Source of the DNA: Kribbella steppae | GTDB taxonomy: Bacteria; Actinomycetota; Actinomycetes; Propionibacteriales; Kribbellaceae | Assembly: GCF_004342025.1 (NCBI RefSeq) | Contig: NZ_SLWN01000001.1 | Coordinates: forward strand, 293,972 to 357,971 | DNA: 64,000 nt | Direction: 5' to 3' | In this document: in pieces, positions 1 through 64,000 of the stretch | Layout: the number at the start of each line of letters is the position of its first letter | Numbering within the stretch: position 1 is the first letter of the stretch | Position numbers and translations under genes: made by a program | The notes under the pieces: generated by a model | Database searches by the model: none | The model's input: only the letters and a program-made list of their open reading frames with translations | What the model was told of the DNA's origin: nothing

Positions 1-54
1 TCCGCCCGCCGCGCCAGCCGCCTCCGCCGGCCGCCTCCGCCCGCCGCGCCAGCC
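1..54. repeat. 19-bp direct repeat, GC-rich
   Basis: The 19 bases at 1-19 recur exactly at 36-54 (period 35). Nothing codes here as far as can be seen. The element is cut by the window edge, so its full size is unknown. Confidence 0.5.
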
Positions 55-61
55 CAACACC

Positions 62-118
62 TGAGGGGTTAACCCCTCACCTTGTGGGTTGCCCACCGAG
101 ATTCTCAGTGGGCAACCC
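62..118. other. Perfect palindrome plus hairpin (terminator or operator region)
   Basis: TGAGGGGTTAACCCCTCA at 62-79 is a perfect 18-bp palindrome. It is followed by an 11-bp perfect stem (GGGTTGCCCAC at 86-96 with its complement at 108-118) whose 11-base loop can pair further. A third partial copy of the arm (AGGCAACC) lies near 129-136. There is no T-tract. Likely the terminator of a gene outside the window, though the palindrome could also be a protein site. The rest of 119-212 shows nothing recognisable. Confidence 0.45.
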
Positions 119-212
119 CCCAACTGAGTAGGCAACCGGGCTGCGTCGAGGGGGTGCGGGCGCGGCTGTGTGTGGCCTAGGTTCGGGGTTTGTGACGTGA
201 ATATGTCTATTT

Positions 213-238
213 CTTGAATTCAAGTCTTGACGTCAAAG
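213..238 (+). promoter_or_regulatory. Tandem palindromic operator candidate for the sugar transporter
   Basis: CTTGAATTCAAG (213-224, perfect 12-bp palindrome) is followed 13 bases on by CTTGACGTCAA (226-236, perfect core TTGACGTCAA). Two near-identical palindromes in tandem, about 60 bp before the start codon of the binding-protein gene, look like a dimer-of-dimers repressor site. Sugar importers of this class are commonly controlled by ROK- or LacI-family repressors; no regulator gene is adjacent, so the cognate factor is unknown. Confidence 0.45.
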
Positions 239-297
239 CTTCACGCCGCTTGACTTCGGTCAGGCCTACTCGGGCCATCACGTCAAGGAGCCGCCAC

Positions 298-1369
298 ATG
301 TTCGTCTCTCCAACTCGTCTCGTCGGCCTCGGCCTGACCGTCTCGGCCCTCGCCCTGTCCCTGGTGGCTTGCGGGTCGGACGAACCCGCCGCCGGAGGCT
401 CCGGTGAGGCCAAGAAGATCGCGCTCCTGCTGCCCGAGTCGAAGACGACCCGCTACGAGGCGCTCGACCGGCCGCTGTTCACCGAGGCGCTCAAGGCGGC
501 CTGCGCGAACTGCGAGCTGATCTACAGCAACGCCGACCAGGACGCGGCGAAGCAGCAACAGCAGGCCGAGGCGGCTCTCACCCAGGGCGCGAACGTGCTG
601 GTCCTCGACCCGGTCGACGGCAAGGCCGCCGCCGCGGTGGTCGCCTCCGCCAAGGGTCAGAGCGTTCCGGTGGTCGCCTACGACCGGTTCATCGAGAACG
701 CCGACTACTACGTCTCGTTCGAGAACGAGGCGGTCGGCAAGCTGCAGGCGCAGACCCTGGTCGAGGCGTTGCAGGCGGCCGGTAAGACCTCCGGCAACCT
801 GGCCATGATCAACGGCTCGCCGACCGACCCGAACGCGGCCGACTTCAAGAAGGGGCGCGCACAGCGTGCTCGACTCCAGCGGCTTCAAGGTCGCCGCCGA
901 GTTCGACACCCCGGACTGGAGCCCGGACAAGGCGCAGGCCTGGATGGAGGGCCAGCTCAGCGCGATCAAGAACGGCCTGGTCGGTGTGTACGCCGCCAAC
1001 GACGGTACGGCGGGTGGCGCGATCGCAGCCCTCAAGGGTGGTGGCGTGACCCCGCTGCCGCCGGTGACCGGTCAGGACTCCGAGCTGGCCGCGATCCAGC
1101 GGATCGTCGCCGGCGACCAGGCGATGACCATCTACAAGGCGGTCAAGCCGCAGGCCGAGGCGGCCGCCAAGGGCGCGGTGGCGCTCGCGAACGGCGACAA
1201 GCCGGAGTCGACCACCGACAAGAGCGGCGTACCGTCGACGATCCTCGACCCGGTCGCCGTCACCAAGGCCAACATCAAGGACACCGTGGTGAAGGACGAG
1301 CTCTACAAGGTGACTGACATCTGCACCGCCTCGTTCACGGCCGCCTGCACCGCCGCCGGCCTCAGCTGA
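298..1369 (+). pseudogene. Sugar ABC transporter substrate-binding lipoprotein (XylF-like), frameshifted
   Basis: Periplasmic-binding-protein-like sugar receptor of the ribose/xylose class, the first gene of a binding protein - ATPase - permease set. The start at 298 is preceded by AAGGAG (285-290). Residues 1-25 are a lipoprotein signal ending in LVAC, so Cys25 would be lipidated. The reading frame is open to about codon 186, then the protein homology continues in the +1-shifted frame (GFKVAAEFDTPDW and VYAANDGTAGGA follow) to a stop at 1367-1369. Removing one G from the GGGG run at 852-855 restores a 356-aa protein, the usual length for XylF-like proteins. Either a real single-base insertion that inactivates the transporter or an assembly/sequencing error in a homopolymer; the sequence cannot decide. 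Confidence 0.85.
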
Positions 1370-1384
1370 CCCGCCCCCTGGCGT

Positions 1385-1410
1385 TGCCCCCGCAGTGAGG
1401 TGCGGGGGCA
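1385..1410 (+). terminator. Intercistronic stem-loop after the binding-protein gene
   Basis: A perfect 10-bp stem TGCCCCCGCA/TGCGGGGGCA with a 6-base loop lies between the binding-protein and ATPase genes. There is no U-tract. Such hairpins usually cause partial termination or protect the upstream mRNA, so that the binding protein is made in excess over the membrane parts. Confidence 0.6.
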
Positions 1411-1515
1411 GCGCCGGGTCAGCACCATCCCGACGGCCGCGGCGCCGCGTCGCGCTGTCCCCAGCGGCGCATCGCCGGGATCATGGCCTGAAGACAAGCC
1501 CAGGAGGCTGATCGA

Positions 1516-2331
1516 GTGACTGTCACCCCCACACCGGCCCCGGTCGGCACCAGTACGGTGCTGGCCCTACGGGGCATCTCCAAGCGCTTCGGCGCGGTCC
1601 AGGCCCTGAAGAACATCGAGCTGGACGTCCGGGCCGGTGAGGTCCTGGCCCTGGTCGGCGACAACGGCGCCGGCAAGTCGACGCTGGTGAAGACGATCGC
1701 CGGCGTCTACACCGCCGACGACGGCACGATGGTCTTCGACGGCCGGGAGGTGCGGGTCGGCAGTCCGGCCGAGGCGCAACAGCTCGGTATCGCCACGGTC
1801 TTCCAGGACCTGGCGCTGTGCGACAACCTCGACGTGGTCGCGAACCTGTACCTCGGCCGCGAGCTGCGCAAGGGCCGGGTCCTCGACGAGGTCGAGATGG
1901 AGCGCTCGTCCTGGGAACTGCTCCGCCAGCTGTCGGCGAAGATCCCGTCGGTCCGGATCCCGGTGGCCAGCCTGTCCGGCGGCCAGCGGCAGACCGTCGC
2001 GATCGCCCGCTCGCTGCTCGGCCAACCCAAGGTCGTGATGCTGGACGAGCCGACCGCGGCCCTCGGCGTAGCTCAGACCGCCGAGGTCCTCAACCTGGTC
2101 GAGCGGCTGCGCGAGCGGGGTCTCGCGGTGATCCTGATCAGTCACAACATGGCCGATGTGATGGCGGTCGCCGACCGGGTCGCCGTACTCCGTCTGGGCC
2201 GCAACAACGGCGTCTTCGAGGTCAGCGAGACCAAGACGCAGGACATCATCGCCGCCATCACCGGCGCGACGAACAACGCGGTCTCCGAGCGCGCAGCGCG
2301 CCGGACCCGTGAGGAGGGGACCGCATCATGA
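1516..2331 (+). CDS. Sugar ABC transporter ATP-binding protein (single domain)
   Basis: A 271-aa ATPase that would energise the sugar importer. Walker A GDNGAGKS (48-55), signature LSGGQ (153-157), Walker B VVMLDEP (173-179) and the switch His210 are all present. Unlike the fused two-domain RbsA/XylG type it has one nucleotide-binding domain, so it would act as a homodimer. GTG start at 1516 with AGGAGG at 1502-1507. The stop overlaps the permease start as ATGA (2328-2331), implying coupled translation. It remains intact although the upstream receptor gene is frameshifted. Confidence 0.93.
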   Translation: MTVTPTPAPVGTSTVLALRGISKRFGAVQALKNIELDVRAGEVLALVGDNGAGKSTLVKTIAGVYTADDGTMVFDGREVRVGSPAEAQQLGIATVFQDLALCDNLDVVANLYLGRELRKGRVLDEVEMERSSWELLRQLSAKIPSVRIPVASLSGGQRQTVAIARSLLGQPKVVMLDEPTAALGVAQTAEVLNLVERLRERGLAVILISHNMADVMAVADRVAVLRLGRNNGVFEVSETKTQDIIAAITGATNNAVSERAARRTREEGTAS

Positions 2332-3632
2332 CGCTGCACGGATCAGAGATCCGGCCGCAGGACACCCCGGGCCCGGCCGCCGGGAACGGGAACGGCACGC
2401 CGGCCGAGCTGCCGGCCGACCTGCAGGACGAGCGGCTGATCGCCAGCCACGGCATCAGCGGCGCCGTCTCGGCCTTCACCGCCCGGCTCCGCTCCGGCGA
2501 CCTCGGCTCGGTGCCGGTGGTGGTCGGGCTCATCATCATCTGGGCGGTCTTCCAGATCGCGAACAGCTCGTTCCTGTCCAGCCGCAACCTGGTCAACCTC
2601 ACCCTGCAGACCACCTCGGTCGGGGTGATTGCCATCGGCATCGTCCTGGTCCTGCTGCTGGGCGAGATCGACCTGTCGGTCGGTTCGGTCAGCGGGCTGT
2701 CGGCCGCCGTCCTCGGGGTGACGTTCGTCAACCAGGGCTGGCCGCTCGTGCTGTCGCTGCTGACCGGGGTCGCGCTCGGCGTCGTGATCGGACTCTTCTA
2801 CGGCGCCCTCTACACCAGGTTCGGCGTACCGAGTTTCGTGATCACGCTGGCCGGTCTGCTCGGCTTCCTCGGTCTCCAGCTGCTGGTGCTCGGTAAGGAG
2901 GGTTCGCTGAATCTGCCCTTCGACTCCGCGCTCGTCGGGTTCGCCACTCGCAGCTTCCTCTCCCCCGCGTTGGCCTACGGGCTGGTCGCGGCGGTCGTCG
3001 CGGTGTACGTGCTGACCCGGCTGCGCGGCCGCGGTGCCCGGACGGCGGCCGGGTTGTCGGCGGCACCCAACTCGATCATCGCGATCAAGGCCGGCGCGCT
3101 CGCCGTCGTCCTGCTCATCCCGGTGATCGTCCTGAACGGCGACCGCGGTGTGTCATCGATGTTCCTGCTCTTCCTCGGGCTGGTGGTGGCGACCGATTTC
3201 GCCGTACGACGGACGCGCTGGGGCCGCTCGGTCGTCGCGGTCGGCGGCAGTGTGGAGGCCGCCCGGCGGGCCGGTATCAACGTCCGGATGATCTACCTGT
3301 CCGTGTTCGCGGCCTGCTCCACCTTCGCCGCCGTCGGCGGTCTGCTGGCCGCCGCCCGGCTGGTCGCGGTGAACCAGAGCAGCGGCGGCGCCGACACCAA
3401 CCTGAACGCGATCGCCGCCGCGGTCATCGGTGGCACCAGCCTGTTCGGCGGCCGTGGTTCGGCGTACTCCGCCCTCCTCGGCGCCCTGGTGATCATGTCG
3501 ATCTCCAACGGTCTCGCCCTGCTCAGCCTCGACTCCAGCGTCCGCTACATGGTGACCGCCGGCGTCCTGCTGATCGCCGTCACCATCGACTCCCTCAGCC
3601 GCCGCAGCCGCCAGGCGCACGGCCGCGCCTAG
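2328..3632 (+). CDS. Sugar ABC transporter permease (XylH-like)
   Basis: A 434-aa membrane protein of the branched-chain/ribose-type permease family (BPD_transp_2). After a Pro/Gly-rich cytoplasmic stretch of about 60 residues come roughly ten to twelve hydrophobic segments. The family motif GEIDLSVGSVSGLSA sits near residue 110. The length and a central hydrophilic insertion (about 225-245) resemble XylH/ChvE-linked permeases rather than the shorter RbsC. Third gene of the sugar operon, translationally coupled to the ATPase gene. Confidence 0.92.
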   Translation: MTLHGSEIRPQDTPGPAAGNGNGTPAELPADLQDERLIASHGISGAVSAFTARLRSGDLGSVPVVVGLIIIWAVFQIANSSFLSSRNLVNLTLQTTSVGVIAIGIVLVLLLGEIDLSVGSVSGLSAAVLGVTFVNQGWPLVLSLLTGVALGVVIGLFYGALYTRFGVPSFVITLAGLLGFLGLQLLVLGKEGSLNLPFDSALVGFATRSFLSPALAYGLVAAVVAVYVLTRLRGRGARTAAGLSAAPNSIIAIKAGALAVVLLIPVIVLNGDRGVSSMFLLFLGLVVATDFAVRRTRWGRSVVAVGGSVEAARRAGINVRMIYLSVFAACSTFAAVGGLLAAARLVAVNQSSGGADTNLNAIAAAVIGGTSLFGGRGSAYSALLGALVIMSISNGLALLSLDSSVRYMVTAGVLLIAVTIDSLSRRSRQAHGRA

Positions 3633-3635
3633 AGC

Positions 3636-3685
3636 ACGGTGGGCTCTCTCTTCTGACCCTGACCAGGCGGGAGCCCACCGTTTCC
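3636..3685 (+). terminator. Rho-independent-like terminator of the sugar operon
   Basis: An 11-bp perfect stem (ACGGTGGGCTC at 3636-3646 with its complement at 3671-3681) is followed by TTTCC just after the permease stop. The loop is 24 bases. Confidence 0.75.
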
Positions 3686-3721
3686 AATCCGGCAGCCTGA
3701 TCTGGTGGCAGGATGTGCCGC

Positions 3722-4936
3722 ATGACGTCCCGAAAGCCCATCAGGGCGGAGCAAACCAGTGAGGACCAGACGGTCACGCCGCTGGAGTTGTTCTTCGACC
3801 TGGTGTTCGTGTTCGCACTGACTCAGATCACCGCGCTGATGGCGCACGACCTCAGCTGGCACGGCGTACTGCGCGGAGTCCTGCTGACCGGATTGCTGTG
3901 GTGGAGCTGGATCGGCTTCTCCTGGTTGTGCAACCTGGTCAAGGCCGACGAAGGGTCGGTCCGCGGTGTCCTCCTGCTGGCGATGGCTGCGATGTTCATG
4001 ATCGCGCTCGCCATCCCGGAGGCGTTCCACGATCTGCCCGGCGGCCTGTCCGGCCCGGTCGTGATCGCCTGCGCGTACTTCGCCTTCCGCACCTTGCACC
4101 TGGTGCTGTTCTGGTTGATCGCCGACGGTGACGCGGTGCTGCGCCGTACCCTGATCCGGTTCGCGCCGTCGATGCTGGGCGCGACCGCTCTGCTGCTGAT
4201 CGCCTCGCAGCACCACGGCAGCACCCAGACCATGCTGTGGGCCGCAGCTCTGCTGGTCGACTACGGCGGCACCTACCTGATCGACGCGCGGGGCTGGCGA
4301 TTCCGGTCGGCCGCGCACTTCGCCGAGCGGCACGCGCTGATCGTCATCATCGCGCTCGGCGAGTCGATCGTGGCGATCGGTGTCGGCGTCACCGACCTGC
4401 CGATCTCCTGGCCGATCATCATCGCGTCGCTGCTCGGTCTGGGGGTCTCGGCCGCGCTCTGGTGGATCTACTTCGACGCCACCGTGCACTACGGCGAACA
4501 CGCCTTGGCCGCGGAACCGGCGGAGACCCGGGCAAAGCTGGCCCGCGACGCGTACACGTTCTGGCACTTCCCGATGATGGTCGGCGTCGTCCTGCTGGCG
4601 CTGGGATTGAAGAAGGTGCTCGAGTACGTCGGTGACACCGAGCACCATCACCTCGACGACCCGCTCAAGGGCGTCGGCCTGTTCGCACTCTTCGGCGGCG
4701 TGGCGGTCTACCTGCTCGGCCACGTCGGCTTCAAGTGGCGGACGATGCACAAGGTGGGTGTTTCGCGACTGATCACGGCCGCGCTTGCGCTGATCGCCGT
4801 ACCGCTGGTGGCGAAGGTGCCGGCGTTGGGGCAGCTCGGCGTACTGGCCGCTCTGCTGGCCGGGCTGGTGGCGTTCGAGTCGGTCCGGTTCGCGCAGGAA
4901 CGCGATCAGCTCAAACACGGCGAACAGCACGCATGA
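3722..4936 (+). CDS. Low-temperature-requirement A (LtrA) family membrane protein
   Basis: About 404 aa with many hydrophobic helices, opening with the family's hallmark TPLELFFDLVFVFALTQ about 20 residues in. LtrA proteins were named from a cold-growth locus of Listeria; the biochemical role is not established. I prefer the ATG at 3722 (AGGA eight bases upstream); an ATG at 3713 is possible. A second LtrA paralogue lies at 36.5-37.6 kb in this window. It stands alone between two terminators, so it is probably monocistronic. Confidence 0.88.
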   Translation: MTSRKPIRAEQTSEDQTVTPLELFFDLVFVFALTQITALMAHDLSWHGVLRGVLLTGLLWWSWIGFSWLCNLVKADEGSVRGVLLLAMAAMFMIALAIPEAFHDLPGGLSGPVVIACAYFAFRTLHLVLFWLIADGDAVLRRTLIRFAPSMLGATALLLIASQHHGSTQTMLWAAALLVDYGGTYLIDARGWRFRSAAHFAERHALIVIIALGESIVAIGVGVTDLPISWPIIIASLLGLGVSAALWWIYFDATVHYGEHALAAEPAETRAKLARDAYTFWHFPMMVGVVLLALGLKKVLEYVGDTEHHHLDDPLKGVGLFALFGGVAVYLLGHVGFKWRTMHKVGVSRLITAALALIAVPLVAKVPALGQLGVLAALLAGLVAFESVRFAQERDQLKHGEQHA

Positions 4937-4937
4937 G

Positions 4938-4963
4938 AAAAGCCCCCGACGAGCGGGGGCTTG
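4938..4963. terminator. Bidirectional terminator
   Basis: AAAAGCCCCCG / CGGGGGCTT (4939-4948 and 4954-4962) forms a tight hairpin between convergent genes. An A-run precedes it, which gives a U-run for the minus-strand transcript. Confidence 0.8.
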
Positions 4964-4979
4964 CTCAACAGCAGGTGCC

Positions 4980-6056
4980 TCAGGCGGTGGCGGCGGTCAG
5001 GTCGACCTTGGGCTCCGCGAAGTGGCAGGCGGCGGCGTGGCCGGAGCCCGACTGCGGCTTGGCCTCGAGCGGCGGCTCGTGCGTCACGCAGATGTCCTCG
5101 GCCTTCCAGCAGCGGGTCCGGAACCGGCAACCGCTCGGCGGGTCGATCGGCGAGGGTACGTCGCCGACCAGCCGGATCCGCTCCTTCGGCGGGACACCGC
5201 GGATGGTGCCCAGGTCGGGAGCGGCGGACAGCAGCGCCTGCGTGTACGGGTGCTGCGGAGCGCCGTAGATCTGGTCCCGCGCGCCCTGCTCGACGATCTT
5301 GCCCAGGTACATCACCGCGACCCGGTCACAGAAGTGCCGGACCACGCCCAGGTCGTGGGCGATGAAGACGAACGCGATGCCGAGGTCGCGGCGCAGGTCC
5401 TCCAGCAGGTTCATCACCTGGGCCTGGATGGACACGTCCAACGCGGACACCGGCTCGTCGGCGATGATCACCTCGGGCTCGACCGCGAGCGCCCGGGCGA
5501 TGCCGATGCGCTGCCGCTGGCCGCCGGAGAACTCGCTCGGGTACCGGTTGTGGTGCTCTGGGTTCAGGCCGACCCGCTCCAGCAGCTCCTGGACCCGGTC
5601 GAGCTCCTTGCCCTTCTTGACCAGGTTGTGCACCCGCAACGGCGTACTGATGATGTTGCTGACCGTCTGCCGCGGGTTCAGCGAGCTGTACGGGTCCTGG
5701 AAGACGATCTGCAGCTCCCGGCGGAACGGGCGCAGTTCCCGCTCCTTCAGCCGCGCGATGTCGGTGCCCTTGAAAATGATCTGCCCCGCGGTCGGGGTCA
5801 GCAGCCGGGTGATCATCCGGCCGGTGGTCGACTTGCCGCAGCCGGACTCGCCGACCAGCCCCAGGCTCTCGCCGGCGTTCAGGTCGAAGCTGACCCCGTC
5901 GACGGCCTGGACGACCTTCTTGGTCCGGCCCAGACCGGCCGCTTCCTTGATCGGGAAGTGCATCTGCAGATCGCGGACCTGCAGCAGCGGGGTCCCGGAA
6001 TCGGGCGCCGAGCTCGCCCCGGGAACGCTGTCGATCTTGCGCACAGTCTTGCTCAT
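4980..6056 (-). CDS. Oligopeptide/dipeptide ABC transporter ATP-binding protein (DppF/OppF type)
   Basis: A 358-aa ATPase, last gene of a five-gene importer operon. Walker A GESGCGKS (69-76), signature FSGGQ (176-180), Walker B VIIADEP (196-202). The C-terminal Cys-containing extension (GCRFRTRCW) is typical of the Opp/Dpp ATPase family. It pairs with the DppD-type ATPase just upstream, as these importers use a heterodimeric motor. Substrate cannot be read from the ATPase: members of the family carry peptides, nickel or oligosaccharides. Confidence 0.93.
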   Translation of the reverse strand: MSKTVRKIDSVPGASSAPDSGTPLLQVRDLQMHFPIKEAAGLGRTKKVVQAVDGVSFDLNAGESLGLVGESGCGKSTTGRMITRLLTPTAGQIIFKGTDIARLKERELRPFRRELQIVFQDPYSSLNPRQTVSNIISTPLRVHNLVKKGKELDRVQELLERVGLNPEHHNRYPSEFSGGQRQRIGIARALAVEPEVIIADEPVSALDVSIQAQVMNLLEDLRRDLGIAFVFIAHDLGVVRHFCDRVAVMYLGKIVEQGARDQIYGAPQHPYTQALLSAAPDLGTIRGVPPKERIRLVGDVPSPIDPPSGCRFRTRCWKAEDICVTHEPPLEAKPQSGSGHAAACHFAEPKVDLTAATA

Positions 6057-6074
6057 CTCTCTCCTCAGCCCCTG

Positions 6075-7241
6075 TCAGCCCAGTCTCGGCGCGACCTCGG
6101 CCTCGTAGATCGAGGCCTTGTCGTGCAGGTGACAACGGGACGTGTGGGCACCGGCACCGTCGACCGGCAGCAGCTCCGGCAGATCAGTTGTGCAGCGCTC
6201 GCCCTTCACCCGGTCCGTGTACGGACAGCGCGGGTTGAAGGAGCAGCCGGTGGGCAGGTTCAGCAGGCTCGGCGGCAGGCCCTTGATCGGCCGCAGCTTC
6301 TCGGTCGCGGCCGAGACGGTCGGAATCGACTCGAGCAGACCCCAGGTATACGGCATCCGCGGCCGGGCCAGCACGTCCTCGGCGGTGCCGTACTCGACGC
6401 AGCGACCGGCGTACATCACCAGGACGTCGTCGGCCATCTCGGCGACCACACCGAGGTCGTGCGTGATCAGCACGATCGCGGAGCCGAACTCCTTCTGCAG
6501 GTTGTTCAGCAGGTCCAGGATCTGTGCCTGGACGGTCACGTCGAGCGCGGTGGTCGGCTCGTCGGCGATGACCAGCTTCGGGTCGTTGACCAGGCCCATC
6601 GCGATCATCGCGCGCTGCCGCATACCGCCGGAGAACTCGTGCGGGTACTGCGAGAAGCGGCGCTGCGGGTTCGGGATGCCGACCAGGTCGAGCATCTCCA
6701 GCGCACGCTTCTTGGCGGCGTCCTTGGACACCTTGTTGTGCACCCGGTACGCCTCGGTGATCTGGTTGCCGACCGTGTACAGCGGGTGCAACGAGGACTG
6801 CGGGTCCTGGAACACCATCGCCACCGCGTCGCCGCGGACCTTCATCAGCTCGTTCTCCGGCAGGCCGACGATCTCGTCGCCGCCGAGCCGGATCGAGCCG
6901 GTGATCCTGGTCCGCTTGCGGTCGTGCAGGCCCATCACGGCCATGCTGGAGACCGACTTGCCGGAGCCGGACTCACCGACGATCGCCAGCGTGCGGCCGA
7001 GCGGGACCGAGTAGCTCAGCCCGTTCACCGCGCTGACCACGCCGTCCGCGGTCGGGAACTTGACGGTCAGGTCCTCGACCACCAGGTACGGCGTCTCGCC
7101 GCTGGGGTTGATCAAACCCTGCCGGCGCTCGCGGGTGGCGATCGCCGGGCCTCGCTTGGCCTCGGCCGCCGGCGTCTCCGGCTGGCCGGCTGCGCTCTCG
7201 ACCATGGTGTCCTTCCGGTCCTCAGGGGCGGGTGTGCTCAC
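6075..7241 (-). CDS. Oligopeptide/dipeptide ABC transporter ATP-binding protein (DppD/OppD type)
   Basis: A 388-aa ATPase with Walker A GESGSGKS (89-96), FSGGMRQRAMIAM signature and VIADEPTTALD Walker B, plus the C-terminal GCSFNPRCP motif. The GTG start overlaps the stop of the upstream permease gene (GTGA, 7238-7241), so translation is likely coupled. The first ~50 residues are a poorly conserved extension; an internal ATG at 7205 is a possible alternative start. Confidence 0.92.
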   Translation of the reverse strand: MSTPAPEDRKDTMVESAAGQPETPAAEAKRGPAIATRERRQGLINPSGETPYLVVEDLTVKFPTADGVVSAVNGLSYSVPLGRTLAIVGESGSGKSVSSMAVMGLHDRKRTRITGSIRLGGDEIVGLPENELMKVRGDAVAMVFQDPQSSLHPLYTVGNQITEAYRVHNKVSKDAAKKRALEMLDLVGIPNPQRRFSQYPHEFSGGMRQRAMIAMGLVNDPKLVIADEPTTALDVTVQAQILDLLNNLQKEFGSAIVLITHDLGVVAEMADDVLVMYAGRCVEYGTAEDVLARPRMPYTWGLLESIPTVSAATEKLRPIKGLPPSLLNLPTGCSFNPRCPYTDRVKGERCTTDLPELLPVDGAGAHTSRCHLHDKASIYEAEVAPRLG

Positions 7242-8230
7242 GAAAGCCTCACCCGCGGGTCGATCAGGCTGTAACCGATGTCCACCAGGAAGTTCATCAC
7301 AACGATCATCACCGATGCGACAAGCACTGTGCCCATGATGACCGGCAGGTCATAGCTGTTCAAGCTGTCAAGGACCAGCACGCCGAGGCCCGGCAGGTCG
7401 AAGATCCGCTCGGTGAAGATCGCGCCGGCCAGGCTGGCGGCGACGTCCAGACCGAAGATCGTGACGACCGGGATCAGGCCCGAGCGCAGCGCGTGCTTGT
7501 AGGTGACCTTCCGGTCCGACAGGCCCTTGGCCCGGGCGGTCCGGATGAAGTCCTCGCTCAGCGTCTCGACCATGGAGCCACGGGAGTAGCGAGCGTAGGA
7601 AACACAACTGTAGATGCCGAGCACCAGCCAGGGTGTCAACAGACCCGCGAACCACTTCCCGATGTTCTCCGACGGCGGCGTCCAGGACCCGCGCGGGAGG
7701 ATCGGGTAGAGGATGGTCAGGTAGAGCGAAATCATCAGGGCGACGATGTAGTACGGCACCGAACTGAGCACCAGGGTGCTGGTCATCAGGCCCCGGTCGC
7801 CCACCGTGCCGCGTCTCTTCGCGGCCATCGAGCCGACGAAGACACCGACGGTGAGGACGATGACGGCGTACCCCATCACGAGCGACAGCGTCACCGGGAA
7901 CCGCGCGGAGAGCATCTCGAGCACGGGGCGGTCGTTCTTGAACGAGTAGCCCAGGCAGGGTGCGTCACAGTGCCTGACGACACCGGACGTGGTGAAGTCG
8001 CGGCCGGCGAAGATGCCCGCGGTGTACTCCGCGAATTGCTGCGCCTTCGGCTGGTCCAGATGCAGGTTTGCCTTGATCTCGTTGTATCGCTGCTCGGTGC
8101 AGTTCCGCTCACCACAGATCGCACCGGCCGGGTCGGTCGGCGCGATGAAGAAGAGCGCGAAGGTCGCGGCGAGCGTGACCAATATGACACTGAGCGCGCT
8201 GACCAGCCGGCGCGCCACGAAATAGATCAC
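7238..8230 (-). CDS. Oligopeptide ABC transporter permease (DppB/OppB type)
   Basis: A 330-aa inner-membrane permease with about six helices and the cytoplasmic EAA loop (EDFIRTARAKGLSDRKV) that docks on the ATPases. GTG start at 8230 with GAGGAGA eight bases upstream. A large extracytoplasmic loop follows helix 1 and contains four Cys (CGERNC and CDAPC patterns), which is usual for actinobacterial members. Confidence 0.92.
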   Translation of the reverse strand: MIYFVARRLVSALSVILVTLAATFALFFIAPTDPAGAICGERNCTEQRYNEIKANLHLDQPKAQQFAEYTAGIFAGRDFTTSGVVRHCDAPCLGYSFKNDRPVLEMLSARFPVTLSLVMGYAVIVLTVGVFVGSMAAKRRGTVGDRGLMTSTLVLSSVPYYIVALMISLYLTILYPILPRGSWTPPSENIGKWFAGLLTPWLVLGIYSCVSYARYSRGSMVETLSEDFIRTARAKGLSDRKVTYKHALRSGLIPVVTIFGLDVAASLAGAIFTERIFDLPGLGVLVLDSLNSYDLPVIMGTVLVASVMIVVMNFLVDIGYSLIDPRVRLS

Positions 8231-8252
8231 GGGGTTTGTCTCCTCACCGATC

Positions 8253-8286
8253 GGAGTGGTGCCCGGACGAATCCGGGCACCACTCC
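8253..8286 (-). terminator. Intercistronic stem-loop after the binding-protein gene
   Basis: A perfect 14-bp stem (GGAGTGGTGCCCGG with its complement, loop ACGAAT) separates the binding-protein gene from the downstream permease gene. It has no U-tract and probably sets the ratio of receptor to membrane subunits. Confidence 0.7.
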
Positions 8287-8328
8287 ACCGTTCAGATCAG
8301 ATCTACTACCTCAGGTGCGAGGAGGAGA

Positions 8329-10089
8329 TCAGGGCTGCTTCAGGTACATCGACGTGAACTCGGGCATGCCCTGCGTCATGTCGTTGACCGCGTGGCCGAT
8401 GTTCTTGCCGATCGGGGAGTTGGTCGCGCTGTAGTACAGCGGCAGAGCCGGGAGGTGCTTCTCCAGGATGTCCTTGTCGACCTTCGTCCATTCCTTCAGC
8501 TGCGCGTTCGGGTCCATCGCCGCGACCTTGTCGATCTCGGCGTCCAGCGCCTTGTCCTGGAGCTGACCGATGCTGTTGCCCAGGGCAATCGCGTCGGACT
8601 TGAACAGGACCGGGAACCAGCTGGTGCCGGACGGCCAGTCGGAGCACCAACCGGTCGGGGACTTGCCGATGTTGACCGGAGCGTCCTGGTCACCGATGAA
8701 GGTGCGGTACTTGGCCTTCGGAACACCGATCGCCTTGACCTTGAAGCCGGCCTTCTCGTAGACCTGCTTGCGCAACTGGGTGACCTGGGTCGAGATCTTG
8801 TCGTCGATCTGGTAGTACCAGCTCAACTCGAAGTTCGCCTTGCCCAGCTTGGCCAGCTCCGACTTGACCTCGGCGGCGACGGCGTCGTCCTCGGCGCCCT
8901 TGCCGGTTCCGGTCAGGCCCGCCACCTCGTACTTCTCGAAGCCCGGAACGGCCGGCGGCAGGATCGTCGAAGCCGGCGGCGAGTCGTTCGGGTTCAGACC
9001 GGCGACCTTACGCCACGAGTCGTACGGGTGCGCCTTGGCGATCAGCTTGCGCACCTCGAGCGGGATCTTCCGGGTGTCCATCGGGTAGGTGATGGTGCAC
9101 GGACCCTGGCCCTTGACGAGCTGAGCCTGGTCCTTGACCTCGGGCAGCAGGCTGACGTCGAGGTTGGTGTAGTTCAGCGCGTTCGCGTCCGGACCGGCGC
9201 TGGCCAGCACCTGGCGCTGGGCCTTGATCAGGTCCTGGCTGAACTTGAAGTCCCAGCCATCGACGTACTGGTGCCGCACCGGGTCGGTGGCCGGGTCCCA
9301 GTTCGGGTTCTTCGACAGCTTGAGCTGCGTACCCGGGGTGTACGAGTCGACCTTGTAGGGGCCGGTCGCCATCGGGCGCTGCTCGTAGTTCTTCTGGGTG
9401 TCCTTGGCCTGCGGGATCGGCGTGAACATCGGGAACGCCGCGTAGAACGGCAGGTCGTCGAACTTCTTCGCCAGCTTGATGACCAGGGTGCTCTCGTCCG
9501 GCGTCTCGACACCGGCGTAGTTCGCGCCGTTCGCGCCGTACGGACCCTTGTACTTGTCGCCGTCCTTGAAGAACTGCAACTGGTACGTCGGTCCGGCGTC
9601 GTACAGGTCGTGCGCGAAGGACCGCTTGATCGCGTACGCGTAGTCGGCGGCCTTGACCGGCGTGCCGTCCATGTACTTGATGCCCTGCTTCAGCTTGAAC
9701 GTCCAGGTCAGGCCGTCGGCCGACTTGGTGCCCAGGTCCTCGGCCAGGTCCGGCACGAGGACCGGCTTGCCGGTGCCCTCGTCCAGCCGGTACTGGGTCA
9801 GGGCCCGGTACATCAGCTTGCCGATCTGGTTGCCGTCGACGTAGTAGATGTTCGTCGGGTCGAAGGTGTCCGGCGTGACGTCGGACAGGACGGTGATCGT
9901 GCCGCCCTTCTTCGCGCCATCGACCTCCTTGGCCGGCCCCTTGGCAGTCGGGTCAGTGGCCTTCTCCTGCGCGGTTTCATCGCCGGTGCCGCCACCACCG
10001 CCAGAGTCGTTGCTCGACGACGGGCTGCCGCATGCCACGGCGGCCAGCATGACCGTCGCCGCTACTGCGGTGATCCGTTTCCACTGCAT
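8329..10089 (-). CDS. Oligopeptide ABC transporter substrate-binding lipoprotein
   Basis: A 586-aa SBP_bac_5 family receptor. The start at 10089 (MQWKRITAV) is chosen because AAAGGAG lies ten bases upstream and it gives a clean lipoprotein signal with Cys20 (AAVAC). A Ser/Gly-rich linker follows. Motifs such as ADGLTWTFKLKQGIKYMDGTPVKA are characteristic of peptide-binding proteins. It lies between the two permease genes, an order (C - receptor - B - D - F) different from the second transporter in this window. Confidence 0.92.
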   Translation of the reverse strand: MQWKRITAVAATVMLAAVACGSPSSSNDSGGGGGTGDETAQEKATDPTAKGPAKEVDGAKKGGTITVLSDVTPDTFDPTNIYYVDGNQIGKLMYRALTQYRLDEGTGKPVLVPDLAEDLGTKSADGLTWTFKLKQGIKYMDGTPVKAADYAYAIKRSFAHDLYDAGPTYQLQFFKDGDKYKGPYGANGANYAGVETPDESTLVIKLAKKFDDLPFYAAFPMFTPIPQAKDTQKNYEQRPMATGPYKVDSYTPGTQLKLSKNPNWDPATDPVRHQYVDGWDFKFSQDLIKAQRQVLASAGPDANALNYTNLDVSLLPEVKDQAQLVKGQGPCTITYPMDTRKIPLEVRKLIAKAHPYDSWRKVAGLNPNDSPPASTILPPAVPGFEKYEVAGLTGTGKGAEDDAVAAEVKSELAKLGKANFELSWYYQIDDKISTQVTQLRKQVYEKAGFKVKAIGVPKAKYRTFIGDQDAPVNIGKSPTGWCSDWPSGTSWFPVLFKSDAIALGNSIGQLQDKALDAEIDKVAAMDPNAQLKEWTKVDKDILEKHLPALPLYYSATNSPIGKNIGHAVNDMTQGMPEFTSMYLKQP

Positions 10090-10130
10090 GGTCGTGTTTC
10101 TCCTTTTCTGCCGCTGGGGCAATCGCCGCA

Positions 10131-11138
10131 CTACCGGCGAGTCTTGGGGTCGAAGGCGTCGCGGACGGCGTCGCCGAGGAGGGCCAGTGCGAGCACCAGC
10201 ATGGTGATACCGATCACCGGCAGCCACAGGAACAAGGGGTAGGCCTTGAACCAGTTGGTGGCGACGGCGATCGTCTGGCCCCAGGACGGGATCGGTTCAA
10301 CCAGACCGACACCGAGGAAGGACAGACCGGCCTCCGCTGTCACGTACGCGGGCAGCGACAGCGATGCCGAGATGACAATCGGAGCCACCAGGTTCGGTAG
10401 CAGTTCCTTGAACAGTACCTGGCGGGTGGGAACGCCGATCGCCTTGGCAGCCAGGACGAACTCGCGCTCGCGCAGCGACAGCACTTCGCCGCGGATGATG
10501 CGCGCCAGCCCGGCCCAGCCGAAGAACGACAGCACGAAGATCAGTACGTAGAACCTTGTCGACGCCTGTTGCTCCGGCGAGAGGTTGAACGAACCGCCGC
10601 GCCAGGACTCGACGATCGGAACCATCGCGATCGCGAACAGCAGGTACGGCAGGCTCAGGACGAAGTCGATGAACCAGGAGATGACCCGGTCCACCCAGCC
10701 GCCGAGGAAGCCGGCCAGCAAGCCCATCACGACACCGACGACGGTGCCGAACAGGGTCGCGGTGAAGGCGACGATCAGCGACGGGCGGGCGCCGTAAACC
10801 CAGCGGGCGAAGTTGTCCCGGCCGGTCTTCGGCTCGACGCCGAACCAGTGCGTACTGGTCGGCCCGCTGATCGGGAAGCCGAACTCGTCGACCAGGTCGG
10901 TGTGGAAGGTGCCGTAGTCCTGGCCCTCCAGCTTGGACAGCAGCGGCGCGAAGACGGCGACCAGAATGAACAGCAGCACGACGGTCGCGCAGATCACGGC
11001 CACCTTGTCCTTGCGCAACCGGTCCATCGCGATCCGGGTCGGGGACTTGCCATGCGCAACCGCGGCACCACGTACAGGTTCCGCCGACGCCGGGTGTTCC
11101 TCGACGCCGACCGAGGCGTCCGGGGGACCAATTGTCAT
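10131..11138 (-). CDS. Oligopeptide ABC transporter permease (DppC/OppC type)
   Basis: First gene of the importer operon, 335 aa. An N-terminal cytoplasmic region of about 40 residues is followed by six helices and the EAA loop (EFVLAAKAIGVPTRQVLFKELLPN region). The start at 11138 has GGAG six bases upstream; the open frame extends further upstream but without family similarity. The family signature GRDNFARWVYGAR is present. Confidence 0.9.
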   Translation of the reverse strand: MTIGPPDASVGVEEHPASAEPVRGAAVAHGKSPTRIAMDRLRKDKVAVICATVVLLFILVAVFAPLLSKLEGQDYGTFHTDLVDEFGFPISGPTSTHWFGVEPKTGRDNFARWVYGARPSLIVAFTATLFGTVVGVVMGLLAGFLGGWVDRVISWFIDFVLSLPYLLFAIAMVPIVESWRGGSFNLSPEQQASTRFYVLIFVLSFFGWAGLARIIRGEVLSLREREFVLAAKAIGVPTRQVLFKELLPNLVAPIVISASLSLPAYVTAEAGLSFLGVGLVEPIPSWGQTIAVATNWFKAYPLFLWLPVIGITMLVLALALLGDAVRDAFDPKTRR

Positions 11139-11703
11139 TCGCGCTCCGTCAGCTCTTTCAGCCAGATTCGGTTCGTATGATTCGGCAGCAATCGGGTAGA
11201 TCGTGCCGAACCTTTTGCTGTGTGGAGGGCCTGCGTCAAATCCCCTTGACACCCGCGATCCCCCACAACCGCGCGCTAGCCTGCCTGACACTGTGACACC
11301 AAACCAGCGGTGCTAGGCACCAGTGCACAAATCGTTACCGGAACGGGTACCGGACCGGAACATTTGCCCCGATTCGTCACCCTTTGCGATCAATCCTTCG
11401 CAAAACGCGTCGGCACAGCACCGACAGTGGCCAATTTGTGCCACATTATGACGCTATGTGATGGCGAGACACGTTCTGTGTCTGGTTGCTAACTGTGACG
11501 GAACAGCCGAGGAGCCTCTGGCTGGTGCTCCAGCTCCCGGACTGCGTGACCGGGTGACGATCTCCCGCGCGTGGGTAAGAACAGTCGGCAGCTCGGCCAG
11601 AAGGAAGCCGTTGAACCGCACCGCGGCAGCTGACTTACCAGTCCCGGCCGCCCCATATAGACAGACAACAGCCGGTACGCCGGACCTGGGAATGGTGACC
11701 GCT
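11139..11703. other. Non-coding stretch between the transporter operon and gcvT
   Basis: About 565 bases without a convincing gene. Bases 11280-11460 are more AT-rich than the surroundings and contain short repeats of ACCGGAAC and a TTTGCG/CGCAAA hairpin (near 11375-11405), probably the promoter region of the minus-strand importer operon. Open frames at 11458-11835 and 11489-11815 have no recognisable similarity. A minus-strand frame in 11480-11700 contains a P-loop-like string but no start codon. Confidence 0.5.
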
Positions 11704-11744
11704 CCACGGCCGGGCGGCAGACAGGCCTGCCGCCCTGGCCGTGG
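11704..11744 (-). terminator. Terminator of gcvT
   Basis: A 17-bp stem with one bulged T (CCACGGCCGGGCGGCAG with its complement at 11727-11744) and a 6-base loop immediately follows the gcvT stop. Confidence 0.8.
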
Positions 11745-11747
11745 TGG

Positions 11748-12854
11748 TCAGCTTTCGCGCACGTGGACGGTGACGAACGGCGGCTTGACCACGTCGAAGG
11801 ACTCCTGGCGGCCACGGATGTCGACGGTGACCTGATCGCCTTCCTTGATCGTCGCGTCGAGCAGGGCCAGCGCGATGCCCTTCTTCAGCGTCGGCGAGAA
11901 GGTGCCGGAGGTGACCTCGCCGAGGGCGGTGCCGGACGGGTCGAGGACCGTCATGTGCGGGCGCGGGATGCCGCGGCCGACGGCGCGCAGGCCGCGCAGG
12001 ATCCGGGCCGGGCCGCGCTCCTTCTCCGCCCGCAGCGCCTCGTCACCCCAGAAGTGCTCCTTCTTCCACCCGACCGCCCAGCCGGACCGCGCCTGCACCG
12101 GGGTGATGTCCGGGGAGATGTCCTGACCGTGCAGCGGGTAGCCCATCTCGGTCCGCAAGGTGTCCCGCGCACCCAGTCCGGCCGGGACGATCCCGTACTG
12201 CGCTCCGGCCTCGAGCAGCGCGTCGAACACCGCGACCGCGCCCTCGTTCGGCACGACGAGCTCGTACCCGCGCTCACCCGTATAACCAGTCCGGCAGACG
12301 ACAACCGGCGTACCGGAGAACTCCGCGGTCGCGAACGACATGTAGTCGTGCCCGGTCGGCAGTCCGATCGCGTTCAGCACGTCGTCGCTGTTCGTGCCCT
12401 GGACCGCGAGGATCGCGTAGTCGTCGTGGGTGTTGGTCACCACCACGCCGTCCGGCGCGTCCGCCTGCAGCAGCCGGACCACCTCGGCCGTGTTGGCCGC
12501 GTTCGGGATCAGGAACACGTCGTCGTCGGCATGCAGGTAGGCGATCAGGTCGTCGACTACTCCCCCGCGCTCGTTGCAGCACAGCGTGTACTGCGCCTGG
12601 CCGGGAGCGATCTTGCCCAGGTCGTTGGACAGGCAGGAGTTCACGTACGCCGCCGCACGGGGGCCCTTCACCGTCGCCTTGCCCAGGTGGCTGACGTCGA
12701 AGACACCGACCGACGTACGGACCGCGGTGTGCTCCGCGACCACCCCGCCGTACTCCAGCGGCATCTCCCACCCGCCGAACTCGGCGAACTTGGCTCCGAG
12801 GGCGACATGGCGCTCGTGCAGCGGCGACTTCTTCAACTCAGGCGACTCGGTCAT
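11748..12854 (-). CDS. gcvT: Aminomethyltransferase (glycine cleavage T-protein)
   Basis: A 368-aa T-protein that takes the aminomethyl group from the lipoylated H-protein, releases ammonia and gives methylene-tetrahydrofolate. The GcvT fold is visible from [12 protein letters not shown] to the C-terminal barrel ([15 protein letters not shown]). The folate-site motif [12 protein letters not shown] contains the conserved Asp. The ATG at 12854 has no ribosome site, but TAGTTT lies seven bases upstream, the spacing of a leaderless transcript. It is divergent from pepA with 97 bases between. gcvP and gcvH are not in the window. Confidence 0.95.
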
Positions 12855-12857
12855 GGA

Positions 12858-12868
12858 GGGGAAACTAC
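12858..12868 (-). promoter_or_regulatory. Candidate leaderless promoter of gcvT
   Basis: TAGTTT (complement at 12862-12867) followed by seven bases and the ATG of gcvT. With transcription starting at the A of ATG, the mRNA would have no leader. No good -35 hexamer is visible. Confidence 0.4.
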
Positions 12869-12951
12869 CCGACGCGTAGCATGCGGAGGCAGCATTCACG
12901 TACCGTCACGACCGGCCTTCTGCCCGCCGGTCAAGGAGGACTGAGATTTCC

Positions 12952-14451
12952 GTGAGCACCATCACCCTGAGCAAGTCCGATGCGGCCGGTGTCCGGACCG
13001 ACGCCGTGGTCATCGGCGTGGTCAAGGTCGGCGGCGGTGTCGCCCTGCCGGCCGGCACCGAGTCGCTGAACGCCGCGTACGGCGGGAAGCTGGCGGAGGT
13101 GCTGTCGGGTCTCGGCGCCACCGGCAAGGCCGGCGAGGCCACCTTGGTGCCCGGCCCGAAGCCGGGCAAGTCGGCCAACCTGATCGCGGTCGGTCTCGGC
13201 GAGGCGCCCGACGGTGCGCTGAAGACCGAGGACCTGCGGACCGCGGCCGGCACCGGTGTCCGCGCCGCCAAGACCACCCAGTCGGTCGCCTTCGCGCTGC
13301 CGACCCCGGATGCCGACTGCATCCGCGCGATCGCCGAAGGCGCCCTGCTCGGCCGCTACTCGTTCACGGCGTACAAGTCCTCCTCGGAAGGTGCCAGTGA
13401 GGTGCCCGGCGCCCTGACGGTGCTGACCGACCTGGCCCGGAACAAGGAGGCCAAGGCCGCGCTCGAGCGGGCCGAGGTGACCGCCGACGCGGTCCACCAG
13501 GTGCGCGACTGGGTGAACACCCCGCCGTCGGACCTGAACCCGGCCGACTTCGCCGCGCAGGCGCTCAAGCTCGGCAAGGAGTACGGCGTCAAGGTCGAGG
13601 TGCTGGACGAGAAGGCCCTGGCCAAGGGCGGGTACGGCGGCATCCTCGGCGTCGGCCAGGGGTCGAACAACCCGCCGCGGCTGATCCGGATCAGCTACAC
13701 CCCGAAGAAGCCGGTCACCCACCTGGCCTTCGTCGGCAAGGGCATCACCTTCGACTCCGGCGGCCTGTCGCTGAAGACGGCCAGCGGGATGGTCAGCATG
13801 AAGGCCGACATGGCCGGTGCCGCCGCGGTGATCGGCGCGACCGTCGCGATCGCCCGGCTCGGCCTGCCGGTCCAGGTGACCACGTACGCCGCGATGGCCG
13901 AGAACATGCCGTCCGGGTCGGCGGCCCGGCCGTCCGACGTCCTGACCATGTACGGCGGCAAGACCGTCGAGGTGCTGAACACCGACGCCGAGGGCCGGCT
14001 CGTCCTCGGTGACGCCCTGGTCCGCGCGTCCGAGGACCAGCCGGACCTGATCGTCGACGTGGCCACCCTGACCGGCGCCTGTGTCGTTGCCCTGGGCACC
14101 AAGGTGGCCGGCGCGTTCGCGAACACCGACGCCGCCCGCGACCGGGTCGTGGACGCCGCGATCGCGGCCGGTGAGGCCATGTGGCCGCTGCCGATCCCGG
14201 CCGAGATGCTGGACAAGCTGAAGTCGCACTCGAAGGTCGCAGACCTGGCCAACATCACCGGCGAGCCATGGGGCGGCGCGCTGGCCGCGGCCGCGTTCCT
14301 CGGCGACTTCGTTGCCGACGGCATCGACTGGGTCCACCTCGACGTGGCCGGCCCGGCCTTCAACGAGGGCGGCGCCAGCGGTTACACCCCGGGCGGCGGC
14401 ACGGGGTACGCCGTACGCACCCTGGTGGAACTGGCCGCGTCAGCGAGCTGA
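12952..14451 (+). CDS. pepA: Leucyl aminopeptidase (M17 family)
   Basis: A 499-aa cytosolic dizinc aminopeptidase that removes N-terminal residues from peptides. The C-terminal catalytic domain has the family signature NTDAEGRL (343-350), and the metal/catalytic region FVGKGITFDSGGLSLK with Lys263, Asp268 and Lys275. GTG start with AAGGAGGA about eleven bases upstream. The N-terminal ~180 residues form the less conserved regulatory domain. The last 12 bases overlap the end of the convergent cupin gene. In the context of two peptide importers it fits peptide turnover. Confidence 0.95.
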   Translation: MSTITLSKSDAAGVRTDAVVIGVVKVGGGVALPAGTESLNAAYGGKLAEVLSGLGATGKAGEATLVPGPKPGKSANLIAVGLGEAPDGALKTEDLRTAAGTGVRAAKTTQSVAFALPTPDADCIRAIAEGALLGRYSFTAYKSSSEGASEVPGALTVLTDLARNKEAKAALERAEVTADAVHQVRDWVNTPPSDLNPADFAAQALKLGKEYGVKVEVLDEKALAKGGYGGILGVGQGSNNPPRLIRISYTPKKPVTHLAFVGKGITFDSGGLSLKTASGMVSMKADMAGAAAVIGATVAIARLGLPVQVTTYAAMAENMPSGSAARPSDVLTMYGGKTVEVLNTDAEGRLVLGDALVRASEDQPDLIVDVATLTGACVVALGTKVAGAFANTDAARDRVVDAAIAAGEAMWPLPIPAEMLDKLKSHSKVADLANITGEPWGGALAAAAFLGDFVADGIDWVHLDVAGPAFNEGGASGYTPGGGTGYAVRTLVELAASAS

Positions 14452-14772
14452 GTAGCGAATCTCCAGCATCGTGCAGCCGCCGGTCGTGACGTACGGACCG
14501 TGCGGCATCCCCGGCGGCCTGCACGCGTAGTCGCCGGGGCCGAATGTCCGCTCGAGGGTGAGATCGGTCAGCTCACCCTCGAGCAGATAGACCTCCTCGA
14601 CGTACTCGTGCCTGATGACGTCGTTCCCTGAGATGGTGCCGGGCGCCCAGCGGGCGATTCTCGTGAGCGTGCCGTCGTGGGGATCCTGACTCAGGATGCG
14701 TTGGGCGATCCCGCCGCCCGCATCGGTCCAGGCCAGATCTGTCGTGGTGAAGAACTCTCGCTCGTCCTTCAT
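14440..14772 (-). CDS. Cupin-domain protein
   Basis: A 110-aa single-cupin protein. Motif 1 RHEYVEEVYLLEGEL and motif 2 FGPGDYACRPPGMPHGPY supply likely metal-ligand His and Glu residues. It begins three bases after the stop of the DUF2848 gene, so the two form an operon. Small cupins next to catabolic genes are often isomerases, dioxygenase-like enzymes or stabilising partners; the reaction here is unknown. Confidence 0.85.
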   Translation of the reverse strand: MKDEREFFTTTDLAWTDAGGGIAQRILSQDPHDGTLTRIARWAPGTISGNDVIRHEYVEEVYLLEGELTDLTLERTFGPGDYACRPPGMPHGPYVTTGGCTMLEIRYSAR

Positions 14773-14775
14773 GTG

Positions 14776-15453
14776 TCAGTCCCAGGCCGGGGCGAGCTCT
14801 TCGACTGTGTAGTGGATGCGGCTGGTGAGGCGGCGGGGGTCGGTGAGCTCGACCCGCCACGCGTCGGCGAACTGGTCGACGCCGGCGATCATCGGGATCG
14901 TCCCACTCAGCAGCACTGTGCCCGGGACCACGCGGTCGCCGAGTTCCTTCAGCCAGTACGACGGCGGCAGCAACTGCGCGAGGGTGCCGTCCTGGATCAG
15001 CTGCTCGGTGTCGCCGTGCCGGACCCACGCCTTCAACGTGAACTGGTCCAGCTCGTGCTCGATCTCGCTCAGCGGCCAGGCGACGTCGCCGAGCACGTCC
15101 GGCGCGGACTGCTTGCTCCAGGCAACACCGTGGACCTCGAGCGCCCGGTCGGTGTGATCACACGCGACCGTCAGCAGAACGTCGTTCTCCCCAACGACCA
15201 GCGCCCATTCCGCCTCGCCGGACGTCTTGGCGTGTGCGACCTGGACGACGTCCGGCCGTCCGACCAGTGACGCGGACAGTGGGTACAGGGTCGGGATGCG
15301 GCGCGGTGCCGGTATGCCGAGCTCGGCCAGCTCGTCCACGTGGTGCTGGACCTGCTCGGTGTCGCGGCCGGCGTACCCCGCGTTCAGGGCGTAGCGGACT
15401 GTGATCTCCCGCTCACGGCCGCCGGGAAGGGTGAAGCGCAGGGTCTGGGTCAT
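14776..15453 (-). CDS. DUF2848 family protein (fumarylacetoacetase-like fold)
   Basis: A 225-aa protein matching the DUF2848 family (YALNAGYAGRDTEQVQHHVDELAELGIP near the N-terminus; VPGTVLLSGTIPMI near the C-terminus). The family is thought to share the fumarylacetoacetate-hydrolase-like fold and is often found beside permeases and amidases; no reaction is established that I know of. Start at 15453 chosen for GGAGGA six bases upstream. It is divergent from the MHS permease gene with a GTATAC site in the 91-bp gap. Confidence 0.82.
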   Translation of the reverse strand: MTQTLRFTLPGGREREITVRYALNAGYAGRDTEQVQHHVDELAELGIPAPRRIPTLYPLSASLVGRPDVVQVAHAKTSGEAEWALVVGENDVLLTVACDHTDRALEVHGVAWSKQSAPDVLGDVAWPLSEIEHELDQFTLKAWVRHGDTEQLIQDGTLAQLLPPSYWLKELGDRVVPGTVLLSGTIPMIAGVDQFADAWRVELTDPRRLTSRIHYTVEELAPAWD

Positions 15454-15498
15454 CGGGCTTCCTCCGAAAAATTCTGGGTCAGCGCTTGCGTGAACACG

Positions 15499-15508
15499 TC
15501 GTATACAA
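15499..15508. promoter_or_regulatory. Candidate GntR operator (GTATAC-centred)
   Basis: TCGTATACAA at 15499-15508 lies in the divergent gap between the DUF2848 and permease genes. A closely similar site (TGTATACA) is in the promoter of the GntR gene 2 kb away. FadR-subfamily GntR proteins favour short palindromes of this kind. Confidence 0.5.
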
Positions 15509-15544
15509 CGAGTATGGAGCATCCACCCAAGGAGGTCCACCTCG

Positions 15545-16861
15545 ATGTCCAGCTCTCCCACTGTCGTCCACGGACCTGTCTCAGAGCGCCGCAGTCTGTA
15601 CAAGGCGTTCGCCGCGAGCCTGTCCGGCACGTCGCTGGAGTGGTACGACTTCGCCGTCTACAGCTCTGCCGCCGCGCTTGTCTTCGGTGACCTGTTCTTC
15701 CCGGGCAGCGACCCGCTCACCGGTACGTTGCAGGCCTTCGCGACGTACGCGGTCGGGTACGTCGCCCGTCCACTCGGCGGCATCTTCTTCGGCCGGCTCG
15801 GCGATGTGATCGGCCGCAAACGGGTCCTGGTCGCCACGCTGCTGCTGATCGGCGTGGCCACGTTCTTCATCGGCCTGCTGCCGACGCATGCACAGGCTGG
15901 AGCGATCGCACCGACGATGCTGGTCGTACTCCGCTTCGCACAGGGCGTCGGGGTGGGCGGCGAGTGGGGTGGAGCCGTTCTGCTGAGTAGTGAGTTCAGC
16001 AAGGCCGGTGAGCGTGGCTTCTGGGCTTCAGCGGCTCAGGTCGGGCCGCCACTCGGCACGCTGATGGCGAACGGCGTACTGGCTGTTCTGGCCGGCACAC
16101 TGTCCGAGGAGGCGTTCTTGAGCTGGGGTTGGCGGCTCGCCTTCCTGTTGTCCGCCGTACTCGTTGCCTTCGGTCTGCTGATCCGGACGAAGCTGGAGGA
16201 GACTCCGGTGTTCCGCGAGTTGGAGGCGCGTGGCGATCGGCCGACCGCACCGGTGTCGGAGGTGCTGCGGACGCAGACCCGGCCGTTGATCGCGGCCATC
16301 CTGGCGCGGGTCGGACCGGATGTGCTCTACGCGATGTTCGCGGTGTTCGTGCTCACCTACGCGACCAAGGAGTTGGGGATGAGTCGCGGTCAAGCCGTCA
16401 CCGCCGTGCTGGTCGGCTCTGCGTTCCAGGTCGGGCTGATCCCCTTGTCCGGTTGGCTTTCGGACCGGTATGGCCGTCGTACGGTCTATGCGATCGGAGC
16501 GGTCGGTGGAGCGGTGTGGTCGGTGGTGTTCTTCGCCGTGGCGTCGTCATTCGCGACTGTGCTGCCTGGTGTGGTGATCGGGCTGCTGTTCCACTCACTG
16601 ATGTACGGGCCGCAGGCTGCCTTTGTGTCGGAGCAGTTCACGGCGCGGCTGCGGTACACGGGCAGTTCGCTGGCCTACACCTTCGCGGGCGTGATCGGCG
16701 GTGCGCTGGCGCCGCTGGCGTTCACGTACTTCCTGGCGAAGTCCGGCACCGAGTACGTCATCGCGGCGTACATCGTGGTGGCGTGCGCGGTCACCCTGGT
16801 CGGTCTGCGGCTCGGTCAGGCGGTCGACGACTCCGTCGACGCGGCGGTCAGCCCTGCATGA
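15545..16861 (+). CDS. MFS transporter, metabolite:H+ symporter (MHS) type
   Basis: A 438-aa, 12-helix permease. The MHS hallmarks are clear: SLSGTSLEWYDFAVY at the start of helix 1, GRLGDVIGRKRVL in the first cytoplasmic loop, and RFAQGVGVGGEWGGAVLL. Relatives import organic acids or betaine-like solutes (for example shikimate, alpha-ketoglutarate, proline/betaine). AAGGAGG is nine bases before the ATG. It ends 14 bases inside the convergent GntR gene. In context it probably imports the substrate of the DUF2848/cupin/hydrolase set. Confidence 0.92.
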   Translation: MSSSPTVVHGPVSERRSLYKAFAASLSGTSLEWYDFAVYSSAAALVFGDLFFPGSDPLTGTLQAFATYAVGYVARPLGGIFFGRLGDVIGRKRVLVATLLLIGVATFFIGLLPTHAQAGAIAPTMLVVLRFAQGVGVGGEWGGAVLLSSEFSKAGERGFWASAAQVGPPLGTLMANGVLAVLAGTLSEEAFLSWGWRLAFLLSAVLVAFGLLIRTKLEETPVFRELEARGDRPTAPVSEVLRTQTRPLIAAILARVGPDVLYAMFAVFVLTYATKELGMSRGQAVTAVLVGSAFQVGLIPLSGWLSDRYGRRTVYAIGAVGGAVWSVVFFAVASSFATVLPGVVIGLLFHSLMYGPQAAFVSEQFTARLRYTGSSLAYTFAGVIGGALAPLAFTYFLAKSGTEYVIAAYIVVACAVTLVGLRLGQAVDDSVDAAVSPA

Positions 16862-17486
16862 GCAGAGAGCCGGTGCTGTCGAGGTGGCCGAGGATCGCTT
16901 TCTCGGCCACCTCCGGCTTGCCCGCCGCCAGACCGTCGACGATGGCCTGGTGCTCATCGAGAACCTCCTGCCGGCGGGTGGCGCTGCGCTGCAGGGCGAC
17001 GACACCGAGCAGCACGTGCTTGGCGCGGAGGTTGTCGTACAGCCGGCCGAGCACCGAGTTGCCGGCCGCATCGACCAGGAGCGCATGGAACTGGCTGTCC
17101 AGCTCGATGAACTCCTTCGCGTCGCCGTTGTCGACAATCGACCGCTGCTGCTCGAGTACGGCGGACATCGCCTCGACCGGGGCGTCGCCGGCCGCGAGCG
17201 AGGTGGTCGCCGCCCAGGTCTCGATCACCCCACGGGCCTGCATCATCTCCGCGATCTCCCGGCCCGGCACCGGTGCGACGAACGCACCCCGGTGCGGCAC
17301 CAACTGGACCAGGTCCTCGGCTGCGAGCATCAGCAATGCCTCGCGGACGGGAGTCCGGGAGATCCCGACCTCGGTCGCCACTGCCTGCTCGTTGATGAAC
17401 GTCCCCGATACCGCGGGGTCGCTCAGGACCGTCCCCCGCAGGTATTGATAGGCGCGATCCCGGCCGGAGTCCCCACTCAATCGCAT
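16848..17486 (-). CDS. GntR-family transcriptional regulator (FadR subfamily)
   Basis: A 212-aa regulator: an N-terminal winged helix (NEQAVATEVGISRTPVREALLML, about 35-58) and an all-helical FCD ligand-binding domain with the metal-ligand type His of FHALLVDAAGN. The start is placed at the ATG at 17486. TATACA sits six bases upstream and overlaps the palindrome TGTATACA, suggesting a leaderless, autorepressed gene. Divergent from the carbon-nitrogen hydrolase gene; likely local regulator of the 14.4-18.3 kb cluster. Confidence 0.9.
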   Translation of the reverse strand: MRLSGDSGRDRAYQYLRGTVLSDPAVSGTFINEQAVATEVGISRTPVREALLMLAAEDLVQLVPHRGAFVAPVPGREIAEMMQARGVIETWAATTSLAAGDAPVEAMSAVLEQQRSIVDNGDAKEFIELDSQFHALLVDAAGNSVLGRLYDNLRAKHVLLGVVALQRSATRRQEVLDEHQAIVDGLAAGKPEVAEKAILGHLDSTGSLLMQG

Positions 17487-17492
17487 ACTCAA

Positions 17493-17500
17493 TGTATACA
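17493..17500. promoter_or_regulatory. Candidate GntR operator in divergent promoter
   Basis: The perfect palindrome TGTATACA overlaps the presumed -10 of the GntR gene and lies 16 bp before the hydrolase start. Its core GTATAC recurs at 15501-15506. Confidence 0.5.
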
Positions 17501-17515
17501 GCCTTGGAGGCCAAG

Positions 17516-18301
17516 ATGTCAGATCGCAGCACGGCACGTCTGCGAGTCGCCGCCGCTCAGGTCTCGGCCGGTCCGGACCCGGTCGCCAACCTGGCCGGCG
17601 CGGTGGAAGCGGTACGACGAGCGGCCGCCGACGGAGCCTCGTTGGTCGTGCTGCCGGAGGCCGTCATGGCCTGTTTCGGCACCGACCTGGCGTCGGTCGC
17701 CGAACCACTCGACGGCCCGTTCGCGACCGGCCTGCGCAAGGTGGCTGCGGACCTCGGGGTCGTGGTCGTGGCCGGTCTGTTCGAGCCGGCTGAGGACGGG
17801 CGGGTGCACAACACGCTGCTCGTCACCGGTCCGGGCGTGGAGACGTCGTACCGGAAGATCCATCTGTACGACGCCTTCGGATCGCACGAGTCGGACACCG
17901 TTGCCCCCGGCAAGGAGCTGGTGACCTTCGGCTACCGCGATCTGACGATTGGGCTGGCGACCTGTTACGACCTGCGCTTCGCGGATCAGTTCACGGCACT
18001 CGGTCGGCTCGGTGCGGAGTTGATCGTCGTACCGGCGTCGTGGGGTGCGGGTCCGGGCAAGGAAGAGCAGTGGGATCTGCTGACGCGGGCGCGGGCAGCG
18101 GATGCGCAGGCCTGGGTGTTGGCGTGCGACCAGGCTTACGTGCCGCCGGTCGGCACGGATCCGCTGGGTATCGGCCGGAGCAGCCTGACTACTCCCTTGG
18201 GGCAGACGGCTGCTCGGTTGGGTGCGGGCGCTGACATCCTGCAGGCGACCGTCGACACGGCTGTGGTCGCGACGGTGAGGTCGCGGGTGCCCATTCTTTA
18301 A
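17516..18301 (+). CDS. Carbon-nitrogen hydrolase (nitrilase superfamily)
   Basis: A 261-aa amidase-type enzyme that would hydrolyse a C-N bond of an amide or related substrate. The catalytic triad is visible: Glu48 (LPEAVMA), Lys114 (YRKIHLYD) and Cys150 (ATCYDLRFAD). GGAGG five bases before the ATG at 17516 fixes the start. The sequence resembles the omega-amidase/deaminated-glutathione amidase branch. Its divergent position from the GntR gene makes it part of the same regulon as the MHS permease and DUF2848 operon. Confidence 0.92.
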   Translation: MSDRSTARLRVAAAQVSAGPDPVANLAGAVEAVRRAAADGASLVVLPEAVMACFGTDLASVAEPLDGPFATGLRKVAADLGVVVVAGLFEPAEDGRVHNTLLVTGPGVETSYRKIHLYDAFGSHESDTVAPGKELVTFGYRDLTIGLATCYDLRFADQFTALGRLGAELIVVPASWGAGPGKEEQWDLLTRARAADAQAWVLACDQAYVPPVGTDPLGIGRSSLTTPLGQTAARLGAGADILQATVDTAVVATVRSRVPIL

Positions 18302-18310
18302 TACAGCCCT

Positions 18311-18628
18311 TTAGGCGAGGCCGTTCTTCTTCATGCGGGCGTTGTACTCGCGCATGCGGGGCGGGTAGCCGACCACCGCGGCGTCGTACGACGGAATGCC
18401 CAATCCGTTGGCGAACTTGTGCGCCCACTCGACCGACGGGACCCGGCGCCGGGTCCACTCGCCGTCGATGGCGACCAGCAGAAGGGTGTACTCCGTCACC
18501 GCCGTCCGCGGCTCGACGAATCCCTCGACGCCTTGGCGGGTTTGGGCGAACTCCCGCAGGTGTGCCTGGTCAGGGTTGTCCGACCGGCGCATCGTGCCCG
18601 GCTTCTGCCGGCGACCGAACCACTTCAT
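18311..18628 (-). CDS. Conserved actinobacterial hypothetical protein
   Basis: A 105-aa, basic, soluble protein (MKWFGRRQKPG at the start; GIPSYDAAVVGYPPRMREYN near the end). No known catalytic motif. It is divergent from lpdA (158 bp apart), a neighbour arrangement I believe is common in related genomes, though I cannot check it here. It has no clear ribosome site. Confidence 0.7.
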   Translation of the reverse strand: MKWFGRRQKPGTMRRSDNPDQAHLREFAQTRQGVEGFVEPRTAVTEYTLLLVAIDGEWTRRRVPSVEWAHKFANGLGIPSYDAAVVGYPPRMREYNARMKKNGLA

Positions 18629-18786
18629 GGGGCAAGTGTCCCCTATCCGGGCAACTCTCCGCAGAAATCCTGCATAACGGTTCCGGCCAGCCCGGGGGTG
18701 GCGCCGGGCGGCATCGGTGAAAAGATGACGCCGGGCCGGAACCGCGATCCGGGGCCTGCCCGCCGACCAGACCCACGGAGGAACCT

Positions 18787-20169
18787 GTGACTGAGAGTGG
18801 TACGACGTACGACCTGGTGATTCTTGGTGGCGGCAGCGGTGGCTATGCCGCCGCGCTGCGGGCCGCGACCCTCGGCCTGTCGGTCGCAGTGGTGGAGAAG
18901 GACAAGGTCGGCGGGACCTGCCTGCACCGCGGCTGCATCCCGACCAAGGCGCTGCTGCACGCCGCGGAGGTGGCCGACTCGGCCCGCGAAGGTGAGCAGT
19001 TCGGTGTCCGGACGACGCTCGAGGGCGTCGACATGGGCGGGGTGAACAAGTACAAGGACGGCGTCGTCGACCGCCTCTTCAAGGGTCTCCAGGGTCAGCT
19101 CAAGGCTCGTGGCATCACCGTGATCGAGGGCGAGGGCCGGCTCACCTCCCCGACCACAGTGGATGTCGGCGGTACGTCGTACACGGGTAAGAACGTCATC
19201 CTTGCCTCCGGCTCGTACTCGCGATCGCTGCCCGGGCTGGAGTTGGACGGTCACCGGGTGATCGCGAGCGAGCACGCGCTGACGATGGACCGGGTGCCGG
19301 AGTCCGCTGTGGTGCTCGGCGGTGGCGTGATCGGTGTGGAGTTCGCCAGCGCCTGGACCTCTTTCGGCACCAAGGTGACCATCGTCGAGGCGCTGCCGCG
19401 GCTGGTCCCGGCCGAGGACGCCGACTGCAGCAAGACGCTCGAGCGGGCGTTCCGCAAGCGGAAGATCGCCTTCAAGACCGGCACCGCCTTCGAGTCCGTC
19501 GAGGTTGTGGACAACGGCGTGAAGGTGACCGTGGCCGGTGGTGAGGTGATCGAGGCCGAGGTGCTGCTGGTCGCCGTCGGCCGTGGCCCGAACACCTCGG
19601 GCCTGGGGTACGAGGAGGTCGGCGTCGCGCTCGACCGTGGATTCGTGACTGTCGACCCGAACACCCTGCTGACCAGCGTGCCGGGGGTGTACGCGGTCGG
19701 CGACATCGTGCCGGGGCTGCAGTTGGCGCACCGCGGGTTCCAGCAGGGCATCTTTGTTGCCGAGCACATCGCCGGGCTCAACCCGACCCCGATCGACGAG
19801 GCCGGCATCCCGCGGGTGACCTACTCCGAGCCCGAGGTCGCCTCCGTCGGCCTGACCGAGGAGCAGGCCCGGGACAAGCACGGCGAGGTCGACATCCTGA
19901 ACTACAACCTCGGCGGCAACGGCAAGAGCCAGATCCTGAAGACGGCCGGGTTCGTGAAGCTGGTCCGGGCCAAGGACGGCGCCGTTGTCGGCCTGCACAT
20001 GGTCGGCTCCCGGGTCGGCGAACTGATTGGCGAAGCCCAGCTGATCTACAACTGGGAGGCCTACCCGGCCGACGTCGCACCACTCGTCCACGCCCACCCG
20101 ACCCAGAACGAGGCCCTCGGCGAAGCCCACCTCGCGCTTGCCGGGAAGCCGCTGCATTTCCATGACTGA
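18787..20169 (+). CDS. lpdA: Dihydrolipoyl dehydrogenase (E3)
   Basis: A 460-aa flavoprotein disulfide reductase that reoxidises dihydrolipoyl groups with NAD+. FAD-binding GGGSGGYAAA (14-23), redox disulfide in GGTCLHRGCIPTK (Cys45, Cys50), NAD-binding GGGVIGVEFASAW, and the C-terminal HAHPTQNEALGE with the active-site His437 and Glu442. GTG start with GGAGG upstream. It is followed by sucB 139 bp on and would serve the 2-oxoglutarate dehydrogenase, pyruvate dehydrogenase and glycine cleavage systems. Confidence 0.96.
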   Translation: MTESGTTYDLVILGGGSGGYAAALRAATLGLSVAVVEKDKVGGTCLHRGCIPTKALLHAAEVADSAREGEQFGVRTTLEGVDMGGVNKYKDGVVDRLFKGLQGQLKARGITVIEGEGRLTSPTTVDVGGTSYTGKNVILASGSYSRSLPGLELDGHRVIASEHALTMDRVPESAVVLGGGVIGVEFASAWTSFGTKVTIVEALPRLVPAEDADCSKTLERAFRKRKIAFKTGTAFESVEVVDNGVKVTVAGGEVIEAEVLLVAVGRGPNTSGLGYEEVGVALDRGFVTVDPNTLLTSVPGVYAVGDIVPGLQLAHRGFQQGIFVAEHIAGLNPTPIDEAGIPRVTYSEPEVASVGLTEEQARDKHGEVDILNYNLGGNGKSQILKTAGFVKLVRAKDGAVVGLHMVGSRVGELIGEAQLIYNWEAYPADVAPLVHAHPTQNEALGEAHLALAGKPLHFHD

Positions 20170-20175
20170 GATCCC

Positions 20176-20198
20176 CGGACGGACCACTGGACCGTCCG
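20176..20198 (+). terminator. Short hairpin after lpdA
   Basis: CGGACGG (20176-20182) pairs with CCGTCCG (20192-20198) seven bases after the lpdA stop, followed by AGTAGGTTTAT. Probably partial termination between lpdA and sucB. A TAGGCT hexamer at 20268-20273 may serve sucB as its own -10. Confidence 0.5.
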
Positions 20199-20308
20199 AG
20201 TAGGTTTATGGCCGTAGGGGCGTGCGGGTCGCCTGTGACCCGGATCCCGCGCGCTCACGCGGCACCGTAGGCTGACCTCGACCGATCGACGAAGGAGCAA
20301 CGACCGTC

Positions 20309-22279
20309 ATGCCGACCTCTGTATCCCTGCCGGCCCTCGGGGAGAGCGTCACCGAAGGAACCGTCACCCGCTGGCTCAAGCAGGTCGGCGACACGGTTGC
20401 CGTTGACGAGCCCCTGCTGGAGGTCTCGACCGACAAGGTCGACACCGAGATCCCCTCGCCGGTGGCCGGCACCCTGCTCGAGATCAAGGCCGCCGAGGAC
20501 GAGACCGTCGAGGTCGGCGCCGAACTCGCCGTGATCGGCGACGCCGGCGAGAGCTCCGGCTCTTCCGCTCCAGCCGAGGCACCCGCTGAGGCCCCGGCCG
20601 AGCAGGCCCCGGCTGCCGAGGCTCCGGCCGAGCAGGCCCCGGCTGCCGAGGCTCCGGCCGAGCAGGCCCCGGCTGCCGAGGCTCCGGCCGAGCAGGCCCC
20701 GGCCGAGTCGGCGCCCGCTCAGGAAGCTCCCGCGGCCGAGGCCGAGCAGGCCCCCGCGCCGTCGCAGGCCTCTTCCGACTCCTCGGCGCCCGCGGAGGCT
20801 CCGGCCGCATCCGGTGGTTCGGGTACGTCGGTCACCCTGCCGGCGCTGGGCGAGAGCGTCACCGAGGGCACGGTCACCCGCTGGCTGAAGCAGGTCGGCG
20901 ACGACGTGGCGGTCGACGAGCCGCTGCTCGAGGTCTCGACCGACAAGGTCGACACCGAGATCCCCTCGCCGATCGCCGGCAAGCTCCTGGAGATCAAGGT
21001 CGCCGAGGACGAGACGGTCGAGGTCGGCGCTGAGCTCGCCATCGTCGGCTCGGGCGACGCCGCCCCGGCGTCCTCCCCCGCACCCGCCGACGCCCCCGCC
21101 GAGTCGGCACCCGCCGAGTCGGCACCTGCCGCCCAGGCTGAGGCTCCGGCTGCTGCCCCGGCTCCGCAGGCCGCGCCCGCGCAGGCTCCCGCCGCTGCAC
21201 CGGCCCCGCAGGCCGCACCGGCTCAGGCTCCGGCCGCAGCCGCTCAGCCGCCGGCCGCCGCACCCGCTCCGCAGGCCGCACCGGCACAGGCTCCCGCAGC
21301 TCCCGCTCCGGCCGCATCGGCGCCGGCTGCTTCCCCGAATGGCTCCACCTCTGAAGGCCCGAACTACGTCACCCCGCTGGTGCGCAAGCTCGCCGCCGAG
21401 CATGAGGTCGACCTCAACGCCGTACAGGGCACCGGCGTCGGCGGCCGGATCCGCAAGCAGGACGTCATCGCCGCCGCCGAGGCCAAGAAGGCCGCCGCCG
21501 CCGCACCGGCCGCCGCGCCGGCTGCTGCTGCCCCGGCCGCCGCTGCCCAGGCCGCTCCGATCAGCCCGCTGCGCGGCACCACCGAGAAGATGAGCCGGAT
21601 CCGCAAGGCGATCGCGTCCCACATGGTCAACTCGCTGAAGGTCTCGGCCCAGCTGACCACCGTGGTCGAGGTCGACGTCACCGAGATCGCCAAGCTGCGG
21701 AACGCGAAGAAGGCCGAGTTCGAGGCCCGCGAGGGCGTCAAGCTGTCCTTCCTGCCGTTCTTCGCCCTGGCCGCGATCGACGCGCTGAAGCAGTACCCGA
21801 AGCTCAACGCCTCGATCGACGACGAGAAGGGCGAGATCACGTACCACGCCGCCGAGCACCTCGGCATCGCCGTGGACGTGGAGAAGGGCCTGATGGTCCC
21901 GGTCGTGCACAACGCCGGCGACCTGAACATCGCCGGCCTGGCGAAGAAGATCGCCGACCTGGCCGAGCGCACCCGCACCAACAAGGTGCTGCCGGACGAG
22001 ATGGCCGGCGGTACTTTCACCATCACCAACACCGGCAGCCGTGGCGCGCTGTTCGACACGCCGATCCTGAACCAGCCGCAGGTCGGCATGCTCGGTACCG
22101 GCGCCGTGGTCAAGCGTCCGGTCGTGATCACCCACCCGGAGCTCGGCGAGACGATCGCGATCCGGCAGATGGTGTACCTGGCGCTCACCTACGACCACCG
22201 CCTGGTCGACGGTGCCGACGCGGCCCGCTACCTGACCGCCGTCAAGCAGCGCCTCGAAGAGGCCCAGTTCGACGTCTGA
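20309..22279 (+). CDS. sucB: 2-oxoglutarate dehydrogenase E2, dihydrolipoyllysine succinyltransferase
   Basis: A 656-aa multidomain acyltransferase. Two lipoyl domains (about 1-76 and 171-246) each carry the lipoylation motif [11 protein letters not shown] with Lys43 and Lys213. They are joined by long Ala/Pro/Glu linkers. A peripheral-subunit-binding domain ([17 protein letters not shown], about 353-388) follows, then the catalytic domain from about 430, ending in [10 protein letters not shown] with His630 and Asp634. The first linker is built on a 30-bp DNA repeat. Actinobacteria also use this protein as E2 for pyruvate dehydrogenase, so the substrate range may be wider than succinyl. Confidence 0.95.
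20591..20700 (+). repeat. 30-bp in-frame tandem repeat in sucB
   Basis: Three exact copies of a 30-bp unit at 20611-20640, 20641-20670 and 20671-20700, preceded by a degenerate partial copy. Each codes for ten residues of the Pro/Ala/Glu swinging-arm linker ([10 protein letters not shown] type). Confidence 0.9.
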
Positions 22280-22281
22280 TC

Positions 22282-22333
22282 CACACCCCGGCGCCGGGTC
22301 CGTCCCTCTCGGACGGGCCCGGCGCCGTGTGGT
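22282..22333 (+). terminator. Strong terminator after sucB
   Basis: A long GC stem (GGCGCCGGGTCCGTCC with its near-complement, one G-T pair, loop CTCTC) directly follows sucB, extended by ACAC/GTGT pairing. Confidence 0.8.
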
Positions 22334-22410
22334 TTCCGCCCGGGTCCAGCGCCGTTTCGTTTCCGGCCGGGGTACCGCGTCGGCAGGACGATCCTCAAGG
22401 AGCAAGCAGG

Positions 22411-23301
22411 ATGAAGTACGTGCTGGCCGGCGCCTCCGGCTTCCTCGGTACAGCGCTCGCCCGCGACCTGACCGCCGATGGCCATGAGGTCGTCCGCCTG
22501 GTACGTCGTACGCCCACCACACCGGACGAGGTCCGCTGGGACCCGGCCCGCGGTGACCTGGATCCGGCCGCCCTCGGCGACCCCGACGTGATCGTCAACC
22601 TGGCCGGCGCGAACATCGGCCGACCGTGGACCCCGACGTACCGGTCGGTGCTCCGCGAAAGCCGGGTCAGCACGACAAGCACGCTGGCGAACGCCGCCGC
22701 AGAACTCGAGCGACGGCCGGTGCTGATCACCCAGAGCGGCATCGGCGGATACGGCCTGGACTGCGGCGACCGCATTCTCACCGAAGACTCCGAGCTCGGC
22801 GACGGCTTCCTCGCCGACGTGGTCCGCGTCTGGGAAGGCGCCCTCGAACCTGCCCGCGCCGCCGGCTGCCGCGTCGCCGCCATCCGCACCGGCATCGTCC
22901 TCGACCGCAAGGCCCCAGCGTTCCAGTTGCTGATCCTCCCCTTCCGCCTAGGCTTCGGCGGCCGCCTAGGCCCAGGCACCCAGTACTTCCCGATCCTCTC
23001 CCTCACCGACTGGCTCCGCGGTGTCCGCTTCGTCGCCGAACACGACGCCGTCAGCGGGCCGGTCAACCTCGTCATCCCACACCCGGTCACCAACCAGGAA
23101 TTCACCGAACTCGTGGCCACGGCCCTCCACCGCCCCGCCCTGTGCCCCGTCCCGGCCTTCCTCATGAAGGCCGCCCTCGGCGAGTTCGCCTGGGAACTCC
23201 TGGGCAGCAACCGATCCCTCCCCACCCGCCTCCAATCCCAAGGCTTCACCTTCCACCACCCCACGCCCCAATCAGCCCTCTCCGCCGCTCTAGCGACCTA
23301 A
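22411..23301 (+). CDS. TIGR01777 family NAD-dependent epimerase/dehydratase-like protein
   Basis: A 296-aa atypical short-chain dehydrogenase. N-terminal dinucleotide fold (LAGASGFLGTALARDL, GxxGxxG), the family string QSGIGGYG, and the C-terminal DUF1731-type domain (FLMKAALGEFAWELL..S.R..PTRL). The ATG at 22411 follows CAAGGAGC. No reaction is known for the family. It normally sits between sucB and lipB in relatives, which suggests that the kinase/IS block downstream is an insertion here. Confidence 0.9.
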   Translation: MKYVLAGASGFLGTALARDLTADGHEVVRLVRRTPTTPDEVRWDPARGDLDPAALGDPDVIVNLAGANIGRPWTPTYRSVLRESRVSTTSTLANAAAELERRPVLITQSGIGGYGLDCGDRILTEDSELGDGFLADVVRVWEGALEPARAAGCRVAAIRTGIVLDRKAPAFQLLILPFRLGFGGRLGPGTQYFPILSLTDWLRGVRFVAEHDAVSGPVNLVIPHPVTNQEFTELVATALHRPALCPVPAFLMKAALGEFAWELLGSNRSLPTRLQSQGFTFHHPTPQSALSAALAT

Positions 23302-23350
23302 TCACCACCAGCCAGCCCCGCCCGCTTGTTGGGTGGTGTGGTGGGTGCGG

Positions 23351-25528
23351 TTAGGCGGAGGTGATGGCGGCAATCCGCCAGGCGGATGTGGTTGAGCGTT
23401 GGGTGGTTGGCGTGCTGGTGAGGGTGATTCGGCGGGTGGCGGGGGCGCCGGCCGGGAGGGTCGCTGTGGTGCCGGAGGGGTCTATGGCTTGGCCTCCTGT
23501 CAGGTGGTCGACGGTGCGTAGGACGACCGTCGACGGGGTTTGGCTTTCGATGGTGGTTTTGTCGATGCGGATCTGCAGGCCACGGACTCGGATCTGATGC
23601 TTGCGGTACGTCGTTAGTAGGGCGCGATCGGCTTCCCACGGTTCGGTGCCGGGCACATAGATGGCGTCGAGCAGGGCGAGGTCGAGCGTCCAGAACGCTT
23701 GTGCGCGTTGGGTGTCGAGCGCCTCAAGCGTTCGGGTCCACTCCCCCGCGTCAACGCGTGATGGTTGCGCTGGCGCGGTCGGGCGCGAGGTAGTTGCCCG
23801 CGCATTGGGTGTCGTAGGGCTCGGCGAGCGTGTGGGTGTCGTAGGGCTCAGTGAGCGTGTGGGTCTCGCAGGGCCCGGTGATTGGGCTGGCGACTGCTCG
23901 GTGCGGTCGGCAACTGCTGCTGTGCCAGCCGGGTTGTCCAGGACGCCGACAGTGAGCAGGCCGAAGATGAGTACAACGACCGCACCGACTCCGACCGCAG
24001 CCAGTACGCCGTACGCCGATTGGCGGAACCCAAAGCGTCGGCTTCCTCTCGTCCCCGAAGCCGGACCTGACGCCGCCAGGGCCGAACCCGATGTTCCCGA
24101 AGTCGAACCTGACATCTGCACAGCCGAACCAGACGTGCCCGAGGCAGATCCTGATGCCCTCGGCACCGACCCCAATCCACCTGCTCTGCTTAGCGCCATC
24201 CTCGACCCGGGCCCATGAACAGATCGCATGAACCGTCTCCAGCGTGCATACCTTCGCCGCCAGGTACGACGGCGGCGTAGGGCTGTGCGCGACGACCTGC
24301 CCGGCGGACGGACGAATCCGGCCGCACCATCACCCCACGCAACGCTCGTGGAGGTTGCTGCGCTGGATGTCGGGTCGCCGGCGCTGGTTGCGGGATGGTC
24401 AGCGTCGCTTGCGGGGTGGAAGGCGTCCAGGATGGGTGCGGCTGCGAGCTCGGGCGGCACTGGTGTGTGGGCGGGCTCGGCGACGGCCTGGTCGGGTACG
24501 TCTCCCAAGCTCGCCCCGGCGACCCCGAGTCTGAATGCGGGGTCGAGGGCTGGGGTGTGGGCGGGGGTGGTTGTGGGGTCGGGGGTGAGTGGGGTGGTGG
24601 CGGGTGGGGCGAGGCGGGACAGGGGGTTGATTGGGGTGGGGGTTGGACGGGTGCGGCGGGTGAGGTTGGGGAGGCGGGGTTTGCGGCGGGCGCGCTTGGT
24701 GGATCCAGGGGTTGGTTTGGGTGGGGGTGGTTGGGGCGGGGTGGGTTGAGAGGGGTGTGGGGAGGACGGCTTCTTCGGGGGTGGGGCTAGGGGGTCGCGG
24801 GCGCGGTGGATGGGGTCGTCTGTGGTTGGGGGCTTGGTGGTTGGGCGTGGGCGTGGTGGTGGGGTGGTGCTGTTTGTGGAGGTGGAGTCGTCGGTGGGCG
24901 TGGGGTCTTGGGTGAAGGCGAGGTTGATGGGGATGGGGGTTGTGAGGGTCAGGAGATCGTGAGGGCGGGTGGTGGTGAAGAGGTTGGGCGTGAAGATGCT
25001 GGGGTCGCCTCCTGACTGGTGGGCGACTGCGGGCAGGGAGGTCAGGTCGTCAGTAGGTGTGGCGGGGCGGGCGGTGTGGAGCACGGCATCGGTGAGGACC
25101 GGGCGGCCGTCGGCGTCGAACATGATGTTGGCCGGGGTCACTCGGCCGTGAGTGAGGCCGGCGTGGTGGAGGTAGTCGATGGCTGCGGCGAGTGGGCTCA
25201 GGAGCGTGACGAGCTCGCCGTCCGTGAGCGGTCCGCGGCGACTGAGTAATGCGGTCAGCGTGCCGGCTACGACGTACTGGCTGAACAGGAGCCACTCAGT
25301 GCCGGTCTCGCGGACCTCTCGGAGGCGCGCGACGTGCGGGTGATCGATGCGCTGCAGGACTGTGAGGTCTTCACGGAGCTCATTTGGGTGTGAGATCGCT
25401 GTCATCGGGACGCGTTTGAGCACAGCGTTGCGGCCGGAAGCGCGGTCGCGAACGAGCCAGACGGTGCCGGCCGATCCGGACCCGAGCTTCCGGCGCAGGC
25501 TGTAGCCGGCGATGTCTTCGAGTGCCAT
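23351..25528 (-). CDS. Degenerate Ser/Thr protein kinase (pseudokinase) with transmembrane helix and extracellular NTF2-like domain
   Basis: A 725-aa membrane protein. The kinase N-lobe is recognisable: glycine loop GSGSAG (16-21) and Lys38 in AVLKRV. The catalytic loop is HGRVTPAN (127-134), so the catalytic Asp of HRD is replaced by Arg129 and the Lys by Thr131, while Asn134 is kept. The DFG region reads TDAV (Asp147 kept). The activation segment and most of the C-lobe are missing, with DDLTSL at about 160 perhaps the remnant of helix F. A Pro/Thr/Lys-rich region (about 200-500) leads to one helix (507-530). After a TRSxSPTTP repeat, an extracytoplasmic domain (about 594-725) resembles NTF2-like sensor domains. 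Probably binds nucleotide at most; a scaffold or signal sensor is my inference. Confidence 0.8.
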   Translation of the reverse strand: MALEDIAGYSLRRKLGSGSAGTVWLVRDRASGRNAVLKRVPMTAISHPNELREDLTVLQRIDHPHVARLREVRETGTEWLLFSQYVVAGTLTALLSRRGPLTDGELVTLLSPLAAAIDYLHHAGLTHGRVTPANIMFDADGRPVLTDAVLHTARPATPTDDLTSLPAVAHQSGGDPSIFTPNLFTTTRPHDLLTLTTPIPINLAFTQDPTPTDDSTSTNSTTPPPRPRPTTKPPTTDDPIHRARDPLAPPPKKPSSPHPSQPTPPQPPPPKPTPGSTKRARRKPRLPNLTRRTRPTPTPINPLSRLAPPATTPLTPDPTTTPAHTPALDPAFRLGVAGASLGDVPDQAVAEPAHTPVPPELAAAPILDAFHPASDADHPATSAGDPTSSAATSTSVAWGDGAAGFVRPPGRSSRTALRRRRTWRRRYARWRRFMRSVHGPGSRMALSRAGGLGSVPRASGSASGTSGSAVQMSGSTSGTSGSALAASGPASGTRGSRRFGFRQSAYGVLAAVGVGAVVVLIFGLLTVGVLDNPAGTAAVADRTEQSPAQSPGPARPTRSLSPTTPTRSPSPTTPNARATTSRPTAPAQPSRVDAGEWTRTLEALDTQRAQAFWTLDLALLDAIYVPGTEPWEADRALLTTYRKHQIRVRGLQIRIDKTTIESQTPSTVVLRTVDHLTGGQAIDPSGTTATLPAGAPATRRITLTSTPTTQRSTTSAWRIAAITSA
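23807..23875 (-). repeat. 27-bp tandem repeat in kinase linker
   Basis: Units starting at 23807, 23834 and (partial) 23861 with period 27. They code for a nine-residue TRSxSPTTP repeat in the extracellular stalk of the pseudokinase. Confidence 0.75.
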
Positions 25529-25568
25529 GCCTTAGAGAGTGCACGAATCGCCGCCACCGCCCCGAAAG

Positions 25569-25621
25569 TTATCCACAGTGATGATTTGGGTTGCCCCGCG
25601 CGGATGACCCAGTTATCCACT
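25569..25621 (+). promoter_or_regulatory. Pair of DnaA-box-like sequences
   Basis: TTATCCACA (25569-25577) and TTATCCACT (25613-25621), same orientation, 44 bp apart, both within AGTTATCCAC. They lie in the promoter region of the kinase gene. The rest of 25529-25743 contains no gene that I can support. Confidence 0.45.
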
Positions 25622-25743
25622 GACGATGCTGTCTGTGGCTTGATCCGTCTTCGTGCGGGGTGCACGTACCGGCCGGACGGAGCGTGACCTGATAGGAGCT
25701 TGGCCGCGATCGTCATGCCGACTCAGCTCTGTTCACCGTCACG

Positions 25744-25899
25744 ATGGTGCGAATGTGCCACCACCAACCCACCCGCGACTATGTAACCCGCCGGCCCGCC
25801 CAGGGCCTCACCACGAAAGAGATCATGCGCTGCCTCAAGCGCCACATCGCCCGCGAACTCCTGCCCCACATCCACCAAGCCCTCACCTCAACTCCTTGA
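25744..25899 (+). pseudogene. C-terminal remnant of an IS110-family transposase
   Basis: A 51-codon frame whose product (RDYVTRRPAQGLTTKEIMRC, then LKRHIAREL) matches the conserved C-terminal end of IS110-type (DEDD) transposases: the CLKRxIARE string just before the stop is the family hallmark. The N-terminal catalytic part is absent; upstream sequence in this frame has no similarity. The stop is directly followed by CTCCTTGACGATCTA, which fits the right end of such elements, where the gene runs almost to the terminus. Confidence 0.72.
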
Positions 25900-25915
25900 C
25901 GATCTAAAGGAGCGT
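25880..25915 (+). repeat. IS110-type right end, copy A
   Basis: The segment overlapping the transposase stop contains a 25-bp core (25891-25915), beginning ACTCCTTGACGATCTA, that recurs at 28257-28281 with one mismatch. Copies A and B bracket the DUF1330/MFS/MarR cassette in direct orientation. Confidence 0.7.
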
Positions 25916-25939
25916 AGTGAAGATCCGACTGGACCTCGG

Positions 25940-26233
25940 TCAGTCGATGCCTTCGACGATGCGGAAGTCGCGCTCGACGCCGTCGGAGAGGGCGACCAGC
26001 GCCTCCTGGTAGGCCGCACTCTCGCGCGCCGCGACGGCCTGCTCGAAGCTGTCGAACTCGACCAGGACGGTGCGTTCGGCGATTCCGGCGTCGTGGGCGA
26101 CGACCCGACCGCCACGGATGAGGGTCCGCCCGCCAAAGGCCTGGACGGCCGGACGGGTCAACTTGTTGTAAGCGGCCAGCTTCTCAGGGTCTGAAATGGT
26201 GCGGTAAACGCTGACCCAGTAGCCCTTGGGCAT
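25940..26233 (-). CDS. DUF1330 family protein
   Basis: A 97-aa alpha/beta-barrel-dimer type protein: KGYWVSVYRTISDPEKLAAYNKLTRPAV, then FGGRTLIRGG and VLVEFDSFEQAVAARESAAYQEA, the usual DUF1330 pattern. Function of the family is unknown. It follows the MFS gene with 33 bp between, so it is probably the third gene of the MarR-MFS cassette. Confidence 0.88.
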   Translation of the reverse strand: MPKGYWVSVYRTISDPEKLAAYNKLTRPAVQAFGGRTLIRGGRVVAHDAGIAERTVLVEFDSFEQAVAARESAAYQEALVALSDGVERDFRIVEGID

Positions 26234-26266
26234 GGAACCTCCAGTGTTGGGATGAGTGCATCTGAC

Positions 26267-27700
26267 TTACGGGTTGGTCTCGGACGAGCGACGGCGGGCG
26301 AGAGCGAGGCTTGTCAGCGTCGTGATCGCCATAGCGCCGATGCCGACCAGCGCCGCGGTGGTGTAGGCGCTGTCGTCGGGGAAGAGGTGGCCGGGGCCGG
26401 TGCCCGCGGCGAGGATCAGGCCGCCGATGGCGCTGCCCAGGGAGTACCCGACGCTGCGGACGACGTAGTTGAAGCTCATGGCGCTCGACGTCTCGCTCTT
26501 GGGGGTGACGGCGAGGATGACGCCGGGCATCGCGGCCGAGAAGCCGCCGACGCCGAAGCCGAGCACGCCCATCGCCACGAACAGTTCGGCCAGGTCCGAC
26601 CGGGCCGCCGCGAACAGGGCGAACCCGCCGCCGACCACGACGGCGCTGCCGGCCAGGAGCAGGGGGTCGGCGATCCGCGTCCGGACCCGCGGCGTGAGCT
26701 TGCCGGCGACGAACCCCAGCACCGAGAACGGGATGAGGACCAGCCCGGCGACGAAGGTCGTCAGCCCGAAGCCGTAGCCGGCGCCGTGCGGCGTCTGCGC
26801 GTACCGGGTGATGAGCGTGAGCAGGAGGTACATGCCGATCCCGCCGACGAACATGGCGAGGTTCGCTCCCGCGACCGCCGGGTGCCGGACCGCCCGCACA
26901 TCGACCAGGGGCGTCGTGCTGCGCAGCTCGATCACGGCCCAGACGCAGAGCAGCACCACCGCGACGACGGCGAGGCCCGCCGCCACGGCGAGGTGCCGGC
27001 TCCACAGATTCCGTTCGCCGGCGAGGAACAGCACCAGGAGCAGCGCAGCGGCCAGGACGACCGCGCCTGCCACGTCCACGTGGGCGGAGCGGCCTTCGGG
27101 GGCTTCGGGCATGGAGCGCCACGCGGTCAGGAAGGCGACGGCGGTGACGAGCAGACCGAAGCCGTAGGCGGCGCGCACCCCGCCGAGTTGGGCGAGCAGC
27201 CCGGCGAGGGGGTAACCGACACCGACCCCGATGATCGAGACCACCGAGATCAGGGCGATGGTGGCCGCGCTGCGCGCCTCGGGGAGATGGTCGCGGGCCA
27301 CGCCCATCATCAGCGCCGTCAGACCGAGCCCCACACCTTGAGCAGCCCTGCCGACGAGCAGCCACGCGAACGGCAGCGGCAGCACGGTGAGCGCGCTGCC
27401 GGCGACGACGACCGCCAGCGTGACGAGAATCGTGGCCCGCCGGTGCGGGCCTGCTCCGAGCCGGCCCAGGACGGGCGTGGCGACGGCGCCGCTCAGCAAC
27501 GCGACGGTCAGCGTCCACTGCGCGCTGCCGAGCGAGACGTGGAACGACGTCGCCACGCTGGTGATGAGCGGCGCCCCAAGGCTGGCGACCGCTGCCACGA
27601 CCAGCGCGATGAACATCAGGGCGGGGACCAGCAGCCGCGCCTCGGAACGCGCCACCGGGAACGCCTTCACCGGAACCCCGCCGACCGGCTGCCCGGTCAC
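26267..27700 (-). CDS. MFS transporter, drug-efflux-like
   Basis: A 477-aa permease with about 14 hydrophobic segments, closest in pattern to DHA2/EmrB-type proton-drug antiporters (SLGSAQWTLTVALLSGAVATPVLGRLG in helices 2-3; GRAAQGVGLGLTALMM). The GTG start at 27700 overlaps the MarR stop (GTGA, 27697-27700), so the pair is translationally coupled. A MarR repressor next to an efflux pump usually means induction by the exported compound. The longer open frame upstream belongs to another frame of the MarR gene. Confidence 0.88.
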   Translation of the reverse strand: MTGQPVGGVPVKAFPVARSEARLLVPALMFIALVVAAVASLGAPLITSVATSFHVSLGSAQWTLTVALLSGAVATPVLGRLGAGPHRRATILVTLAVVVAGSALTVLPLPFAWLLVGRAAQGVGLGLTALMMGVARDHLPEARSAATIALISVVSIIGVGVGYPLAGLLAQLGGVRAAYGFGLLVTAVAFLTAWRSMPEAPEGRSAHVDVAGAVVLAAALLLVLFLAGERNLWSRHLAVAAGLAVVAVVLLCVWAVIELRSTTPLVDVRAVRHPAVAGANLAMFVGGIGMYLLLTLITRYAQTPHGAGYGFGLTTFVAGLVLIPFSVLGFVAGKLTPRVRTRIADPLLLAGSAVVVGGGFALFAAARSDLAELFVAMGVLGFGVGGFSAAMPGVILAVTPKSETSSAMSFNYVVRSVGYSLGSAIGGLILAAGTGPGHLFPDDSAYTTAALVGIGAMAITTLTSLALARRRSSETNP

Positions 27701-28155
27701 TGCTTCGGCCCCTCGCGGTCCTGGCCTTCGAGCTCTGCCAGATGCTTCAGCGCCGGAAGGGCCGCCACCAGCGCCTCGACCTCGTCGCCGGTGAGCTCGC
27801 CGATCAACCGCTCGAACGCGTGGACGCCCGCCTGGCGCCGCGTCCGGACATAGGCGGCGCCGGCCTCGGTCAGGCACACCAGCGTGACCCGCTTGTCGGA
27901 CGCGTCGCCCCACCGCTCGACCAGGCCGGACTCCTCCATCACCCGGACCAGGGCGGTCATCGCGGGCTGCGTGACGCCCTCGACCGCGGCCAGATCGGTG
28001 ATGCGCCGCGGGCCGGTCCGGTCCAGGGTGGCCAGGGTGGCGGCGGACGTCAGGCTCATGTCCCGGGGCAGGCGTCTCACGGCCCTGGTGGCCAGGCCGT
28101 AGAGGGCTGCCCCAATGGCGGCGGACCCGCCAGGAGCGGTGTCTTGACGACTCAT
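27697..28155 (-). CDS. MarR-family transcriptional regulator
   Basis: A 152-aa winged-helix repressor. The DNA-binding region includes RRITDLAAVEGVTQPAMTALVRVMEESGLVERWGDASDKR (about 53-92, ending in the wing DKR). The ATG at 28155 has TATGCT six bases upstream, so the mRNA is probably leaderless, and the promoter overlaps inverted repeats. Heads a MarR-MFS-DUF1330 operon. Confidence 0.9.
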   Translation of the reverse strand: MSRQDTAPGGSAAIGAALYGLATRAVRRLPRDMSLTSAATLATLDRTGPRRITDLAAVEGVTQPAMTALVRVMEESGLVERWGDASDKRVTLVCLTEAGAAYVRTRRQAGVHAFERLIGELTGDEVEALVAALPALKHLAELEGQDREGPKQ

Positions 28156-28190
28156 GCTCGAAGCATAACATCCTTATATTCATAGTTTAT
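28154..28190 (-). promoter_or_regulatory. Promoter/operator of the MarR cassette
   Basis: An AT-rich island in GC-rich DNA. ATGCT-N3-AGCAT (28154-28166) covers the start codon and -10. An AAC...GTT-armed imperfect palindrome (about 28167-28187, containing TATAT) lies just upstream. The arrangement fits autorepression by the MarR protein. Confidence 0.45.
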
Positions 28191-28246
28191 GGAAATGGTC
28201 GACTGGCGCGGGCGGCCTCGATCCGCACCCGCGACGGCGGCCGGCG

Positions 28247-28281
28247 CCCTCACCCCACTCCTTGACGATCTATAGGAGCGT
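28247..28281 (+). repeat. IS110-type right end, copy B
   Basis: A 25-bp core (28257-28281) is identical in 24 positions to copy A at 25891-25915. No transposase sequence is recognisable upstream of this copy, so only the tip of an element remains. Confidence 0.65.
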
Positions 28282-28299
28282 CAGGCTGCCTGGCGAGAG

Positions 28300-28338
28300 C
28301 GCCGTACGACGGTGGGCTGTGGACGGCGGCGTACGGCG
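28300..28338. other. Inverted repeat upstream of lipB
   Basis: CGCCGTACG at 28300-28308 is complementary to CGTACGGCG at 28330-28338 (9-bp perfect arms, 21-base spacer), just before the lipB promoter. Could be an operator or the scar of the adjacent insertion. Confidence 0.35.
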
Positions 28339-28353
28339 GGTGCGAGGGCCGCA

Positions 28354-28366
28354 TACACTCGAGGGC
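28354..28366 (+). promoter_or_regulatory. Leaderless promoter of lipB
   Basis: TACACT at 28354-28359, then seven bases (CGAGGGC), then GTG. The lipA start has the same layout (TACCCT, GGAGGGC, GTG). Confidence 0.5.
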
Positions 28367-29080
28367 GTGAGGGAGATCAGGTATGTGGAGGCCGGGTTCG
28401 GTGCCGGCGCGGTGGACTACGAGACCGCGTGGGCCGAGCAGCGGCGCCTGCACGCGGAAGTTGCCGAGGGCACCGGTGCGGACACGGTCATCCTGCTCGA
28501 GCACCCACCGGTGTACACGGCGGGCAAGCGGACCGAGCCACACGAGCGGCCGCTCGACGGGACGCCGGTGGTCGACGTCGACCGCGGCGGGAAGATCACC
28601 TGGCACGGTCCGGGGCAGCTGGTGGGCTACCCGATCGTGAAGCTGGCCTCACATGTGTACGTGGTGGACTACGTACGGCGGCTGGAGGAGGCGCTGATCG
28701 CGGTCTGCGCCGACCTCGGGGTGAAGACCGGGCGGGTCAAGGGACGCAGCGGCGTCTGGGTCGCGGCGGACGATCGCGGCCGGGAGCGGAAGATCGCGGC
28801 GATCGGGATCCGGGTCTCGCAGGGCGTGACGATGCACGGGTTCGCGCTGAACTGTGACAACGACCTGGGGTGGTTCGACCGGATCGTGCCGTGTGGGATC
28901 TCGGATGCCGATGTGACCACGCTGTCCAAGGAAGTCGGGCGGGATGTGGCGGTGACGGAGGTGCTCGAGTCGGTACGGCGGCATCTCGACCGGATGCTCG
29001 CGTGGGAAGAGTACGAGCGGACTCCCGACATCGGGCACGAGGAAGAGCCGACGGCGATCACTTACGGGCTGACTGTCTGA
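28367..29080 (+). CDS. lipB: Lipoyl(octanoyl) transferase
   Basis: A 237-aa enzyme that moves octanoate from acyl carrier protein to lipoyl domains. The start is the GTG at 28367 rather than the longer upstream frame, because family similarity starts there and a leaderless -10 precedes it. Motifs: [17 protein letters not shown] (73-89), Lys142 in [10 protein letters not shown], and the acyl-accepting Cys176 in [14 protein letters not shown]. In relatives lipB and lipA are neighbours; here lipA is 10.6 kb away. Confidence 0.95.
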
Positions 29081-29199
29081 ATCAGCATCGCTACCGCGAT
29101 GTTCTGGGTAGCTCCCAGCGGTTGTGGATGGGGCCAATTGCTGGGTGCCTGGCGGCTCCGGGCATGGAGTGCCGCGCGGATGGCGTTACGGGCCGATTG

Positions 29200-30507
29200 C
29201 TAGGGGTGGCGGGCTCGGGAGGCCTGGTGCGATTTGGCGGTTTGGTTGGTTTGGTCGGGGTTGAGGATTGTTCTCAGCTGGGCGTCTAGCTTGGCTGTTT
29301 GGGTATTCTTGGTGGATTGGTCTTGGAGTTCGTGGGGGTCCGCCTCGGTATTGAAGAGTTGCGGCGGTTGGGCGGGGCCGTAGTAGCAGTATTTCCAGGG
29401 GCCGGACTTGAGCATGTAGCCGGCGTCGGGCATGCCCTGGGCGTGGTACTCGGAGAGGACCGGGCGGTCGACCGGATCGAGCAGGCTGTGGCCGGGGAGG
29501 GCTGGGTCCGGGGGTAGGCCGGCGATCTCTCGGAGGGTCGGGAGTACGTCGATCAGGCTGACGTGGGAGGTGATCCGCGCCGGAGCCAGCGACGGGTGGC
29601 GGAGCAGGAGCGGGACGCGGACGGCTGGTTCGTAGAAGCATTGCTTCTGCCAGATGGCATGGTGACCGGCCATCTCGCCGTGGTCGCTGGTGTAGATCAC
29701 GACCGTGTCGTCGGGGATGGCGGCCAGCAACCGGCCGATCTGGTGATCGAGGTGGCTGATCAGCGCCCAGTAGCAGACCGTTGCCTCGCGAACCTGTTCC
29801 TCGGTGATCGGCTCGTCGTTGCGGAACCCGTGCCGCAGCAGCGAAATCACCGGATGCTGCGACGACACCGACTCATCCCACGACGGAGGCAGTTCCACCT
29901 CGGCCGGATCGTAGAGCGCCCGGAACTCCGGCGGTGCCACCAGCGGGAAGTGCGGATGCATGTACCCGACGTACAGCAGGTACGGCTCCGGTCCCGGATC
30001 GCGGAGGAAGTCGAGAGCAGCGTCGGTCGCGTCGACGTCGTGCTGGGTGTGCACGTGATCGCCGGCGCCGTGCTCGGTCACGTGGGAGTTGGTGGGTCGT
30101 TGCCAGTCCGGCGTACGACGAGGTGGCCGGCCACTGTGGTCGAGCCAGAAGTCCAGGTCGTCGGTGAGCCGACGGTCGAAGCCGAGCAACCGGTCCGGTC
30201 CGTTGAAATGTGTCCGGCCGGCGATCACGGTCTGGTAGTCGGTCAGGTGATGGCCCCACGACCGAAACTCCGGGCCGGGGATGACACCGTTGTCCCAGGC
30301 CCCGATCTGGTGGACGTACTGGCCGGCCATCAACGACAGGCGCGACGGGACGCACATCGGGCTGTTCGTGTACGCGCGGTCGAACGACAGGCTCTGCGCG
30401 GCGAGGCGGTCGAGGTTCGGTGTTCGCACCCCTGGGTGACCGGCCCATCCCGCAGCGGTACCGGTGTGTTCGTCGGACAGCACAACCACGATGTTCGGTC
30501 GGTTCAC
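29200..30507 (-). CDS. Type I sulfatase
   Basis: A 435-aa alkaline-phosphatase-superfamily hydrolase. NIVVVLSDEHTG provides the N-terminal metal ligands. NSPMCVPSRLSLMAGQY carries the CxPSR signature whose Cys is converted to formylglycine by an FGE enzyme. TSDHGEMAGHHAIWQKQ gives the second Asp-His metal pair. No signal peptide with the GTG start at 30507, so it would act in the cytoplasm. The formylglycine-generating enzyme is not in the window. Substrate unknown (a sulfate ester, perhaps of a glycan or choline). Confidence 0.92.
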   Translation of the reverse strand: MNRPNIVVVLSDEHTGTAAGWAGHPGVRTPNLDRLAAQSLSFDRAYTNSPMCVPSRLSLMAGQYVHQIGAWDNGVIPGPEFRSWGHHLTDYQTVIAGRTHFNGPDRLLGFDRRLTDDLDFWLDHSGRPPRRTPDWQRPTNSHVTEHGAGDHVHTQHDVDATDAALDFLRDPGPEPYLLYVGYMHPHFPLVAPPEFRALYDPAEVELPPSWDESVSSQHPVISLLRHGFRNDEPITEEQVREATVCYWALISHLDHQIGRLLAAIPDDTVVIYTSDHGEMAGHHAIWQKQCFYEPAVRVPLLLRHPSLAPARITSHVSLIDVLPTLREIAGLPPDPALPGHSLLDPVDRPVLSEYHAQGMPDAGYMLKSGPWKYCYYGPAQPPQLFNTEADPHELQDQSTKNTQTAKLDAQLRTILNPDQTNQTAKSHQASRARHP

Positions 30508-30527
30508 GACGTACCACCCTATGTTCA

Positions 30528-30542
30528 AGGAAGCGTTTGCCT
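30528..30542 (-). promoter_or_regulatory. LacI-type operator candidate before the sulfatase gene
   Basis: AGGAAGCGTTTGCCT is an imperfect CG-centred palindrome resembling LacI-family operators, 20 bp upstream of the sulfatase start. A better example (TGGAAACGTTTCA) precedes the GH76 gene. Confidence 0.4.
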
Positions 30543-30620
30543 GGCGGCGGTCCAGCCGCCATCCGGTGGGTTGCGAAGTGTCTGCCGGGTGTGACGGCAA
30601 AACGTCGCTACCTTGGTGGT

Positions 30621-31973
30621 GTGTCCAAATTTCTTGGGTTCTTGCTCGGGGTGGTCGTTGCACTGGCCGGGCCTGCGGTGTTCGGAGTCCTTGCCGCGCC
30701 GGGCGGTATCGAGCTGAATGCGAAGGAGATGGCGCTTGCCTACGGCATCGGCGCGCTGATCTTCTGGACCGTGGTGTCGTACTTCTCGGGCGCCGGTGCG
30801 CTCGGTGCGTTCGTCGCCTTCGGCACGCTGATCTATTGCTGGCTCTGGATCCCGAACCGGACCACGAACTTCCTCAACGACGTCCCCGGAGTGACCACGG
30901 GGATGATCGAGGGGTCCAGGCAGTACACGCTGAACGGCGTCGTACCGATCCTGACAGTGATCTCGCTGGTCTACGGGATCCAGTTGATCGTGCAGAGCGC
31001 GCAGCGTCGGCGGCGGGAGCGCGCGGAGGCCGAGCGGCTGCAGCGCGAGCAGGAAGCCGCGCAGGCGCAGCAGGAGGCCGAGTCGGCAACGCTCTACCCG
31101 GTTGCTGGGAGCACCTATCCGGCCGAGGGCGGTCCGTACGCCGGTTCGTACGGGAACAGCAACCGGTTCGACGACTTGTTCGACGAAGACCCGGAGCCGG
31201 TCCGGCCGCGGAATCAGGCGGACGAGCAGACCTCGCAGTTCCCGGTCTCGGCGCCGGACCAGACCGCGCAGTTCCCTGGTAACGACGGGCCGGACAACGG
31301 TGCCCAGGGCAACGATTCGGCCGACGACACCGTGCTGGTCCCGACGGATCGCGACGAGACGACGCAGGTGCCGGTCGAGAACGACGAGACCGCGCAGGCG
31401 CAGGCAACCGGGCCTACTCCCCCGCAGTCGGAGCAAGAGCAGCCGACCGTAGATGCGGACGAGCAGACGGTCGCGGCACCTGGCGGTGCGGAGGAGCAGC
31501 GGCCGGCCGAACCCCAACCGCAGGAGCAGCCGGTCGCCAAGGCAGACGCACAGCCGGTCGCCGCCGCGACGGCACCCGCCGGGGCGACGGCACCCGCCGG
31601 GGCGGACGAGCAGCCGACTGCCGCTGCTCCGGTCGAAACGGGTGAGCAGCCGACTGCGGTGGCGCCAGTCGCGGCGGAGGAGCCGAAGGCGGAGCAGCCG
31701 GCTGGGGCGGATCAGGACGAGACGGTTGTGGCGCCTGTTAAGGCGCCGGAGCAGGTGGATGAGCCTCGGCAGGAGAAGAAGGGTGCTGACGGCGGTCAGC
31801 AGGCTATGGCTGCGCCGGTGACGCAGGCCAAGGGGCCGGCGGCGTCGACGGCTAAGGAGCAGATGGGGCAGCAGTACCGCGAGCGGATGGACAACCCGGA
31901 GGACACCGGGGAGCTCTACATCAGTGCGTTCGAGAACCCTACCCAGGTGAGCATCCGCCCGGCCGGAGCCTAG
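30621..31973 (+). CDS. Membrane protein with long acidic Gln/Ala/Pro-rich cytoplasmic tail
   Basis: About 450 aa. Three or four N-terminal helices (about 5-30, 40-80 and 110-130) are followed by a basic charged helix (QRRRRERAEAERLQREQEAA, likely coiled coil). A 270-residue low-complexity tail rich in DE, Q, A, P and T ends in a conserved-looking patch (YRERMDNPEDTGELYISAFENP). The tail has short repeats such as PAGATAPAGA and DETxQ. GTG start at 30621 with TACCTT six bases upstream (leaderless). I do not recognise the family; topology suggests a membrane-tethered scaffold. Confidence 0.72.
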   Translation: MSKFLGFLLGVVVALAGPAVFGVLAAPGGIELNAKEMALAYGIGALIFWTVVSYFSGAGALGAFVAFGTLIYCWLWIPNRTTNFLNDVPGVTTGMIEGSRQYTLNGVVPILTVISLVYGIQLIVQSAQRRRRERAEAERLQREQEAAQAQQEAESATLYPVAGSTYPAEGGPYAGSYGNSNRFDDLFDEDPEPVRPRNQADEQTSQFPVSAPDQTAQFPGNDGPDNGAQGNDSADDTVLVPTDRDETTQVPVENDETAQAQATGPTPPQSEQEQPTVDADEQTVAAPGGAEEQRPAEPQPQEQPVAKADAQPVAAATAPAGATAPAGADEQPTAAAPVETGEQPTAVAPVAAEEPKAEQPAGADQDETVVAPVKAPEQVDEPRQEKKGADGGQQAMAAPVTQAKGPAASTAKEQMGQQYRERMDNPEDTGELYISAFENPTQVSIRPAGA

Positions 31974-31991
31974 AAGCGCTGGAGACAGAAG

Positions 31992-32020
31992 CCCGGCTGG
32001 GGTTCACAAGCCCAGCCGGG
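31992..32020. terminator. Bidirectional terminator
   Basis: A perfect 10-bp stem CCCGGCTGGG/CCCAGCCGGG, loop GTTCACAAG, between convergent genes. The following 40 bases repeat GCTGGG(G/A)TT-AGAAGC twice more, so the element is partly duplicated. Confidence 0.75.
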
Positions 32021-32066
32021 ATTGGGAAACCTGCTGGGATTCAGAAGCCTCGCTGGGGTTAGAAGC

Positions 32067-33032
32067 TCACGCCACGTGCATGCGTTGGACCTGGTCGCGG
32101 CGGGCGTGTTCGGCGAAAGCTTCGTCGTACGCCAAAGTCGCCATCTGCAGCACGTCGCGCGCCATCTGCGCTCGCGGCGACTCCATGCTCCACGCCAGCA
32201 TCAGCTTGCGGTGGATCGGGTCGCCGACCAGTGTGCGGGTGGTGACGTCGCTGGAGAGCATCCGGTACGACGTCGGTGAGATCAGCGCGACGCCCTGACC
32301 GCTCGTCACGAAGCCCATCAGCACCGAGGTGTCCACCGAGTGGTGCTCCACCTTCGGCTGGAATCCGGCCTGCTCGCACGCGGCCCGGAAGAGTACGTGG
32401 AACCCGCTGTCGTCCGGCGGCTCCCCGATCCACTCCTCCCCCGACAACGCCGAGAGCTCGATCTCACCGCGATGCCGCGACGCCATCGCCAACGGGTGGT
32501 CGGCGGCCATCACGACGTACGCCGATTCCGACTCGACGACTGTGCAGAACTCGACACCACTCGGCAGCCGCAGCTCGAAGCCGGGGAACTCCCGTAACAG
32601 CGCGAAGTCGAGCCGTCCGCTCTCCAGCTGCTGCAGCAGCACGCTGGTGGACCACTCGACCTCGATGCTCACCTGCTCGATCTCACCGTGGTCGCGCAGG
32701 CGGCTGGCGATCCCGGACATCGGCGCGGTAGGGAACCCGCCGAGCCGTACGGCGCTGGACTCGACCGCGGTCATCGCGGACACGGTCGCGGACAGGTGGT
32801 CGACGTCGACCAGGATGGCCCGGGCGCGATCGACGGCGTACCGGCCCAGTGCGGTCGGGGTGACGCCGGTGCGGGAGCGTTCGAACAGCTCACCACCGAA
32901 CGCGGCCTCGATCCGTTTGAGCTGCGCGGTCAGGCTCGGCTGGCTGACCTTGAGCCAGCGGGCGGCCCGTCCGACGGACCCCGCTTCAGCCACCAGGACC
33001 ACCACCCGCAGGTGGCGCAGCTCGACGTTCAT
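32067..33032 (-). CDS. LysR-family transcriptional regulator
   Basis: A 321-aa regulator. The winged helix (LRVVVLVAEAGSVGRAARWLKVSQPSLTAQLKRIEAAFGGELFER) occupies about residues 7-51, followed by the two-lobed effector domain. TACGGT lies eight bases before the ATG (possible leaderless start). No divergent target gene is adjacent, so its regulon cannot be inferred from position. Confidence 0.92.
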   Translation of the reverse strand: MNVELRHLRVVVLVAEAGSVGRAARWLKVSQPSLTAQLKRIEAAFGGELFERSRTGVTPTALGRYAVDRARAILVDVDHLSATVSAMTAVESSAVRLGGFPTAPMSGIASRLRDHGEIEQVSIEVEWSTSVLLQQLESGRLDFALLREFPGFELRLPSGVEFCTVVESESAYVVMAADHPLAMASRHRGEIELSALSGEEWIGEPPDDSGFHVLFRAACEQAGFQPKVEHHSVDTSVLMGFVTSGQGVALISPTSYRMLSSDVTTRTLVGDPIHRKLMLAWSMESPRAQMARDVLQMATLAYDEAFAEHARRDQVQRMHVA

Positions 33033-33141
33033 GCGTTGAGACCGTAGTCCAGGTCTCCCTACAGCACACAGCTATCGAGTGTTGCGGTTTCGTCTCAGCC
33101 AGGACCAACCCTGTAACGCTGGCCCCGGCTGTGACGATAGG

Positions 33142-34314
33142 TCAGGACGATTCGAGGGCCAGTGCCTCACGGTAGCCGAGCCGGCGGCCGGTCTGCAGCA
33201 GCGTGCGCTCGTACAGCCGGGCGCCGAGGCGGACGATCAGCACCGTCGCGACGAGCAGGATCGCGATCGCGAGCAGCGGCTGCCACAGCGGCACCTTCTC
33301 GGTCAGCATCCGCCCCGGCATCGCCATCGACGACGCGATCGGCACGAACGACGCGACCGTCTTGGCCGACGCCCCGGCGAACACCGCGAAGAAGAACGGG
33401 ATCATCAGGATCATCTGCCCGGGCAGCGTGGTCGACCCGAGATCCTCCTGCCGGGTGGCCAGCGATCCGGCCACCGCCCACAACCCTGCCAGCGCGACGA
33501 ACCCGAGGACGAAGAACACCACGAACCAGCCGGCCACCGGCGCGACCACCTGCAGGATCGCGAGCTGGTCGGTCGCGACCAGGCCGATCACCGAGGCACC
33601 CGCGATCACGACGATCTGCGACAGCGCGAGCACGGTGTTGCCGAGCACCTTGCCCCACAGCAGCGAGCGGATCGGTACGGCGGCGGCCAGGATCTCGACG
33701 ACCCGGCTCTCCTTCTCCTGCACGACGCTCTGCGCGATCATCATGCCGAAGCCGAGCGCGGTCATGTAGAACACCAGCGCCAGACCGATGTTGACGAAGT
33801 CGGCCACGATGTCAGGCAGCGGTGCCGGCTTCAGCAGCTCCAGCTGGATGTTCGTCCCGGCGCGCAACTGCTCCGGCGTGAGACCGGCGCGCGCCGCGTT
33901 CTGCTCCATCCCGACGCTGACGGTTGCTTCGCGCAGCGCCCTCTCCAGCCCGGAGTCGACCCGGTCCTTCCCGAGGACGACGAACCCGTCGGTGCCGGGC
34001 AGCAGCGCCGCCTCCGCCTCACCGTCGGTGACGAGCTTCTCGGCCGCCGGACGATCTGCCGCCCGGGTCACCTCGAAGCCGTCGTCACCGTTCGTGGCCG
34101 AAGCCTGCTGGACGACCTTCGCGCCGCCGTCGTCGATCACCGCGATCTTGTCCGGACCGCCGCGGCCCGCGAGCAGCGCCGGGATGATCACCGCGGCCAG
34201 CACCAGGACCAGCATGAACGCGGTCGAGCCGAGGAAGGTCTTGTCCCGCAGCTTGGTGGTGATCTCGCGCTCGGCGATCAGCAGCGCGGGACGGTCAAGG
34301 GTACGGTCGTTCAT
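33142..34314 (-). CDS. ABC exporter permease (ABC-2/NatB type)
   Basis: A 390-aa permease. One N-terminal helix (LGSTAFMLVLVLAAVIIPALLAG) is followed by a large extracytoplasmic domain (about 50-190) and five helices at the C-terminal end, the layout of NatB-like Na+ exporters and related ABC-2 proteins. The start overlaps the ATPase stop (ATGA at 34311-34314). Confidence 0.88.
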   Translation of the reverse strand: MNDRTLDRPALLIAEREITTKLRDKTFLGSTAFMLVLVLAAVIIPALLAGRGGPDKIAVIDDGGAKVVQQASATNGDDGFEVTRAADRPAAEKLVTDGEAEAALLPGTDGFVVLGKDRVDSGLERALREATVSVGMEQNAARAGLTPEQLRAGTNIQLELLKPAPLPDIVADFVNIGLALVFYMTALGFGMMIAQSVVQEKESRVVEILAAAVPIRSLLWGKVLGNTVLALSQIVVIAGASVIGLVATDQLAILQVVAPVAGWFVVFFVLGFVALAGLWAVAGSLATRQEDLGSTTLPGQMILMIPFFFAVFAGASAKTVASFVPIASSMAMPGRMLTEKVPLWQPLLAIAILLVATVLIVRLGARLYERTLLQTGRRLGYREALALESS

Positions 34315-35192
34315 CGGGTCGCCTCCCGGAAGACGTCGCTCAGTGCCACCCGTTCCGGCGCGAACTGCAGCACCGGCCCGCGGGTGATCGCCTGCTGGAG
34401 AACCTGCTGCGCAACACCGTCGTCCTCGACGTCGAAGAGCGCCGTACCGCCGGCGACATCGCGCACCCGGATGCCGCGGACGTCTCGCAGCCAGCCCGCG
34501 TCGCCGTCGACGATCAGCTTGTAGGTCAGGGACGGCCCGGCGGCCAGTTCGGCAACGGGGCCTGCGGCAACGACTTTGCCGCGGGACAGGACGACGAGGT
34601 CGTCGCAGAGCCGCTCGACCAGGTCGAGCTGGTGGCTGGAGAACAGCACCGGCACCTCCTCCGTGACCTCCTCACGCAGCAGGTCCACCATCGCGTCGAC
34701 CGCGAGCGGGTCGAGACCGCTGAACGGCTCGTCCAGGACCAGCGCGATCGGCTCGTGCACCAGCGCCGCGGCGATCTGCACCCGCTGCTGGTTACCGAGT
34801 GACAGCGTCTCCAGTACGTCGGTCGCCCGCTCGCCCAGCCCGAGTCGCTCGAGCAGCTTGTCGGTGCGCTCGGTCGCCCGGATCGGGTCGAGCCCATGCA
34901 GCCGGCCGAAGAACACCAGCTGGTCGCGGATCTTCATCTTCGGATACAGCCCGCGCTCCTCCGGCATGTATCCGAAGTCACGCCGGATCACCTGCGTCAG
35001 CGGCGCGTCGTTCCACCGCACCTCGCCCGCGTTCGCGGCCAGCACGCCGAGGATGATCCGCATCGCCGTCGTCTTGCCGGCCCCGTTGGCCCCGACGAAC
35101 CCGGTCATCCGTCCCGGTACGACGTCGAAACTCACGTCGTCCAGCGCCAGCTGTTCCCCGAACCGCCGGGTCAATCCAGCCACGCTCAGCAT
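34311..35192 (-). CDS. ABC exporter ATP-binding protein (NatA type)
   Basis: A 293-aa ATPase with Walker A GANGAGKTT, signature LSLGNQQRVQIA, Walker B LVLDEPFSGLD and the switch His in SSHQLD. The C-terminal ~80 residues form the extra domain seen in NatA-like proteins. Coupled to the permease gene. Substrate unknown; Na+ or a toxic compound is typical. Confidence 0.9.
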   Translation of the reverse strand: MLSVAGLTRRFGEQLALDDVSFDVVPGRMTGFVGANGAGKTTAMRIILGVLAANAGEVRWNDAPLTQVIRRDFGYMPEERGLYPKMKIRDQLVFFGRLHGLDPIRATERTDKLLERLGLGERATDVLETLSLGNQQRVQIAAALVHEPIALVLDEPFSGLDPLAVDAMVDLLREEVTEEVPVLFSSHQLDLVERLCDDLVVLSRGKVVAAGPVAELAAGPSLTYKLIVDGDAGWLRDVRGIRVRDVAGGTALFDVEDDGVAQQVLQQAITRGPVLQFAPERVALSDVFREATR

Positions 35193-35260
35193 CCGTCACC
35201 GTTCCCATTCACTTCGGCCCCCTCGCCAGGCCCGCGCCTGACCGCCTCCGTCAGGAAGTA

Positions 35261-35277
35261 GTTCAAAGTTAGTGAAC
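35261..35277. promoter_or_regulatory. Inverted repeat upstream of the NatA-type ATPase gene
   Basis: GTTCA-N7-TGAAC (35261-35277) containing AAAGTTAG, about 70 bp before the ATPase start, in an AT-rich patch. Possible operator for a small repressor that is not encoded nearby. Confidence 0.35.
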
Positions 35278-35370
35278 CGGTGCCACACGCACGTCGGCCC
35301 CCAGGGTGATCACGCAGGTCATCCGCACGGCGGACCTGGTCACCACCCGGGGGGCCGGGACGGACCGACT

Positions 35371-35571
35371 TCAGCTGTCGGCGTCACCCTCCAGCGCCTC
35401 GACGGCGCCGAGCAGGCTCCGCAGACCGATCTCCTCCCGCTCGACGTCGGCCGGGTCGACCGTCCACTCACTGGGCGGCAGCGCGGCGGCCTCCGTGGGG
35501 TGACTGGACTCGACCATGCTCAGGTCGGCCTGGACCTCGTGCTCGAGCTCGTGCAGGAAGTCACCGCTCAT
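35371..35571 (-). CDS. Small acidic hypothetical protein
   Basis: A 66-aa acidic protein (MSGDFLHELEHEVQADLS at the start; many Glu and Asp). The ATG at 35571 overlaps the stop of the SDR gene as ATGA, a good sign that it is real and co-translated. No domain recognised. Confidence 0.65.
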   Translation of the reverse strand: MSGDFLHELEHEVQADLSMVESSHPTEAAALPPSEWTVDPADVEREEIGLRSLLGAVEALEGDADS

Positions 35572-36308
35572 GACGGGTTCCACTCGCCGTAGTGGACCCG
35601 GCCGAGGGTGGCCTCGCCGATCGGGACGAGCGAGTCCTCGACCAGTTCGGAGCCGAAGTAGGTCGCCTTCGGGTCGGTGATCACCTCACGCTTGTCGCCG
35701 AGCTCGGCGAGTGCCTTGCGGAAGAACTCGTCCATCCGGTAGCGGTCGGGCCCGGCGATGTCCTTGCGCCCGTTCAGCGGCTCACCGACCGCGACCTTGG
35801 CGACCTGGTCGGCGACGTCGTCACCGGCCATCGGCTGCCAGCCCACCGGCGCCATGTGCACCCCGTCGTCCTGGGCCGAGGAGTCCGCGATGGCCCGGAC
35901 GAACTCGAAGAACTGGGTCGCGTGCACCAGCGAGTACGGGACCCCGGACTCCTTGATCAGCCTCTCCTGGGCCAGCTTGGCGGCGAAGTAGGCGTTCTCC
36001 GGCATCCGCTCGGTGCCCACGATCGACACCGCGACATGGTGGCCGACCCCGGCGGCGGCCTCCGCGGCGAGCTGGTTCGAGGTGGAGGTGGTGAAGAAGT
36101 CCATCACCGCCTTCGCCTCGAACGAGGGCGAGTTGGACACGTCGACCACCACCGAGGCGCCCGCCACCGCCTCGGCCAGGCCTTCGCCGGTGAGGGTGTT
36201 CACCCCGGTGTTCGGTGACGCCGCGACGACCTCGTGTCCGTGCGCCTCGAACCGCCGTACCAGCTTCGAACCGATCAGCCCCGTGCCACCGATCACCACG
36301 ATCTTCAC
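35568..36308 (-). CDS. NAD(P)-binding SDR/NmrA-like oxidoreductase
   Basis: A 246-aa atypical short-chain dehydrogenase. The cofactor loop is VVIGGTGLIGSKLVRRF (GxxGxxG) at the N-terminus; no YxxxK pair in the canonical position, but NAYFAAKLAQE (Tyr-x3-Lys) lies about 115 residues in. GTG start at 36308 with AGGAGA upstream. Resembles NmrA/quinone-reductase-like proteins; substrate unknown. It is divergent from the second LtrA gene, with a palindrome cluster between. Confidence 0.87.
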   Translation of the reverse strand: MKIVVIGGTGLIGSKLVRRFEAHGHEVVAASPNTGVNTLTGEGLAEAVAGASVVVDVSNSPSFEAKAVMDFFTTSTSNQLAAEAAAGVGHHVAVSIVGTERMPENAYFAAKLAQERLIKESGVPYSLVHATQFFEFVRAIADSSAQDDGVHMAPVGWQPMAGDDVADQVAKVAVGEPLNGRKDIAGPDRYRMDEFFRKALAELGDKREVITDPKATYFGSELVEDSLVPIGEATLGRVHYGEWNPS

Positions 36309-36335
36309 AGCCACTCTCCTGTCCCCGGGCACCCC

Positions 36336-36420
36336 GCTGGCGACCGGTCGCCAGCTAAGACAGGACAGCCCCTGGACTTGTGACCGTCACAAACCGCGAG
36401 CCTGTCCTGTCTTGGCTGGC
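36336..36420. promoter_or_regulatory. Cluster of three palindromes in a divergent promoter
   Basis: GCTGGCGACCGGTCGCCAGC (36336-36355) is a perfect 20-bp palindrome. Overlapping its end, a 19-bp arm (36350-36368) is complementary, with one exception, to 36402-36420. The 33-base loop between these arms holds TTGTGACCGTCACAA (36378-36392), a 15-bp perfect palindrome. All lie between the divergent SDR and LtrA genes. Confidence 0.75.
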
Positions 36421-36451
36421 AGACCGAACTGACTGGGGAGGACAAGGACCG

Positions 36452-37639
36452 TTGCCCATTGCATCGAGCCGCTTCAGGATCCGGATGACGGCCCGGCCGA
36501 TCGACGAGCCGCACCGGACCTCGAGCCCGCTGGAACTGCTGTTCGATCTCACCTTCGTGGTGGCGGTGGCCGCAGGGACGGCCGAGTTCGCGCACACCAT
36601 CGCCGACGGTCACGCCGCGGTGGTCGAGTTCCTGATGGTGTTCTTCTGCATCTGGTGGGCCTGGATGAACTTCACCTGGTTCGCCTCCTCCTACGACACC
36701 GACGACGTCCTCTACCGGCTGCTGACGATGCTCCAGATGGCCGGTGTGCTCGTGCTGGCGGCCGGAGTCCCGGCCGCGACCGCCGAGTCCGACTACAGTG
36801 CCGTGCCGTTCGGGTACCTGATCATGCGGATCGGCCTGGCCGCCCTGTGGCTGCGGGCCGGCTACGAGGACCCCGAGCGTCGCCGTACGGCGTTCCGCTA
36901 CGCAGGCGGGATCCTGACCCTCAACGCGTGCTGGATCCTGGCACTTGTGCTCACCCACATGGCGTTGTGGCTGTTCGTCGTACTGGTCGTGCTCGAGCTC
37001 GCTTTGCCGTTGTGGGCCGAGCGGCCGCGGGCCACCAACTGGCACCCGCATCACATCGCCGAGCGGTACGGACTGTTCGTGATCATCCTGCTCGGCGAGA
37101 GTGTGCTCGCGGCCAGTCGAGGCGTCCAGAAGGCACTCGCGGCCGGTGACATCAGCAGTTCCTTCCTGCTCGTCGCCGGGGCCGGCCTGGTCCTGCTCTT
37201 CGCCCTCTGGTGGCTGTACTTCCTGCACCCAGCCGGCCACGGCCTGAGCGAGCGACGGGCCGCCTCCTACCGGTGGGGGTACGGTCACTTCTTCCTGTTC
37301 GCCGCTCTGGCTGCCGTCGGAGCTGGGCTCGAGGTCGCCGTCGAGGAGGCGGCGCACCACTCCACCTCGACGACGGTCGGGTACGCCGTCGCGATCCCGG
37401 TCGCGGTGTACTTGCTCACGCTCTGGCTGGTGCACGCGCCGATCATCTCGCCGCCGGTCACCACACCCGCCCTGATCCTGGGCAGCGTTGCGCTCGTCCT
37501 GCTGTTGCCGCTCGTGCTTCCGCCGGTCGCCGTGGTGGTCGCGGTCGCGGGTGTCGTCGTACTGATCGCGGCTCTGGTGATGATTCGCGCGAATCAGCTG
37601 GCCGGGTCGTCGCCGGGGGTCACCAGTCCGCATTCGTAG
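36452..37639 (+). CDS. LtrA family membrane protein, second copy
   Basis: About 395 aa with many hydrophobic helices and the family opening SSPLELLFDLTFVVAVAAGTAEFAH. Sequence similarity to the copy at 3.7 kb is clear in this motif and in the HIAERYGLFVIILLGESVLA region, but the two are diverged paralogues rather than a recent duplication. The start is uncertain: TTG at 36452 (after GGGAGGACAAGGA) or ATG at 36485 (AGGA upstream). The 3' end overlaps the convergent response-regulator gene by 46 bp. Confidence 0.85.
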   Translation: MPIASSRFRIRMTARPIDEPHRTSSPLELLFDLTFVVAVAAGTAEFAHTIADGHAAVVEFLMVFFCIWWAWMNFTWFASSYDTDDVLYRLLTMLQMAGVLVLAAGVPAATAESDYSAVPFGYLIMRIGLAALWLRAGYEDPERRRTAFRYAGGILTLNACWILALVLTHMALWLFVVLVVLELALPLWAERPRATNWHPHHIAERYGLFVIILLGESVLAASRGVQKALAAGDISSSFLLVAGAGLVLLFALWWLYFLHPAGHGLSERRAASYRWGYGHFFLFAALAAVGAGLEVAVEEAAHHSTSTTVGYAVAIPVAVYLLTLWLVHAPIISPPVTTPALILGSVALVLLLPLVLPPVAVVVAVAGVVVLIAALVMIRANQLAGSSPGVTSPHS

Positions 37640-38277
37640 GCGAAGACGACGGCTTGGACTCGGTCGCGGAGGCCCAGTTTGAGCAAGACCCGGGAGACGT
37701 GGGTCTTGACGGTGGCTTCGCCGACGTAGAGCTGGTTGGCGATCTCGGTGTTGGTGAGACCGCGGGCGATCAGGCCGAGGACCTCGCGCTCGCGGTCGGT
37801 CAGCTCCTCGAGCAGGTCGGGGCGGTAGACGCGCTCGCCACCGCCGGTGAACCGCTTGATGACCCGCCGGGTCACCTCGGGAGCGAGCAGGGCGTGACCG
37901 GAGTGCACCACCTGGATGGCGTCGACCAGGTCCTCCGGTGCAGTGTTCTTCAGCAGGAACCCGCTGGCTCCGGCGCCGAGCGACTCGAACAGGTAGTCGT
38001 CCCGGTCGAACGTGGTCAGGATGACGACCTTGCCGGCATCCGCCGCGACGATCCGCTGGGTCGCGGTGATCCCGTCCATCCCGGGCATCTGAACATCCAT
38101 GAGTACGACGTCCGGCCGCAGCGCGAGGGCGAGGTCGATCGCCTTCTCGCCGTCCGAGGCCTCACCGACCACCTCGATATCCGGCTCGACCGACAGGATC
38201 ATCCGGAACCCGGCCCGGACCAGATCCTGGTCGTCCACCAGCAGCACGCGCATCGGCGCGGTATCTGCCTCACTCAC
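37594..38277 (-). CDS. Two-component response regulator, NarL/LuxR type
   Basis: A 227-aa regulator: receiver domain with acidic pair Asp15-Asp16 and phospho-acceptor Asp61 (LMDVQMPGMDG), then a LuxR-type helix-turn-helix (LTDREREVLGLIARGLTNTEIANQLYVGEATVKTHVSRVL). The start overlaps the kinase stop (ATGA). Partner of the histidine kinase upstream. Confidence 0.95.
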   Translation of the reverse strand: MSEADTAPMRVLLVDDQDLVRAGFRMILSVEPDIEVVGEASDGEKAIDLALALRPDVVLMDVQMPGMDGITATQRIVAADAGKVVILTTFDRDDYLFESLGAGASGFLLKNTAPEDLVDAIQVVHSGHALLAPEVTRRVIKRFTGGGERVYRPDLLEELTDREREVLGLIARGLTNTEIANQLYVGEATVKTHVSRVLLKLGLRDRVQAVVFAYECGLVTPGDDPAS

Positions 38278-39659
38278 GACTGCTCCTCCTTGGCCAGCGG
38301 GCGATTCTGGGGGTCGAGCGGGATCCGGACCCGGACCCGGAAGCCACCGACCGGGCGAGGTCCGATCTCGGTCTCGCCACCGAGCAGACCGACCCTCTCA
38401 CGGATCCCGACGTGGCCGAGCCGGCTCCCCACCGGGGCGTGTTTCGGCCGGCCGTCGTCGATCACCTCGAGCTCGACCGAGTCACCGAGATAACGCAGCG
38501 TGATGTGTGCGCTACGAGCGGTCGAATGGCGTCGTACGTTGGTCAGGGCTTCCTGGGCGATCCGGTAGACCGAGACCGAGACCGTCTCCGGCAGCTGGAC
38601 CGGGTGGCCGATCTGGTGGAACCCGACCGACAGACCCTCGCCGTTCACGTCCGCGATCAGTGCGGGCAGCCGGTCGGCGCCGGCCTGCGGGGCCTTCGCC
38701 GCCGGGGCCTCGACGTCGAGGTCGGGGTCGGCCGCGCGGAGCATGCCGAGCAGCTGGCGCATCTCGTTCACCGCGGTGCGGCTGGAGTTCTCGATCACGC
38801 TGAGCGCGTTCTTGGCCGCCTCCGGGTCGGTCTCCATCACGCGGCGGGCACCGCCGGCCTGGACGCCGATGCTGCTGATGTGGTGGGCCACGACGTCATG
38901 CAGCTCACGGGAGATCCGGAGCCGCTCGTCGATCACCGCGCGCCGGGCGTTGGCCTGCTGCTGGGCGGCGAGCTCGGTCGCCTGCTGCTCCAGCTCGTAG
39001 CGCTGCCGCGCGGTCCCCCACGCCGTACGTCCCCAGAAATAGGCGCCGAAGAAGTAGAGAACGTTCAACGCGAGCGTGATGACGACGCCGGAGATGTACG
39101 GCGACAGCAGGCCGTTGTTGGGGCCCTTGATCTCGTCGTTCTCCAGGGCCCGGACGAAGTTGAGCACGAGCCAGCCGAACATCCCGATGAAGACGAGGCC
39201 CACCGCGGCCTTCATCAGCCGCCGGTCCCGCGCCCAGGCGACCGCCGCGTAGATCGCCATGAACTGGGTCGCCTGGGTGATCAGGTTGCCGGCGAAGGCG
39301 AAGGTCGCGCGCTCGCCGGCGACGACGAACAGCACGGAGACGACGAGCAGCACCGGGATCGGCCACCGGCGCCGGAAGCACAGCGGCAACGCGCCGGCCG
39401 CGCTCAGCACGTACGGCTCGACACCACCGATCCCGAGGTCGACCTGGTTCGGCGCCGCTCCGCGGGCCAGCTCGGTGCCGATCACGGCGGCGACCGCCAT
39501 CCCGAGCCCGAGCAGGATGTCGTACTTCTGCTCCTTCGGCGTCGGCCCGGGCCGGCGCCAGCCCTGCACGGTCGTCCCGGTCGCGGGCGGTGTCCCCGGT
39601 TCGGACACCTTCGATTCCCCGGTACGACGTCCCACCGGGGACTGGGCCGTAGTGGACAT
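38274..39659 (-). CDS. Sensor histidine kinase (HisKA_3 type)
   Basis: A 461-aa kinase. An N-terminal region with six hydrophobic segments (about 40-215) precedes the dimerisation/phosphotransfer helix RISRELHDVVAHH with phospho-acceptor His254, and a C-terminal HATPase_c domain (RIAQEALTNVRRHSTA; IDDGRP; GHVGIRERVGLLGGE). No large extracellular sensor, so it probably senses a membrane state such as envelope stress. TAGGCT eight bases before the ATG suggests a leaderless mRNA. Confidence 0.93.
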   Translation of the reverse strand: MSTTAQSPVGRRTGESKVSEPGTPPATGTTVQGWRRPGPTPKEQKYDILLGLGMAVAAVIGTELARGAAPNQVDLGIGGVEPYVLSAAGALPLCFRRRWPIPVLLVVSVLFVVAGERATFAFAGNLITQATQFMAIYAAVAWARDRRLMKAAVGLVFIGMFGWLVLNFVRALENDEIKGPNNGLLSPYISGVVITLALNVLYFFGAYFWGRTAWGTARQRYELEQQATELAAQQQANARRAVIDERLRISRELHDVVAHHISSIGVQAGGARRVMETDPEAAKNALSVIENSSRTAVNEMRQLLGMLRAADPDLDVEAPAAKAPQAGADRLPALIADVNGEGLSVGFHQIGHPVQLPETVSVSVYRIAQEALTNVRRHSTARSAHITLRYLGDSVELEVIDDGRPKHAPVGSRLGHVGIRERVGLLGGETEIGPRPVGGFRVRVRIPLDPQNRPLAKEEQS

Positions 39660-39703
39660 AGTCCATCAGCCTAAGGGGTGATAGCTGCTGTCCAGGGGAC
39701 GCG

Positions 39704-39716
39704 TACCCTGGAGGGC
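39704..39716 (+). promoter_or_regulatory. Leaderless promoter of lipA
   Basis: TACCCT (39704-39709), GGAGGGC, then GTG at 39717, the same layout as lipB (TACACT, CGAGGGC, GTG). Confidence 0.5.
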
Positions 39717-40658
39717 GTGACGATCGCCCCAGAAGGACGGAAACTGCTCAGGCTCGAGGTGCGCAACGCGGAGACCCCGATCGAGCGCAAACCCGAGTGG
39801 ATCAAGACCCGGGCGAAGATGGGCCCGGAATATCAGGCGCTGCAGAAGCTGGTGAAGTCCGAGCAACTGCACACGGTGTGTCAGGAAGCCGGCTGCCCGA
39901 ACATCTTCGAGTGCTGGGAGGACCGCGAGGCGACCTTCCTCATCGGCGGCGACCAGTGCACCCGGCGGTGTGACTTCTGCCAGATCGACACCGGCAAGCC
40001 GGAGGCGCTGGACCGCGACGAGCCGCGCCGAGTAGCCGAGTCGGTCCGGACCATGGGCCTGCGCTACGCGACCGTGACCGGTGTCGCCCGCGACGACCTC
40101 GACGACGGCGGCGCCTGGCTGTACGCCGAGACGATCCGCCAGATCCACGAGCTCAACCCCGGCACCGGGGTGGAGATGCTCGCGCCCGACTTCAACGCCG
40201 TACCCGAGCAACTGGCCGAGGTGTTCTCCTCCCGGCCGGAGGTGTTCGCGCACAACGTGGAGACGGTGCCGCGGATCTTCCGCCGCATCCGGCCCGGGTT
40301 CCGGTACGAGCGGTCCCTGAACGTGATCACCCAGGCCCGCGACTACGGCCTGGTGACCAAGTCGAACCTGATCCTCGGCATGGGCGAGACCCGCGAGGAG
40401 GTCAGCCAGGCGCTGCGCGACCTGCACGACGCCGGCTGCGAGATCATCACCATCACCCAGTACCTGCGCCCCTCGGTGCGGCACCACCCGGTCGAGCGGT
40501 GGGTCAGGCCGGAGGAGTTCGTGGAGTTGAACGACGAGGCCGAGCAGATCGGCTTCGTCGGAGTCATGTCCGGGCCGCTCGTACGTTCGTCGTACCGGGC
40601 CGGTCGGCTGTACCGTCAGGCTGTGGAGTCGCGGATGAGTTCCGCGAAGCAGGCATAA
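39717..40658 (+). CDS. lipA: Lipoyl synthase
   Basis: A 313-aa radical-SAM enzyme that inserts two sulfurs into octanoyl groups. Auxiliary cluster ligands Cys55, Cys60 and Cys66 ([12 protein letters not shown]); radical-SAM cluster Cys81, Cys85 and Cys88 (CTRRCDFC); conserved C-terminal RSSY. The GTG at 39717 is chosen over the longer frame because of the -10 placement and family length. Together with lipB it completes lipoate assembly for sucB and GcvH. Confidence 0.96.
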
Positions 40659-40680
40659 GAGGACACGGACAAAGGTAGAG

Positions 40681-41376
40681 ATGGCCAAGAAGGACGCACC
40701 CGCCGAGAAGACCGGCCGGCTCAAGCAGATCCGGTCGGCGTATCAGCTGACCAAGAAGTCCGATCCGAAGATCGGACTGGTGCTCGCCGGGATCTTCCTC
40801 GGCATCGTCGCCGTGTTCGTCGCGGTCTCCATCCTGGTCGGACCGCTGCTGGTCTGGCTGCCGCTGGGGGTGGCGCTCGCCTTCCTGGCCACCACGATCA
40901 TCTTCGGTCGCCGGGTGGAGAAGGCGGCGTACAGCCAGATCGAGGGCCAGGCCGGTGCGGCCGCGTCGGCGCTGCAGACGCTGCGCCGCGGCTGGAACGT
41001 GACGCCCGCGATCGCGGTCACCAAGAACGCCGACATCGTGCACCGGGTCGTCGGCCGGCCAGGCATCGTCCTGGTCGGCGAGGGCCAGCCGAGCCGGGTG
41101 AAGAACCTGCTCCAGGCCGAAGGCAAGAAGCACACCCGGGTCGCGGGTGGCGCGCCGGTGATCCAGATCGTCGCCGGTCAGGGCGAGGACGAGATCGACA
41201 TCCGCAAGCTGACCAAGCACGTGATGAAGCTGCCGGCCGCACTGCAGCCGTCCGAGATCACCGACCTGCTGCAGCGGCTGAAGGCGCTGGACGCCGTCCG
41301 GCCGCAGGTGCCGATGCCCAAGGGCCCGGTGCCGACGAGCCTCAAGGGTGCCCGTCAGGCGATGAAGGGGCGCTGA
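40681..41376 (+). CDS. DUF4191 family membrane protein
   Basis: A 231-aa protein with two adjacent helices (about 35-85: GLVLAGIFLGIVAVFVAVSILVG and LVWLPLGVALAFLATTIIF). A soluble domain (VGRPGIVLVGEG, GEDEIDIRKLTKHVMKLP) and a basic tail follow. This is the DUF4191 pattern, an actinobacterial family that normally follows lipA. 22 bp after lipA, so co-transcription is likely. Function unknown. Confidence 0.88.
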   Translation: MAKKDAPAEKTGRLKQIRSAYQLTKKSDPKIGLVLAGIFLGIVAVFVAVSILVGPLLVWLPLGVALAFLATTIIFGRRVEKAAYSQIEGQAGAAASALQTLRRGWNVTPAIAVTKNADIVHRVVGRPGIVLVGEGQPSRVKNLLQAEGKKHTRVAGGAPVIQIVAGQGEDEIDIRKLTKHVMKLPAALQPSEITDLLQRLKALDAVRPQVPMPKGPVPTSLKGARQAMKGR

Positions 41377-41539
41377 CGGGCGCTGGGGGTTCTCTCAGCG
41401 TGAGATGCCGGTAACCCGGCGGCCGCTGAGTAGTTGATCTGTCGTGACGTGGCACGAGTGTGCCTTCGTGTCGCGCTGTGGGGTGGGGGTCGGGCCTTAA
41501 GGTGCGACCAGGACAGATCGAGACACGAGGTAGACGGAT

Positions 41540-42820
41540 ATGACGGATCTCATGCCGAGGGTGCACCAGCCGGCGGCTGACACGTGGCCCTCGCTGGCCC
41601 GGCCGCGGTCGAACCCGGTCCGCCGGGCCGGCGCGATGGCCGCGATCCGTCTGATCGCCAAGGACCTGCCGGCCACGATCCATCTGGACAACAACCGCTC
41701 GTACGGCCTGGGCGGGCCGGCCATGCGGGTGCACCGGAGCTCGGCCTTCCTCGACCGGCTCGGGCAGGACGCCGGGTCCGGGTTCGGCGAGGCCTATCTG
41801 GCCGGCGACTGGGATCCTGAGCCGGGGACAGACCTGGCCGACCTGCTGGTCCCGTTCGCCGAGCGGTTCAGCAACGAGGAGACCCGGCACCTGCTGCCGA
41901 AGTGGGCCCAGTCGCTGCGCTGGCTGGTCACCCGGTCCCAGCCGGGCGACCAGGAGAACGACCGGGCCGGCGCCCGGGAGAACGTCAGTCGCCACTACGA
42001 CCTGAGCAACTCGATGTTCGCCGAGTTCCTCGACCCGACCCTGACCTACTCCGCGGCGTACTTCGGCGACGCCGCCACGGCCGATCTCGCGACCGCGTCG
42101 TACGACGAACTGACCCAGGCCCAGCTGAACAAGCTCGACTCGATCCTGGATGCGGCCGGGGTGGAGTCCGGATCGCGGGTGCTCGACATCGGCTGTGGCT
42201 GGGCGAGCCTGGCGATCCGCGCGGCCCAGCGAGGTGCGTGGGTCACCGCGATCACGATCGCCCCGCAGCAGGCGTTGCTGGCGCAACGCAAGATCGCCGA
42301 GGCCGGGGTGAGCGACCGGGTGCAGGTCGCGCTGCGCGACTACCGCGACCAGATCGGCGAGTTCGACGCCGTGCTGAGTGTGGAGATGATCGAGGCGGTC
42401 GGCGAGCGGTACTGGCCGGTCTACTTCGACGCGATCGAGCGGCGGCTGGCGCCCGGCGGGGTCGGCGTGGTGCAGGCGATCGTGATGCCGCACGAGCGGA
42501 TGCTGGCCACCCGGAACACCTTCACCTGGGTGCAGAAGTACATCTTCCCCGGCGGCCTGATCCCGTCGATCAAGGTGATCGAGGACGTCACCGCCACACA
42601 CACCGGCCTGCACGTCGACGTGATCCGGCACCTCGGCGCCGACTACGCCCGGACGCTGCGGATCTGGCGCAACCGCTTCGTCGACCGCTGGCCCGCGATC
42701 GCCGACCTCGGCTTCGACCACACCTTCTGCCGGATGTGGGAGTTCTACCTGGCCTACTCCGAGGCCGGCTTTCGCACCAACTACCTCGACGACGTCCAAC
42801 TCCGCCTGACCCGGCGCTGA
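41540..42820 (+). CDS. Cyclopropane-fatty-acyl-phospholipid synthase family methyltransferase
   Basis: A 426-aa SAM-dependent enzyme. An N-terminal ~120-residue lipid-binding-type region precedes the Rossmann domain with VLDIGCGWASLAIRAA (214-229) and the family strings RYWPVYFDAIERRLAPGG and KYIFPGGLIPS. Expected to methylenate or methylate unsaturated fatty acids in membrane lipids. GAGGT is about ten bases before the ATG. Confidence 0.9.
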   Translation: MTDLMPRVHQPAADTWPSLARPRSNPVRRAGAMAAIRLIAKDLPATIHLDNNRSYGLGGPAMRVHRSSAFLDRLGQDAGSGFGEAYLAGDWDPEPGTDLADLLVPFAERFSNEETRHLLPKWAQSLRWLVTRSQPGDQENDRAGARENVSRHYDLSNSMFAEFLDPTLTYSAAYFGDAATADLATASYDELTQAQLNKLDSILDAAGVESGSRVLDIGCGWASLAIRAAQRGAWVTAITIAPQQALLAQRKIAEAGVSDRVQVALRDYRDQIGEFDAVLSVEMIEAVGERYWPVYFDAIERRLAPGGVGVVQAIVMPHERMLATRNTFTWVQKYIFPGGLIPSIKVIEDVTATHTGLHVDVIRHLGADYARTLRIWRNRFVDRWPAIADLGFDHTFCRMWEFYLAYSEAGFRTNYLDDVQLRLTRR

Positions 42821-42823
42821 CAG

Positions 42824-42864
42824 CGGTACGACGTACGCCGGCACCGCGATCGGGCGTCGTACCG
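42824..42864. terminator. Bidirectional terminator
   Basis: Perfect 10-bp arms CGGTACGACG and CGTCGTACCG, 21-base loop, between convergent methyltransferase and RDD genes. Confidence 0.65.
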
Positions 42865-42869
42865 GTGGA

Positions 42870-43334
42870 TCAGCGGTGGACGACGACGGTGTTGGCGGCG
42901 CGGTCGTGGAGGCCTCGGCGGTCGCGGTCGTAGACGACGGCGGGGATGAGCAGGCAGAGCAGGAAGGCGCGGATCACACCGGCCAGCAGGCCTGGCTGGG
43001 TGGTGTAGCCGGCGCTGCCAGGGCGGACCGGGATGACGCGGAGGCCGCAGATGCGGTGGCCGATGGTGGACCCGGCCAGACCGGTCAGGATCGCGGTGAT
43101 AGCGAAGAAGGTGACCAGCTGGGCGATGCTGTAGTCGTTGCCGCCCGCCCACATCGGCTGGGAGGTGATCGCGGACGCGACCAGACCGGCGATCAGCCAG
43201 TCCAGGAACAGCGCGAGCACCCGGCGGCCCCAGCCCGAGACCGAGCCCGGGCCCTCCTCGGGCAGGCCCAGCCGATTGCCCGGAAACCGGAATTCTTGGG
43301 TGGGTCCTGTGCCCGGCTGCGGGGATGATGCCAT
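42870..43334 (-). CDS. RDD family membrane protein
   Basis: A 154-aa protein with three or four helices: RRVLALFLDWLIAGLVASAIT (the Arg-Asp of the RDD family), ITAILTGLAGSTIGHRICGLRVI, and GVIRAFLLCLLIPAVVYD. TAGGCT seven bases before the ATG marks a leaderless start. Divergent from glnA, as is usual in this lineage. Function unknown, possibly transport. Confidence 0.9.
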   Translation of the reverse strand: MASSPQPGTGPTQEFRFPGNRLGLPEEGPGSVSGWGRRVLALFLDWLIAGLVASAITSQPMWAGGNDYSIAQLVTFFAITAILTGLAGSTIGHRICGLRVIPVRPGSAGYTTQPGLLAGVIRAFLLCLLIPAVVYDRDRRGLHDRAANTVVVHR

Positions 43335-43394
43335 GATGGCTAGCCTACGGACACGGCCTGGACCTGATCACAGCGGATCGGGATATCTCAGGGC

Positions 43395-43452
43395 GTAACC
43401 GCCGTACACCAGTGGGTCAGCGCGGACACGCTGGGCGTAACATCCGCGAAAC
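43395..43452 (+). promoter_or_regulatory. GlnR boxes of the glnA promoter
   Basis: GTAAC-N6-GAAAC at 43437-43452 is an exact match to the actinobacterial GlnR half-site pair. A second, weaker GTAAC-N6-ACACC lies at 43395-43410. They sit 74-130 bp before glnA, so glnA is probably controlled by GlnR in response to nitrogen supply. Confidence 0.7.
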
Positions 43453-43525
43453 ATCAGGGTCACGACGGGTTAATCGTCGGGCCCTACGTTCAGATGCAAT
43501 CTCTGAGCCACCCCGAGGAGTACGA

Positions 43526-44950
43526 ATGTTTTCCAGCGCTGAGGAGCTGCTCGCCTACGTCAAGGACGAGGGCATCGAGATCATCGATGTCCGGTTCTCC
43601 GACCTGCCGGGCATCATGCAGCACTTCACCGTCCCGGTGTCGTCGTTCGGACCTGAGGTCTTCGAAGAAGGCCTGATGTTCGACGGCTCGTCGGTGCGCG
43701 GGTTCCAGCAGATCCACGAGTCCGACATGAAGCTGCTGCCCGACCCGACCACTGCCTTCCTGGACACGTTCCGCGGGACGAAGACGCTGGCGATCAACTT
43801 CTTCGTGCACGACCCGCTGACCGGCGAGGCCTACAGCCGTGACCCGCGCAACATCGCCCGCAAGGCTCAGGAGTACCTGAAGTCGACCGGTATCGCGGAC
43901 ACCGCGTTCTTCGCACCCGAGGCCGAGTTCTACGTCTTCGACGACGTCCGGTTCGAGACCAAGCAGAACTCCGGCTACTACTCGATCGACTCGGTCGCCG
44001 GCGCCTGGAACACCGGCCGGGTCGAGGACGGCGGCAACCGCGGCTACAAGGTCCGCTACAAGGGCGGCTACTTCCCGGTCGCGCCGACCGACCACTTCGG
44101 CGACCTGCGCGACCAGATCACGCTGAACCTGGAGAAGTCCGGTCTGCTGGTCGAGCGCGCCCACCACGAGGTCGGCACCGCGGGTCAGGCGGAGATCAAC
44201 TTCCGCTTCGACGAGCTGCTGAAGACCGCCGACAACCTGATGAAGTTCAAGTACATCGTCAAGAACACCGCCTGGCAGGCCGGCAAGACCGCGACCTTCA
44301 TGCCGAAGCCGATCTTCGGCGACAACGGCTCCGGGATGCACGTCCACCAGTCGCTGTTCTCCAACGGCGAGGCGCTGTTCTACGACGAGGCCGGCTACGG
44401 CGGCCTGTCCGACGTCGCCCGCTGGTACATCGGCGGTCTGCTCAAGCACGCCCCGTCGCTGCTGGCCTTCACCAACCCGACGGTGAACTCCTACCACCGC
44501 CTGGTGCCGGGCTTCGAGGCGCCGGTCAACCTGGTCTACTCGCAGCGCAACCGGTCCGCCTGCATCCGGATCCCGATCACCGGCTCGAACCCGAAGGCCA
44601 AGCGGATCGAGTTCCGCTGCCCCGACCCGTCCGCCAACCCGTACCTGGCCTTCTCGGCCCAGCTGCTGGCCGGCCTGGACGGTATCCGCAACAAGATCGA
44701 GCCGGCCGACCCGGTCGACAAGGACCTGTACGAGCTGCCGCCGGAGGAGCACGCCGGTATCGCGCAGGTGCCGACCTCGCTGCCGGCCGTGATCGACTCC
44801 CTCGAGGCCGACCACGCCTTCCTGCTCGAGGGTGACGTGTTCACCTCCGACCTGATCGAGACCTGGGTCGACCTCAAGCGCGAGCAGGAAATCGCCCCGA
44901 TCCAGCTCCGCCCCCACCCCCACGAGTTCGAGCTCTACTACGACGTCTGA
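43526..44950 (+). CDS. glnA: Glutamine synthetase, type I
   Basis: A 474-aa GS-I beta enzyme making glutamine from glutamate, ammonia and ATP. The start at 43526 has GAGGAG five bases upstream; the longer frame is not conserved. Recognised motifs: FDGSSVRGF (beta-grasp domain), the metal/glutamate region with [21 protein letters not shown], and [11 protein letters not shown] with Tyr402, the adenylylation site. Length and the Tyr site mark the housekeeping, adenylylation-controlled form. Confidence 0.97.
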
Positions 44951-44970
44951 GTTCAGAACTCCGAAACACC

Positions 44971-45008
44971 AGCGGCGGCTGCTGTGCTCCGGCACAGTGG
45001 CCGCCGCT
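44971..45008 (+). terminator. Terminator of glnA
   Basis: AGCGGCGGC-TG-CTGTGC / GCACAG-TG-GCCGCCGCT forms a 15-bp stem with loop TCCG. Confidence 0.8.
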
Positions 45009-45013
45009 GTGCG

Positions 45014-45409
45014 TCAGGCATCCAGTGGGCTGTGATCGCCCACGAACCAGAGGTGCCCGAACGGATCTGTGAACGTGCCTTGCCTGTGCGGACCCCACGG
45101 CATGGAATGAACCTCGATCGGATCTACCGCTGTCGCTCCAGCAGCGACCGCGCGACCTACGAACGCATCGGGATCCGCGACGAAGACCTCGATTCGGGTC
45201 GAGGTCGTCCCCAGCACCGCCGGCGCGGCCCAGCCGTTGTTGCCAGGTTCACCGAGGAGAAGCGGCGCACCGGCGACCCGCAATCCCGCCACCGACCCGA
45301 GGTCCCATTGAAGCTCCGCCCCGATCGCCGTGCGGTACCAATCGACGGCTGCCGGAACGTCCTCGACTGCGAGCATGACCGAGATGGTCAGAGAGCGCAC
45401 GTCCTCCAT
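45014..45409 (-). CDS. VOC superfamily (glyoxalase/bleomycin-resistance-like) protein
   Basis: A 131-aa protein of two beta-alpha-beta-beta-beta units: ISVMLAVEDVPAAVDWYRTAIGAEL and the C-terminal DPFGHLWFVGDHSP typical of the family. The metal-ligand pattern is incomplete to my eye, as in many ligand-binding members. Start at 45409 preferred over 45448. Confidence 0.85.
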   Translation of the reverse strand: MEDVRSLTISVMLAVEDVPAAVDWYRTAIGAELQWDLGSVAGLRVAGAPLLLGEPGNNGWAAPAVLGTTSTRIEVFVADPDAFVGRAVAAGATAVDPIEVHSMPWGPHRQGTFTDPFGHLWFVGDHSPLDA

Positions 45410-45539
45410 AGGCCCATCCTGTTCGATGAGTACGCCGACCGTCCACAACCCGGCCCTCGACGCTCAGCCGCTCAGCCACCCCGCAGCAGACGGCCGACCC
45501 GGAACCTGGGTTCCGGGTAGGCCGCCGGTCTCGTTTCTG

Positions 45540-47438
45540 CTAGCCGGTGTACGTCGCGGTGACGTGGTACACCCGGCCGCCCCAGCCTTCGTCGGGGAAT
45601 GAGTCGGAGATGCGGATGTAGGCAGCCTTGTTCGGGCCGAGGTGGGGGGTCAGGTCGAACGTCTGGGTGGCCTTGTTCTGGCCGTCGTGGACGTGCTCGG
45701 TCTCTCGCGCGACAGTGGTCCACTGCTGACCGTCGCCGCTCACCTCGACGACGTACTCGTTGTCGAGCGTCAGCGTGGCGGACGCCGAGGTGGTGTCGGA
45801 CGGGAACGGGAAGCGGTAGACGAAGTACGCATGACCGTCGGCGAAACGGTTCTGGATCCCGTTGCTCTGTGAGCCGCCGGCGTCCCACAGCCACGGGCTC
45901 TCCGCCGCCGTACCGGTGTCGAAGTCCGCGGTGTGCGCCACCAGGATCTCGGCCTGCGTGCTGAACGACAGCAGCGGACCGGACGTCGCGGTCACGGTCA
46001 CGGGGTAGCGGCCGTCCGGCGTACCAGCGGGAATCGCCACGTCGAGCTCAACGTTCGCCCGCGCGGGTACGGCGTTTCCCGTGGGGCGAAGCGTCACGGT
46101 TGCCCGGCTCGGGGTCACGGTCCAGCCAGTGGGGCCGGTGGCTCGTACCTCGGTCTTGATCACCTGTCCCGCCGGTGCCCTGGCTTGGAGCCCGGCCACG
46201 AGCGCGACGTGGGTCGCACTCCCGCTCGCGGGCATCACGACCGGCTGGGCCGGAGTCATGGCCGCTGACAGCGACTGCACCGGCGGCAGCGCTGGTACGG
46301 CGGCGATCAAGGCACTGAGCGCACTGGCCTGAGTACGCCAGTCGAAGACGTTCGGGTTGTCCGAACTGGTGGCACCGGACCACCGCTGGCCGAGCCGTCC
46401 AGCCGCGTCACGGTCGCTGTCCCAGACGTTGGCGGCCTGCTTGGCGAGGAAGGCGGCGTACCGAGGGTCGCGCGTGGTGTCGGCCAGGTCCATCCAGTAG
46501 CGCATGAAGATGCCCTTGAACTGCTTCTGGTTGTCGTCGCAGACCTTGCCCGGAACATCGCAGGACTCGGTCAGGACGCCGTTCGAGACCAGTCCCCCGG
46601 CGCCGGTCGCCGAGTCGGCCAGCCGCCGTACGGTGGTCAGCAACTCGGGGTTCCGAGTCGCCCGCCACAGCTCGAGACCGGCTCCGATCGCCAGGCCCTG
46701 GTTGTAGGTCCACACCGTGTCGTTGTTGCTCTGGCAGGTGCCGGTGTTCAGACCGTCGTTGACGAGGCCGCCGGAATTGATCATCCCGCTGCCCGTGAAC
46801 CAGTTCCACCCCTGCTGCGCGCGGCCGAGCCAGTGCCGGTCACCCGGGATCCGGTTGTGCAGCTCGGCGGTGAGGCGGATCCAGAGGCCGTTGGTGACGG
46901 CGTTCTTGTAGGTCCGCTCGGCGTCCCACCAGACACCGCCGCCACAGGTGTCGTCCCAGTAGTCCTCGACGTACTCCGCGATCGTGACCGCCATGTCGAG
47001 GTACTTGCGCTGCTTGGTCAGGTCGTAGGCCTGGATCCAGGTCAGCGCCCACCACTCGGAGTCGTCGATGGCGCGGCTGGTGAAGTTCCCGAGCAGCGGA
47101 TCACCCGACAGGTACCCCGCAGGGAACACGCCTTTGTCCTTCTCGAACGTGTTGTCCAGCTGCTGCAGATAGCGGCGATCTCCGGTGCGCTGCATGTAGT
47201 CGCCGATCGTCTGCAGGGCGACGGCGGAGTTCCACCAGCTGGAGGGGAACCATGCCTTGACCGGCTCGTACGAACTCATCAGGACGTCGGCGGCGACCCG
47301 GGCCCGCGCCGTCGCCGTCGGGCCGTCGGCACCTCCCGCCGGATCGGCTTCGGCAGACGGTAGGGACACCAGCCCGACGGCCAGCGTGACCACGCCGGCC
47401 ATCAGTGCGCACAGAACGCGCGGACGACTCAACACCAT
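45540..47438 (-). CDS. Secreted GH76 family alpha-1,6-mannanase-like protein
   Basis: A 632-aa exported protein. Signal peptide about 1-31 (LMAGVVTLAVGLVSLPSAEA). An (alpha/alpha)6 GH76 domain (about 45-380) carries the catalytic pair Asp125-Asp126 in AIDDSEWWALTWIQAYDL, plus GGGVWW and NNDTVWTYNQG. A NEW3-like beta domain (PAGQVIKTEVRATGPTGW) and a C-terminal sugar-binding-like beta-sandwich (about 500-632) follow. Start at 47438 with GAGGAGA upstream; the much longer frame is a shadow. GH76 enzymes cut alpha-1,6-mannan of fungal or mycobacterial glycans. A LacI-type operator precedes it. Confidence 0.9.
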   Translation of the reverse strand: MVLSRPRVLCALMAGVVTLAVGLVSLPSAEADPAGGADGPTATARARVAADVLMSSYEPVKAWFPSSWWNSAVALQTIGDYMQRTGDRRYLQQLDNTFEKDKGVFPAGYLSGDPLLGNFTSRAIDDSEWWALTWIQAYDLTKQRKYLDMAVTIAEYVEDYWDDTCGGGVWWDAERTYKNAVTNGLWIRLTAELHNRIPGDRHWLGRAQQGWNWFTGSGMINSGGLVNDGLNTGTCQSNNDTVWTYNQGLAIGAGLELWRATRNPELLTTVRRLADSATGAGGLVSNGVLTESCDVPGKVCDDNQKQFKGIFMRYWMDLADTTRDPRYAAFLAKQAANVWDSDRDAAGRLGQRWSGATSSDNPNVFDWRTQASALSALIAAVPALPPVQSLSAAMTPAQPVVMPASGSATHVALVAGLQARAPAGQVIKTEVRATGPTGWTVTPSRATVTLRPTGNAVPARANVELDVAIPAGTPDGRYPVTVTATSGPLLSFSTQAEILVAHTADFDTGTAAESPWLWDAGGSQSNGIQNRFADGHAYFVYRFPFPSDTTSASATLTLDNEYVVEVSGDGQQWTTVARETEHVHDGQNKATQTFDLTPHLGPNKAAYIRISDSFPDEGWGGRVYHVTATYTG

Positions 47439-47484
47439 GATCGGATCTCCTCGAGTGCTTCGTGGCGGTTCGGCTGACCGAGGT

Positions 47485-47497
47485 TGGAAACGTTTCA
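47485..47497 (-). promoter_or_regulatory. LacI-type operator of the GH76 gene
   Basis: TGGAAACGTTTCA, with the perfect 10-bp core GAAACGTTTC centred on CG, 47 bp upstream of the GH76 start: a textbook LacI-family site. The regulator is not in the window. Confidence 0.6.
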
Positions 47498-47608
47498 TCA
47501 GGTCTCGCTGGAGTATCGTGGTCGCCCCGGACAACGATGTCAATGGCGTGGCCCGGGTGTGCTTGACCAGCGGGCGAGACAGCTCAAAGTCGACTATCCG
47601 AGTGCACT

Positions 47609-47621
47609 TAGACTGTTTTGC
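47609..47621 (+). promoter_or_regulatory. Leaderless promoter of the flavin monooxygenase gene
   Basis: TAGACT (47609-47614) followed by seven bases and ATG. Confidence 0.5.
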
Positions 47622-48680
47622 ATGACTTTCCTCTGGTACATCCCGAATCAGGTCGATCCCGGGCATCGCGGGGATGACGCCGTACGAGGGCACAACAGTC
47701 TGGAGCGGTTGACCGAGCTGGCTCGGCTGACCGAGGACCACGGGTGGGGTGGGGCGCTGCTCGGGACCGGGTGGGGGCGGCCTGACACGTTCACGGTCGC
47801 GACCGCGCTGGCTGCGCAGACGACGACCTTTCAGCCGTTGATCGCGATCCGGCCTGGCTACTGGCGGCCGGCGCACTTCGCGTCGGCAGCGAGCACGCTC
47901 GACCAGCTGACGGGCGGTCGGGTGCTGGTGAACATCGTGTCCGGGCAGGACAACTTGGCGGCGTACGGCGACAGTGAGGGCGACCAGCCGCAGCGGTACG
48001 CACGGACCAAGGAGTTCCTCCAACTGGTACGGCGGTTGTGGACCGAGGAGGACGTGACCTACGAGGGCGAGTACTTCTCGGTCACCGGATCCACGGTGGC
48101 GACGCGTCCCGTCGTACGCGAGGGAAGGCTTCACCCGCGGCTGTACTTCGGTGGCGCGTCCGACGCCGCTCAGCGGGTCGCCGCGACCGAGGCGGATGTG
48201 CAGCTGTTCTGGGGTGAGCCGCTGGACGGAATCGCCGAGCGCATCAGCACGCTGCGGCAACTGGAGGCCGAGCTGGGGCGTGAGCACGCGCCACTCGAGT
48301 TCGGGCTGCGCATCACCACGCTCGTCCGTGACACCACCGAGGAGGCCTGGGCGGACGCGGAGGCGAAGGTCGCGAAGATGGCCGAGGCTCACGGCTCCCG
48401 TGATCGCCGCTGGTTCAAGGCGGTCGGCCAGCAACGGCTGCTGGACCTGGCCGAGCGGGGCGAGGTCCTCGACGACAACCTCTACACCGCGCCCGGCAAG
48501 TACGGCGGCGGAGGCGCCGGTACGACGTGGCTTGTCGGCTCGGCCGACGACGTCGCGAAGTCGCTGCGCAAGTACCAGGACCTCGGCATCACCCACTTCG
48601 TCCTGTCCGACACGCCGTACCGCGAAGAGATCGTCCGCATCGGCGACCAGCTCCTCCCGCTGCTCACGAACGGGTCCTGA
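47622..48680 (+). CDS. LLM-class flavin-dependent monooxygenase (SsuD-like)
   Basis: A 352-aa bacterial-luciferase-like TIM barrel, similar in pattern to FMNH2-dependent alkanesulfonate monooxygenase: FLWYIPNQVDPGH at the start, LIAIRPGYWRPAHFASAASTLDQLTGGRVLVNIVSGQD, and RYARTKEFLQLVRRLWTEEDVTYEGEYFSV. It would need a separate flavin reductase. No sulfonate transporter is adjacent, so desulfonation is only the closest family assignment. Confidence 0.88.
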   Translation: MTFLWYIPNQVDPGHRGDDAVRGHNSLERLTELARLTEDHGWGGALLGTGWGRPDTFTVATALAAQTTTFQPLIAIRPGYWRPAHFASAASTLDQLTGGRVLVNIVSGQDNLAAYGDSEGDQPQRYARTKEFLQLVRRLWTEEDVTYEGEYFSVTGSTVATRPVVREGRLHPRLYFGGASDAAQRVAATEADVQLFWGEPLDGIAERISTLRQLEAELGREHAPLEFGLRITTLVRDTTEEAWADAEAKVAKMAEAHGSRDRRWFKAVGQQRLLDLAERGEVLDDNLYTAPGKYGGGGAGTTWLVGSADDVAKSLRKYQDLGITHFVLSDTPYREEIVRIGDQLLPLLTNGS

Positions 48681-48875
48681 CCAAACGCCGTGCCCTGACG
48701 ACACGGACCTGACACCACGGGTGCCGTCCGGCCGATAGTGTGCTGCCTCTTGGGACGAAACTCGCCCGCCCGGTGCGTCCTTTTCCCTTGACGATCGCAT
48801 GCCGATTGTGATCGGTTGATTACCGAGCGCCAGCGCTGGGTAAGCGGTGTTCGTGAGGCATGTGAGGAGCACGTG

Positions 48876-49862
48876 ATGGTCACATATTTGCCGCGGTCCG
48901 CCTGGAACGCGCGGCCACCGAACGGCGGGCCGGGCAACCTGACGGTCTCCCGGGTCCAGGGTGCGGTGATCCACTGGCCAGGGACCGGATCGACAAGTGT
49001 CATCCACAGCAAGGCGGCGGTCGCGTCGGCGTTGCGCGGCTGGCAGAACTTCCACATGGACGACCGGGGCTGGTCCGACATCGCCTACCAGATCGCGGTC
49101 GACCAGGCCGGCCGGGCCTGGACACTGCGCGGGTTGCGGACCCAGTCCGGTGCCAATGGCAACAATGATCTCAACGAGCGGTACGGCGCGATCCTGCTGG
49201 TGCTCGTCACCGGCGAGCAGCCGACCGCCGCGATGAAGGCGACCACCCGCGGGGTGATCGCCGACTTCCGCAGATTCTTCCCCCGCGGTACGGCGATCCG
49301 GCCGCACTCCGCGGTCCGGCCGGACGGTACCGACTGTCCCGGCCCGGCCGCCCGGGCCGCGATCGCCCGCGGCGACTTCACCCCAACTTCGTCGGAGGAC
49401 GACATGACCCCCGCCCAGATGCAGGAACTGAAGAACTTCATCGAGGCCCGCAGCCAGGCCTACGCCCTCTGGGTGCACCGGCAACTGCGCACGGACCTGT
49501 CCGCGGTGGTGAAGGCGTACGCGCTCGACATCAAGAACTACGAGCGCCAGACCGACGCCGCCGACGCCCAGCGCGCCGCGGCCGCGGTCTGGGCGACGGC
49601 ACCCGACAACTTCCCGACGAACACCGAGCCGAAGCCTGCCCCGGACCCCGGGCCGGAGCCCGACCCCAGCGCGGAGCCCTACCTCCTGCTCCCGGAACCG
49701 GAGGAGCTGCCGACCGTCGACACGACGCCGGACGCCTCCCTTGCCGACGGGAGCGCGCCGGCTGCCGACGGGAGCGCGCCGGCGGCAAGCGCGGACCCCG
49801 AGCCGGCTGGTCAGCCGGAGTCGGGTTCGGACCCGGAGCCCAACCCCAGCCCGCAGCAGTAA
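48876..49862 (+). CDS. N-acetylmuramoyl-L-alanine amidase (PGRP/amidase_2 type)
   Basis: A 328-aa protein. The amidase domain (1-170) has the zinc ligands His in GAVIHWPG, His in IRPHSAVRPD and Cys in TDCPG. A helical region (about 175-235) and a Pro/Asp/Glu-rich tail with DGSAPAA repeats (21-bp DNA repeat at about 49743-49790) follow. No signal peptide. The layout is like a phage endolysin or a tail-linked lysin, but no other phage gene is nearby. AGGAG six bases before the ATG fixes the start. Confidence 0.87.
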   Translation: MVTYLPRSAWNARPPNGGPGNLTVSRVQGAVIHWPGTGSTSVIHSKAAVASALRGWQNFHMDDRGWSDIAYQIAVDQAGRAWTLRGLRTQSGANGNNDLNERYGAILLVLVTGEQPTAAMKATTRGVIADFRRFFPRGTAIRPHSAVRPDGTDCPGPAARAAIARGDFTPTSSEDDMTPAQMQELKNFIEARSQAYALWVHRQLRTDLSAVVKAYALDIKNYERQTDAADAQRAAAAVWATAPDNFPTNTEPKPAPDPGPEPDPSAEPYLLLPEPEELPTVDTTPDASLADGSAPAADGSAPAASADPEPAGQPESGSDPEPNPSPQQ

Positions 49863-49874
49863 CAGCAGCGCCCT

Positions 49875-50780
49875 TCAGCGTCCTGCGGCTTTGAGCACCC
49901 GCAGGGCGTTGAGGGTGATCATCTCGTTCGGCCCAGTGCGCCCCCAGTCGACGACTTCCGGCGTACGGTCGGCACCCGGCCGACTCCACCACTGCTGCCC
50001 CGCGTGCCAGCGACCATCCGGTTGCTGCTGCCGCTCCAACTCGTCCAGCGCGTCACCAGCTCGCTCGTCCTGCACCAGTCCGAGCCGCGACAACACCAGC
50101 AGCGCCTGCAGGATGTCGTAGTGCCAGTACGGCGGATAGCTCGGCCGCAGCCACCTCTTGTTGATGGCCTCGCCGGTCGACAGGCTGCGGAACACCCGGT
50201 GCTCCAGGAACAACTCCCCAGCCCGTACGGCGGCATCACGCGCAGCGGTGTCACCTGTCGCGCGGTGGTACTCGTGCAGCCCCCAGGCAGCCGCATGCGT
50301 CTCGTGGAACGAGGACCGCCGGCCAGACGCGTTGCGGTCGCAGTTCCAGCCGCCATCGGGCCACTGCCACTCCAGCAGCCCCTCGGCCAACTGCTGTACG
50401 CGCGGATCATCCGCCATCCCCAGCCGACTGCACGCCCCGAGCGTGTTGCCCTCGATCGACCCACACCGCCGTACCAGTCCGTCGACGACGCTCACGCCGT
50501 ACCGCAGGGACCGCATCACCTCGGCCAGGTCGTACTCCGCAGCCGCCACCGCCCGCGGCTCGCCCGCGGGCACCTCCAACTCCACCAACGACACAATCCG
50601 CCAGTGCGCCCCGGTCCACTTCTTGTAGGCCCGCTTGTCCCCGCACGCACCATCAAGCAGGGCCCGCACCTTAGGCCCACTCAGCACATCCTCGCCGTGC
50701 GGCCGCCCAACCAGATCCCGCCGAGCCATCCCCCGCACCGCCGGCTCCCCCGACCCCAACAACCACGCCACCCCATCCAC
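49875..50780 (-). CDS. Alpha/alpha-toroid (terpene-cyclase/prenyltransferase-like) hypothetical protein
   Basis: About 301 aa, soluble. Repeating helices with QW-like strings (LLEWQWPDGGWNCDRNASGRR; LERQQQPDGRWHAGQQWW) suggest an (alpha/alpha)6 toroid as in squalene-cyclase-type or pectate-lyase-like folds. No DDxxD or DxDD motif is visible, so catalysis is uncertain. The likely GTG start is 50780, divergent from the MazG-like gene. Confidence 0.7.
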   Translation of the reverse strand: MDGVAWLLGSGEPAVRGMARRDLVGRPHGEDVLSGPKVRALLDGACGDKRAYKKWTGAHWRIVSLVELEVPAGEPRAVAAAEYDLAEVMRSLRYGVSVVDGLVRRCGSIEGNTLGACSRLGMADDPRVQQLAEGLLEWQWPDGGWNCDRNASGRRSSFHETHAAAWGLHEYHRATGDTAARDAAVRAGELFLEHRVFRSLSTGEAINKRWLRPSYPPYWHYDILQALLVLSRLGLVQDERAGDALDELERQQQPDGRWHAGQQWWSRPGADRTPEVVDWGRTGPNEMITLNALRVLKAAGR

Positions 50781-50820
50781 CCGCCCATTCTGTGTCGGCG
50801 GGGGCTGGTTGGGTAGGTGG

Positions 50821-51126
50821 GTGGATATCAGTGAGCTGTCGGAGCGGTTGGAGAAGTTGTCGGTGCGGTACGGCGAGTTTCTCGGCTTCGAGCGGGATCC
50901 GGACTGGTTCCTGCTCAAGTTGCAGGAGGAGATGGGTGAGCTGACCCAGGCGTACCTCCAGCACACTGGCCGCGCTCGCGCCAAGGGACTCAGCCCGGCA
51001 CAGATCCGCGACACGTTCCACCAGGAGTTCGCCGACGTCTTCTGCCAACTCCTCCTACTCGCCCGCCAGCACGACGTCGACCTGCCCGGCGAAATCGACA
51101 AGAAATGGCTCGCCCACGAGATCTAG
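50821..51126 (+). CDS. MazG-like nucleotide pyrophosphohydrolase
   Basis: A 101-aa all-alpha NTP pyrophosphohydrolase-like protein. The metal-binding motif LQEEMGELTQAY (ExxE) pairs with FHQEFADVFCQLLLLA (ExxD). Expected to hydrolyse a nucleoside triphosphate to the monophosphate and pyrophosphate. GTG start at 50821 after GGTAGGTGG. Its stop overlaps the convergent small membrane ORF by 4 bp. Confidence 0.85.
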   Translation: MDISELSERLEKLSVRYGEFLGFERDPDWFLLKLQEEMGELTQAYLQHTGRARAKGLSPAQIRDTFHQEFADVFCQLLLLARQHDVDLPGEIDKKWLAHEI

Positions 51127-51452
51127 CTGTTGCCTGAGGCAACCGGCTGGGCGCCGGCCGGGGCACTCCGGACAGCGCTGGATCGTCCTGGGCGGGCGGT
51201 CATGGCCAGCACGACGAGAATGCCGATCGTGATCAGGTTGGCGACCAGTAGGCTCACCCACAGCGGGTTGAAGAGAACGTAGTCGCTGACCAGCGCGGCG
51301 GCGTAGCCGAGTGGCCAGGCCAGCGTGCCGGCCAACTTCTGGCCTCGGGTCCAGCGGTCGGAGGTCCACAACAGCCAGACGCCGGCCAGCCAGCCGATCA
51401 CCAGGACGAACGGCCCGATCAGCAGCAGCAGGAGGGGCGTGTCAGCAGGTTC
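51123..51452 (-). CDS. Small membrane protein with unclear start
   Basis: A frame encoding about 92-109 residues with three helices (PLLLLLIGPFVLVIGWLAGVWLLW, LAWPLGYAAALVSDYVL, WVSLLVANLITIGILVVLAM). It is in frame with, and begins directly after, the TGA of the large membrane-protein gene at 51453. The only standard start (GTG at 51401) would cut the first helix in half and has no ribosome site. It may use a CTG start, depend on stop-codon readthrough, or be degraded. Confidence 0.55.
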   Translation of the reverse strand, partial: EPADTPLLLLLIGPFVLVIGWLAGVWLLWTSDRWTRGQKLAGTLAWPLGYAAALVSDYVLFNPLWVSLLVANLITIGILVVLAMTARPGRSSAVRSAPAGAQPVASGNS

Positions 51453-53006
51453 TCAGTCGGATTTCGGTCGGATGGAGAACATCACGGCCAGGACGAAGGC
51501 CGGGATCGCCAGCACCCAGGTGGAGCTGAGGCCGAGGAGGACCGGGGCCAGGCAGAGCAGCAGCAGATCGAAGCCGCGGATGGGCTGGGAGAACATGCCG
51601 GGTGGGATGGCGCCCATCGGGGAGGCGACCAGAGGCCCTGAGTACGACGGCGGTCGCGCTGAGGCCTGGCGTACGGCGCCAGCGATGATGCCGGCGGCAA
51701 CGGCGAAGGTGGTCGCGCCGTCGCCCAGGGCAGGGAAGGCGAGCAAGGCCCACAAAAGGGTGAAGCCCGCGGGGACGACCGCCATGATGACCCGGAGTTC
51801 GCGAAGATCCATGCCGAGGGCCCGGACCAGCCCGGTGGACCGGCAGACCGACCTCAGCCCATCCATCAGCGGGCGGATGGCGACGAAGCCGGCGAACCCG
51901 GCCGCGACCGGGACGAGGACCTGGACGCCCGTGCCCGCAACGGCATACGGGACGACCAGCAACGCACACCCGATGATCAGCCGTCGAGGCCACCGCAGGA
52001 TCCGCAGGAACTCCCGGTAGACAACTGCCCCACCGTGGGACCCGCGACCCCGCCGCGACCGGACGCGCCCCTTCAACCGCCAGTGCCGACCGGCGACGAC
52101 GTCGGCCAGCATGCTGATGTCCAGGCTGCTGGCCGCACCCGCCAGCCCGGCCAGGAGCTCTCCCCCGGCGATCACAGTGGTTCGGGTCAGATTGGCGAGG
52201 GTCCGCGCGGTGACGATCACCAACGCCAGGACCACGACCAGACAGACCACGCCCACCACCAGGAACCGCGCGGTCTCAGCTGTCAGCCAGGAATCGACGG
52301 ACCGGACGTCCTCGAAGGTGAGGATCACGTTCGCGGTCTGCTGCACGTCGTTGGAGTCACGCTGGGTCGCGAGCCAGACCGCGGGGATCGCGGCGGCGAC
52401 CAGCAGGACATCGGCGACGCGCAGCGTCCACTTGGCGCGCACCGCGGACTGCTGCGCCCAGACCGTCACACACGCGGCACCGACCAGCAGCGAAGCCGTC
52501 AGCACCGAGGCTTCCCCGATCGACCGCAACTGTGCGCCGAGCAGTGCCCAGGAGATCACCGAGGCCAGCGCGCCGGCCACGGCCACGCTCCCGATCATCC
52601 ACCAGTACGCCGGCCGCAGCAGGGCCGTCCGGTTGACCGGAGTGGCGAGCAACCAGAAGCCTGCTGCTCGCGACGCCGACACGGGTCCGACGCTCAGCAG
52701 CACCCGCAACGTCGTTGCTACCAGCAATGGCACGAGGATCCAGGGCAGGTAGTAGGCCAGATCCAGGCAGGCCCGCGACGTACAGTGCGCCGCGTTCTCG
52801 TTCAGGTGCCGGACGACGTTACCGCCGGTCGCGCCGACCATCGCGAGCGTGAAGATGACCAGGTAGACGTTCTCGAAGACCTGCCAGAACGAGCGGTCCG
52901 CGTGCCTGCGCCGGGTCGTGCGCATCCAGGCCCGCACCGATCGCGACGCCGGGATCGCACCGAAGTCAGCCGGATCGAAGACGACCGGCCCCTCAGCAGA
53001 GGTCAT
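51453..53006 (-). CDS. Large polytopic membrane protein, putative ABC exporter permease
   Basis: A 517-aa protein with about 12 hydrophobic segments, partner of the ATPase encoded upstream. No sequence signature of a defined permease family that I recognise, but the pairing with a lone ATP-binding protein suggests an ABC-2-like exporter in which both membrane halves are in one chain. ATG at 53006 with GGGAGG just upstream. The start overlaps the end of the small open frame carried by the repeat at 53003-53161. Confidence 0.72.
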   Translation of the reverse strand: MTSAEGPVVFDPADFGAIPASRSVRAWMRTTRRRHADRSFWQVFENVYLVIFTLAMVGATGGNVVRHLNENAAHCTSRACLDLAYYLPWILVPLLVATTLRVLLSVGPVSASRAAGFWLLATPVNRTALLRPAYWWMIGSVAVAGALASVISWALLGAQLRSIGEASVLTASLLVGAACVTVWAQQSAVRAKWTLRVADVLLVAAAIPAVWLATQRDSNDVQQTANVILTFEDVRSVDSWLTAETARFLVVGVVCLVVVLALVIVTARTLANLTRTTVIAGGELLAGLAGAASSLDISMLADVVAGRHWRLKGRVRSRRGRGSHGGAVVYREFLRILRWPRRLIIGCALLVVPYAVAGTGVQVLVPVAAGFAGFVAIRPLMDGLRSVCRSTGLVRALGMDLRELRVIMAVVPAGFTLLWALLAFPALGDGATTFAVAAGIIAGAVRQASARPPSYSGPLVASPMGAIPPGMFSQPIRGFDLLLLCLAPVLLGLSSTWVLAIPAFVLAVMFSIRPKSD

Positions 53007-53161
53007 CGGGCCTCCCGGCCTGGACCGAGGAGCCCGGTCATGGGGCCCCCGGCCTGGACCGAGGAGCGCAGGGAGCGAAGCGACCGGAGTGACGAGGGAA
53101 GGCCGGGAGCTAGGCCCCATGACCACGCCGGCGCCGAAGGCCCGGCCAAAAGCACCGTCAT
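53003..53161 (-). repeat. Intergenic repeat copy 1, with 52-codon micro-ORF
   Basis: A repeat shared with 60248-60373. This copy is 155 bp from ATG to ATG and contains a 35-bp internal duplication. On the minus strand it encodes a 52-aa frame starting MTVLLAGPSAPAWSWGLA. The ATG overlaps the ATPase stop (ATGA) and the TGA overlaps the next gene's ATG (ATGA). Inverted GGGGCC/GGCCGGGAG arms allow a long hairpin. Whether the peptide is made is unknown. Confidence 0.75.
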
Positions 53162-53799
53162 GGGAGCGGTGTCAGGGTGACGACGGAGTCGGCGACGGCT
53201 TCGACCAGGGCCGGGTCGTGGCTGGCGAAGAGGATCGCCGTACCGGACTGCTTCTCCGCGATCAGGCGATCCGACAACCACTGCACGCCGTCGGTGTCCA
53301 GCCGCGCCTCGGGCTCGTCCAGCACCATCAGCGTGCGCGGGCGGACCAGCGCCGTCGCCAACGCGAGGCGACGGCGCTGACCCGAGGACAGCGATCCCGG
53401 CAGCTGATCGGCGGCCGGCAGCAGCCCGATGTCGTCGAGGAGGGTGTCGACCAGGTCCTCCGGCTCCGGGTTGCCGTGGGCGCGGGCGAGCAGGTCCAGG
53501 TGCTCGGCCGCGGTCAGGTCCGGGAAGAAGTCGAGGTCGTCGAGCAGCGTGGCGACGTCGCGTCGTACCGTCTCGGCGCGCTCGTCGATCGGCTGGCCGT
53601 CGAGCAGGATCTTGCCCGCTGCCGGTTCGGCCGAGCCGACGATGCATTTCAGCACGGTCGTCTTGCCGGCGCCGTTCGGCCCGACCAGGGCGATCGCCTG
53701 ACCAGCGGCCAGGGTGAACGTCAGACCCTCGATGACCGGGCGGTCGCCGTACTTGTGCTGCAACTCCTTCACGCTCAACCGAGCCGCGGCCTTGCTCAC
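53158..53799 (-). CDS. ABC transporter ATP-binding protein
   Basis: A 213-aa ATPase: Walker A GPNGAGKTT, signature LSSGQRRRLALA, Walker B LMVLDEPEARLD, switch His in ASHDP. Short, single domain, like CcmA-type exporter ATPases. GTG start at 53799 overlaps the methyltransferase stop (GTGA). Its stop overlaps the ATG of the repeat-borne micro-ORF. Confidence 0.9.
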   Translation of the reverse strand: MSKAAARLSVKELQHKYGDRPVIEGLTFTLAAGQAIALVGPNGAGKTTVLKCIVGSAEPAAGKILLDGQPIDERAETVRRDVATLLDDLDFFPDLTAAEHLDLLARAHGNPEPEDLVDTLLDDIGLLPAADQLPGSLSSGQRRRLALATALVRPRTLMVLDEPEARLDTDGVQWLSDRLIAEKQSGTAILFASHDPALVEAVADSVVTLTPLP

Positions 53800-54437
53800 T
53801 TCTTGCGGACCAGGGTGAGCCCGTCGCCGATGCCGAGGATGACCACGTCGACCCGGTCGTCCTTGGCGATGTGCGCGTTGAACTCCTTGCGGTCGACGGG
53901 GTCGTGTGAGTGCTGGCCGACGACCCGGCCGGCGGCCAGCGTGTTGTCGAACAGCATCAGCCCGTTCGGCCGGATCAGCGGCACCAGGCGCTCGAAGTAG
54001 TCGATGTACCCCGGCTTGTCCGCGTCCACGAAGGCCAGGTCGAACGACCCGTCCAGCTCGGCCGCGAGTGCGTGCCCGTCGCCGATCCGTACCTCGATCC
54101 GCTCGGCGACACCGGCCCGCTCCCAGTACTTGCGGCCGATCGAGGTCCACTCCTCGCTCGCGTCCAGGCAGATCAGCTGCCCGTCGTCCGGCAGCCCGCG
54201 CGAGATCGCCAGCGCGGAGAACCCGGTGAAGGTGCCGATCTCGACCGCCCGGCGGGCCGAGATCAGCCGGGTCAGCGTGGTCAGCAGTGCCGCCTGGTCG
54301 GCGGTGGTGAGCATCACGGACACCTCGCCGAGCTGCCCGGTCTCGGCCACCAGGTCGGCTGCGATCTCGTCCAGCGGCATCCCGTGCGCGACCATGTAGT
54401 CGTGTAATTCGTCGGTCACCAGCACCTGATTACCCAT
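53796..54437 (-). CDS. O-methyltransferase (class I, CCoAOMT-like)
   Basis: A 213-aa SAM-dependent methyltransferase: AVEIGTFTGFSALAISRGLPDDGQLICLD (SAM loop), FDLAFVDADKPGYIDYFERLVP (metal-binding Asp), LMLFDNTLAAGRV. The family methylates catechol-like hydroxyls with a divalent metal. First gene of a methyltransferase - ATPase - membrane-protein operon, divergent from adenosine kinase by 92 bp. Orthologues of this short type are common in actinobacteria. Confidence 0.9.
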   Translation of the reverse strand: MGNQVLVTDELHDYMVAHGMPLDEIAADLVAETGQLGEVSVMLTTADQAALLTTLTRLISARRAVEIGTFTGFSALAISRGLPDDGQLICLDASEEWTSIGRKYWERAGVAERIEVRIGDGHALAAELDGSFDLAFVDADKPGYIDYFERLVPLIRPNGLMLFDNTLAAGRVVGQHSHDPVDRKEFNAHIAKDDRVDVVILGIGDGLTLVRKK

Positions 54438-54529
54438 CGAATCCTGCCTTCGGTGTATTAGATCGGTCGCCTGTAGTCTCTATGGGTTGCCCAAACGCCG
54501 CGCACCCACCCCACTGAGGAGCACCCCGC

Positions 54530-55510
54530 ATGCGCATCGCCGTCGCCGGTTCGATCGCGACCGACATCCTGATGACGTTCCCGGGCAGGTTCAAGGACCA
54601 GTTCCTCGAGGAACAGATGCACAAGGTCTCCCTGTCCTTCCTGGTCGACGAGCTGGTCGTCCACCGCGGTGGCGTCGGCGCGAACATCTGCTACGGAATG
54701 GCCCAGCTCGGCCAGCCGTCGCTGCTGGTCGGCTCGGTCGGCGCCGACTTCGCCGAGTACGGCGCCGCCCTCACCGAAGCCGGCGTGGACGTGTCCCATG
54801 TGCGCGTGTGCGAGAACGTCCACACGGCCCGGTTCACCTGTACGACGGACCTGGACGCGAACCAGATCGCCTCGTTCTACACCGGTGCGATGGCCGAGGC
54901 GCGGGAGCTCGACCTCGGGGCGATCCATGCCGCGACCGGCGGGATCGACCTGGTCCTGATCGGCGCGGACGACCCGGAGGGCATGCTCAAGCACACCGAG
55001 CTGGCCAAGGCGAACGGGATCGCGGTGGCCGCGGACCCGTCGCAGCAGCTGGCCCGGATGGAGTGCGACGACATCAAGCGGCTCATCGACGGGGCGCAGT
55101 ACCTGTTCAGCAACGAGTACGAAGCCGGCCTGATGGTGCAGAAGACCGGCTGGAGCCACGAGGAGATCCTGGCGCGCGTCGGCGTACGCGTCAGCACCCA
55201 CGGCGGCGACGGTGTCGTGATCGAGAACGCCGGCGGCATCCTGGCCAAGGTCCCGGCCGTCCCGGCTCCGGGCCTGGTCGACCCCACCGGCGGCGGTGAC
55301 GCCTTCCGGGCCGGCTACCTCACCGGCCGCGCGGCGGGCCTCGACCACGAAGCCGCCGCCCAGATCGGCTGCACCCTGGCCACCACAGTCCTCGAAACCG
55401 TCGGCACCCAGGAGTACACCCTCGACCGCCCCACCTTCCTGAAGCGCCTCGCCGCCGCCTACGGCTCCCCCGCCGCCACCACCGCCGCCGAAGCCCTCCA
55501 CCTCAACTGA
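54530..55510 (+). CDS. adoK: Adenosine kinase (PfkB family)
   Basis: A 326-aa sugar-kinase-fold enzyme phosphorylating adenosine to AMP. The N-terminus (MRIAVAGSIATDILMTFPGR, then HKVSLSFLVDELVVHRGGV) closely follows the mycobacterial adenosine kinase pattern, and length agrees. PTGGGDAFRAGYLTG contains the catalytic Asp257. A ribosome site (GAGGAG) lies upstream of the ATG. The symbol follows Mycobacterium use. Confidence 0.9.
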   Translation: MRIAVAGSIATDILMTFPGRFKDQFLEEQMHKVSLSFLVDELVVHRGGVGANICYGMAQLGQPSLLVGSVGADFAEYGAALTEAGVDVSHVRVCENVHTARFTCTTDLDANQIASFYTGAMAEARELDLGAIHAATGGIDLVLIGADDPEGMLKHTELAKANGIAVAADPSQQLARMECDDIKRLIDGAQYLFSNEYEAGLMVQKTGWSHEEILARVGVRVSTHGGDGVVIENAGGILAKVPAVPAPGLVDPTGGGDAFRAGYLTGRAAGLDHEAAAQIGCTLATTVLETVGTQEYTLDRPTFLKRLAAAYGSPAATTAAEALHLN

Positions 55511-55511
55511 G

Positions 55512-55605
55512 CCCCGACCGCCGGGGCTTGAACACCTTCTGGTGGGCTGGCACAGGAAATAACCTGTCCGAGCCAGCCATTTCCTGTTCAAGCCTCGGCG
55601 ACTGT
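55512..55605. terminator. Nested inverted repeats between convergent genes
   Basis: GCCCCG/CGGGGC (55511-55527) forms the first hairpin. GGCTTGAACA (about 55525-55534) pairs with TGTTCAAGCC (about 55585-55594), and ACAGGAAAT (55552-55560) pairs with ATTTCCTGT (55579-55587). Alternative structures exclude one another. Probably a bidirectional terminator for adoK and the GntR gene. Confidence 0.55.
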
Positions 55606-55607
55606 CT

Positions 55608-56294
55608 CTAGCCTTCGGGGTTGCTGGCCCACAGACCGCGGACATGGCCGATGTGCCGGCGCATCGACTGCTCGGCTCCCTCGGCGTCGCGGGCCTCGAC
55701 CAGGTCCATCAGCTCGTGGTGCTCGGCGGCGGACTGCACCAACCGGCCGCTCTCGACCAGCGGGGTGAGGCCGAGCAGGCGCGTCTGGGAGCGGAGGTCG
55801 GAGACGACGTCGACCAGCTTCTGGTTACCGGAGTACGCCAGCAGGGTCACGTGGAAGACCCGGTCCGCCTCGATGTAGGCGATCAGGTCCCCCGCCTCAG
55901 CCGCCACCACGATCTCCTCGGCCAGCGCCCGCAACCGGGGGAAGTCCTCCGCCGGAACCACCGGTACGACGTCCCGGATCGTCGGCGGCTCGATCAGCTG
56001 TCGCAGCGACGCCAGGTTGTCCAGGTCGTCGTCGGACATCTCCGTGACCCGGAAGCCCTTGTTCCGCAGCGAGATCACCAGGCCCTCGCGGACCAGGTCC
56101 AGCATCGCCTCGCGCACCGGCGTCGCGGACACCCCGAACCGCGCGCCGAGCATCGGCGCCGAGTACACCTCCCCCGGCACCAGCTCGCCGGAGATCACCG
56201 CAGCGCGCAGCGCGTTGGCCACGCTGTCGCGCAGGTTCTCCCGCTGTTTCAGCCGCCGCACACTCGGCAACGGCCCGATCGAATCGGCCGACAT
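55608..56294 (-). CDS. GntR-family transcriptional regulator (FadR subfamily)
   Basis: A 228-aa regulator with a winged helix (YSAPMLGARFGVSATPVREAMLDLVREGLV) and an FCD domain (FHVTLLAYSGN, AAEHHELMDLVEARD). GGAGGTGATCGG before the ATG at 56294 is a strong ribosome site. It lies just downstream of the peptidase/transporter operon on the same strand and may control it. Confidence 0.92.
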   Translation of the reverse strand: MSADSIGPLPSVRRLKQRENLRDSVANALRAAVISGELVPGEVYSAPMLGARFGVSATPVREAMLDLVREGLVISLRNKGFRVTEMSDDDLDNLASLRQLIEPPTIRDVVPVVPAEDFPRLRALAEEIVVAAEAGDLIAYIEADRVFHVTLLAYSGNQKLVDVVSDLRSQTRLLGLTPLVESGRLVQSAAEHHELMDLVEARDAEGAEQSMRRHIGHVRGLWASNPEG

Positions 56295-56354
56295 CCGATC
56301 ACCTCCCCGCATCGTCCGGCCCCATTGTGGGGCACTCATCTGGGATCAGACCGC

Positions 56355-57635
56355 TCAACCCGCCCGTACGCCGCCACCCACCGACCGGACCAGCTCGGTC
56401 AGACGGTTGAACACCCGCTCCGACGAGAGCCCGTCATGCTCGTACTCGTTCGTCACCCAGGCCTGCATGTTCCCCACCCGCGCTGCGGTGTCGAGTTGCA
56501 GCCCGGAGTCGACGTACATGTCGTCGTAGTACACCGCCGCAGCGACCGGTACGTCGTTCGCCGCCAGCCTGTCCAGGTCGTACAACGACGACCACTGCCC
56601 GCGCGCAGCCAACGCCTCGACCGCAGCCTGGAAAGGTCGCAACACCCGGATCTCCGCGAACATCCAGGGGTACATCATCTCGCCGGTGAACTGCAGCGGC
56701 CGCGCGTCCTCCGCGAACTCCGGATGCAGCCCCCGCTCCGCCTCGGCCGCCCAGCTCGTGGCACCGGCGCCGGACCCGTAGATGCTCTCCTGCAATGCCG
56801 CGAACAACGGCCCGCCGCTGTAGGACGACCGGTCCATCACCTGACTCAGGAACGTGTCCGACAGCTCGTCACCGTCGAACGCCTCGTCCACCAACCAGTG
56901 CATCCGCTCGTACCCGGGCTTCATCCCGAAGTCGATCCCGAGCGACTGGAAACGCCGTACCGTCAGCCGATCACCGTCCGGCAGCCGTACGTCGTCCGCC
57001 GCGAGCCGATCCGCGATCGCGCCGATCCGCTTCACGTTGTGCGGATAGCGCCGGTAGAACTCGCGGTTCTTCGCGGCCACCCGGGGATACGTCCGCCGGT
57101 AGACCTCGGCCGCCGACGGATCGATCGAGGCCAGCCCGCCGGTGACGTAGCAAGCCGTCAAACCCGAGGGCGCCTGCGAGAGATAGGTCAGCGTGAGGAA
57201 TCCGCCGTAGCTCTGGCCGAGTGTCGACCACTTGTTGCTGCCGAAGACCGTCGTACGCAGGTGCTCGGCGTCGCGCACGATCGAGTCCGCCCGGAAGCAG
57301 GCCAGGTAGTCGGCGCCCTCCTCGGCGGTGGCGAACGACGCCATCCGCCGCCCGGAGATCGGCGTACTGCGACCTGTGCCCCGTTGGTCGAACAGGATCA
57401 CCCGATAAGTCTTCAGCGCCTGCCCGATCCACCCTGACGGCTCGGTCGGCCGCGGCGACTTGCCGCCCGGCCCGCCCTGCAGGAACAGCAGCAGCGGCAG
57501 GTCCTCGTCCTGCCGGACCGGGTCGACGAGCTCCCGCGCGAAGACCGTGATCGTCTCCGAAGGGTTCGACCAGTCGAGCGGCACCTCGACCGTGTGCTCC
57601 CGGACGTGCATCCCCGGGATCGTGTAGCTGATCAT
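56355..57635 (-). CDS. Prolyl aminopeptidase-like alpha/beta hydrolase (S33 family)
   Basis: A 426-aa serine hydrolase. Oxyanion loop LQGGPGGKSPRP, nucleophile Ser142 in TLGQSYGGF, and a C-terminal His in NEYEHDGL. The family removes N-terminal proline and other residues from short peptides. No signal peptide, so cytoplasmic. The ATG overlaps the stop of the transporter ATPase gene (ATGA, 57632-57635), so it is translated with the importer. That supports peptides as the imported substrate. Confidence 0.9.
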   Translation of the reverse strand: MISYTIPGMHVREHTVEVPLDWSNPSETITVFARELVDPVRQDEDLPLLLFLQGGPGGKSPRPTEPSGWIGQALKTYRVILFDQRGTGRSTPISGRRMASFATAEEGADYLACFRADSIVRDAEHLRTTVFGSNKWSTLGQSYGGFLTLTYLSQAPSGLTACYVTGGLASIDPSAAEVYRRTYPRVAAKNREFYRRYPHNVKRIGAIADRLAADDVRLPDGDRLTVRRFQSLGIDFGMKPGYERMHWLVDEAFDGDELSDTFLSQVMDRSSYSGGPLFAALQESIYGSGAGATSWAAEAERGLHPEFAEDARPLQFTGEMMYPWMFAEIRVLRPFQAAVEALAARGQWSSLYDLDRLAANDVPVAAAVYYDDMYVDSGLQLDTAARVGNMQAWVTNEYEHDGLSSERVFNRLTELVRSVGGGVRAG

Positions 57636-58456
57636 CGAGCCTCCCTAGCCCGACGCCGCCGGTCCCACTCCGGATTGATCCGGGGTACGGCGGCCAGCAA
57701 CGTCTTCGTGTAGTCGTCGCGGGGTTCGCCGAACACCTGGTCGCGTGACCCCAGCTCCACGATTCTGCCCTTGTTCATCACCGCGACCCGCTGCGAGATC
57801 TGCCGTACGACGGCCAGGTCGTGCGCGATGAAGATGTAGCTGAACCCGCTCTCCCGCTGCAGCCGCATCAGCAGCTGAAGCACCTGGGCCTGGATCGACA
57901 CGTCGAGGGCGGACACCGCCTCGTCGCAGATCACCAGCTTCGGGTTCACCGCGAGTGCCCGGGCGATCCCGATCCGCTGCGCCTGACCACCGGAGAACTG
58001 GGCCGGGTACCGCTGGCAGTGGTCCGGGTTCAGCCCGACCCGCTCCATCAGCTCCTGCGCGAACGCGCGCCGGCCGCCCGCAGGCGCGATCCCTTGGTAG
58101 GTCAGCGGCGCGGTGATGATCCGCTCAACCGTGTACCGCGGGTTCAGCGACGAGAACGGATCCTGGAACACCACCTGCACGTCGTTCCGGAACCGGGCCA
58201 GCTCCTTGCCACTCGCCCGCGTCACGTCCTGCCCGTCGAACTCGACCGTCCCGCTGGTCGGCTCCAGCAACCGGGCCGCGATCCGCGCGGTGGTCGACTT
58301 CCCACTGCCCGACTCCCCCACGATCGCCAACGTCTCGCCCAGCTCGACATCGAAGCTGACGTTGTCCACCGCGGTGAACGCCGACTTGCGGGCCGCCAAA
58401 CCTTCGCCCCGACTGACGAACTGCTTGGTCAGCTCACGAACCTTGAGCAACGTCAT
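57632..58456 (-). CDS. Oligopeptide ABC transporter ATP-binding protein (OppF type)
   Basis: A 274-aa ATPase: GESGSGKST Walker A, FSGGQAQRIGIARALAV signature, LVICDEAVSALD Walker B (Pro replaced by Ala after DE), FIAHDLAVV switch. It lacks the long C-terminal Cys extension of the first transporter's DppF. ATGA overlaps join it to both neighbours. Confidence 0.92.
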   Translation of the reverse strand: MTLLKVRELTKQFVSRGEGLAARKSAFTAVDNVSFDVELGETLAIVGESGSGKSTTARIAARLLEPTSGTVEFDGQDVTRASGKELARFRNDVQVVFQDPFSSLNPRYTVERIITAPLTYQGIAPAGGRRAFAQELMERVGLNPDHCQRYPAQFSGGQAQRIGIARALAVNPKLVICDEAVSALDVSIQAQVLQLLMRLQRESGFSYIFIAHDLAVVRQISQRVAVMNKGRIVELGSRDQVFGEPRDDYTKTLLAAVPRINPEWDRRRRAREAR

Positions 58457-59271
58457 ACGGCCCTACTTTCGGCTGGCACCGCGTCATCGATCCTCGGTAC
58501 GGCGTCCAGCAGCGTCCGCGTGTAGTCGTGCTGCGGATTCGAGAACACCTGCTCGGCCGTGCCGTACTCGACCGCGTCGCCTTCGCACATCACCAGCACC
58601 CGCTGGGCGATCGAGCTGATCACGGCCAGGTCGTGGGTGATGAAGATCATCCCGGTGCCGGTGGTCGACTGCAGCTCGGCCAGCAGCTCCAGGATCTGCG
58701 CCTGCACGGTGACGTCGAGTGCGGTCGTCGGCTCGTCCGCGATCAGCAGCGACGGCGAGCAGCACAACGCCATCGCGATCATGATTCGTTGCCGTTGGCC
58801 ACCGGAGAACTGGTGCGGATAATGGTCGATCCGCCGGGCCGGATCGGGAATGCTGACCCGTTCCAGCGCCTCGATCGCCACCCGCCGGGCCGCCCGGCGC
58901 GAACCACCGCGATGCGCCCGGTACATCTCCTCGATCTGCAGCCCCACCGTGTAGTAAGGATTCAGGGACGACAATGGATCCTGGAACACCATCGAGATCA
59001 GGTTGCCGCGCACCGACTGCAGTTCCCGGTCGGACTGCCCGAGCAACTCCGTGCCGTCCAGCCGGATGCTCCCCGTGGTCCGCGCGCCCCGAGGGAGCAA
59101 CCCGAGTACGGCGAGCGCCGTCATCGACTTGCCCGACCCGGACTCGCCCACGATGCCGAGCGTGTCGTCGCGGCCGACCGTGAAGGACACGTTCTTCACC
59201 ACGTCCACCGGACCACCCCCGGTCGGCAACGTGACAGTCAGGTCCTCCACCACGAACAGGTCATCCTTCAT
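58453..59271 (-). CDS. Oligopeptide ABC transporter ATP-binding protein (OppD type)
   Basis: A 272-aa ATPase: GESGSGKSM Walker A, FSGGQRQRIMIAMAL signature, LLIADEPTTALDV Walker B. The start at 59271 overlaps the permease stop (ATGA, 59268-59271). Shorter than usual OppD at the C-terminus (no GCxFxxRC motif). Confidence 0.92.
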   Translation of the reverse strand: MKDDLFVVEDLTVTLPTGGGPVDVVKNVSFTVGRDDTLGIVGESGSGKSMTALAVLGLLPRGARTTGSIRLDGTELLGQSDRELQSVRGNLISMVFQDPLSSLNPYYTVGLQIEEMYRAHRGGSRRAARRVAIEALERVSIPDPARRIDHYPHQFSGGQRQRIMIAMALCCSPSLLIADEPTTALDVTVQAQILELLAELQSTTGTGMIFITHDLAVISSIAQRVLVMCEGDAVEYGTAEQVFSNPQHDYTRTLLDAVPRIDDAVPAESRAV

Positions 59272-60251
59272 GACGTGGTCACCCTCACTCTCGGGTCGAG
59301 GGCGGTGTAGACGAGGTCGACGACGACGTTGCCGATGACAACGAAGAAGGCGGCCAGCAGGGTGACCGCCATGATCACCGGCTGGTCGTTCTTGGCGATC
59401 GAGTCGGCTGCCATCTTGCCGATCCCGTTCAGCCCGAACACGGTCTCGGTGATCAGCGCACCGCCGAGCAGGCCGGCGAAGTCCATCCCGAAGATCGTGG
59501 TGATCGGGGTCAGGGCCGGCCTGAGTGCGTGCCGCCGCATGATCAGCGGCCGGCTCAGGCCCTTGGCCCGGGCGGTCCGGAAGTAGTTCTCGGACAACGT
59601 GTCGATCACGTTGGAACGGGTCAACCGCGCGTACAGACAGGCATAACCGACGGCCAGGACCGTCCACGGCATGATGTACGACTCGAACCACAGCATCGGG
59701 TTGTCCGCGAACGCCGGCGCCGACGGGAACGGCAGCACCTGCAGCTTCACCACCAGCACGAACTGGAGCACGAGCGCCAGCACGTAGTTCGGCACACTCA
59801 CACCGCCGAGCGCGAGCGCCATCGCCGTACGGTCCCACCAGGTGCCCTGTTTGATCGCACTGATCAGACCGCCGATCACGCCGGCCAGCAGCCACAGTAC
59901 GGCGGCGCCGACGGCGACCGTGATGCTGACCGGGAGCCGCGCGGTGATCATCTTCCAGACCGACTCGTTGGTCTGGAAGCTGTAACCCAGACAGGGCGCC
60001 GAGCAATGCACGGACCCGTAGTCGCGGCCGACGAAGATGCCCTGCAGGAACTCCCAGAACTGGGTCAGGATCGGCTGGTTCAGACCCAGCACGTCGCGAA
60101 TCGAGTCGATGCGCTCCGGCGTACAGGTCTTGCCGCAGATCATCACCGCGGGATCCGGGGACAGCTTGAAGAAGATCAGGTAGGTGAACAGACAGACGGC
60201 CAGCAGGATGAACACCACTCCCCCAAGACGACCGAGTACATAGCGGGTCAT
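59268..60251 (-). CDS. Oligopeptide ABC transporter permease (OppB type)
   Basis: A 327-aa permease with six helices and EAA loop (ENYFRTARAKGLSRPLIMRRHALRPAL region). The ATG at 60251 (MTRYVLGRLGG) overlaps the stop of the micro-ORF in the repeat. Without the repeat it would overlap the OppC stop directly. Confidence 0.92.
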   Translation of the reverse strand: MTRYVLGRLGGVVFILLAVCLFTYLIFFKLSPDPAVMICGKTCTPERIDSIRDVLGLNQPILTQFWEFLQGIFVGRDYGSVHCSAPCLGYSFQTNESVWKMITARLPVSITVAVGAAVLWLLAGVIGGLISAIKQGTWWDRTAMALALGGVSVPNYVLALVLQFVLVVKLQVLPFPSAPAFADNPMLWFESYIMPWTVLAVGYACLYARLTRSNVIDTLSENYFRTARAKGLSRPLIMRRHALRPALTPITTIFGMDFAGLLGGALITETVFGLNGIGKMAADSIAKNDQPVIMAVTLLAAFFVVIGNVVVDLVYTALDPRVRVTTS

Positions 60252-60373
60252 GGGGCCTCCCGGCCTGGACTGAGGAGCGCAGGGAGCGAAGCGACTGGAG
60301 TGACGAGGGAAGGCCGGGAGGCAAGGCCCCATGACCACGCCGGCGCCGAAGGCCCGGCCAAAAGCACAGTCAT
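60248..60373 (-). repeat. Intergenic repeat copy 2, with 41-codon micro-ORF
   Basis: 122 bp from ATG to ATG. It encodes a 41-aa frame starting MTVLLAGPSAPAWSWGLA and ending GREAP. The ATG overlaps the OppC stop and the TGA overlaps the OppB ATG, both as ATGA. Arms 60250-60266 and 60311-60332 (TGGGGCCTCCCGGCC type) are complementary apart from a small bulge. The element is the only interruption in an operon whose other junctions up to the peptidase are ATGA overlaps. Confidence 0.78.
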
Positions 60374-61326
60374 GCGGCCTCTCCCTGGTCGACGACCGAG
60401 CGGATCTTGTCGCCGAGGACGGTCAGCGACAGCACGGTGAGGAACAGGAACACTCCGGGGATCGCGAAGAACATCGGGTCGACCGAGTACCAGCTCACCG
60501 AACTCGCGATCATCTGGCCCCAGGACGCGGTTGGCGGTGAGACACCGACGCCGAGGAAGGACAGGCCGGCCTCGGTCCCGATGTAGCCGGGAATGGCCAG
60601 TGTCGTCATCACGATGATCGAGCCCCGCAGGTTCGGCAGGATCTCCCGGAACACCACCGCGGAGTCCTTCGCACCGGACGCCTTGGCCGCCTCGACGAAC
60701 TCACGATTGGCCAGCGTCATCGTCTGACCGCGGATCACCCGGGCCAGGTACGGCCAGCCGAACGCGCTGATCACGATCACCAGCAGCACCGGGCGGTTCC
60801 CGGCCGGCAGCGAGGACAGGATCGCGATCATGAAGATCAGCGCCGGGAACGCCATCAGGAAGTCCATCAGCCGCGAGATCACCTGGTCGACCCAACCGCG
60901 GTAGAACCCGGCCAGCATGCCGAACACGACCCCGAGGATCCCGGTCAGCAGGGTCGCCGACAGCGAGATCGTGATCGAGACGCGGGCGCCGTACACGATC
61001 CGGGCGAACAGGTCGCGACCGTTCTGCGGCTCGACGCCGAACCAGTGGTCCGCGCTGATCCCGCCGAGCGCGCCGTGCGGGACGCCGCCGAGATCTGAGT
61101 TGATCGCGGCGGAGTCGAACTCGTACGGCCCCCAGCCGCTGATTTTGGTGATCAGCGGCGCGGCGACCGCCATCAGAAGCACGATCGCCAGGAACAGCAC
61201 GCAGGCCAGCGCGCCCTTGTCCCGGGTGATGGTGGTGAGGATCCGCCGGCTCGAGGTCGGGGGACCGCCGGCCGGAGCCGGGGTCCCCACCTCCTCGACC
61301 TCGAGCAGTACCGGGCTCGCGGTCAT
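60370..61326 (-). CDS. Oligopeptide ABC transporter permease (OppC type)
   Basis: A 318-aa permease: N-terminal cytoplasmic stretch, six helices, WFGVEPQNGRDLFARIVYGAR, and the EAA loop REFVEAAKASGAKDSAVVFREIL. It starts three bases after the binding-protein stop. Its stop overlaps the repeat-borne micro-ORF. Confidence 0.92.
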   Translation of the reverse strand: MTASPVLLEVEEVGTPAPAGGPPTSSRRILTTITRDKGALACVLFLAIVLLMAVAAPLITKISGWGPYEFDSAAINSDLGGVPHGALGGISADHWFGVEPQNGRDLFARIVYGARVSITISLSATLLTGILGVVFGMLAGFYRGWVDQVISRLMDFLMAFPALIFMIAILSSLPAGNRPVLLVIVISAFGWPYLARVIRGQTMTLANREFVEAAKASGAKDSAVVFREILPNLRGSIIVMTTLAIPGYIGTEAGLSFLGVGVSPPTASWGQMIASSVSWYSVDPMFFAIPGVFLFLTVLSLTVLGDKIRSVVDQGEAA

Positions 61327-61329
61327 CGG

Positions 61330-63045
61330 CTACTTCCCGGCGTCCGCGAGACCGACCGAGACCAGGTCGATCCCACCGGAGAACCCGTCGTGCAGGTAGG
61401 CGCCGGCGATGTTGGTGCCGACCAGCATCAGCACCTTCTCGTACAGCAGCGGGACGACCGGGGCGAGCGCCATGATCTGCTTGTCCAGTTCGCCGTACGC
61501 CGCGTTCGCCGCGGTCACGTCGGTCAGCTTGGCGATCTCGTCGATCTTCGCGTTGACGCCCTTGTCGTTCAGCTGGGACAGGTTCGAGTTGCCCTTGGTG
61601 GTGATGTTGCGGCCGTCGAACAGCGGCGGCAGGAACGTCGCACCGGACGGCCAGTCCGGGCACCAGCCGGTGATCGCCATGTCCTTCTGCTGTGACGGCG
61701 TACCGATCACCTCGTAGTACGTCGAGGTGTCGATCGGGTTGATCTTGACGGTGATCTTCAGCGGCTCCAGCGCCTGCTGGACCGCCACCGACATCGCCTG
61801 CATCTTCGGCTGTGTCCGGGTGTCGAGGGTCAGGGTGAAGCCGTTCGCGACGCCGGCCTCGGTGAGCAGCGCCCGGGCCTTCTCGATGTCGCCCTTGTGG
61901 TCCGGGCTCGGGTACGGGTCGTAGTCCACCCGGCCGGCCACGGTCGGCGGCTGGATGCTGGTGGCGATGTCGGCCAGCGTCGAACCGCCGACCGCGTCGC
62001 GCACGGTCTGCTTGTTCACCGCGAGGTTGATCGCCTGCCGGACCCGGACGTCGTTCAGCGGCTTCTTGGTGATGTTCAGACCCATGTACGTCGTACAGCC
62101 GCCGAGACCGGTCATCGTGCGCTGCTTGAGCTGCGGGGTCTGGATCCGGGCCACCGAGGCGGCCTGGACGGTGCCCGCGATCGCGTTGATATCGGTGCCC
62201 TGGCCGGCGATCATCCGCTCGTCGATGGTGGCCGGGTCGAGACCGAAGGTCCACTGGAACGCGTCCGGGTTCGCAGTCCGGACCTCATCGGTCTTCTTGT
62301 CCCACTTGTCGTTGCGGACCAGCTTGAGCGACGCGCCCGGCTTGTACTCGGCCAGCTTGTACGGACCGGACGAGATCGGCTTGCTGTCCAGTTGGTTGCC
62401 CGCGCCCTGGCCCTTCGGCACCGGTACGAAGGTGTTCTGCGCGACCACGCTGCCGAAGTCGGCGTACGGCTTCTTCAGGTGGAAGACGATCGTCTTCGCA
62501 TCCGGTGTCGCGATCGTCGGCAGGTCACCCGACTTGTACGGCCCCTGGTAGGTCGCCGGCGCGTCGATGATCTGCTTCGCGTACGGCGATCCGATGCCGA
62601 CCTCGGGGTCCCAGGCCCGGGACACACCCCACTTCACGTCCGCGCTGGTGATCGGCGCACCGTTCTCGAAGAACAGCCCGTCCTTCAGCGTGAAGGTCCA
62701 GGTCTTACCGCCCTCGGACGGCTTGCCGGTGTCGGTCGCCAGGTCGGGGACGATCTTGGTGCCGTCGGCACCGGGTGCGGCGCCCTGAGTGGTCAGGGTC
62801 CGGTAGATCAGCCGGTAGAAGTTGTTGACACCACCGTCGAAACCCCGGGCGGGGTCGAGGTGGGAGAAGCCCGCGTTCGCGAGCACCTGGAGCGTTCCGC
62901 CCTTCGCGGTCTCGCCGCCCGGACCGGCCGACGAGTCGGCGGCACCGGTCGCGCCACCACCCGAGCAGGCGCTGAGCACCAGCACTCCGGACAGCGCGAG
63001 CCCCAGTAGTGCTCCGACGCGGGGCACTCGCATGGATCTCTTCAT
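61330..63045 (-). CDS. Oligopeptide ABC transporter substrate-binding lipoprotein
   Basis: A 571-aa SBP_bac_5 receptor with a lipoprotein signal (LVLSAC, Cys27) and an Ala/Gly/Ser linker. Typical strings: TWTFTLKDGLFFENGAPITSADVKWGVSRAWD and ISSGPYKLAEYKPGASLKLVRN. First gene of the second importer operon (receptor - C - B - D - F - peptidase). The GH127 gene ends 12 bp upstream on the same strand, so it may be read with it. Confidence 0.93.
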   Translation of the reverse strand: MKRSMRVPRVGALLGLALSGVLVLSACSGGGATGAADSSAGPGGETAKGGTLQVLANAGFSHLDPARGFDGGVNNFYRLIYRTLTTQGAAPGADGTKIVPDLATDTGKPSEGGKTWTFTLKDGLFFENGAPITSADVKWGVSRAWDPEVGIGSPYAKQIIDAPATYQGPYKSGDLPTIATPDAKTIVFHLKKPYADFGSVVAQNTFVPVPKGQGAGNQLDSKPISSGPYKLAEYKPGASLKLVRNDKWDKKTDEVRTANPDAFQWTFGLDPATIDERMIAGQGTDINAIAGTVQAASVARIQTPQLKQRTMTGLGGCTTYMGLNITKKPLNDVRVRQAINLAVNKQTVRDAVGGSTLADIATSIQPPTVAGRVDYDPYPSPDHKGDIEKARALLTEAGVANGFTLTLDTRTQPKMQAMSVAVQQALEPLKITVKINPIDTSTYYEVIGTPSQQKDMAITGWCPDWPSGATFLPPLFDGRNITTKGNSNLSQLNDKGVNAKIDEIAKLTDVTAANAAYGELDKQIMALAPVVPLLYEKVLMLVGTNIAGAYLHDGFSGGIDLVSVGLADAGK

Positions 63046-63057
63046 GTGCCTTCTCTT

Positions 63058-64000
63058 TCAGTTCGCGGCGCGTAGCCACACACGCATGGCCAGGGCCTGA
63101 CGGTTTCCCCAGAGGAAGTACGGGACGAAGGTCGCCGGCACTTCGCTGATGGCGGTCTGGGCTTCTTGATCAGTGATCACGGGATAAAGCTCGGGAGACG
63201 GTGCCGACGCGACACCCGCTGTGAGTTCGAGGACGAGGGCCTCCGGTACGCCGTCCACCACCGACCGCTGATACGCGGTCGCACCGGCCACAGCAGCGGG
63301 CGTCAGCAACAGGTCGTCGACCGGTGTCAGCACGTCTTGTTGCTCAACGCAATAGACCAGCGGGCCCCGGGCAACAGCAAGCGCGCCTCGAGTCGCATCC
63401 AGGTAGGGATGTGAACCGTGCGCCCTCGGTGCCATCGGCAACGTCAGCCGAACGGAGTCCCCGGCAATGAACCGCCGCCGCACGACCGCCCAGCCGTCGT
63501 TCACCACCGCACCGTCGATCTCGGCGCCGGTGCACCACCCAGGGATCCGCAAAGCGATCGCCTGCTCGTCCTCCGGCGCGCTGTCGACGGTGATGGTGAT
63601 CTCGCCGTCCCACGGGTAGTTGGTCCGGACGGTGACGGCGAGGGTCTCGGTGGTGATGCGTGCATCGGCGTACACACCGACGTACAGCGTGTCGCCCTGC
63701 TGCGCCGCGACGTGATCCTGGAGCTCGGACATCCAGCGGACGATGTTCGGCGGGCAGCACGGGCAGCCGAACCACGACCGGCGCAACGGCTCTCCACCGC
63801 TCTCGGCGCCCGACCGCTGCTCGTGATCCGGCCGACGCTGCAACGGGTTGTCGTAGAAGAACGCCGTACCGTCGGCCGAAAGCCCAACGGCATAAGCGTT
63901 GTAGAGCACGGTCTCGTAGACATCGAGGTACGACGCTTTGCCCGTGGCAAGGAACATCCGCCACGCCCACTGCATCGTCGCGATCGCCGCACACGTCTCC
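63058..64000 (-). CDS. GH127 family beta-L-arabinofuranosidase-like protein, partial
   Basis: The C-terminal 314 residues of a glycoside hydrolase (DUF1680/GH127 fold); the start lies beyond the window edge. The visible part begins with ETCAAIATMQWAWR, which matches the Glu-x-Cys of the zinc site, and contains CPCCPPNIVRWM with the Cys pair that completes it; one of these Cys is the proposed nucleophile in the Bifidobacterium enzyme. C-terminal beta domains follow. Expected to release arabinofuranose from plant glycans or glycoproteins; no export signal can be judged. Confidence 0.9.
   Translation of the reverse strand, partial: ETCAAIATMQWAWRMFLATGKASYLDVYETVLYNAYAVGLSADGTAFFYDNPLQRRPDHEQRSGAESGGEPLRRSWFGCPCCPPNIVRWMSELQDHVAAQQGDTLYVGVYADARITTETLAVTVRTNYPWDGEITITVDSAPEDEQAIALRIPGWCTGAEIDGAVVNDGWAVVRRRFIAGDSVRLTLPMAPRAHGSHPYLDATRGALAVARGPLVYCVEQQDVLTPVDDLLLTPAAVAGATAYQRSVVDGVPEALVLELTAGVASAPSPELYPVITDQEAQTAISEVPATFVPYFLWGNRQALAMRVWLRAAN

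Follow-up and report, generated by a model that had tools for sequence, protein, structure and literature searches.

A compact form of membrane pseudokinase is fixed in Kribbella and is under purifying selection. The copy from Kribbella steppae lies on the minus strand at 23351-25528 of the window (the whole stretch of 64,000 nucleotides that was analysed), as an intact open reading frame of 725 codons with an ATG start. In its product the kinase-like part (residues 1-205) is joined by a long linker to a single transmembrane helix, and a C-terminal domain follows the helix. We consider it reasonably likely that this protein crosses the membrane once as a receptor or adaptor: its outer domain would bind a ligand or partner, and a pseudokinase with a nucleotide pocket would dock a cytoplasmic partner without phosphate transfer. 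The features of the gene and its neighbours are as follows.

22408..23301, plus strand: SDR/epimerase-like neighbour, probably of the TIGR01777 type; 34 of 36 other Kribbella loci
23354..23764, minus strand: NTF2-like domain, presumably extracytoplasmic, residues 589-725 (about); from the model, Foldseek and VIA-align
23954..24010, minus strand: core of the single transmembrane helix, residues 507-525; from hydropathy
24011..24913, minus strand: Pro/Ala/Thr/Ser/Arg-rich linker, residues 206-506
24914..25078, minus strand: compact C-lobe remnant with helix F- and helix I-like segments, residues 151-205; from hhalign and the genus alignment
25079..25528, minus strand: pseudokinase N-lobe, helix E, catalytic loop and DFG-equivalent, residues 1-150; from PF00069 and the 37-sequence alignment
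25082..25090, minus strand: DAV replacing DFG, Asp retained, residues 147-149; Asp in 37/37, Gly position variable
25127..25150, minus strand: catalytic loop HGRVTPAN with no Asp and no Lys, residues 127-134; from 37 Kribbella sequences
28322..29080, plus strand: neighbour presumed to be lipB-like from its sequence; 36 of 36 other Kribbella loci

The kinase-like part is matched by PF00069 over residues 9-147, corresponding to profile positions 1-141 of 263 (72.6 bits against a cut-off of 31.7), and since the match ends at position 141 the part of the kinase domain that normally follows goes unrecognised. No second Pfam domain was found in the 725-residue protein, NCBIfam returned only general kinase models far below their cut-offs for the whole protein, and the viral library gave 0 matches at E 0.001. 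Hydropathy gives one hydrophobic segment peaking at residues 507-525, in keeping with the intact gene of 725 codons and the helix described in a previous sequence-only reading. From hydropathy, the kinase part would lie inside the cell and the C-terminal domain outside. A simple hydropathy scan finds exactly one hydrophobic segment in 28 of the 34 complete orthologues; the six exceptions are four with overlapping windows or nearby segments, one with an extra segment, and one (L059) with none before a change of frame. In L059 the C-terminal domain is out of frame with the kinase part, through a real frameshift or an assembly error. For the K. steppae gene, a frameshift behind the odd middle part was considered and rejected, given that the frame and the motifs past D147 are common to the orthologues. 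Codon-position GC does not indicate a clean switch of frame at residue 150.

The active site was compared across 37 Kribbella orthologue sequences. The HRD Asp is found in none of them, its substitutes being Arg (10), Ser (8), Ala (8), Asn (5), His (5) and Gln (1), and the catalytic-loop Lys (0/37) and the activation segment (lost in 37/37) have gone with it. In K. steppae the two catalytic positions are R129 and T131. Ranked by entropy among residues 1-150, position 129 comes 136th of 150, among the most variable, unlike H127 and D147, which are invariant. The nucleotide pocket is retained: all three Gly-loop glycines (G16, G18 and G21 in K. steppae) and the DFG Asp (D147) are present in 37/37, the β3 Lys (K38) in 36/37 and the loop Asn (N134) in 34/37. 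The helix F Asp (D161) is also invariant (37/37). The helix C Glu is replaced by Asp in 30 of the 37 and is Glu in two, which makes a canonical ATP-bound state less well supported. The spacing from DxG to the helix F Asp is 8-27 residues in Kribbella, compared with 35-40 in the seven kinases of the K. steppae genome.

Set against an active Ser/Thr kinase, the protein lacks the catalytic Asp as well as the activation segment/APE and helix G region, and keeps the nucleotide-pocket residues. The best reading of the alignment is that the compact Kribbella pseudokinase cannot phosphorylate, as had been proposed from the single sequence, and that it may bind nucleotide through the retained pocket. 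The translation places HGR (H127-G128-R129), T131 and DAV (D147-A148-V149) where they had been reported, and K38, the glycine loop, N134 and D147 do remain in the K. steppae sequence. To the question whether orthologues share HGR the answer is divided: the loss of the Asp is common to 37/37, but the replacing residue varies and is Arg in 10. The pocket was judged by sequence alone, since the single-sequence model of residues 1-212 reached a pLDDT of 39; structure prediction, which had been suggested as a check, thus served the C-terminal domain (pLDDT 90) but not the kinase part. An active atypical kinase, using another residue as base or moving a group other than phosphate, would account for the retained Gly loop, K38, N134 and D147, and atypical transfer by kinase folds is an established precedent in other families. 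Six different replacements of the HRD Asp within one genus, and the absence of the activation segment and helix G region, make such activity quite improbable.

The sequence-only reading had described the activation segment and most of the C-lobe as missing. Alignment by hhalign of the Kribbella profile with 18 fuller relatives, picked by hand, gave a local alignment spanning residues 6-213 (E 1e-44). The gap against these relatives covers the activation segment/APE and the region of helices G-H; 'TDDLTSLPAVA' matches helix F and 'LLTLTTPIPINL' matches helix I. The description is therefore right for the activation segment and helices G-H and has to be amended for helices F and I. Because equivalents of both helices are retained, 'compact' fits better than the 'eroded' used previously, a word that suits the wider history of the class but misleads for a form that is fixed and selected in Kribbella.

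A search with the N-terminal part (E 1e-20) found one copy each in 37 of 38 Kribbella genomes. The lipB gene adjoins the pseudokinase gene in all 36 other Kribbella loci, and the SDR gene stands on the opposite side in 34; in the other two a contig end cuts the locus short. The sole genome with no match (G036) has lipB and SDR genes of 44% and 33% identity at best, both distant; it may be without the locus or be an atypical member of the genus, and its placement or assembly may be unusual. A record titled Streptomyces sp. SID13031 (L010) bears the Kribbella locus, its genome falls within the genus set, and the title looks misassigned. In K. steppae the pseudokinase and lipB genes are separated by genes for an MFS-type transporter and a MarR-type regulator, both named by inspection (26267-28155, minus strand). 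For neither did the stretches fetched from the 36 other Kribbella loci contain a match at E 1e-15.

Selection was estimated in ten close Kribbella pairs, chosen by hand. The dN/dS ratio was 0.09-0.33 for residues 1-150 (10/10 pairs), 0.18-0.56 for residues 150-205, 0.25-0.40 for the linker and helix, and 0.14-0.38 for the C-terminal domain, and residues 1-150 fell below the C-terminal domain in seven of the ten pairs. Read from these sequences, catalysis is gone in Kribbella, the base position drifts and the remainder is maintained. A functionless, decaying gene might be suspected from the lost catalytic motifs, from the wide spread of whole-protein orthologue lengths (457-1165 aa) and from the C-terminal domain of L059 in another frame. 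This suspicion is already contradicted by dN/dS values that stay far under 1 for each region in all ten pairs and by a single copy at one place in 37/38 genomes, and is hardly credible. Local decay in K. steppae is likewise rejected by the 37/38 single-copy orthologues, the constant locus and the low dN/dS. Orthologues with an intact HRD/DFG and a full C-lobe had been named as the sign of such decay; none of the 37 Kribbella sequences is of this kind, but outside the genus HxD, Asn, DxG and a full C-lobe do occur in the same-locus gene of other class families.

The C-terminal domain is conserved across 22 aligned Kribbella sequences and was modelled from four (K. steppae and L009-L011) with a pLDDT of 90.0 and a pTM of 0.82. 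NTF2-like, Tim44, CaMKII hub and ARC6 chains are among the structural matches of the predicted model. Foldseek ranks 1-18 are all ARC6/PARC6 intermembrane-space (IMS) domains (E 4e-6 to 1e-4; query TM-score 0.64-0.71), and VIA-align ranks 1-6 are ARC6/PARC6 (Z 14.2-15.4), with the next entry at 12.1. Lower VIA-align entries are mitochondrial large-subunit chains and Tim44 (Z about 10-12), with generic NTF2-like entries near 10. An NTF2-like external domain had been proposed from the sequence, and the confident model and both structural searches bear out that fold.

Sequence searches with the same domain gave less. DUF4440 matched weakly, in 6 of 16 members from the outgroups with a best E of 0.0009 and in 4 of 22 from Kribbella with a best E of 0.07, so the profile search recommended earlier yielded PF00069 over residues 9-147 but only these weak matches, in orthologue members, for the C-terminal domain. 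PF13355 (ARC6-like_IMS) matched in 0 of 98 class genomes at E 0.01, the K. steppae genome included, with a positive Synechococcus elongatus control, and was absent among the Pfam matches of profiles A2 and A5. Profiles A4 and A5 gave no sequence link to solved ARC6 chains, IMS sequences had no match in cyanobacterial plasmid NC_007410, and NCBIfam had no useful match for the domain. The predicted fold is thus NTF2-like and nearest to ARC6-IMS, and the sequence of the domain gives no match to PF13355.

ARC6 has one membrane helix and a J-like cytosolic domain, and Ftn2/ZipN is its cyanobacterial counterpart. The Kribbella protein resembles ARC6 and PARC6 in its non-enzymatic cytosolic domain, its one membrane helix and its outer fold (VIA-align Z 14-15, about 125 residues aligned, rmsd 2.5-3.0). 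It differs from them in that its cytosolic domain is kinase-like rather than J-like, identity is 9-14% and PF13355 is unmatched in the class genomes. In plastid division ARC6 connects two proteins, FtsZ and PDV2, that lie on opposite sides of it (PMC5877594). The likeness, which is one of fold only, suggests a tether. It is conceivable, if improbable, that the family plays the part of the ARC6/ZipN tether in actinobacteria. On this view a receptor kinase of ancient origin in the class would have kept its ARC6-type outer domain, its kinase would have been turned into a dock or discarded repeatedly and independently, and the protein would link a cytoplasmic machine, such as the divisome or that of cell-wall synthesis, to a partner in the envelope. 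The Kribbella form would then be a frozen, nucleotide-loaded half-kinase.

Beyond the genus, the C-terminal-domain profile has matches in 111 of 196 genomes of the order, and a broadened version in 146 of 394 genomes of the class. From the match lists, 20 non-Kribbella loci of the order and 38 loci of the class were picked by hand for comparison. Of the 38 class (outgroup) loci, 36 have one or more of lpd, sucB, SDR and lipB nearby, and the order lpd-sucB-SDR, the gene itself, lipB is kept class-wide. This arrangement would suit a protein that regulates the lipoate/2-oxo-acid dehydrogenase genes beside it (lpd, sucB, lipB). However, transcription runs away from lipB and toward the SDR gene, which places the gene outside their operon, old synteny may be passive, and the outer domain suggests a role in the envelope; we give this regulator little credence.

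Across the class, the same locus holds a gene with (i) a fuller kinase domain, (ii) a fully dead one, or (iii) none. Of 51 kinase-bearing ORFs outside Kribbella, 48 are without the catalytic-loop Lys; it is present in L167, L176 and L169, the last a locus cut by a contig end. The β3 Lys, helix C Glu, HxD, Asn and DxG are all present in, for example, L173, L175, L184, L186, L193 and L199. Nucleotide residues are lost in, for example, L168, L179, L181, L182 and L204, several other class families have β3 Lys changed to Arg and the DFG Asp to Gly, and kinase fragments or nothing are left in L183, L190, L197, L198 and L191. These losses indicate that nucleotide binding is not essential to the family role everywhere. 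One family (f4) has two to three tandem kinase-like/transmembrane/C-terminal-domain genes at the same locus in 7/7 fetched loci (L130-L136). Its copies have a full C-lobe, mostly HGD (Asp retained), Thr or Ser in place of the catalytic Lys, DxG and no helix C Glu; among them, the C-terminal domain most like that of Kribbella belongs to the copy adjoining the SDR gene. Another family (f3) retains the C-terminal domain with no kinase match at the same locus in 13/13 fetched loci, with a membrane helix recognised in eight of the 13, which makes the C-terminal domain the constant part.

A tree of 69 loci, built on 1183 columns of neighbour proteins, places f3, f4 and Kribbella in one group, within which Kribbella and f4 are sisters with weak support (0.69); L167, L172, L176, L192, L194, L197 and L202 were left out for lack of neighbours. 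In coding the kinase state, the best tandem copy stood for f4, and L169 and L177 (both cut) were unlabelled. L174, L183, L190, L197, L198 and L178 were manually coded as dead, as were the 13 f3 loci, L172 and L191, where profile A1 has no match, as having no kinase. Four-state coding requires 9 changes, compared with at least 31 in 1000 shuffles, and roots in the fuller state. Two-state coding (complete catalytic set or not) requires 7 changes with an ambiguous root, so a fuller-kinase ancestor is argued from the four-state coding and the outgroups. Same-locus genes elsewhere in the class carry HxD, Asn, DxG and a full C-lobe, which makes a fuller kinase domain probable for the ancestor; the history is read as repeated loss from such an ancestor, possibly one already without the Lys. 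A single late gain within the order is less likely, since outgroup families carry a kinase domain at the same locus.

Repeated loss also bears on whether the cytoplasmic part matters at all. If only the outer domain mattered, the cytoplasmic part would be a stabilising or anchoring remnant on its way out, as f3 might illustrate; the 13/13 kinase-less f3 loci at the same place, the 9 changes for four states on the tree and the outgroups in which fragments alone are left would all follow. In Kribbella, however, dN/dS is lower for residues 1-150 than for the C-terminal domain in 7/10 pairs, and the nucleotide-pocket residues are nearly invariant, which makes this explanation unlikely for the genus, although it carries some weight.

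In the receptor or adaptor that we favour, the outer NTF2-like, ARC6-IMS-shaped domain would hold a ligand or partner in the cell envelope. Inside, the compact pseudokinase would keep its nucleotide pocket (Gly loop, K38, N134 and D147) and act as a docking module for a cytoplasmic partner in place of phosphate transfer, docking being proposed because the catalytic Asp, the activation segment and the helix-G substrate platform are all absent. Nucleotide is probably bound, to judge from the pocket residues, and a bound Mg-nucleotide could perhaps serve as a structural cofactor or a switch. We infer that such partners exist. The 'binding or sensing' role suggested by the sequence-only reading fits such a protein. 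Kribbella offers a clean case in which the catalytic base drifts and the pocket residues are fixed, and which predicts nucleotide binding without transfer. With related families at one fixed locus having a fuller, compact-dead, fully dead or no kinase domain beside a constant C-terminal domain, one can ask why a kinase domain persists after catalysis is lost.

MviN, with which the protein had been compared, is a MurJ-type multi-pass protein, and the Rv3910-type fusion differs in this from the one hydrophobic segment of the Kribbella protein; the comparison stands as an analogy. Bacterial pseudokinases have been little studied experimentally, and MviN (ActPs3) is described as an actinobacterial membrane-bound pseudokinase with a shortened activation loop and a proposed scaffold role (available text of PMC12599244). 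The Kribbella protein is likewise actinobacterial and membrane-bound with a shortened activation segment, but the catalytic motifs of ActPs3 are given as completely degraded (PMC12599244), whereas Kribbella keeps the β3 Lys and DFG Asp. EssB/YukC of type VII secretion is a single-pass pseudokinase scaffold with a reduced activation loop, stated to lack all three motifs and the Gly loop (PMC12599244), a loop that Kribbella retains; the C-terminal part of EssB is helical (PMC3694306, text as available) and that of Kribbella NTF2-like. By the motif losses stated in the available text of PMC12599244, the Kribbella gene is not ActPs1, ActPs2, ActPs3 or DYD: all three motifs are substituted or degraded in ActPs1/ActPs3, while the β3 Lys and DFG Asp are kept here, and the β3 Lys is Arg in ActPs2/DYD, while it is Lys in 36/37 here. 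The term 'NTF2' does not occur in the available text of that 2025 review of bacterial pseudokinase families (PMC12599244), and the open-licence literature yielded nothing on this gene, on Kribbella pseudokinases or on a connection between the ARC6 intermembrane space and NTF2-like folds.

The C-terminal domain is also shared with two actinobacterial receptor kinases, in L167 (5771-7666, minus strand) and L176 (6068-7885, minus strand), where it is matched at E 1e-30 and 3e-26. None of lpd, sucB, SDR and lipB was found in their fetched stretches. Apart from lying away from the lipB locus, they differ from the Kribbella protein in being apparently complete, with HRDxKPxN, DFG and APE.

Follow-up and report, generated by a model that had tools for sequence, protein, structure and literature searches.

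A short palindromic repeat at gene starts in Kribbella with the features of a mobile, translation-coupling element

The window analysed here, a 64,000-nt stretch of Kribbella steppae DNA, contains two copies of a short repeat located at gene starts. Judged from its sequence, the repeat is most probably a non-autonomous mobile element of Kribbella that targets start codons, behaves like the MIRU of mycobacteria, and couples the target gene to a leader open reading frame (ORF). This reading is built on observed insertion sites, empty sites, reading frames, a covarying stem, and a phase bias.

Anatomy of the element

All features of both copies are on the minus strand. Copy A (53003–53161) runs from a left ATGA (53161-53158) to a right ATGA (53006-53003), with an A-to-A length of 155 (2 mod 3), and contains a micro-ORF of 52 codons plus stop, the product of which is MTVLLAGPSAPAWSWGLAPGLPSSLRSLRSLRSSVQAGGPMTGLLGPGREAR. 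At the left ATGA, the start codon of the target, the stop of the upstream gene for an ABC transporter ATPase (53158–53799; domain match to PF00005) overlaps the micro-ORF start. At the right ATGA, the micro-ORF stop overlaps the start of a membrane-protein gene (51453–53006; domain match to PF19814, DUF6297). The first-pass annotation had described a 155-bp copy with 52 open codons and an ATGA overlap with the next gene, and this is confirmed on the minus strand.

Copy B (L006; 60248–60373) has an A-to-A length of 122 and a 41-codon micro-ORF, and lies between two ABC permease genes. Specifically, the 3’ part of one permease gene (60370–61299; PF00528) finishes at the left ATGA of copy B, and the 5’ part of the other (59352–60251; PF00528/PF19300) begins at the right ATGA. 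The first 18 codons of the two micro-ORFs are identical, as had been claimed before. Copy A shifts frame after codon 18 and is back in the original frame in its last codons (LLGPGREA, versus LLSPGREA in copy B). A DNA search with the copy A stretch finds 47 similar places in the 9.15-Mb genome (best E 2.9e-78), and in this family copy A is a typical member that has been rearranged.

Two side observations concern other repeats of the window. Two alike oligopeptide-type ABC transporter gene sets, recognised from repeat families D1, D4, D6, D7, D8, and D10, lie ~52 kb apart (5217-10850 and 57683-61671). The other is a long coding repeat at 20315-21529, Ala/Pro/Glu-rich and built on a 15-bp unit (repeat families D2 and D3).

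It is very improbable that the micro-ORF encodes a functional small protein. A 40-41 aa consensus is conserved in many copies, but the frame is shifted internally in copy A, internal deletions to 10-35 codons keep only the phase, no Pfam match is found above the cut-off, and the core of the element is equally conserved where it is non-coding.

Read on the leader strand, the element begins with NTGAC-N-GTGCTTTTGGCC or GTATTGATGCC, followed by a small hairpin. Next come the left arm of a palindrome, GGTCATGGGGC, a variable spot, and CTCCCGGCC. These are followed by a conserved core, CTTCCCTCGTCGCTCCGGTCGCTTCGCTCC, and the right arm, GGCCGGGAGGCCCC-ATGACC, after which the gene continues. The right arm thus holds, inside the palindrome, an SD-like GGGAGG four bases before the ATG, together with the start codon of the gene. 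In copy A, the left arm (GGTCATGGGGCCTAGCTCCCGGCCTT; 53099–53124) contains the anti-SD and anti-start sequences, and the core/loop (GCCTTCCCTCGTCACTCCGGTCGCTTCGCTCC; 53072–53103) is strongly conserved, also in other genera. The inner right arm (53036–53054) includes an internal ATGA (53041-53038), which is out of phase in this copy (D1=120). A 35-bp tail (53003–53037) carries an SD-like GGGAGG and the codon at which the gene now starts.

The left and right arms pair over about 20 bp, and the pairing covaries. The first letter of the start codon and the facing arm letter form T-A in 139 copies, C-G in 23, and another combination in 6, so that a GTG start faces CAC in the opposite arm. The next stem pair is G-C in 148 copies, C-G in 9, and T-A in 6. 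Copy A folds as RNA no more stably than shuffled sequences do (z -0.56), and copy B has a z of -1.89; folding energy alone is not decisive because the DNA is so GC-rich. The covariation could also arise from DNA-level requirements of transposition instead of RNA function.

A covarying stem that hides an SD and a start codon, preceded by a leader ORF, is what would be expected of a conserved regulatory RNA leader or attenuator that responds to a sensed signal and has spread by duplication. We regard this explanation as improbable, since an Rfam search with the element gives no relevant family, the genes behind the element are unrelated to each other, the sites are empty in close relatives, and the leader peptide tolerates frameshifts.

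Several copies are compound. In the 242-type copies (L020, L024, L025, and L029), one element is located inside the loop of another. If the two cores of this type are fused, with the loss of 76 bp, the product is exactly the 166-type (L005). This type has a 44-bp tail and closes onto the gene through a 41-codon ORF linked to one of 15 codons. A tail of this kind is also found in L001 (copy A), L002, L003, and L004, in which the first segment measures 120 (0 mod 3) and a single ORF of 52–56 codons closes onto the gene; their 155, 164, and 167 types are shortened or shifted versions of the 166-type. The tail of copy A is therefore probably the remnant of an outer, nested copy, a history of nesting and then recombination that is suggested by the forms seen. 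Thus, the 35-bp segment at 53003-53037, previously called an internal duplication, is present, but probably did not originate by local duplication.

Insertion sites, distribution, and mobility

The junction between the ATPase and membrane-protein genes is empty in 27 of the 27 relatives in which it was located, and there an ATGA or GTGA overlap joins the two genes directly. Copy A was therefore inserted into a junction that was already coupled. For copy B, 21 genomes could be compared: three carry the element at its site, and the site is empty in the other 18 (for example, GGAGGCAGC-ATGACCCGGTATG). When filled, it has lengths of 122 (L006) and, in two relatives, 131 and 113 (L339 and L344), all 2 mod 3. 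The presence of the element at this permease site in three Kribbella species may go back to a single ancient insertion or to recurrent insertions at a hot spot.

The same preference is seen across the genus. Exact termination on a gene start is seen in 190 of 215 Kribbella copies. A left NTGA is present as well in 171 of the 190, and in 103 of these 171 its TGA is also the stop of the upstream gene. The insertion point is a few bases inside the gene start, after NTGAC or NTGAG, very often at the ATGA/GTGA overlap of co-directed genes. Locus L013 separates the two ends. Its relatives start mostly with GTGAG or ATGAG, and the filled locus reads GTGAGC at its left end and ATGACC at its right end; the left start is therefore that of the target, and the right start seems to be borne by the element.

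A target-site duplication was considered as the source of the right start codon and rejected, because the start letters at the two ends show no significant association (p=0.09) and because the ends of L013 differ as described. No clear duplication was seen among the copies examined. As regards features expected of a MITE, the right part is palindromic and no parent IS was found. An autonomous parent was sought among sites that have one end of the element, right or left, without the other. These turned out to be chance matches or copies that had been truncated or had lost internal sequence, and a reading through their flanking sequence brought no recognisable transposase to notice.

The hairpins, the short size, and the preferred tetranucleotide (TGAC/ATGA) at the left junction recall REP/RAYT or IS200/IS605-type hairpin elements, a class mobilised by Y1 transposases that target a tetranucleotide. 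Mobilisation by a Y1/RAYT enzyme was rejected, and this origin is hardly plausible, because the Y1 transposase domain (PF01797) is absent from the Kribbella steppae genome and from 37 of 38 Kribbella genomes, being present in only one.

About 1 kb separates the sole Y1 transposase found in the genus from the ortholog of L013’s gene (L352 G031:C7:51482 and L390 G031:C7:50255). At this locus the repeat is present in the Kribbella steppae genome and absent in the Y1-bearing relative (G031).

The Kribbella steppae genome has about 60 copies of the element. Specifically, a 32-base core pattern matches 59 sites in it, versus 0 for a reversed control pattern, so that the repetition greatly exceeds what chance would give. 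Of 58 relatives searched, 30 have matches, nearly all of them from Kribbella, and the family is present in many congeners at varying copy number; the copies were collected as a sample, by pattern search. The genera among the matches listed are Kribbella, Thermocatellispora, Acrocarpospora, Nonomuraea, Actinomadura, and Virgisporangium. A sample of 147 further genomes of the class contains no match to the core pattern, and the distribution is therefore patchy. Searches of plasmid and phage records gave no match to the element.

In Thermocatellispora, Acrocarpospora, Nonomuraea, Virgisporangium, and Actinomadura parmotrematis, the core is flanked by other palindrome arms (e.g., GGCTTGGGCGCC and GGCCTCGGGGCC) that lack ATGACC (core copies L108, L111, L114, L115, L131, L138, L145, L151, L154, L155, L159, L160, L163, L164, L166, L173, L176, and L186). 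The location at start codons may therefore be a derived habit of a wider actinomycete repeat. In Actinomadura barringtoniae, all three copies have D=119 and are closed, though the left end differs.

Reading phase of the leader ORF

In 162 of the 171 two-ended copies, a ribosome that starts at the left end is led onto the gene start, through either one ORF or two ATGA-linked ORFs. With later additions, the collection comprises 225 gene-associated loci in 156 clusters of orthologous genes, not all of which are independent. Of the nested or tailed copies, L005, L028, L031, and L058 close through two linked ORFs, and L001-L004 through one long ORF.

Changes of length tend to preserve the phase. 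Among 26 length variants (one per ortholog cluster, non-nested, curated by hand), 18 are 2 mod 3, 5 are 1 mod 3, and 3 are 0 mod 3 (binomial versus 1/3, p=2e-4). The three 0 mod 3 variants (L030, L353, and L383) run in frame into the gene and form an N-terminal fusion. After large deletions, seven of nine copies retain an A-to-A length that is 2 mod 3 (92, 89, 59, 44, 44, 32, and 29), and the other two, with lengths of 27 and 36, are in-frame fusions. When indels of ±3, 6, 9, and 18 are left out, the excess of 2 mod 3 is not significant (7/15, p=0.20), a filter that drops in-phase events only and hence is conservative. The CGCTCC repeats in the core may promote changes of 9 and 18 bp.

Stop codons are distributed in the same sense. 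They occur in the micro-ORF frame of 1 of 144 standard copies and in the other two frames of 77 and 80, counts that reflect few ancestral mutations. The element consensus is nearly stop-free in several frames; the openness of copy A over 52 codons, noted in the first-pass annotation, is real but thus means little alone.

Copies that stand before genes out of phase, which in part match the case named at the outset as one that would speak against coupling, do occur, as a minority: L128/L229 (D=121), L130 (D=118, orthologs 119), L373 (D=118), L076, and L220. In L005, L009, L053, L064, L217, and L253 the phase is kept, and the apparent failures were boundary miscalls of the automatic pass. In three copies that have lost the left end (L112, L224, and L103), the micro-ORF frame is reached by a TGATG/TAATG restart at an internal ATG.

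The argument that started this analysis was that two independent changes, to 155 and 122, both leave the length at 2 mod 3, and that selection acts on coupling rather than on the peptide. The lengths are correct, but the two copies share ancestry and the tail (44 or 35 bp) itself adds 2 mod 3. A tailed copy therefore closes automatically in two of three phases, and the two-copy comparison is weaker than it looks. Weak by itself, it is now replaced by the family-wide closure, the 18 of 26 length variants and 7 of 9 deletions in phase, the avoidance of stops in one frame, and the three lengths of the copy B site, all of which argue for selection on coupling.

The same data bear on a purely selfish element with a site preference, in which phase and openness would come from a master copy, host expression would be unaffected, and copies at starts would survive through a good SD and ATG. 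Most copies do have one of two inherited lengths (119 and 122), the core is conserved even in genera whose arms carry no ATGACC, and the right arm by itself offers GGGAGG four bases before an ATG. We nevertheless consider this explanation rather unlikely, because length variants and large deletions stay 2 mod 3 or turn into in-frame fusions, a single orthologous site is found at 122, 131, and 113, and stops avoid the micro-ORF frame.

Proposed mechanism and comparison with known systems

In the preferred reading, a start-codon-targeted element with a coupling leader, the element would be mobilised in trans and would insert at a gene start, and the old start codon would then begin a leader ORF of ~40 codons. 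The gene would receive its Shine-Dalgarno sequence (GGGAGG) and its start codon (ATGACC) anew from the right arm, with the stop of the leader (ATGA) overlapping this start. The ~20-bp stem would hide the SD and the start unless a ribosome translates the leader. Specifically, a ribosome delivered by the upstream gene, or recruited by the old SD, would start at the left codon, translate the leader, and open the stem; it would then stop at the ATGA and reinitiate on the gene. Because of this leader-driven restart, an insertion would cost the host little, and the effect on the host gene is presumably near neutral.

It is possible, though on the doubtful side, that the element is more than tolerated, namely that it acts as a mobile translational gate. 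The stem would make the target gene strictly dependent on the leader, selection would keep the gate in dozens of unrelated operons as a genus-wide, insertion-borne layer of translational control, and the element would be moved by an enzyme that reads the core shared among actinomycetes.

The start-codon-targeted leader element most resembles MIRU of mycobacteria. MIRU are described in a 2025 review (PMC12548453, citing Supply et al. 1997) as apparently mobile repeats at start codons, with an internal ORF coupled at -4 spacing, that may minimise damage to the target gene. The Kribbella element is likewise short and dispersed, lies at start codons, and has an internal ORF that overlaps the downstream gene, and in many cases the upstream gene, by 4 nt. 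It differs in size, being about 116-122 bp, versus 53 and 77 bp for the MIRU units of senX3-regX3 (PMC4213456). The covarying palindrome that holds the SD and start codon, the left hairpin, the nested copies, and the cross-genus core set it apart from MIRU as so described. Because the element is non-mycobacterial and was compared with MIRU by description, we do not file it as MIRU; among the matches listed, it occurs in Kribbella and a few genera of Streptosporangiales and Micromonosporales. By this analogy, it looks like a new, palindromic variant of the MIRU kind, in a family apparently separate from MIRU.

Rickettsia palindromic elements (PMC10969869) are also small palindromic repeats that insert in genes and keep the reading open. 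They fuse in frame inside proteins, whereas the Kribbella element forms a separate leader, for which in-frame fusion is an occasional end state only (L030, L353, and L383). REP/REPIN sequences with RAYT and IS200/IS605-derived MITEs share with it small hairpin repeats and a preferred short target; the coding-phase behaviour, the start-codon location, and a genome free of Y1 transposase distinguish the Kribbella element from them. In bicistronic designs and uORF coupling, as outlined in PMC12548453, a short leader ORF brings ribosomes to an ATGA-overlapped gene and opens structure, in a manner to which the Kribbella leader would be analogous. Unlike bicistronic designs, the Kribbella element is natural, mobile, and repeated in many operons.

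Survival at start codons by means of an ATGA-coupled leader ORF, the trick of MIRU, thus appears to exist also outside mycobacteria, here with a stem that holds the SD and the start codon. The independent insertions, empty sites, nested copies, and deletions amount to a natural mutagenesis experiment on translational coupling, and the genus can be read for the lengths, overlaps, and structures that a coupled junction tolerates.
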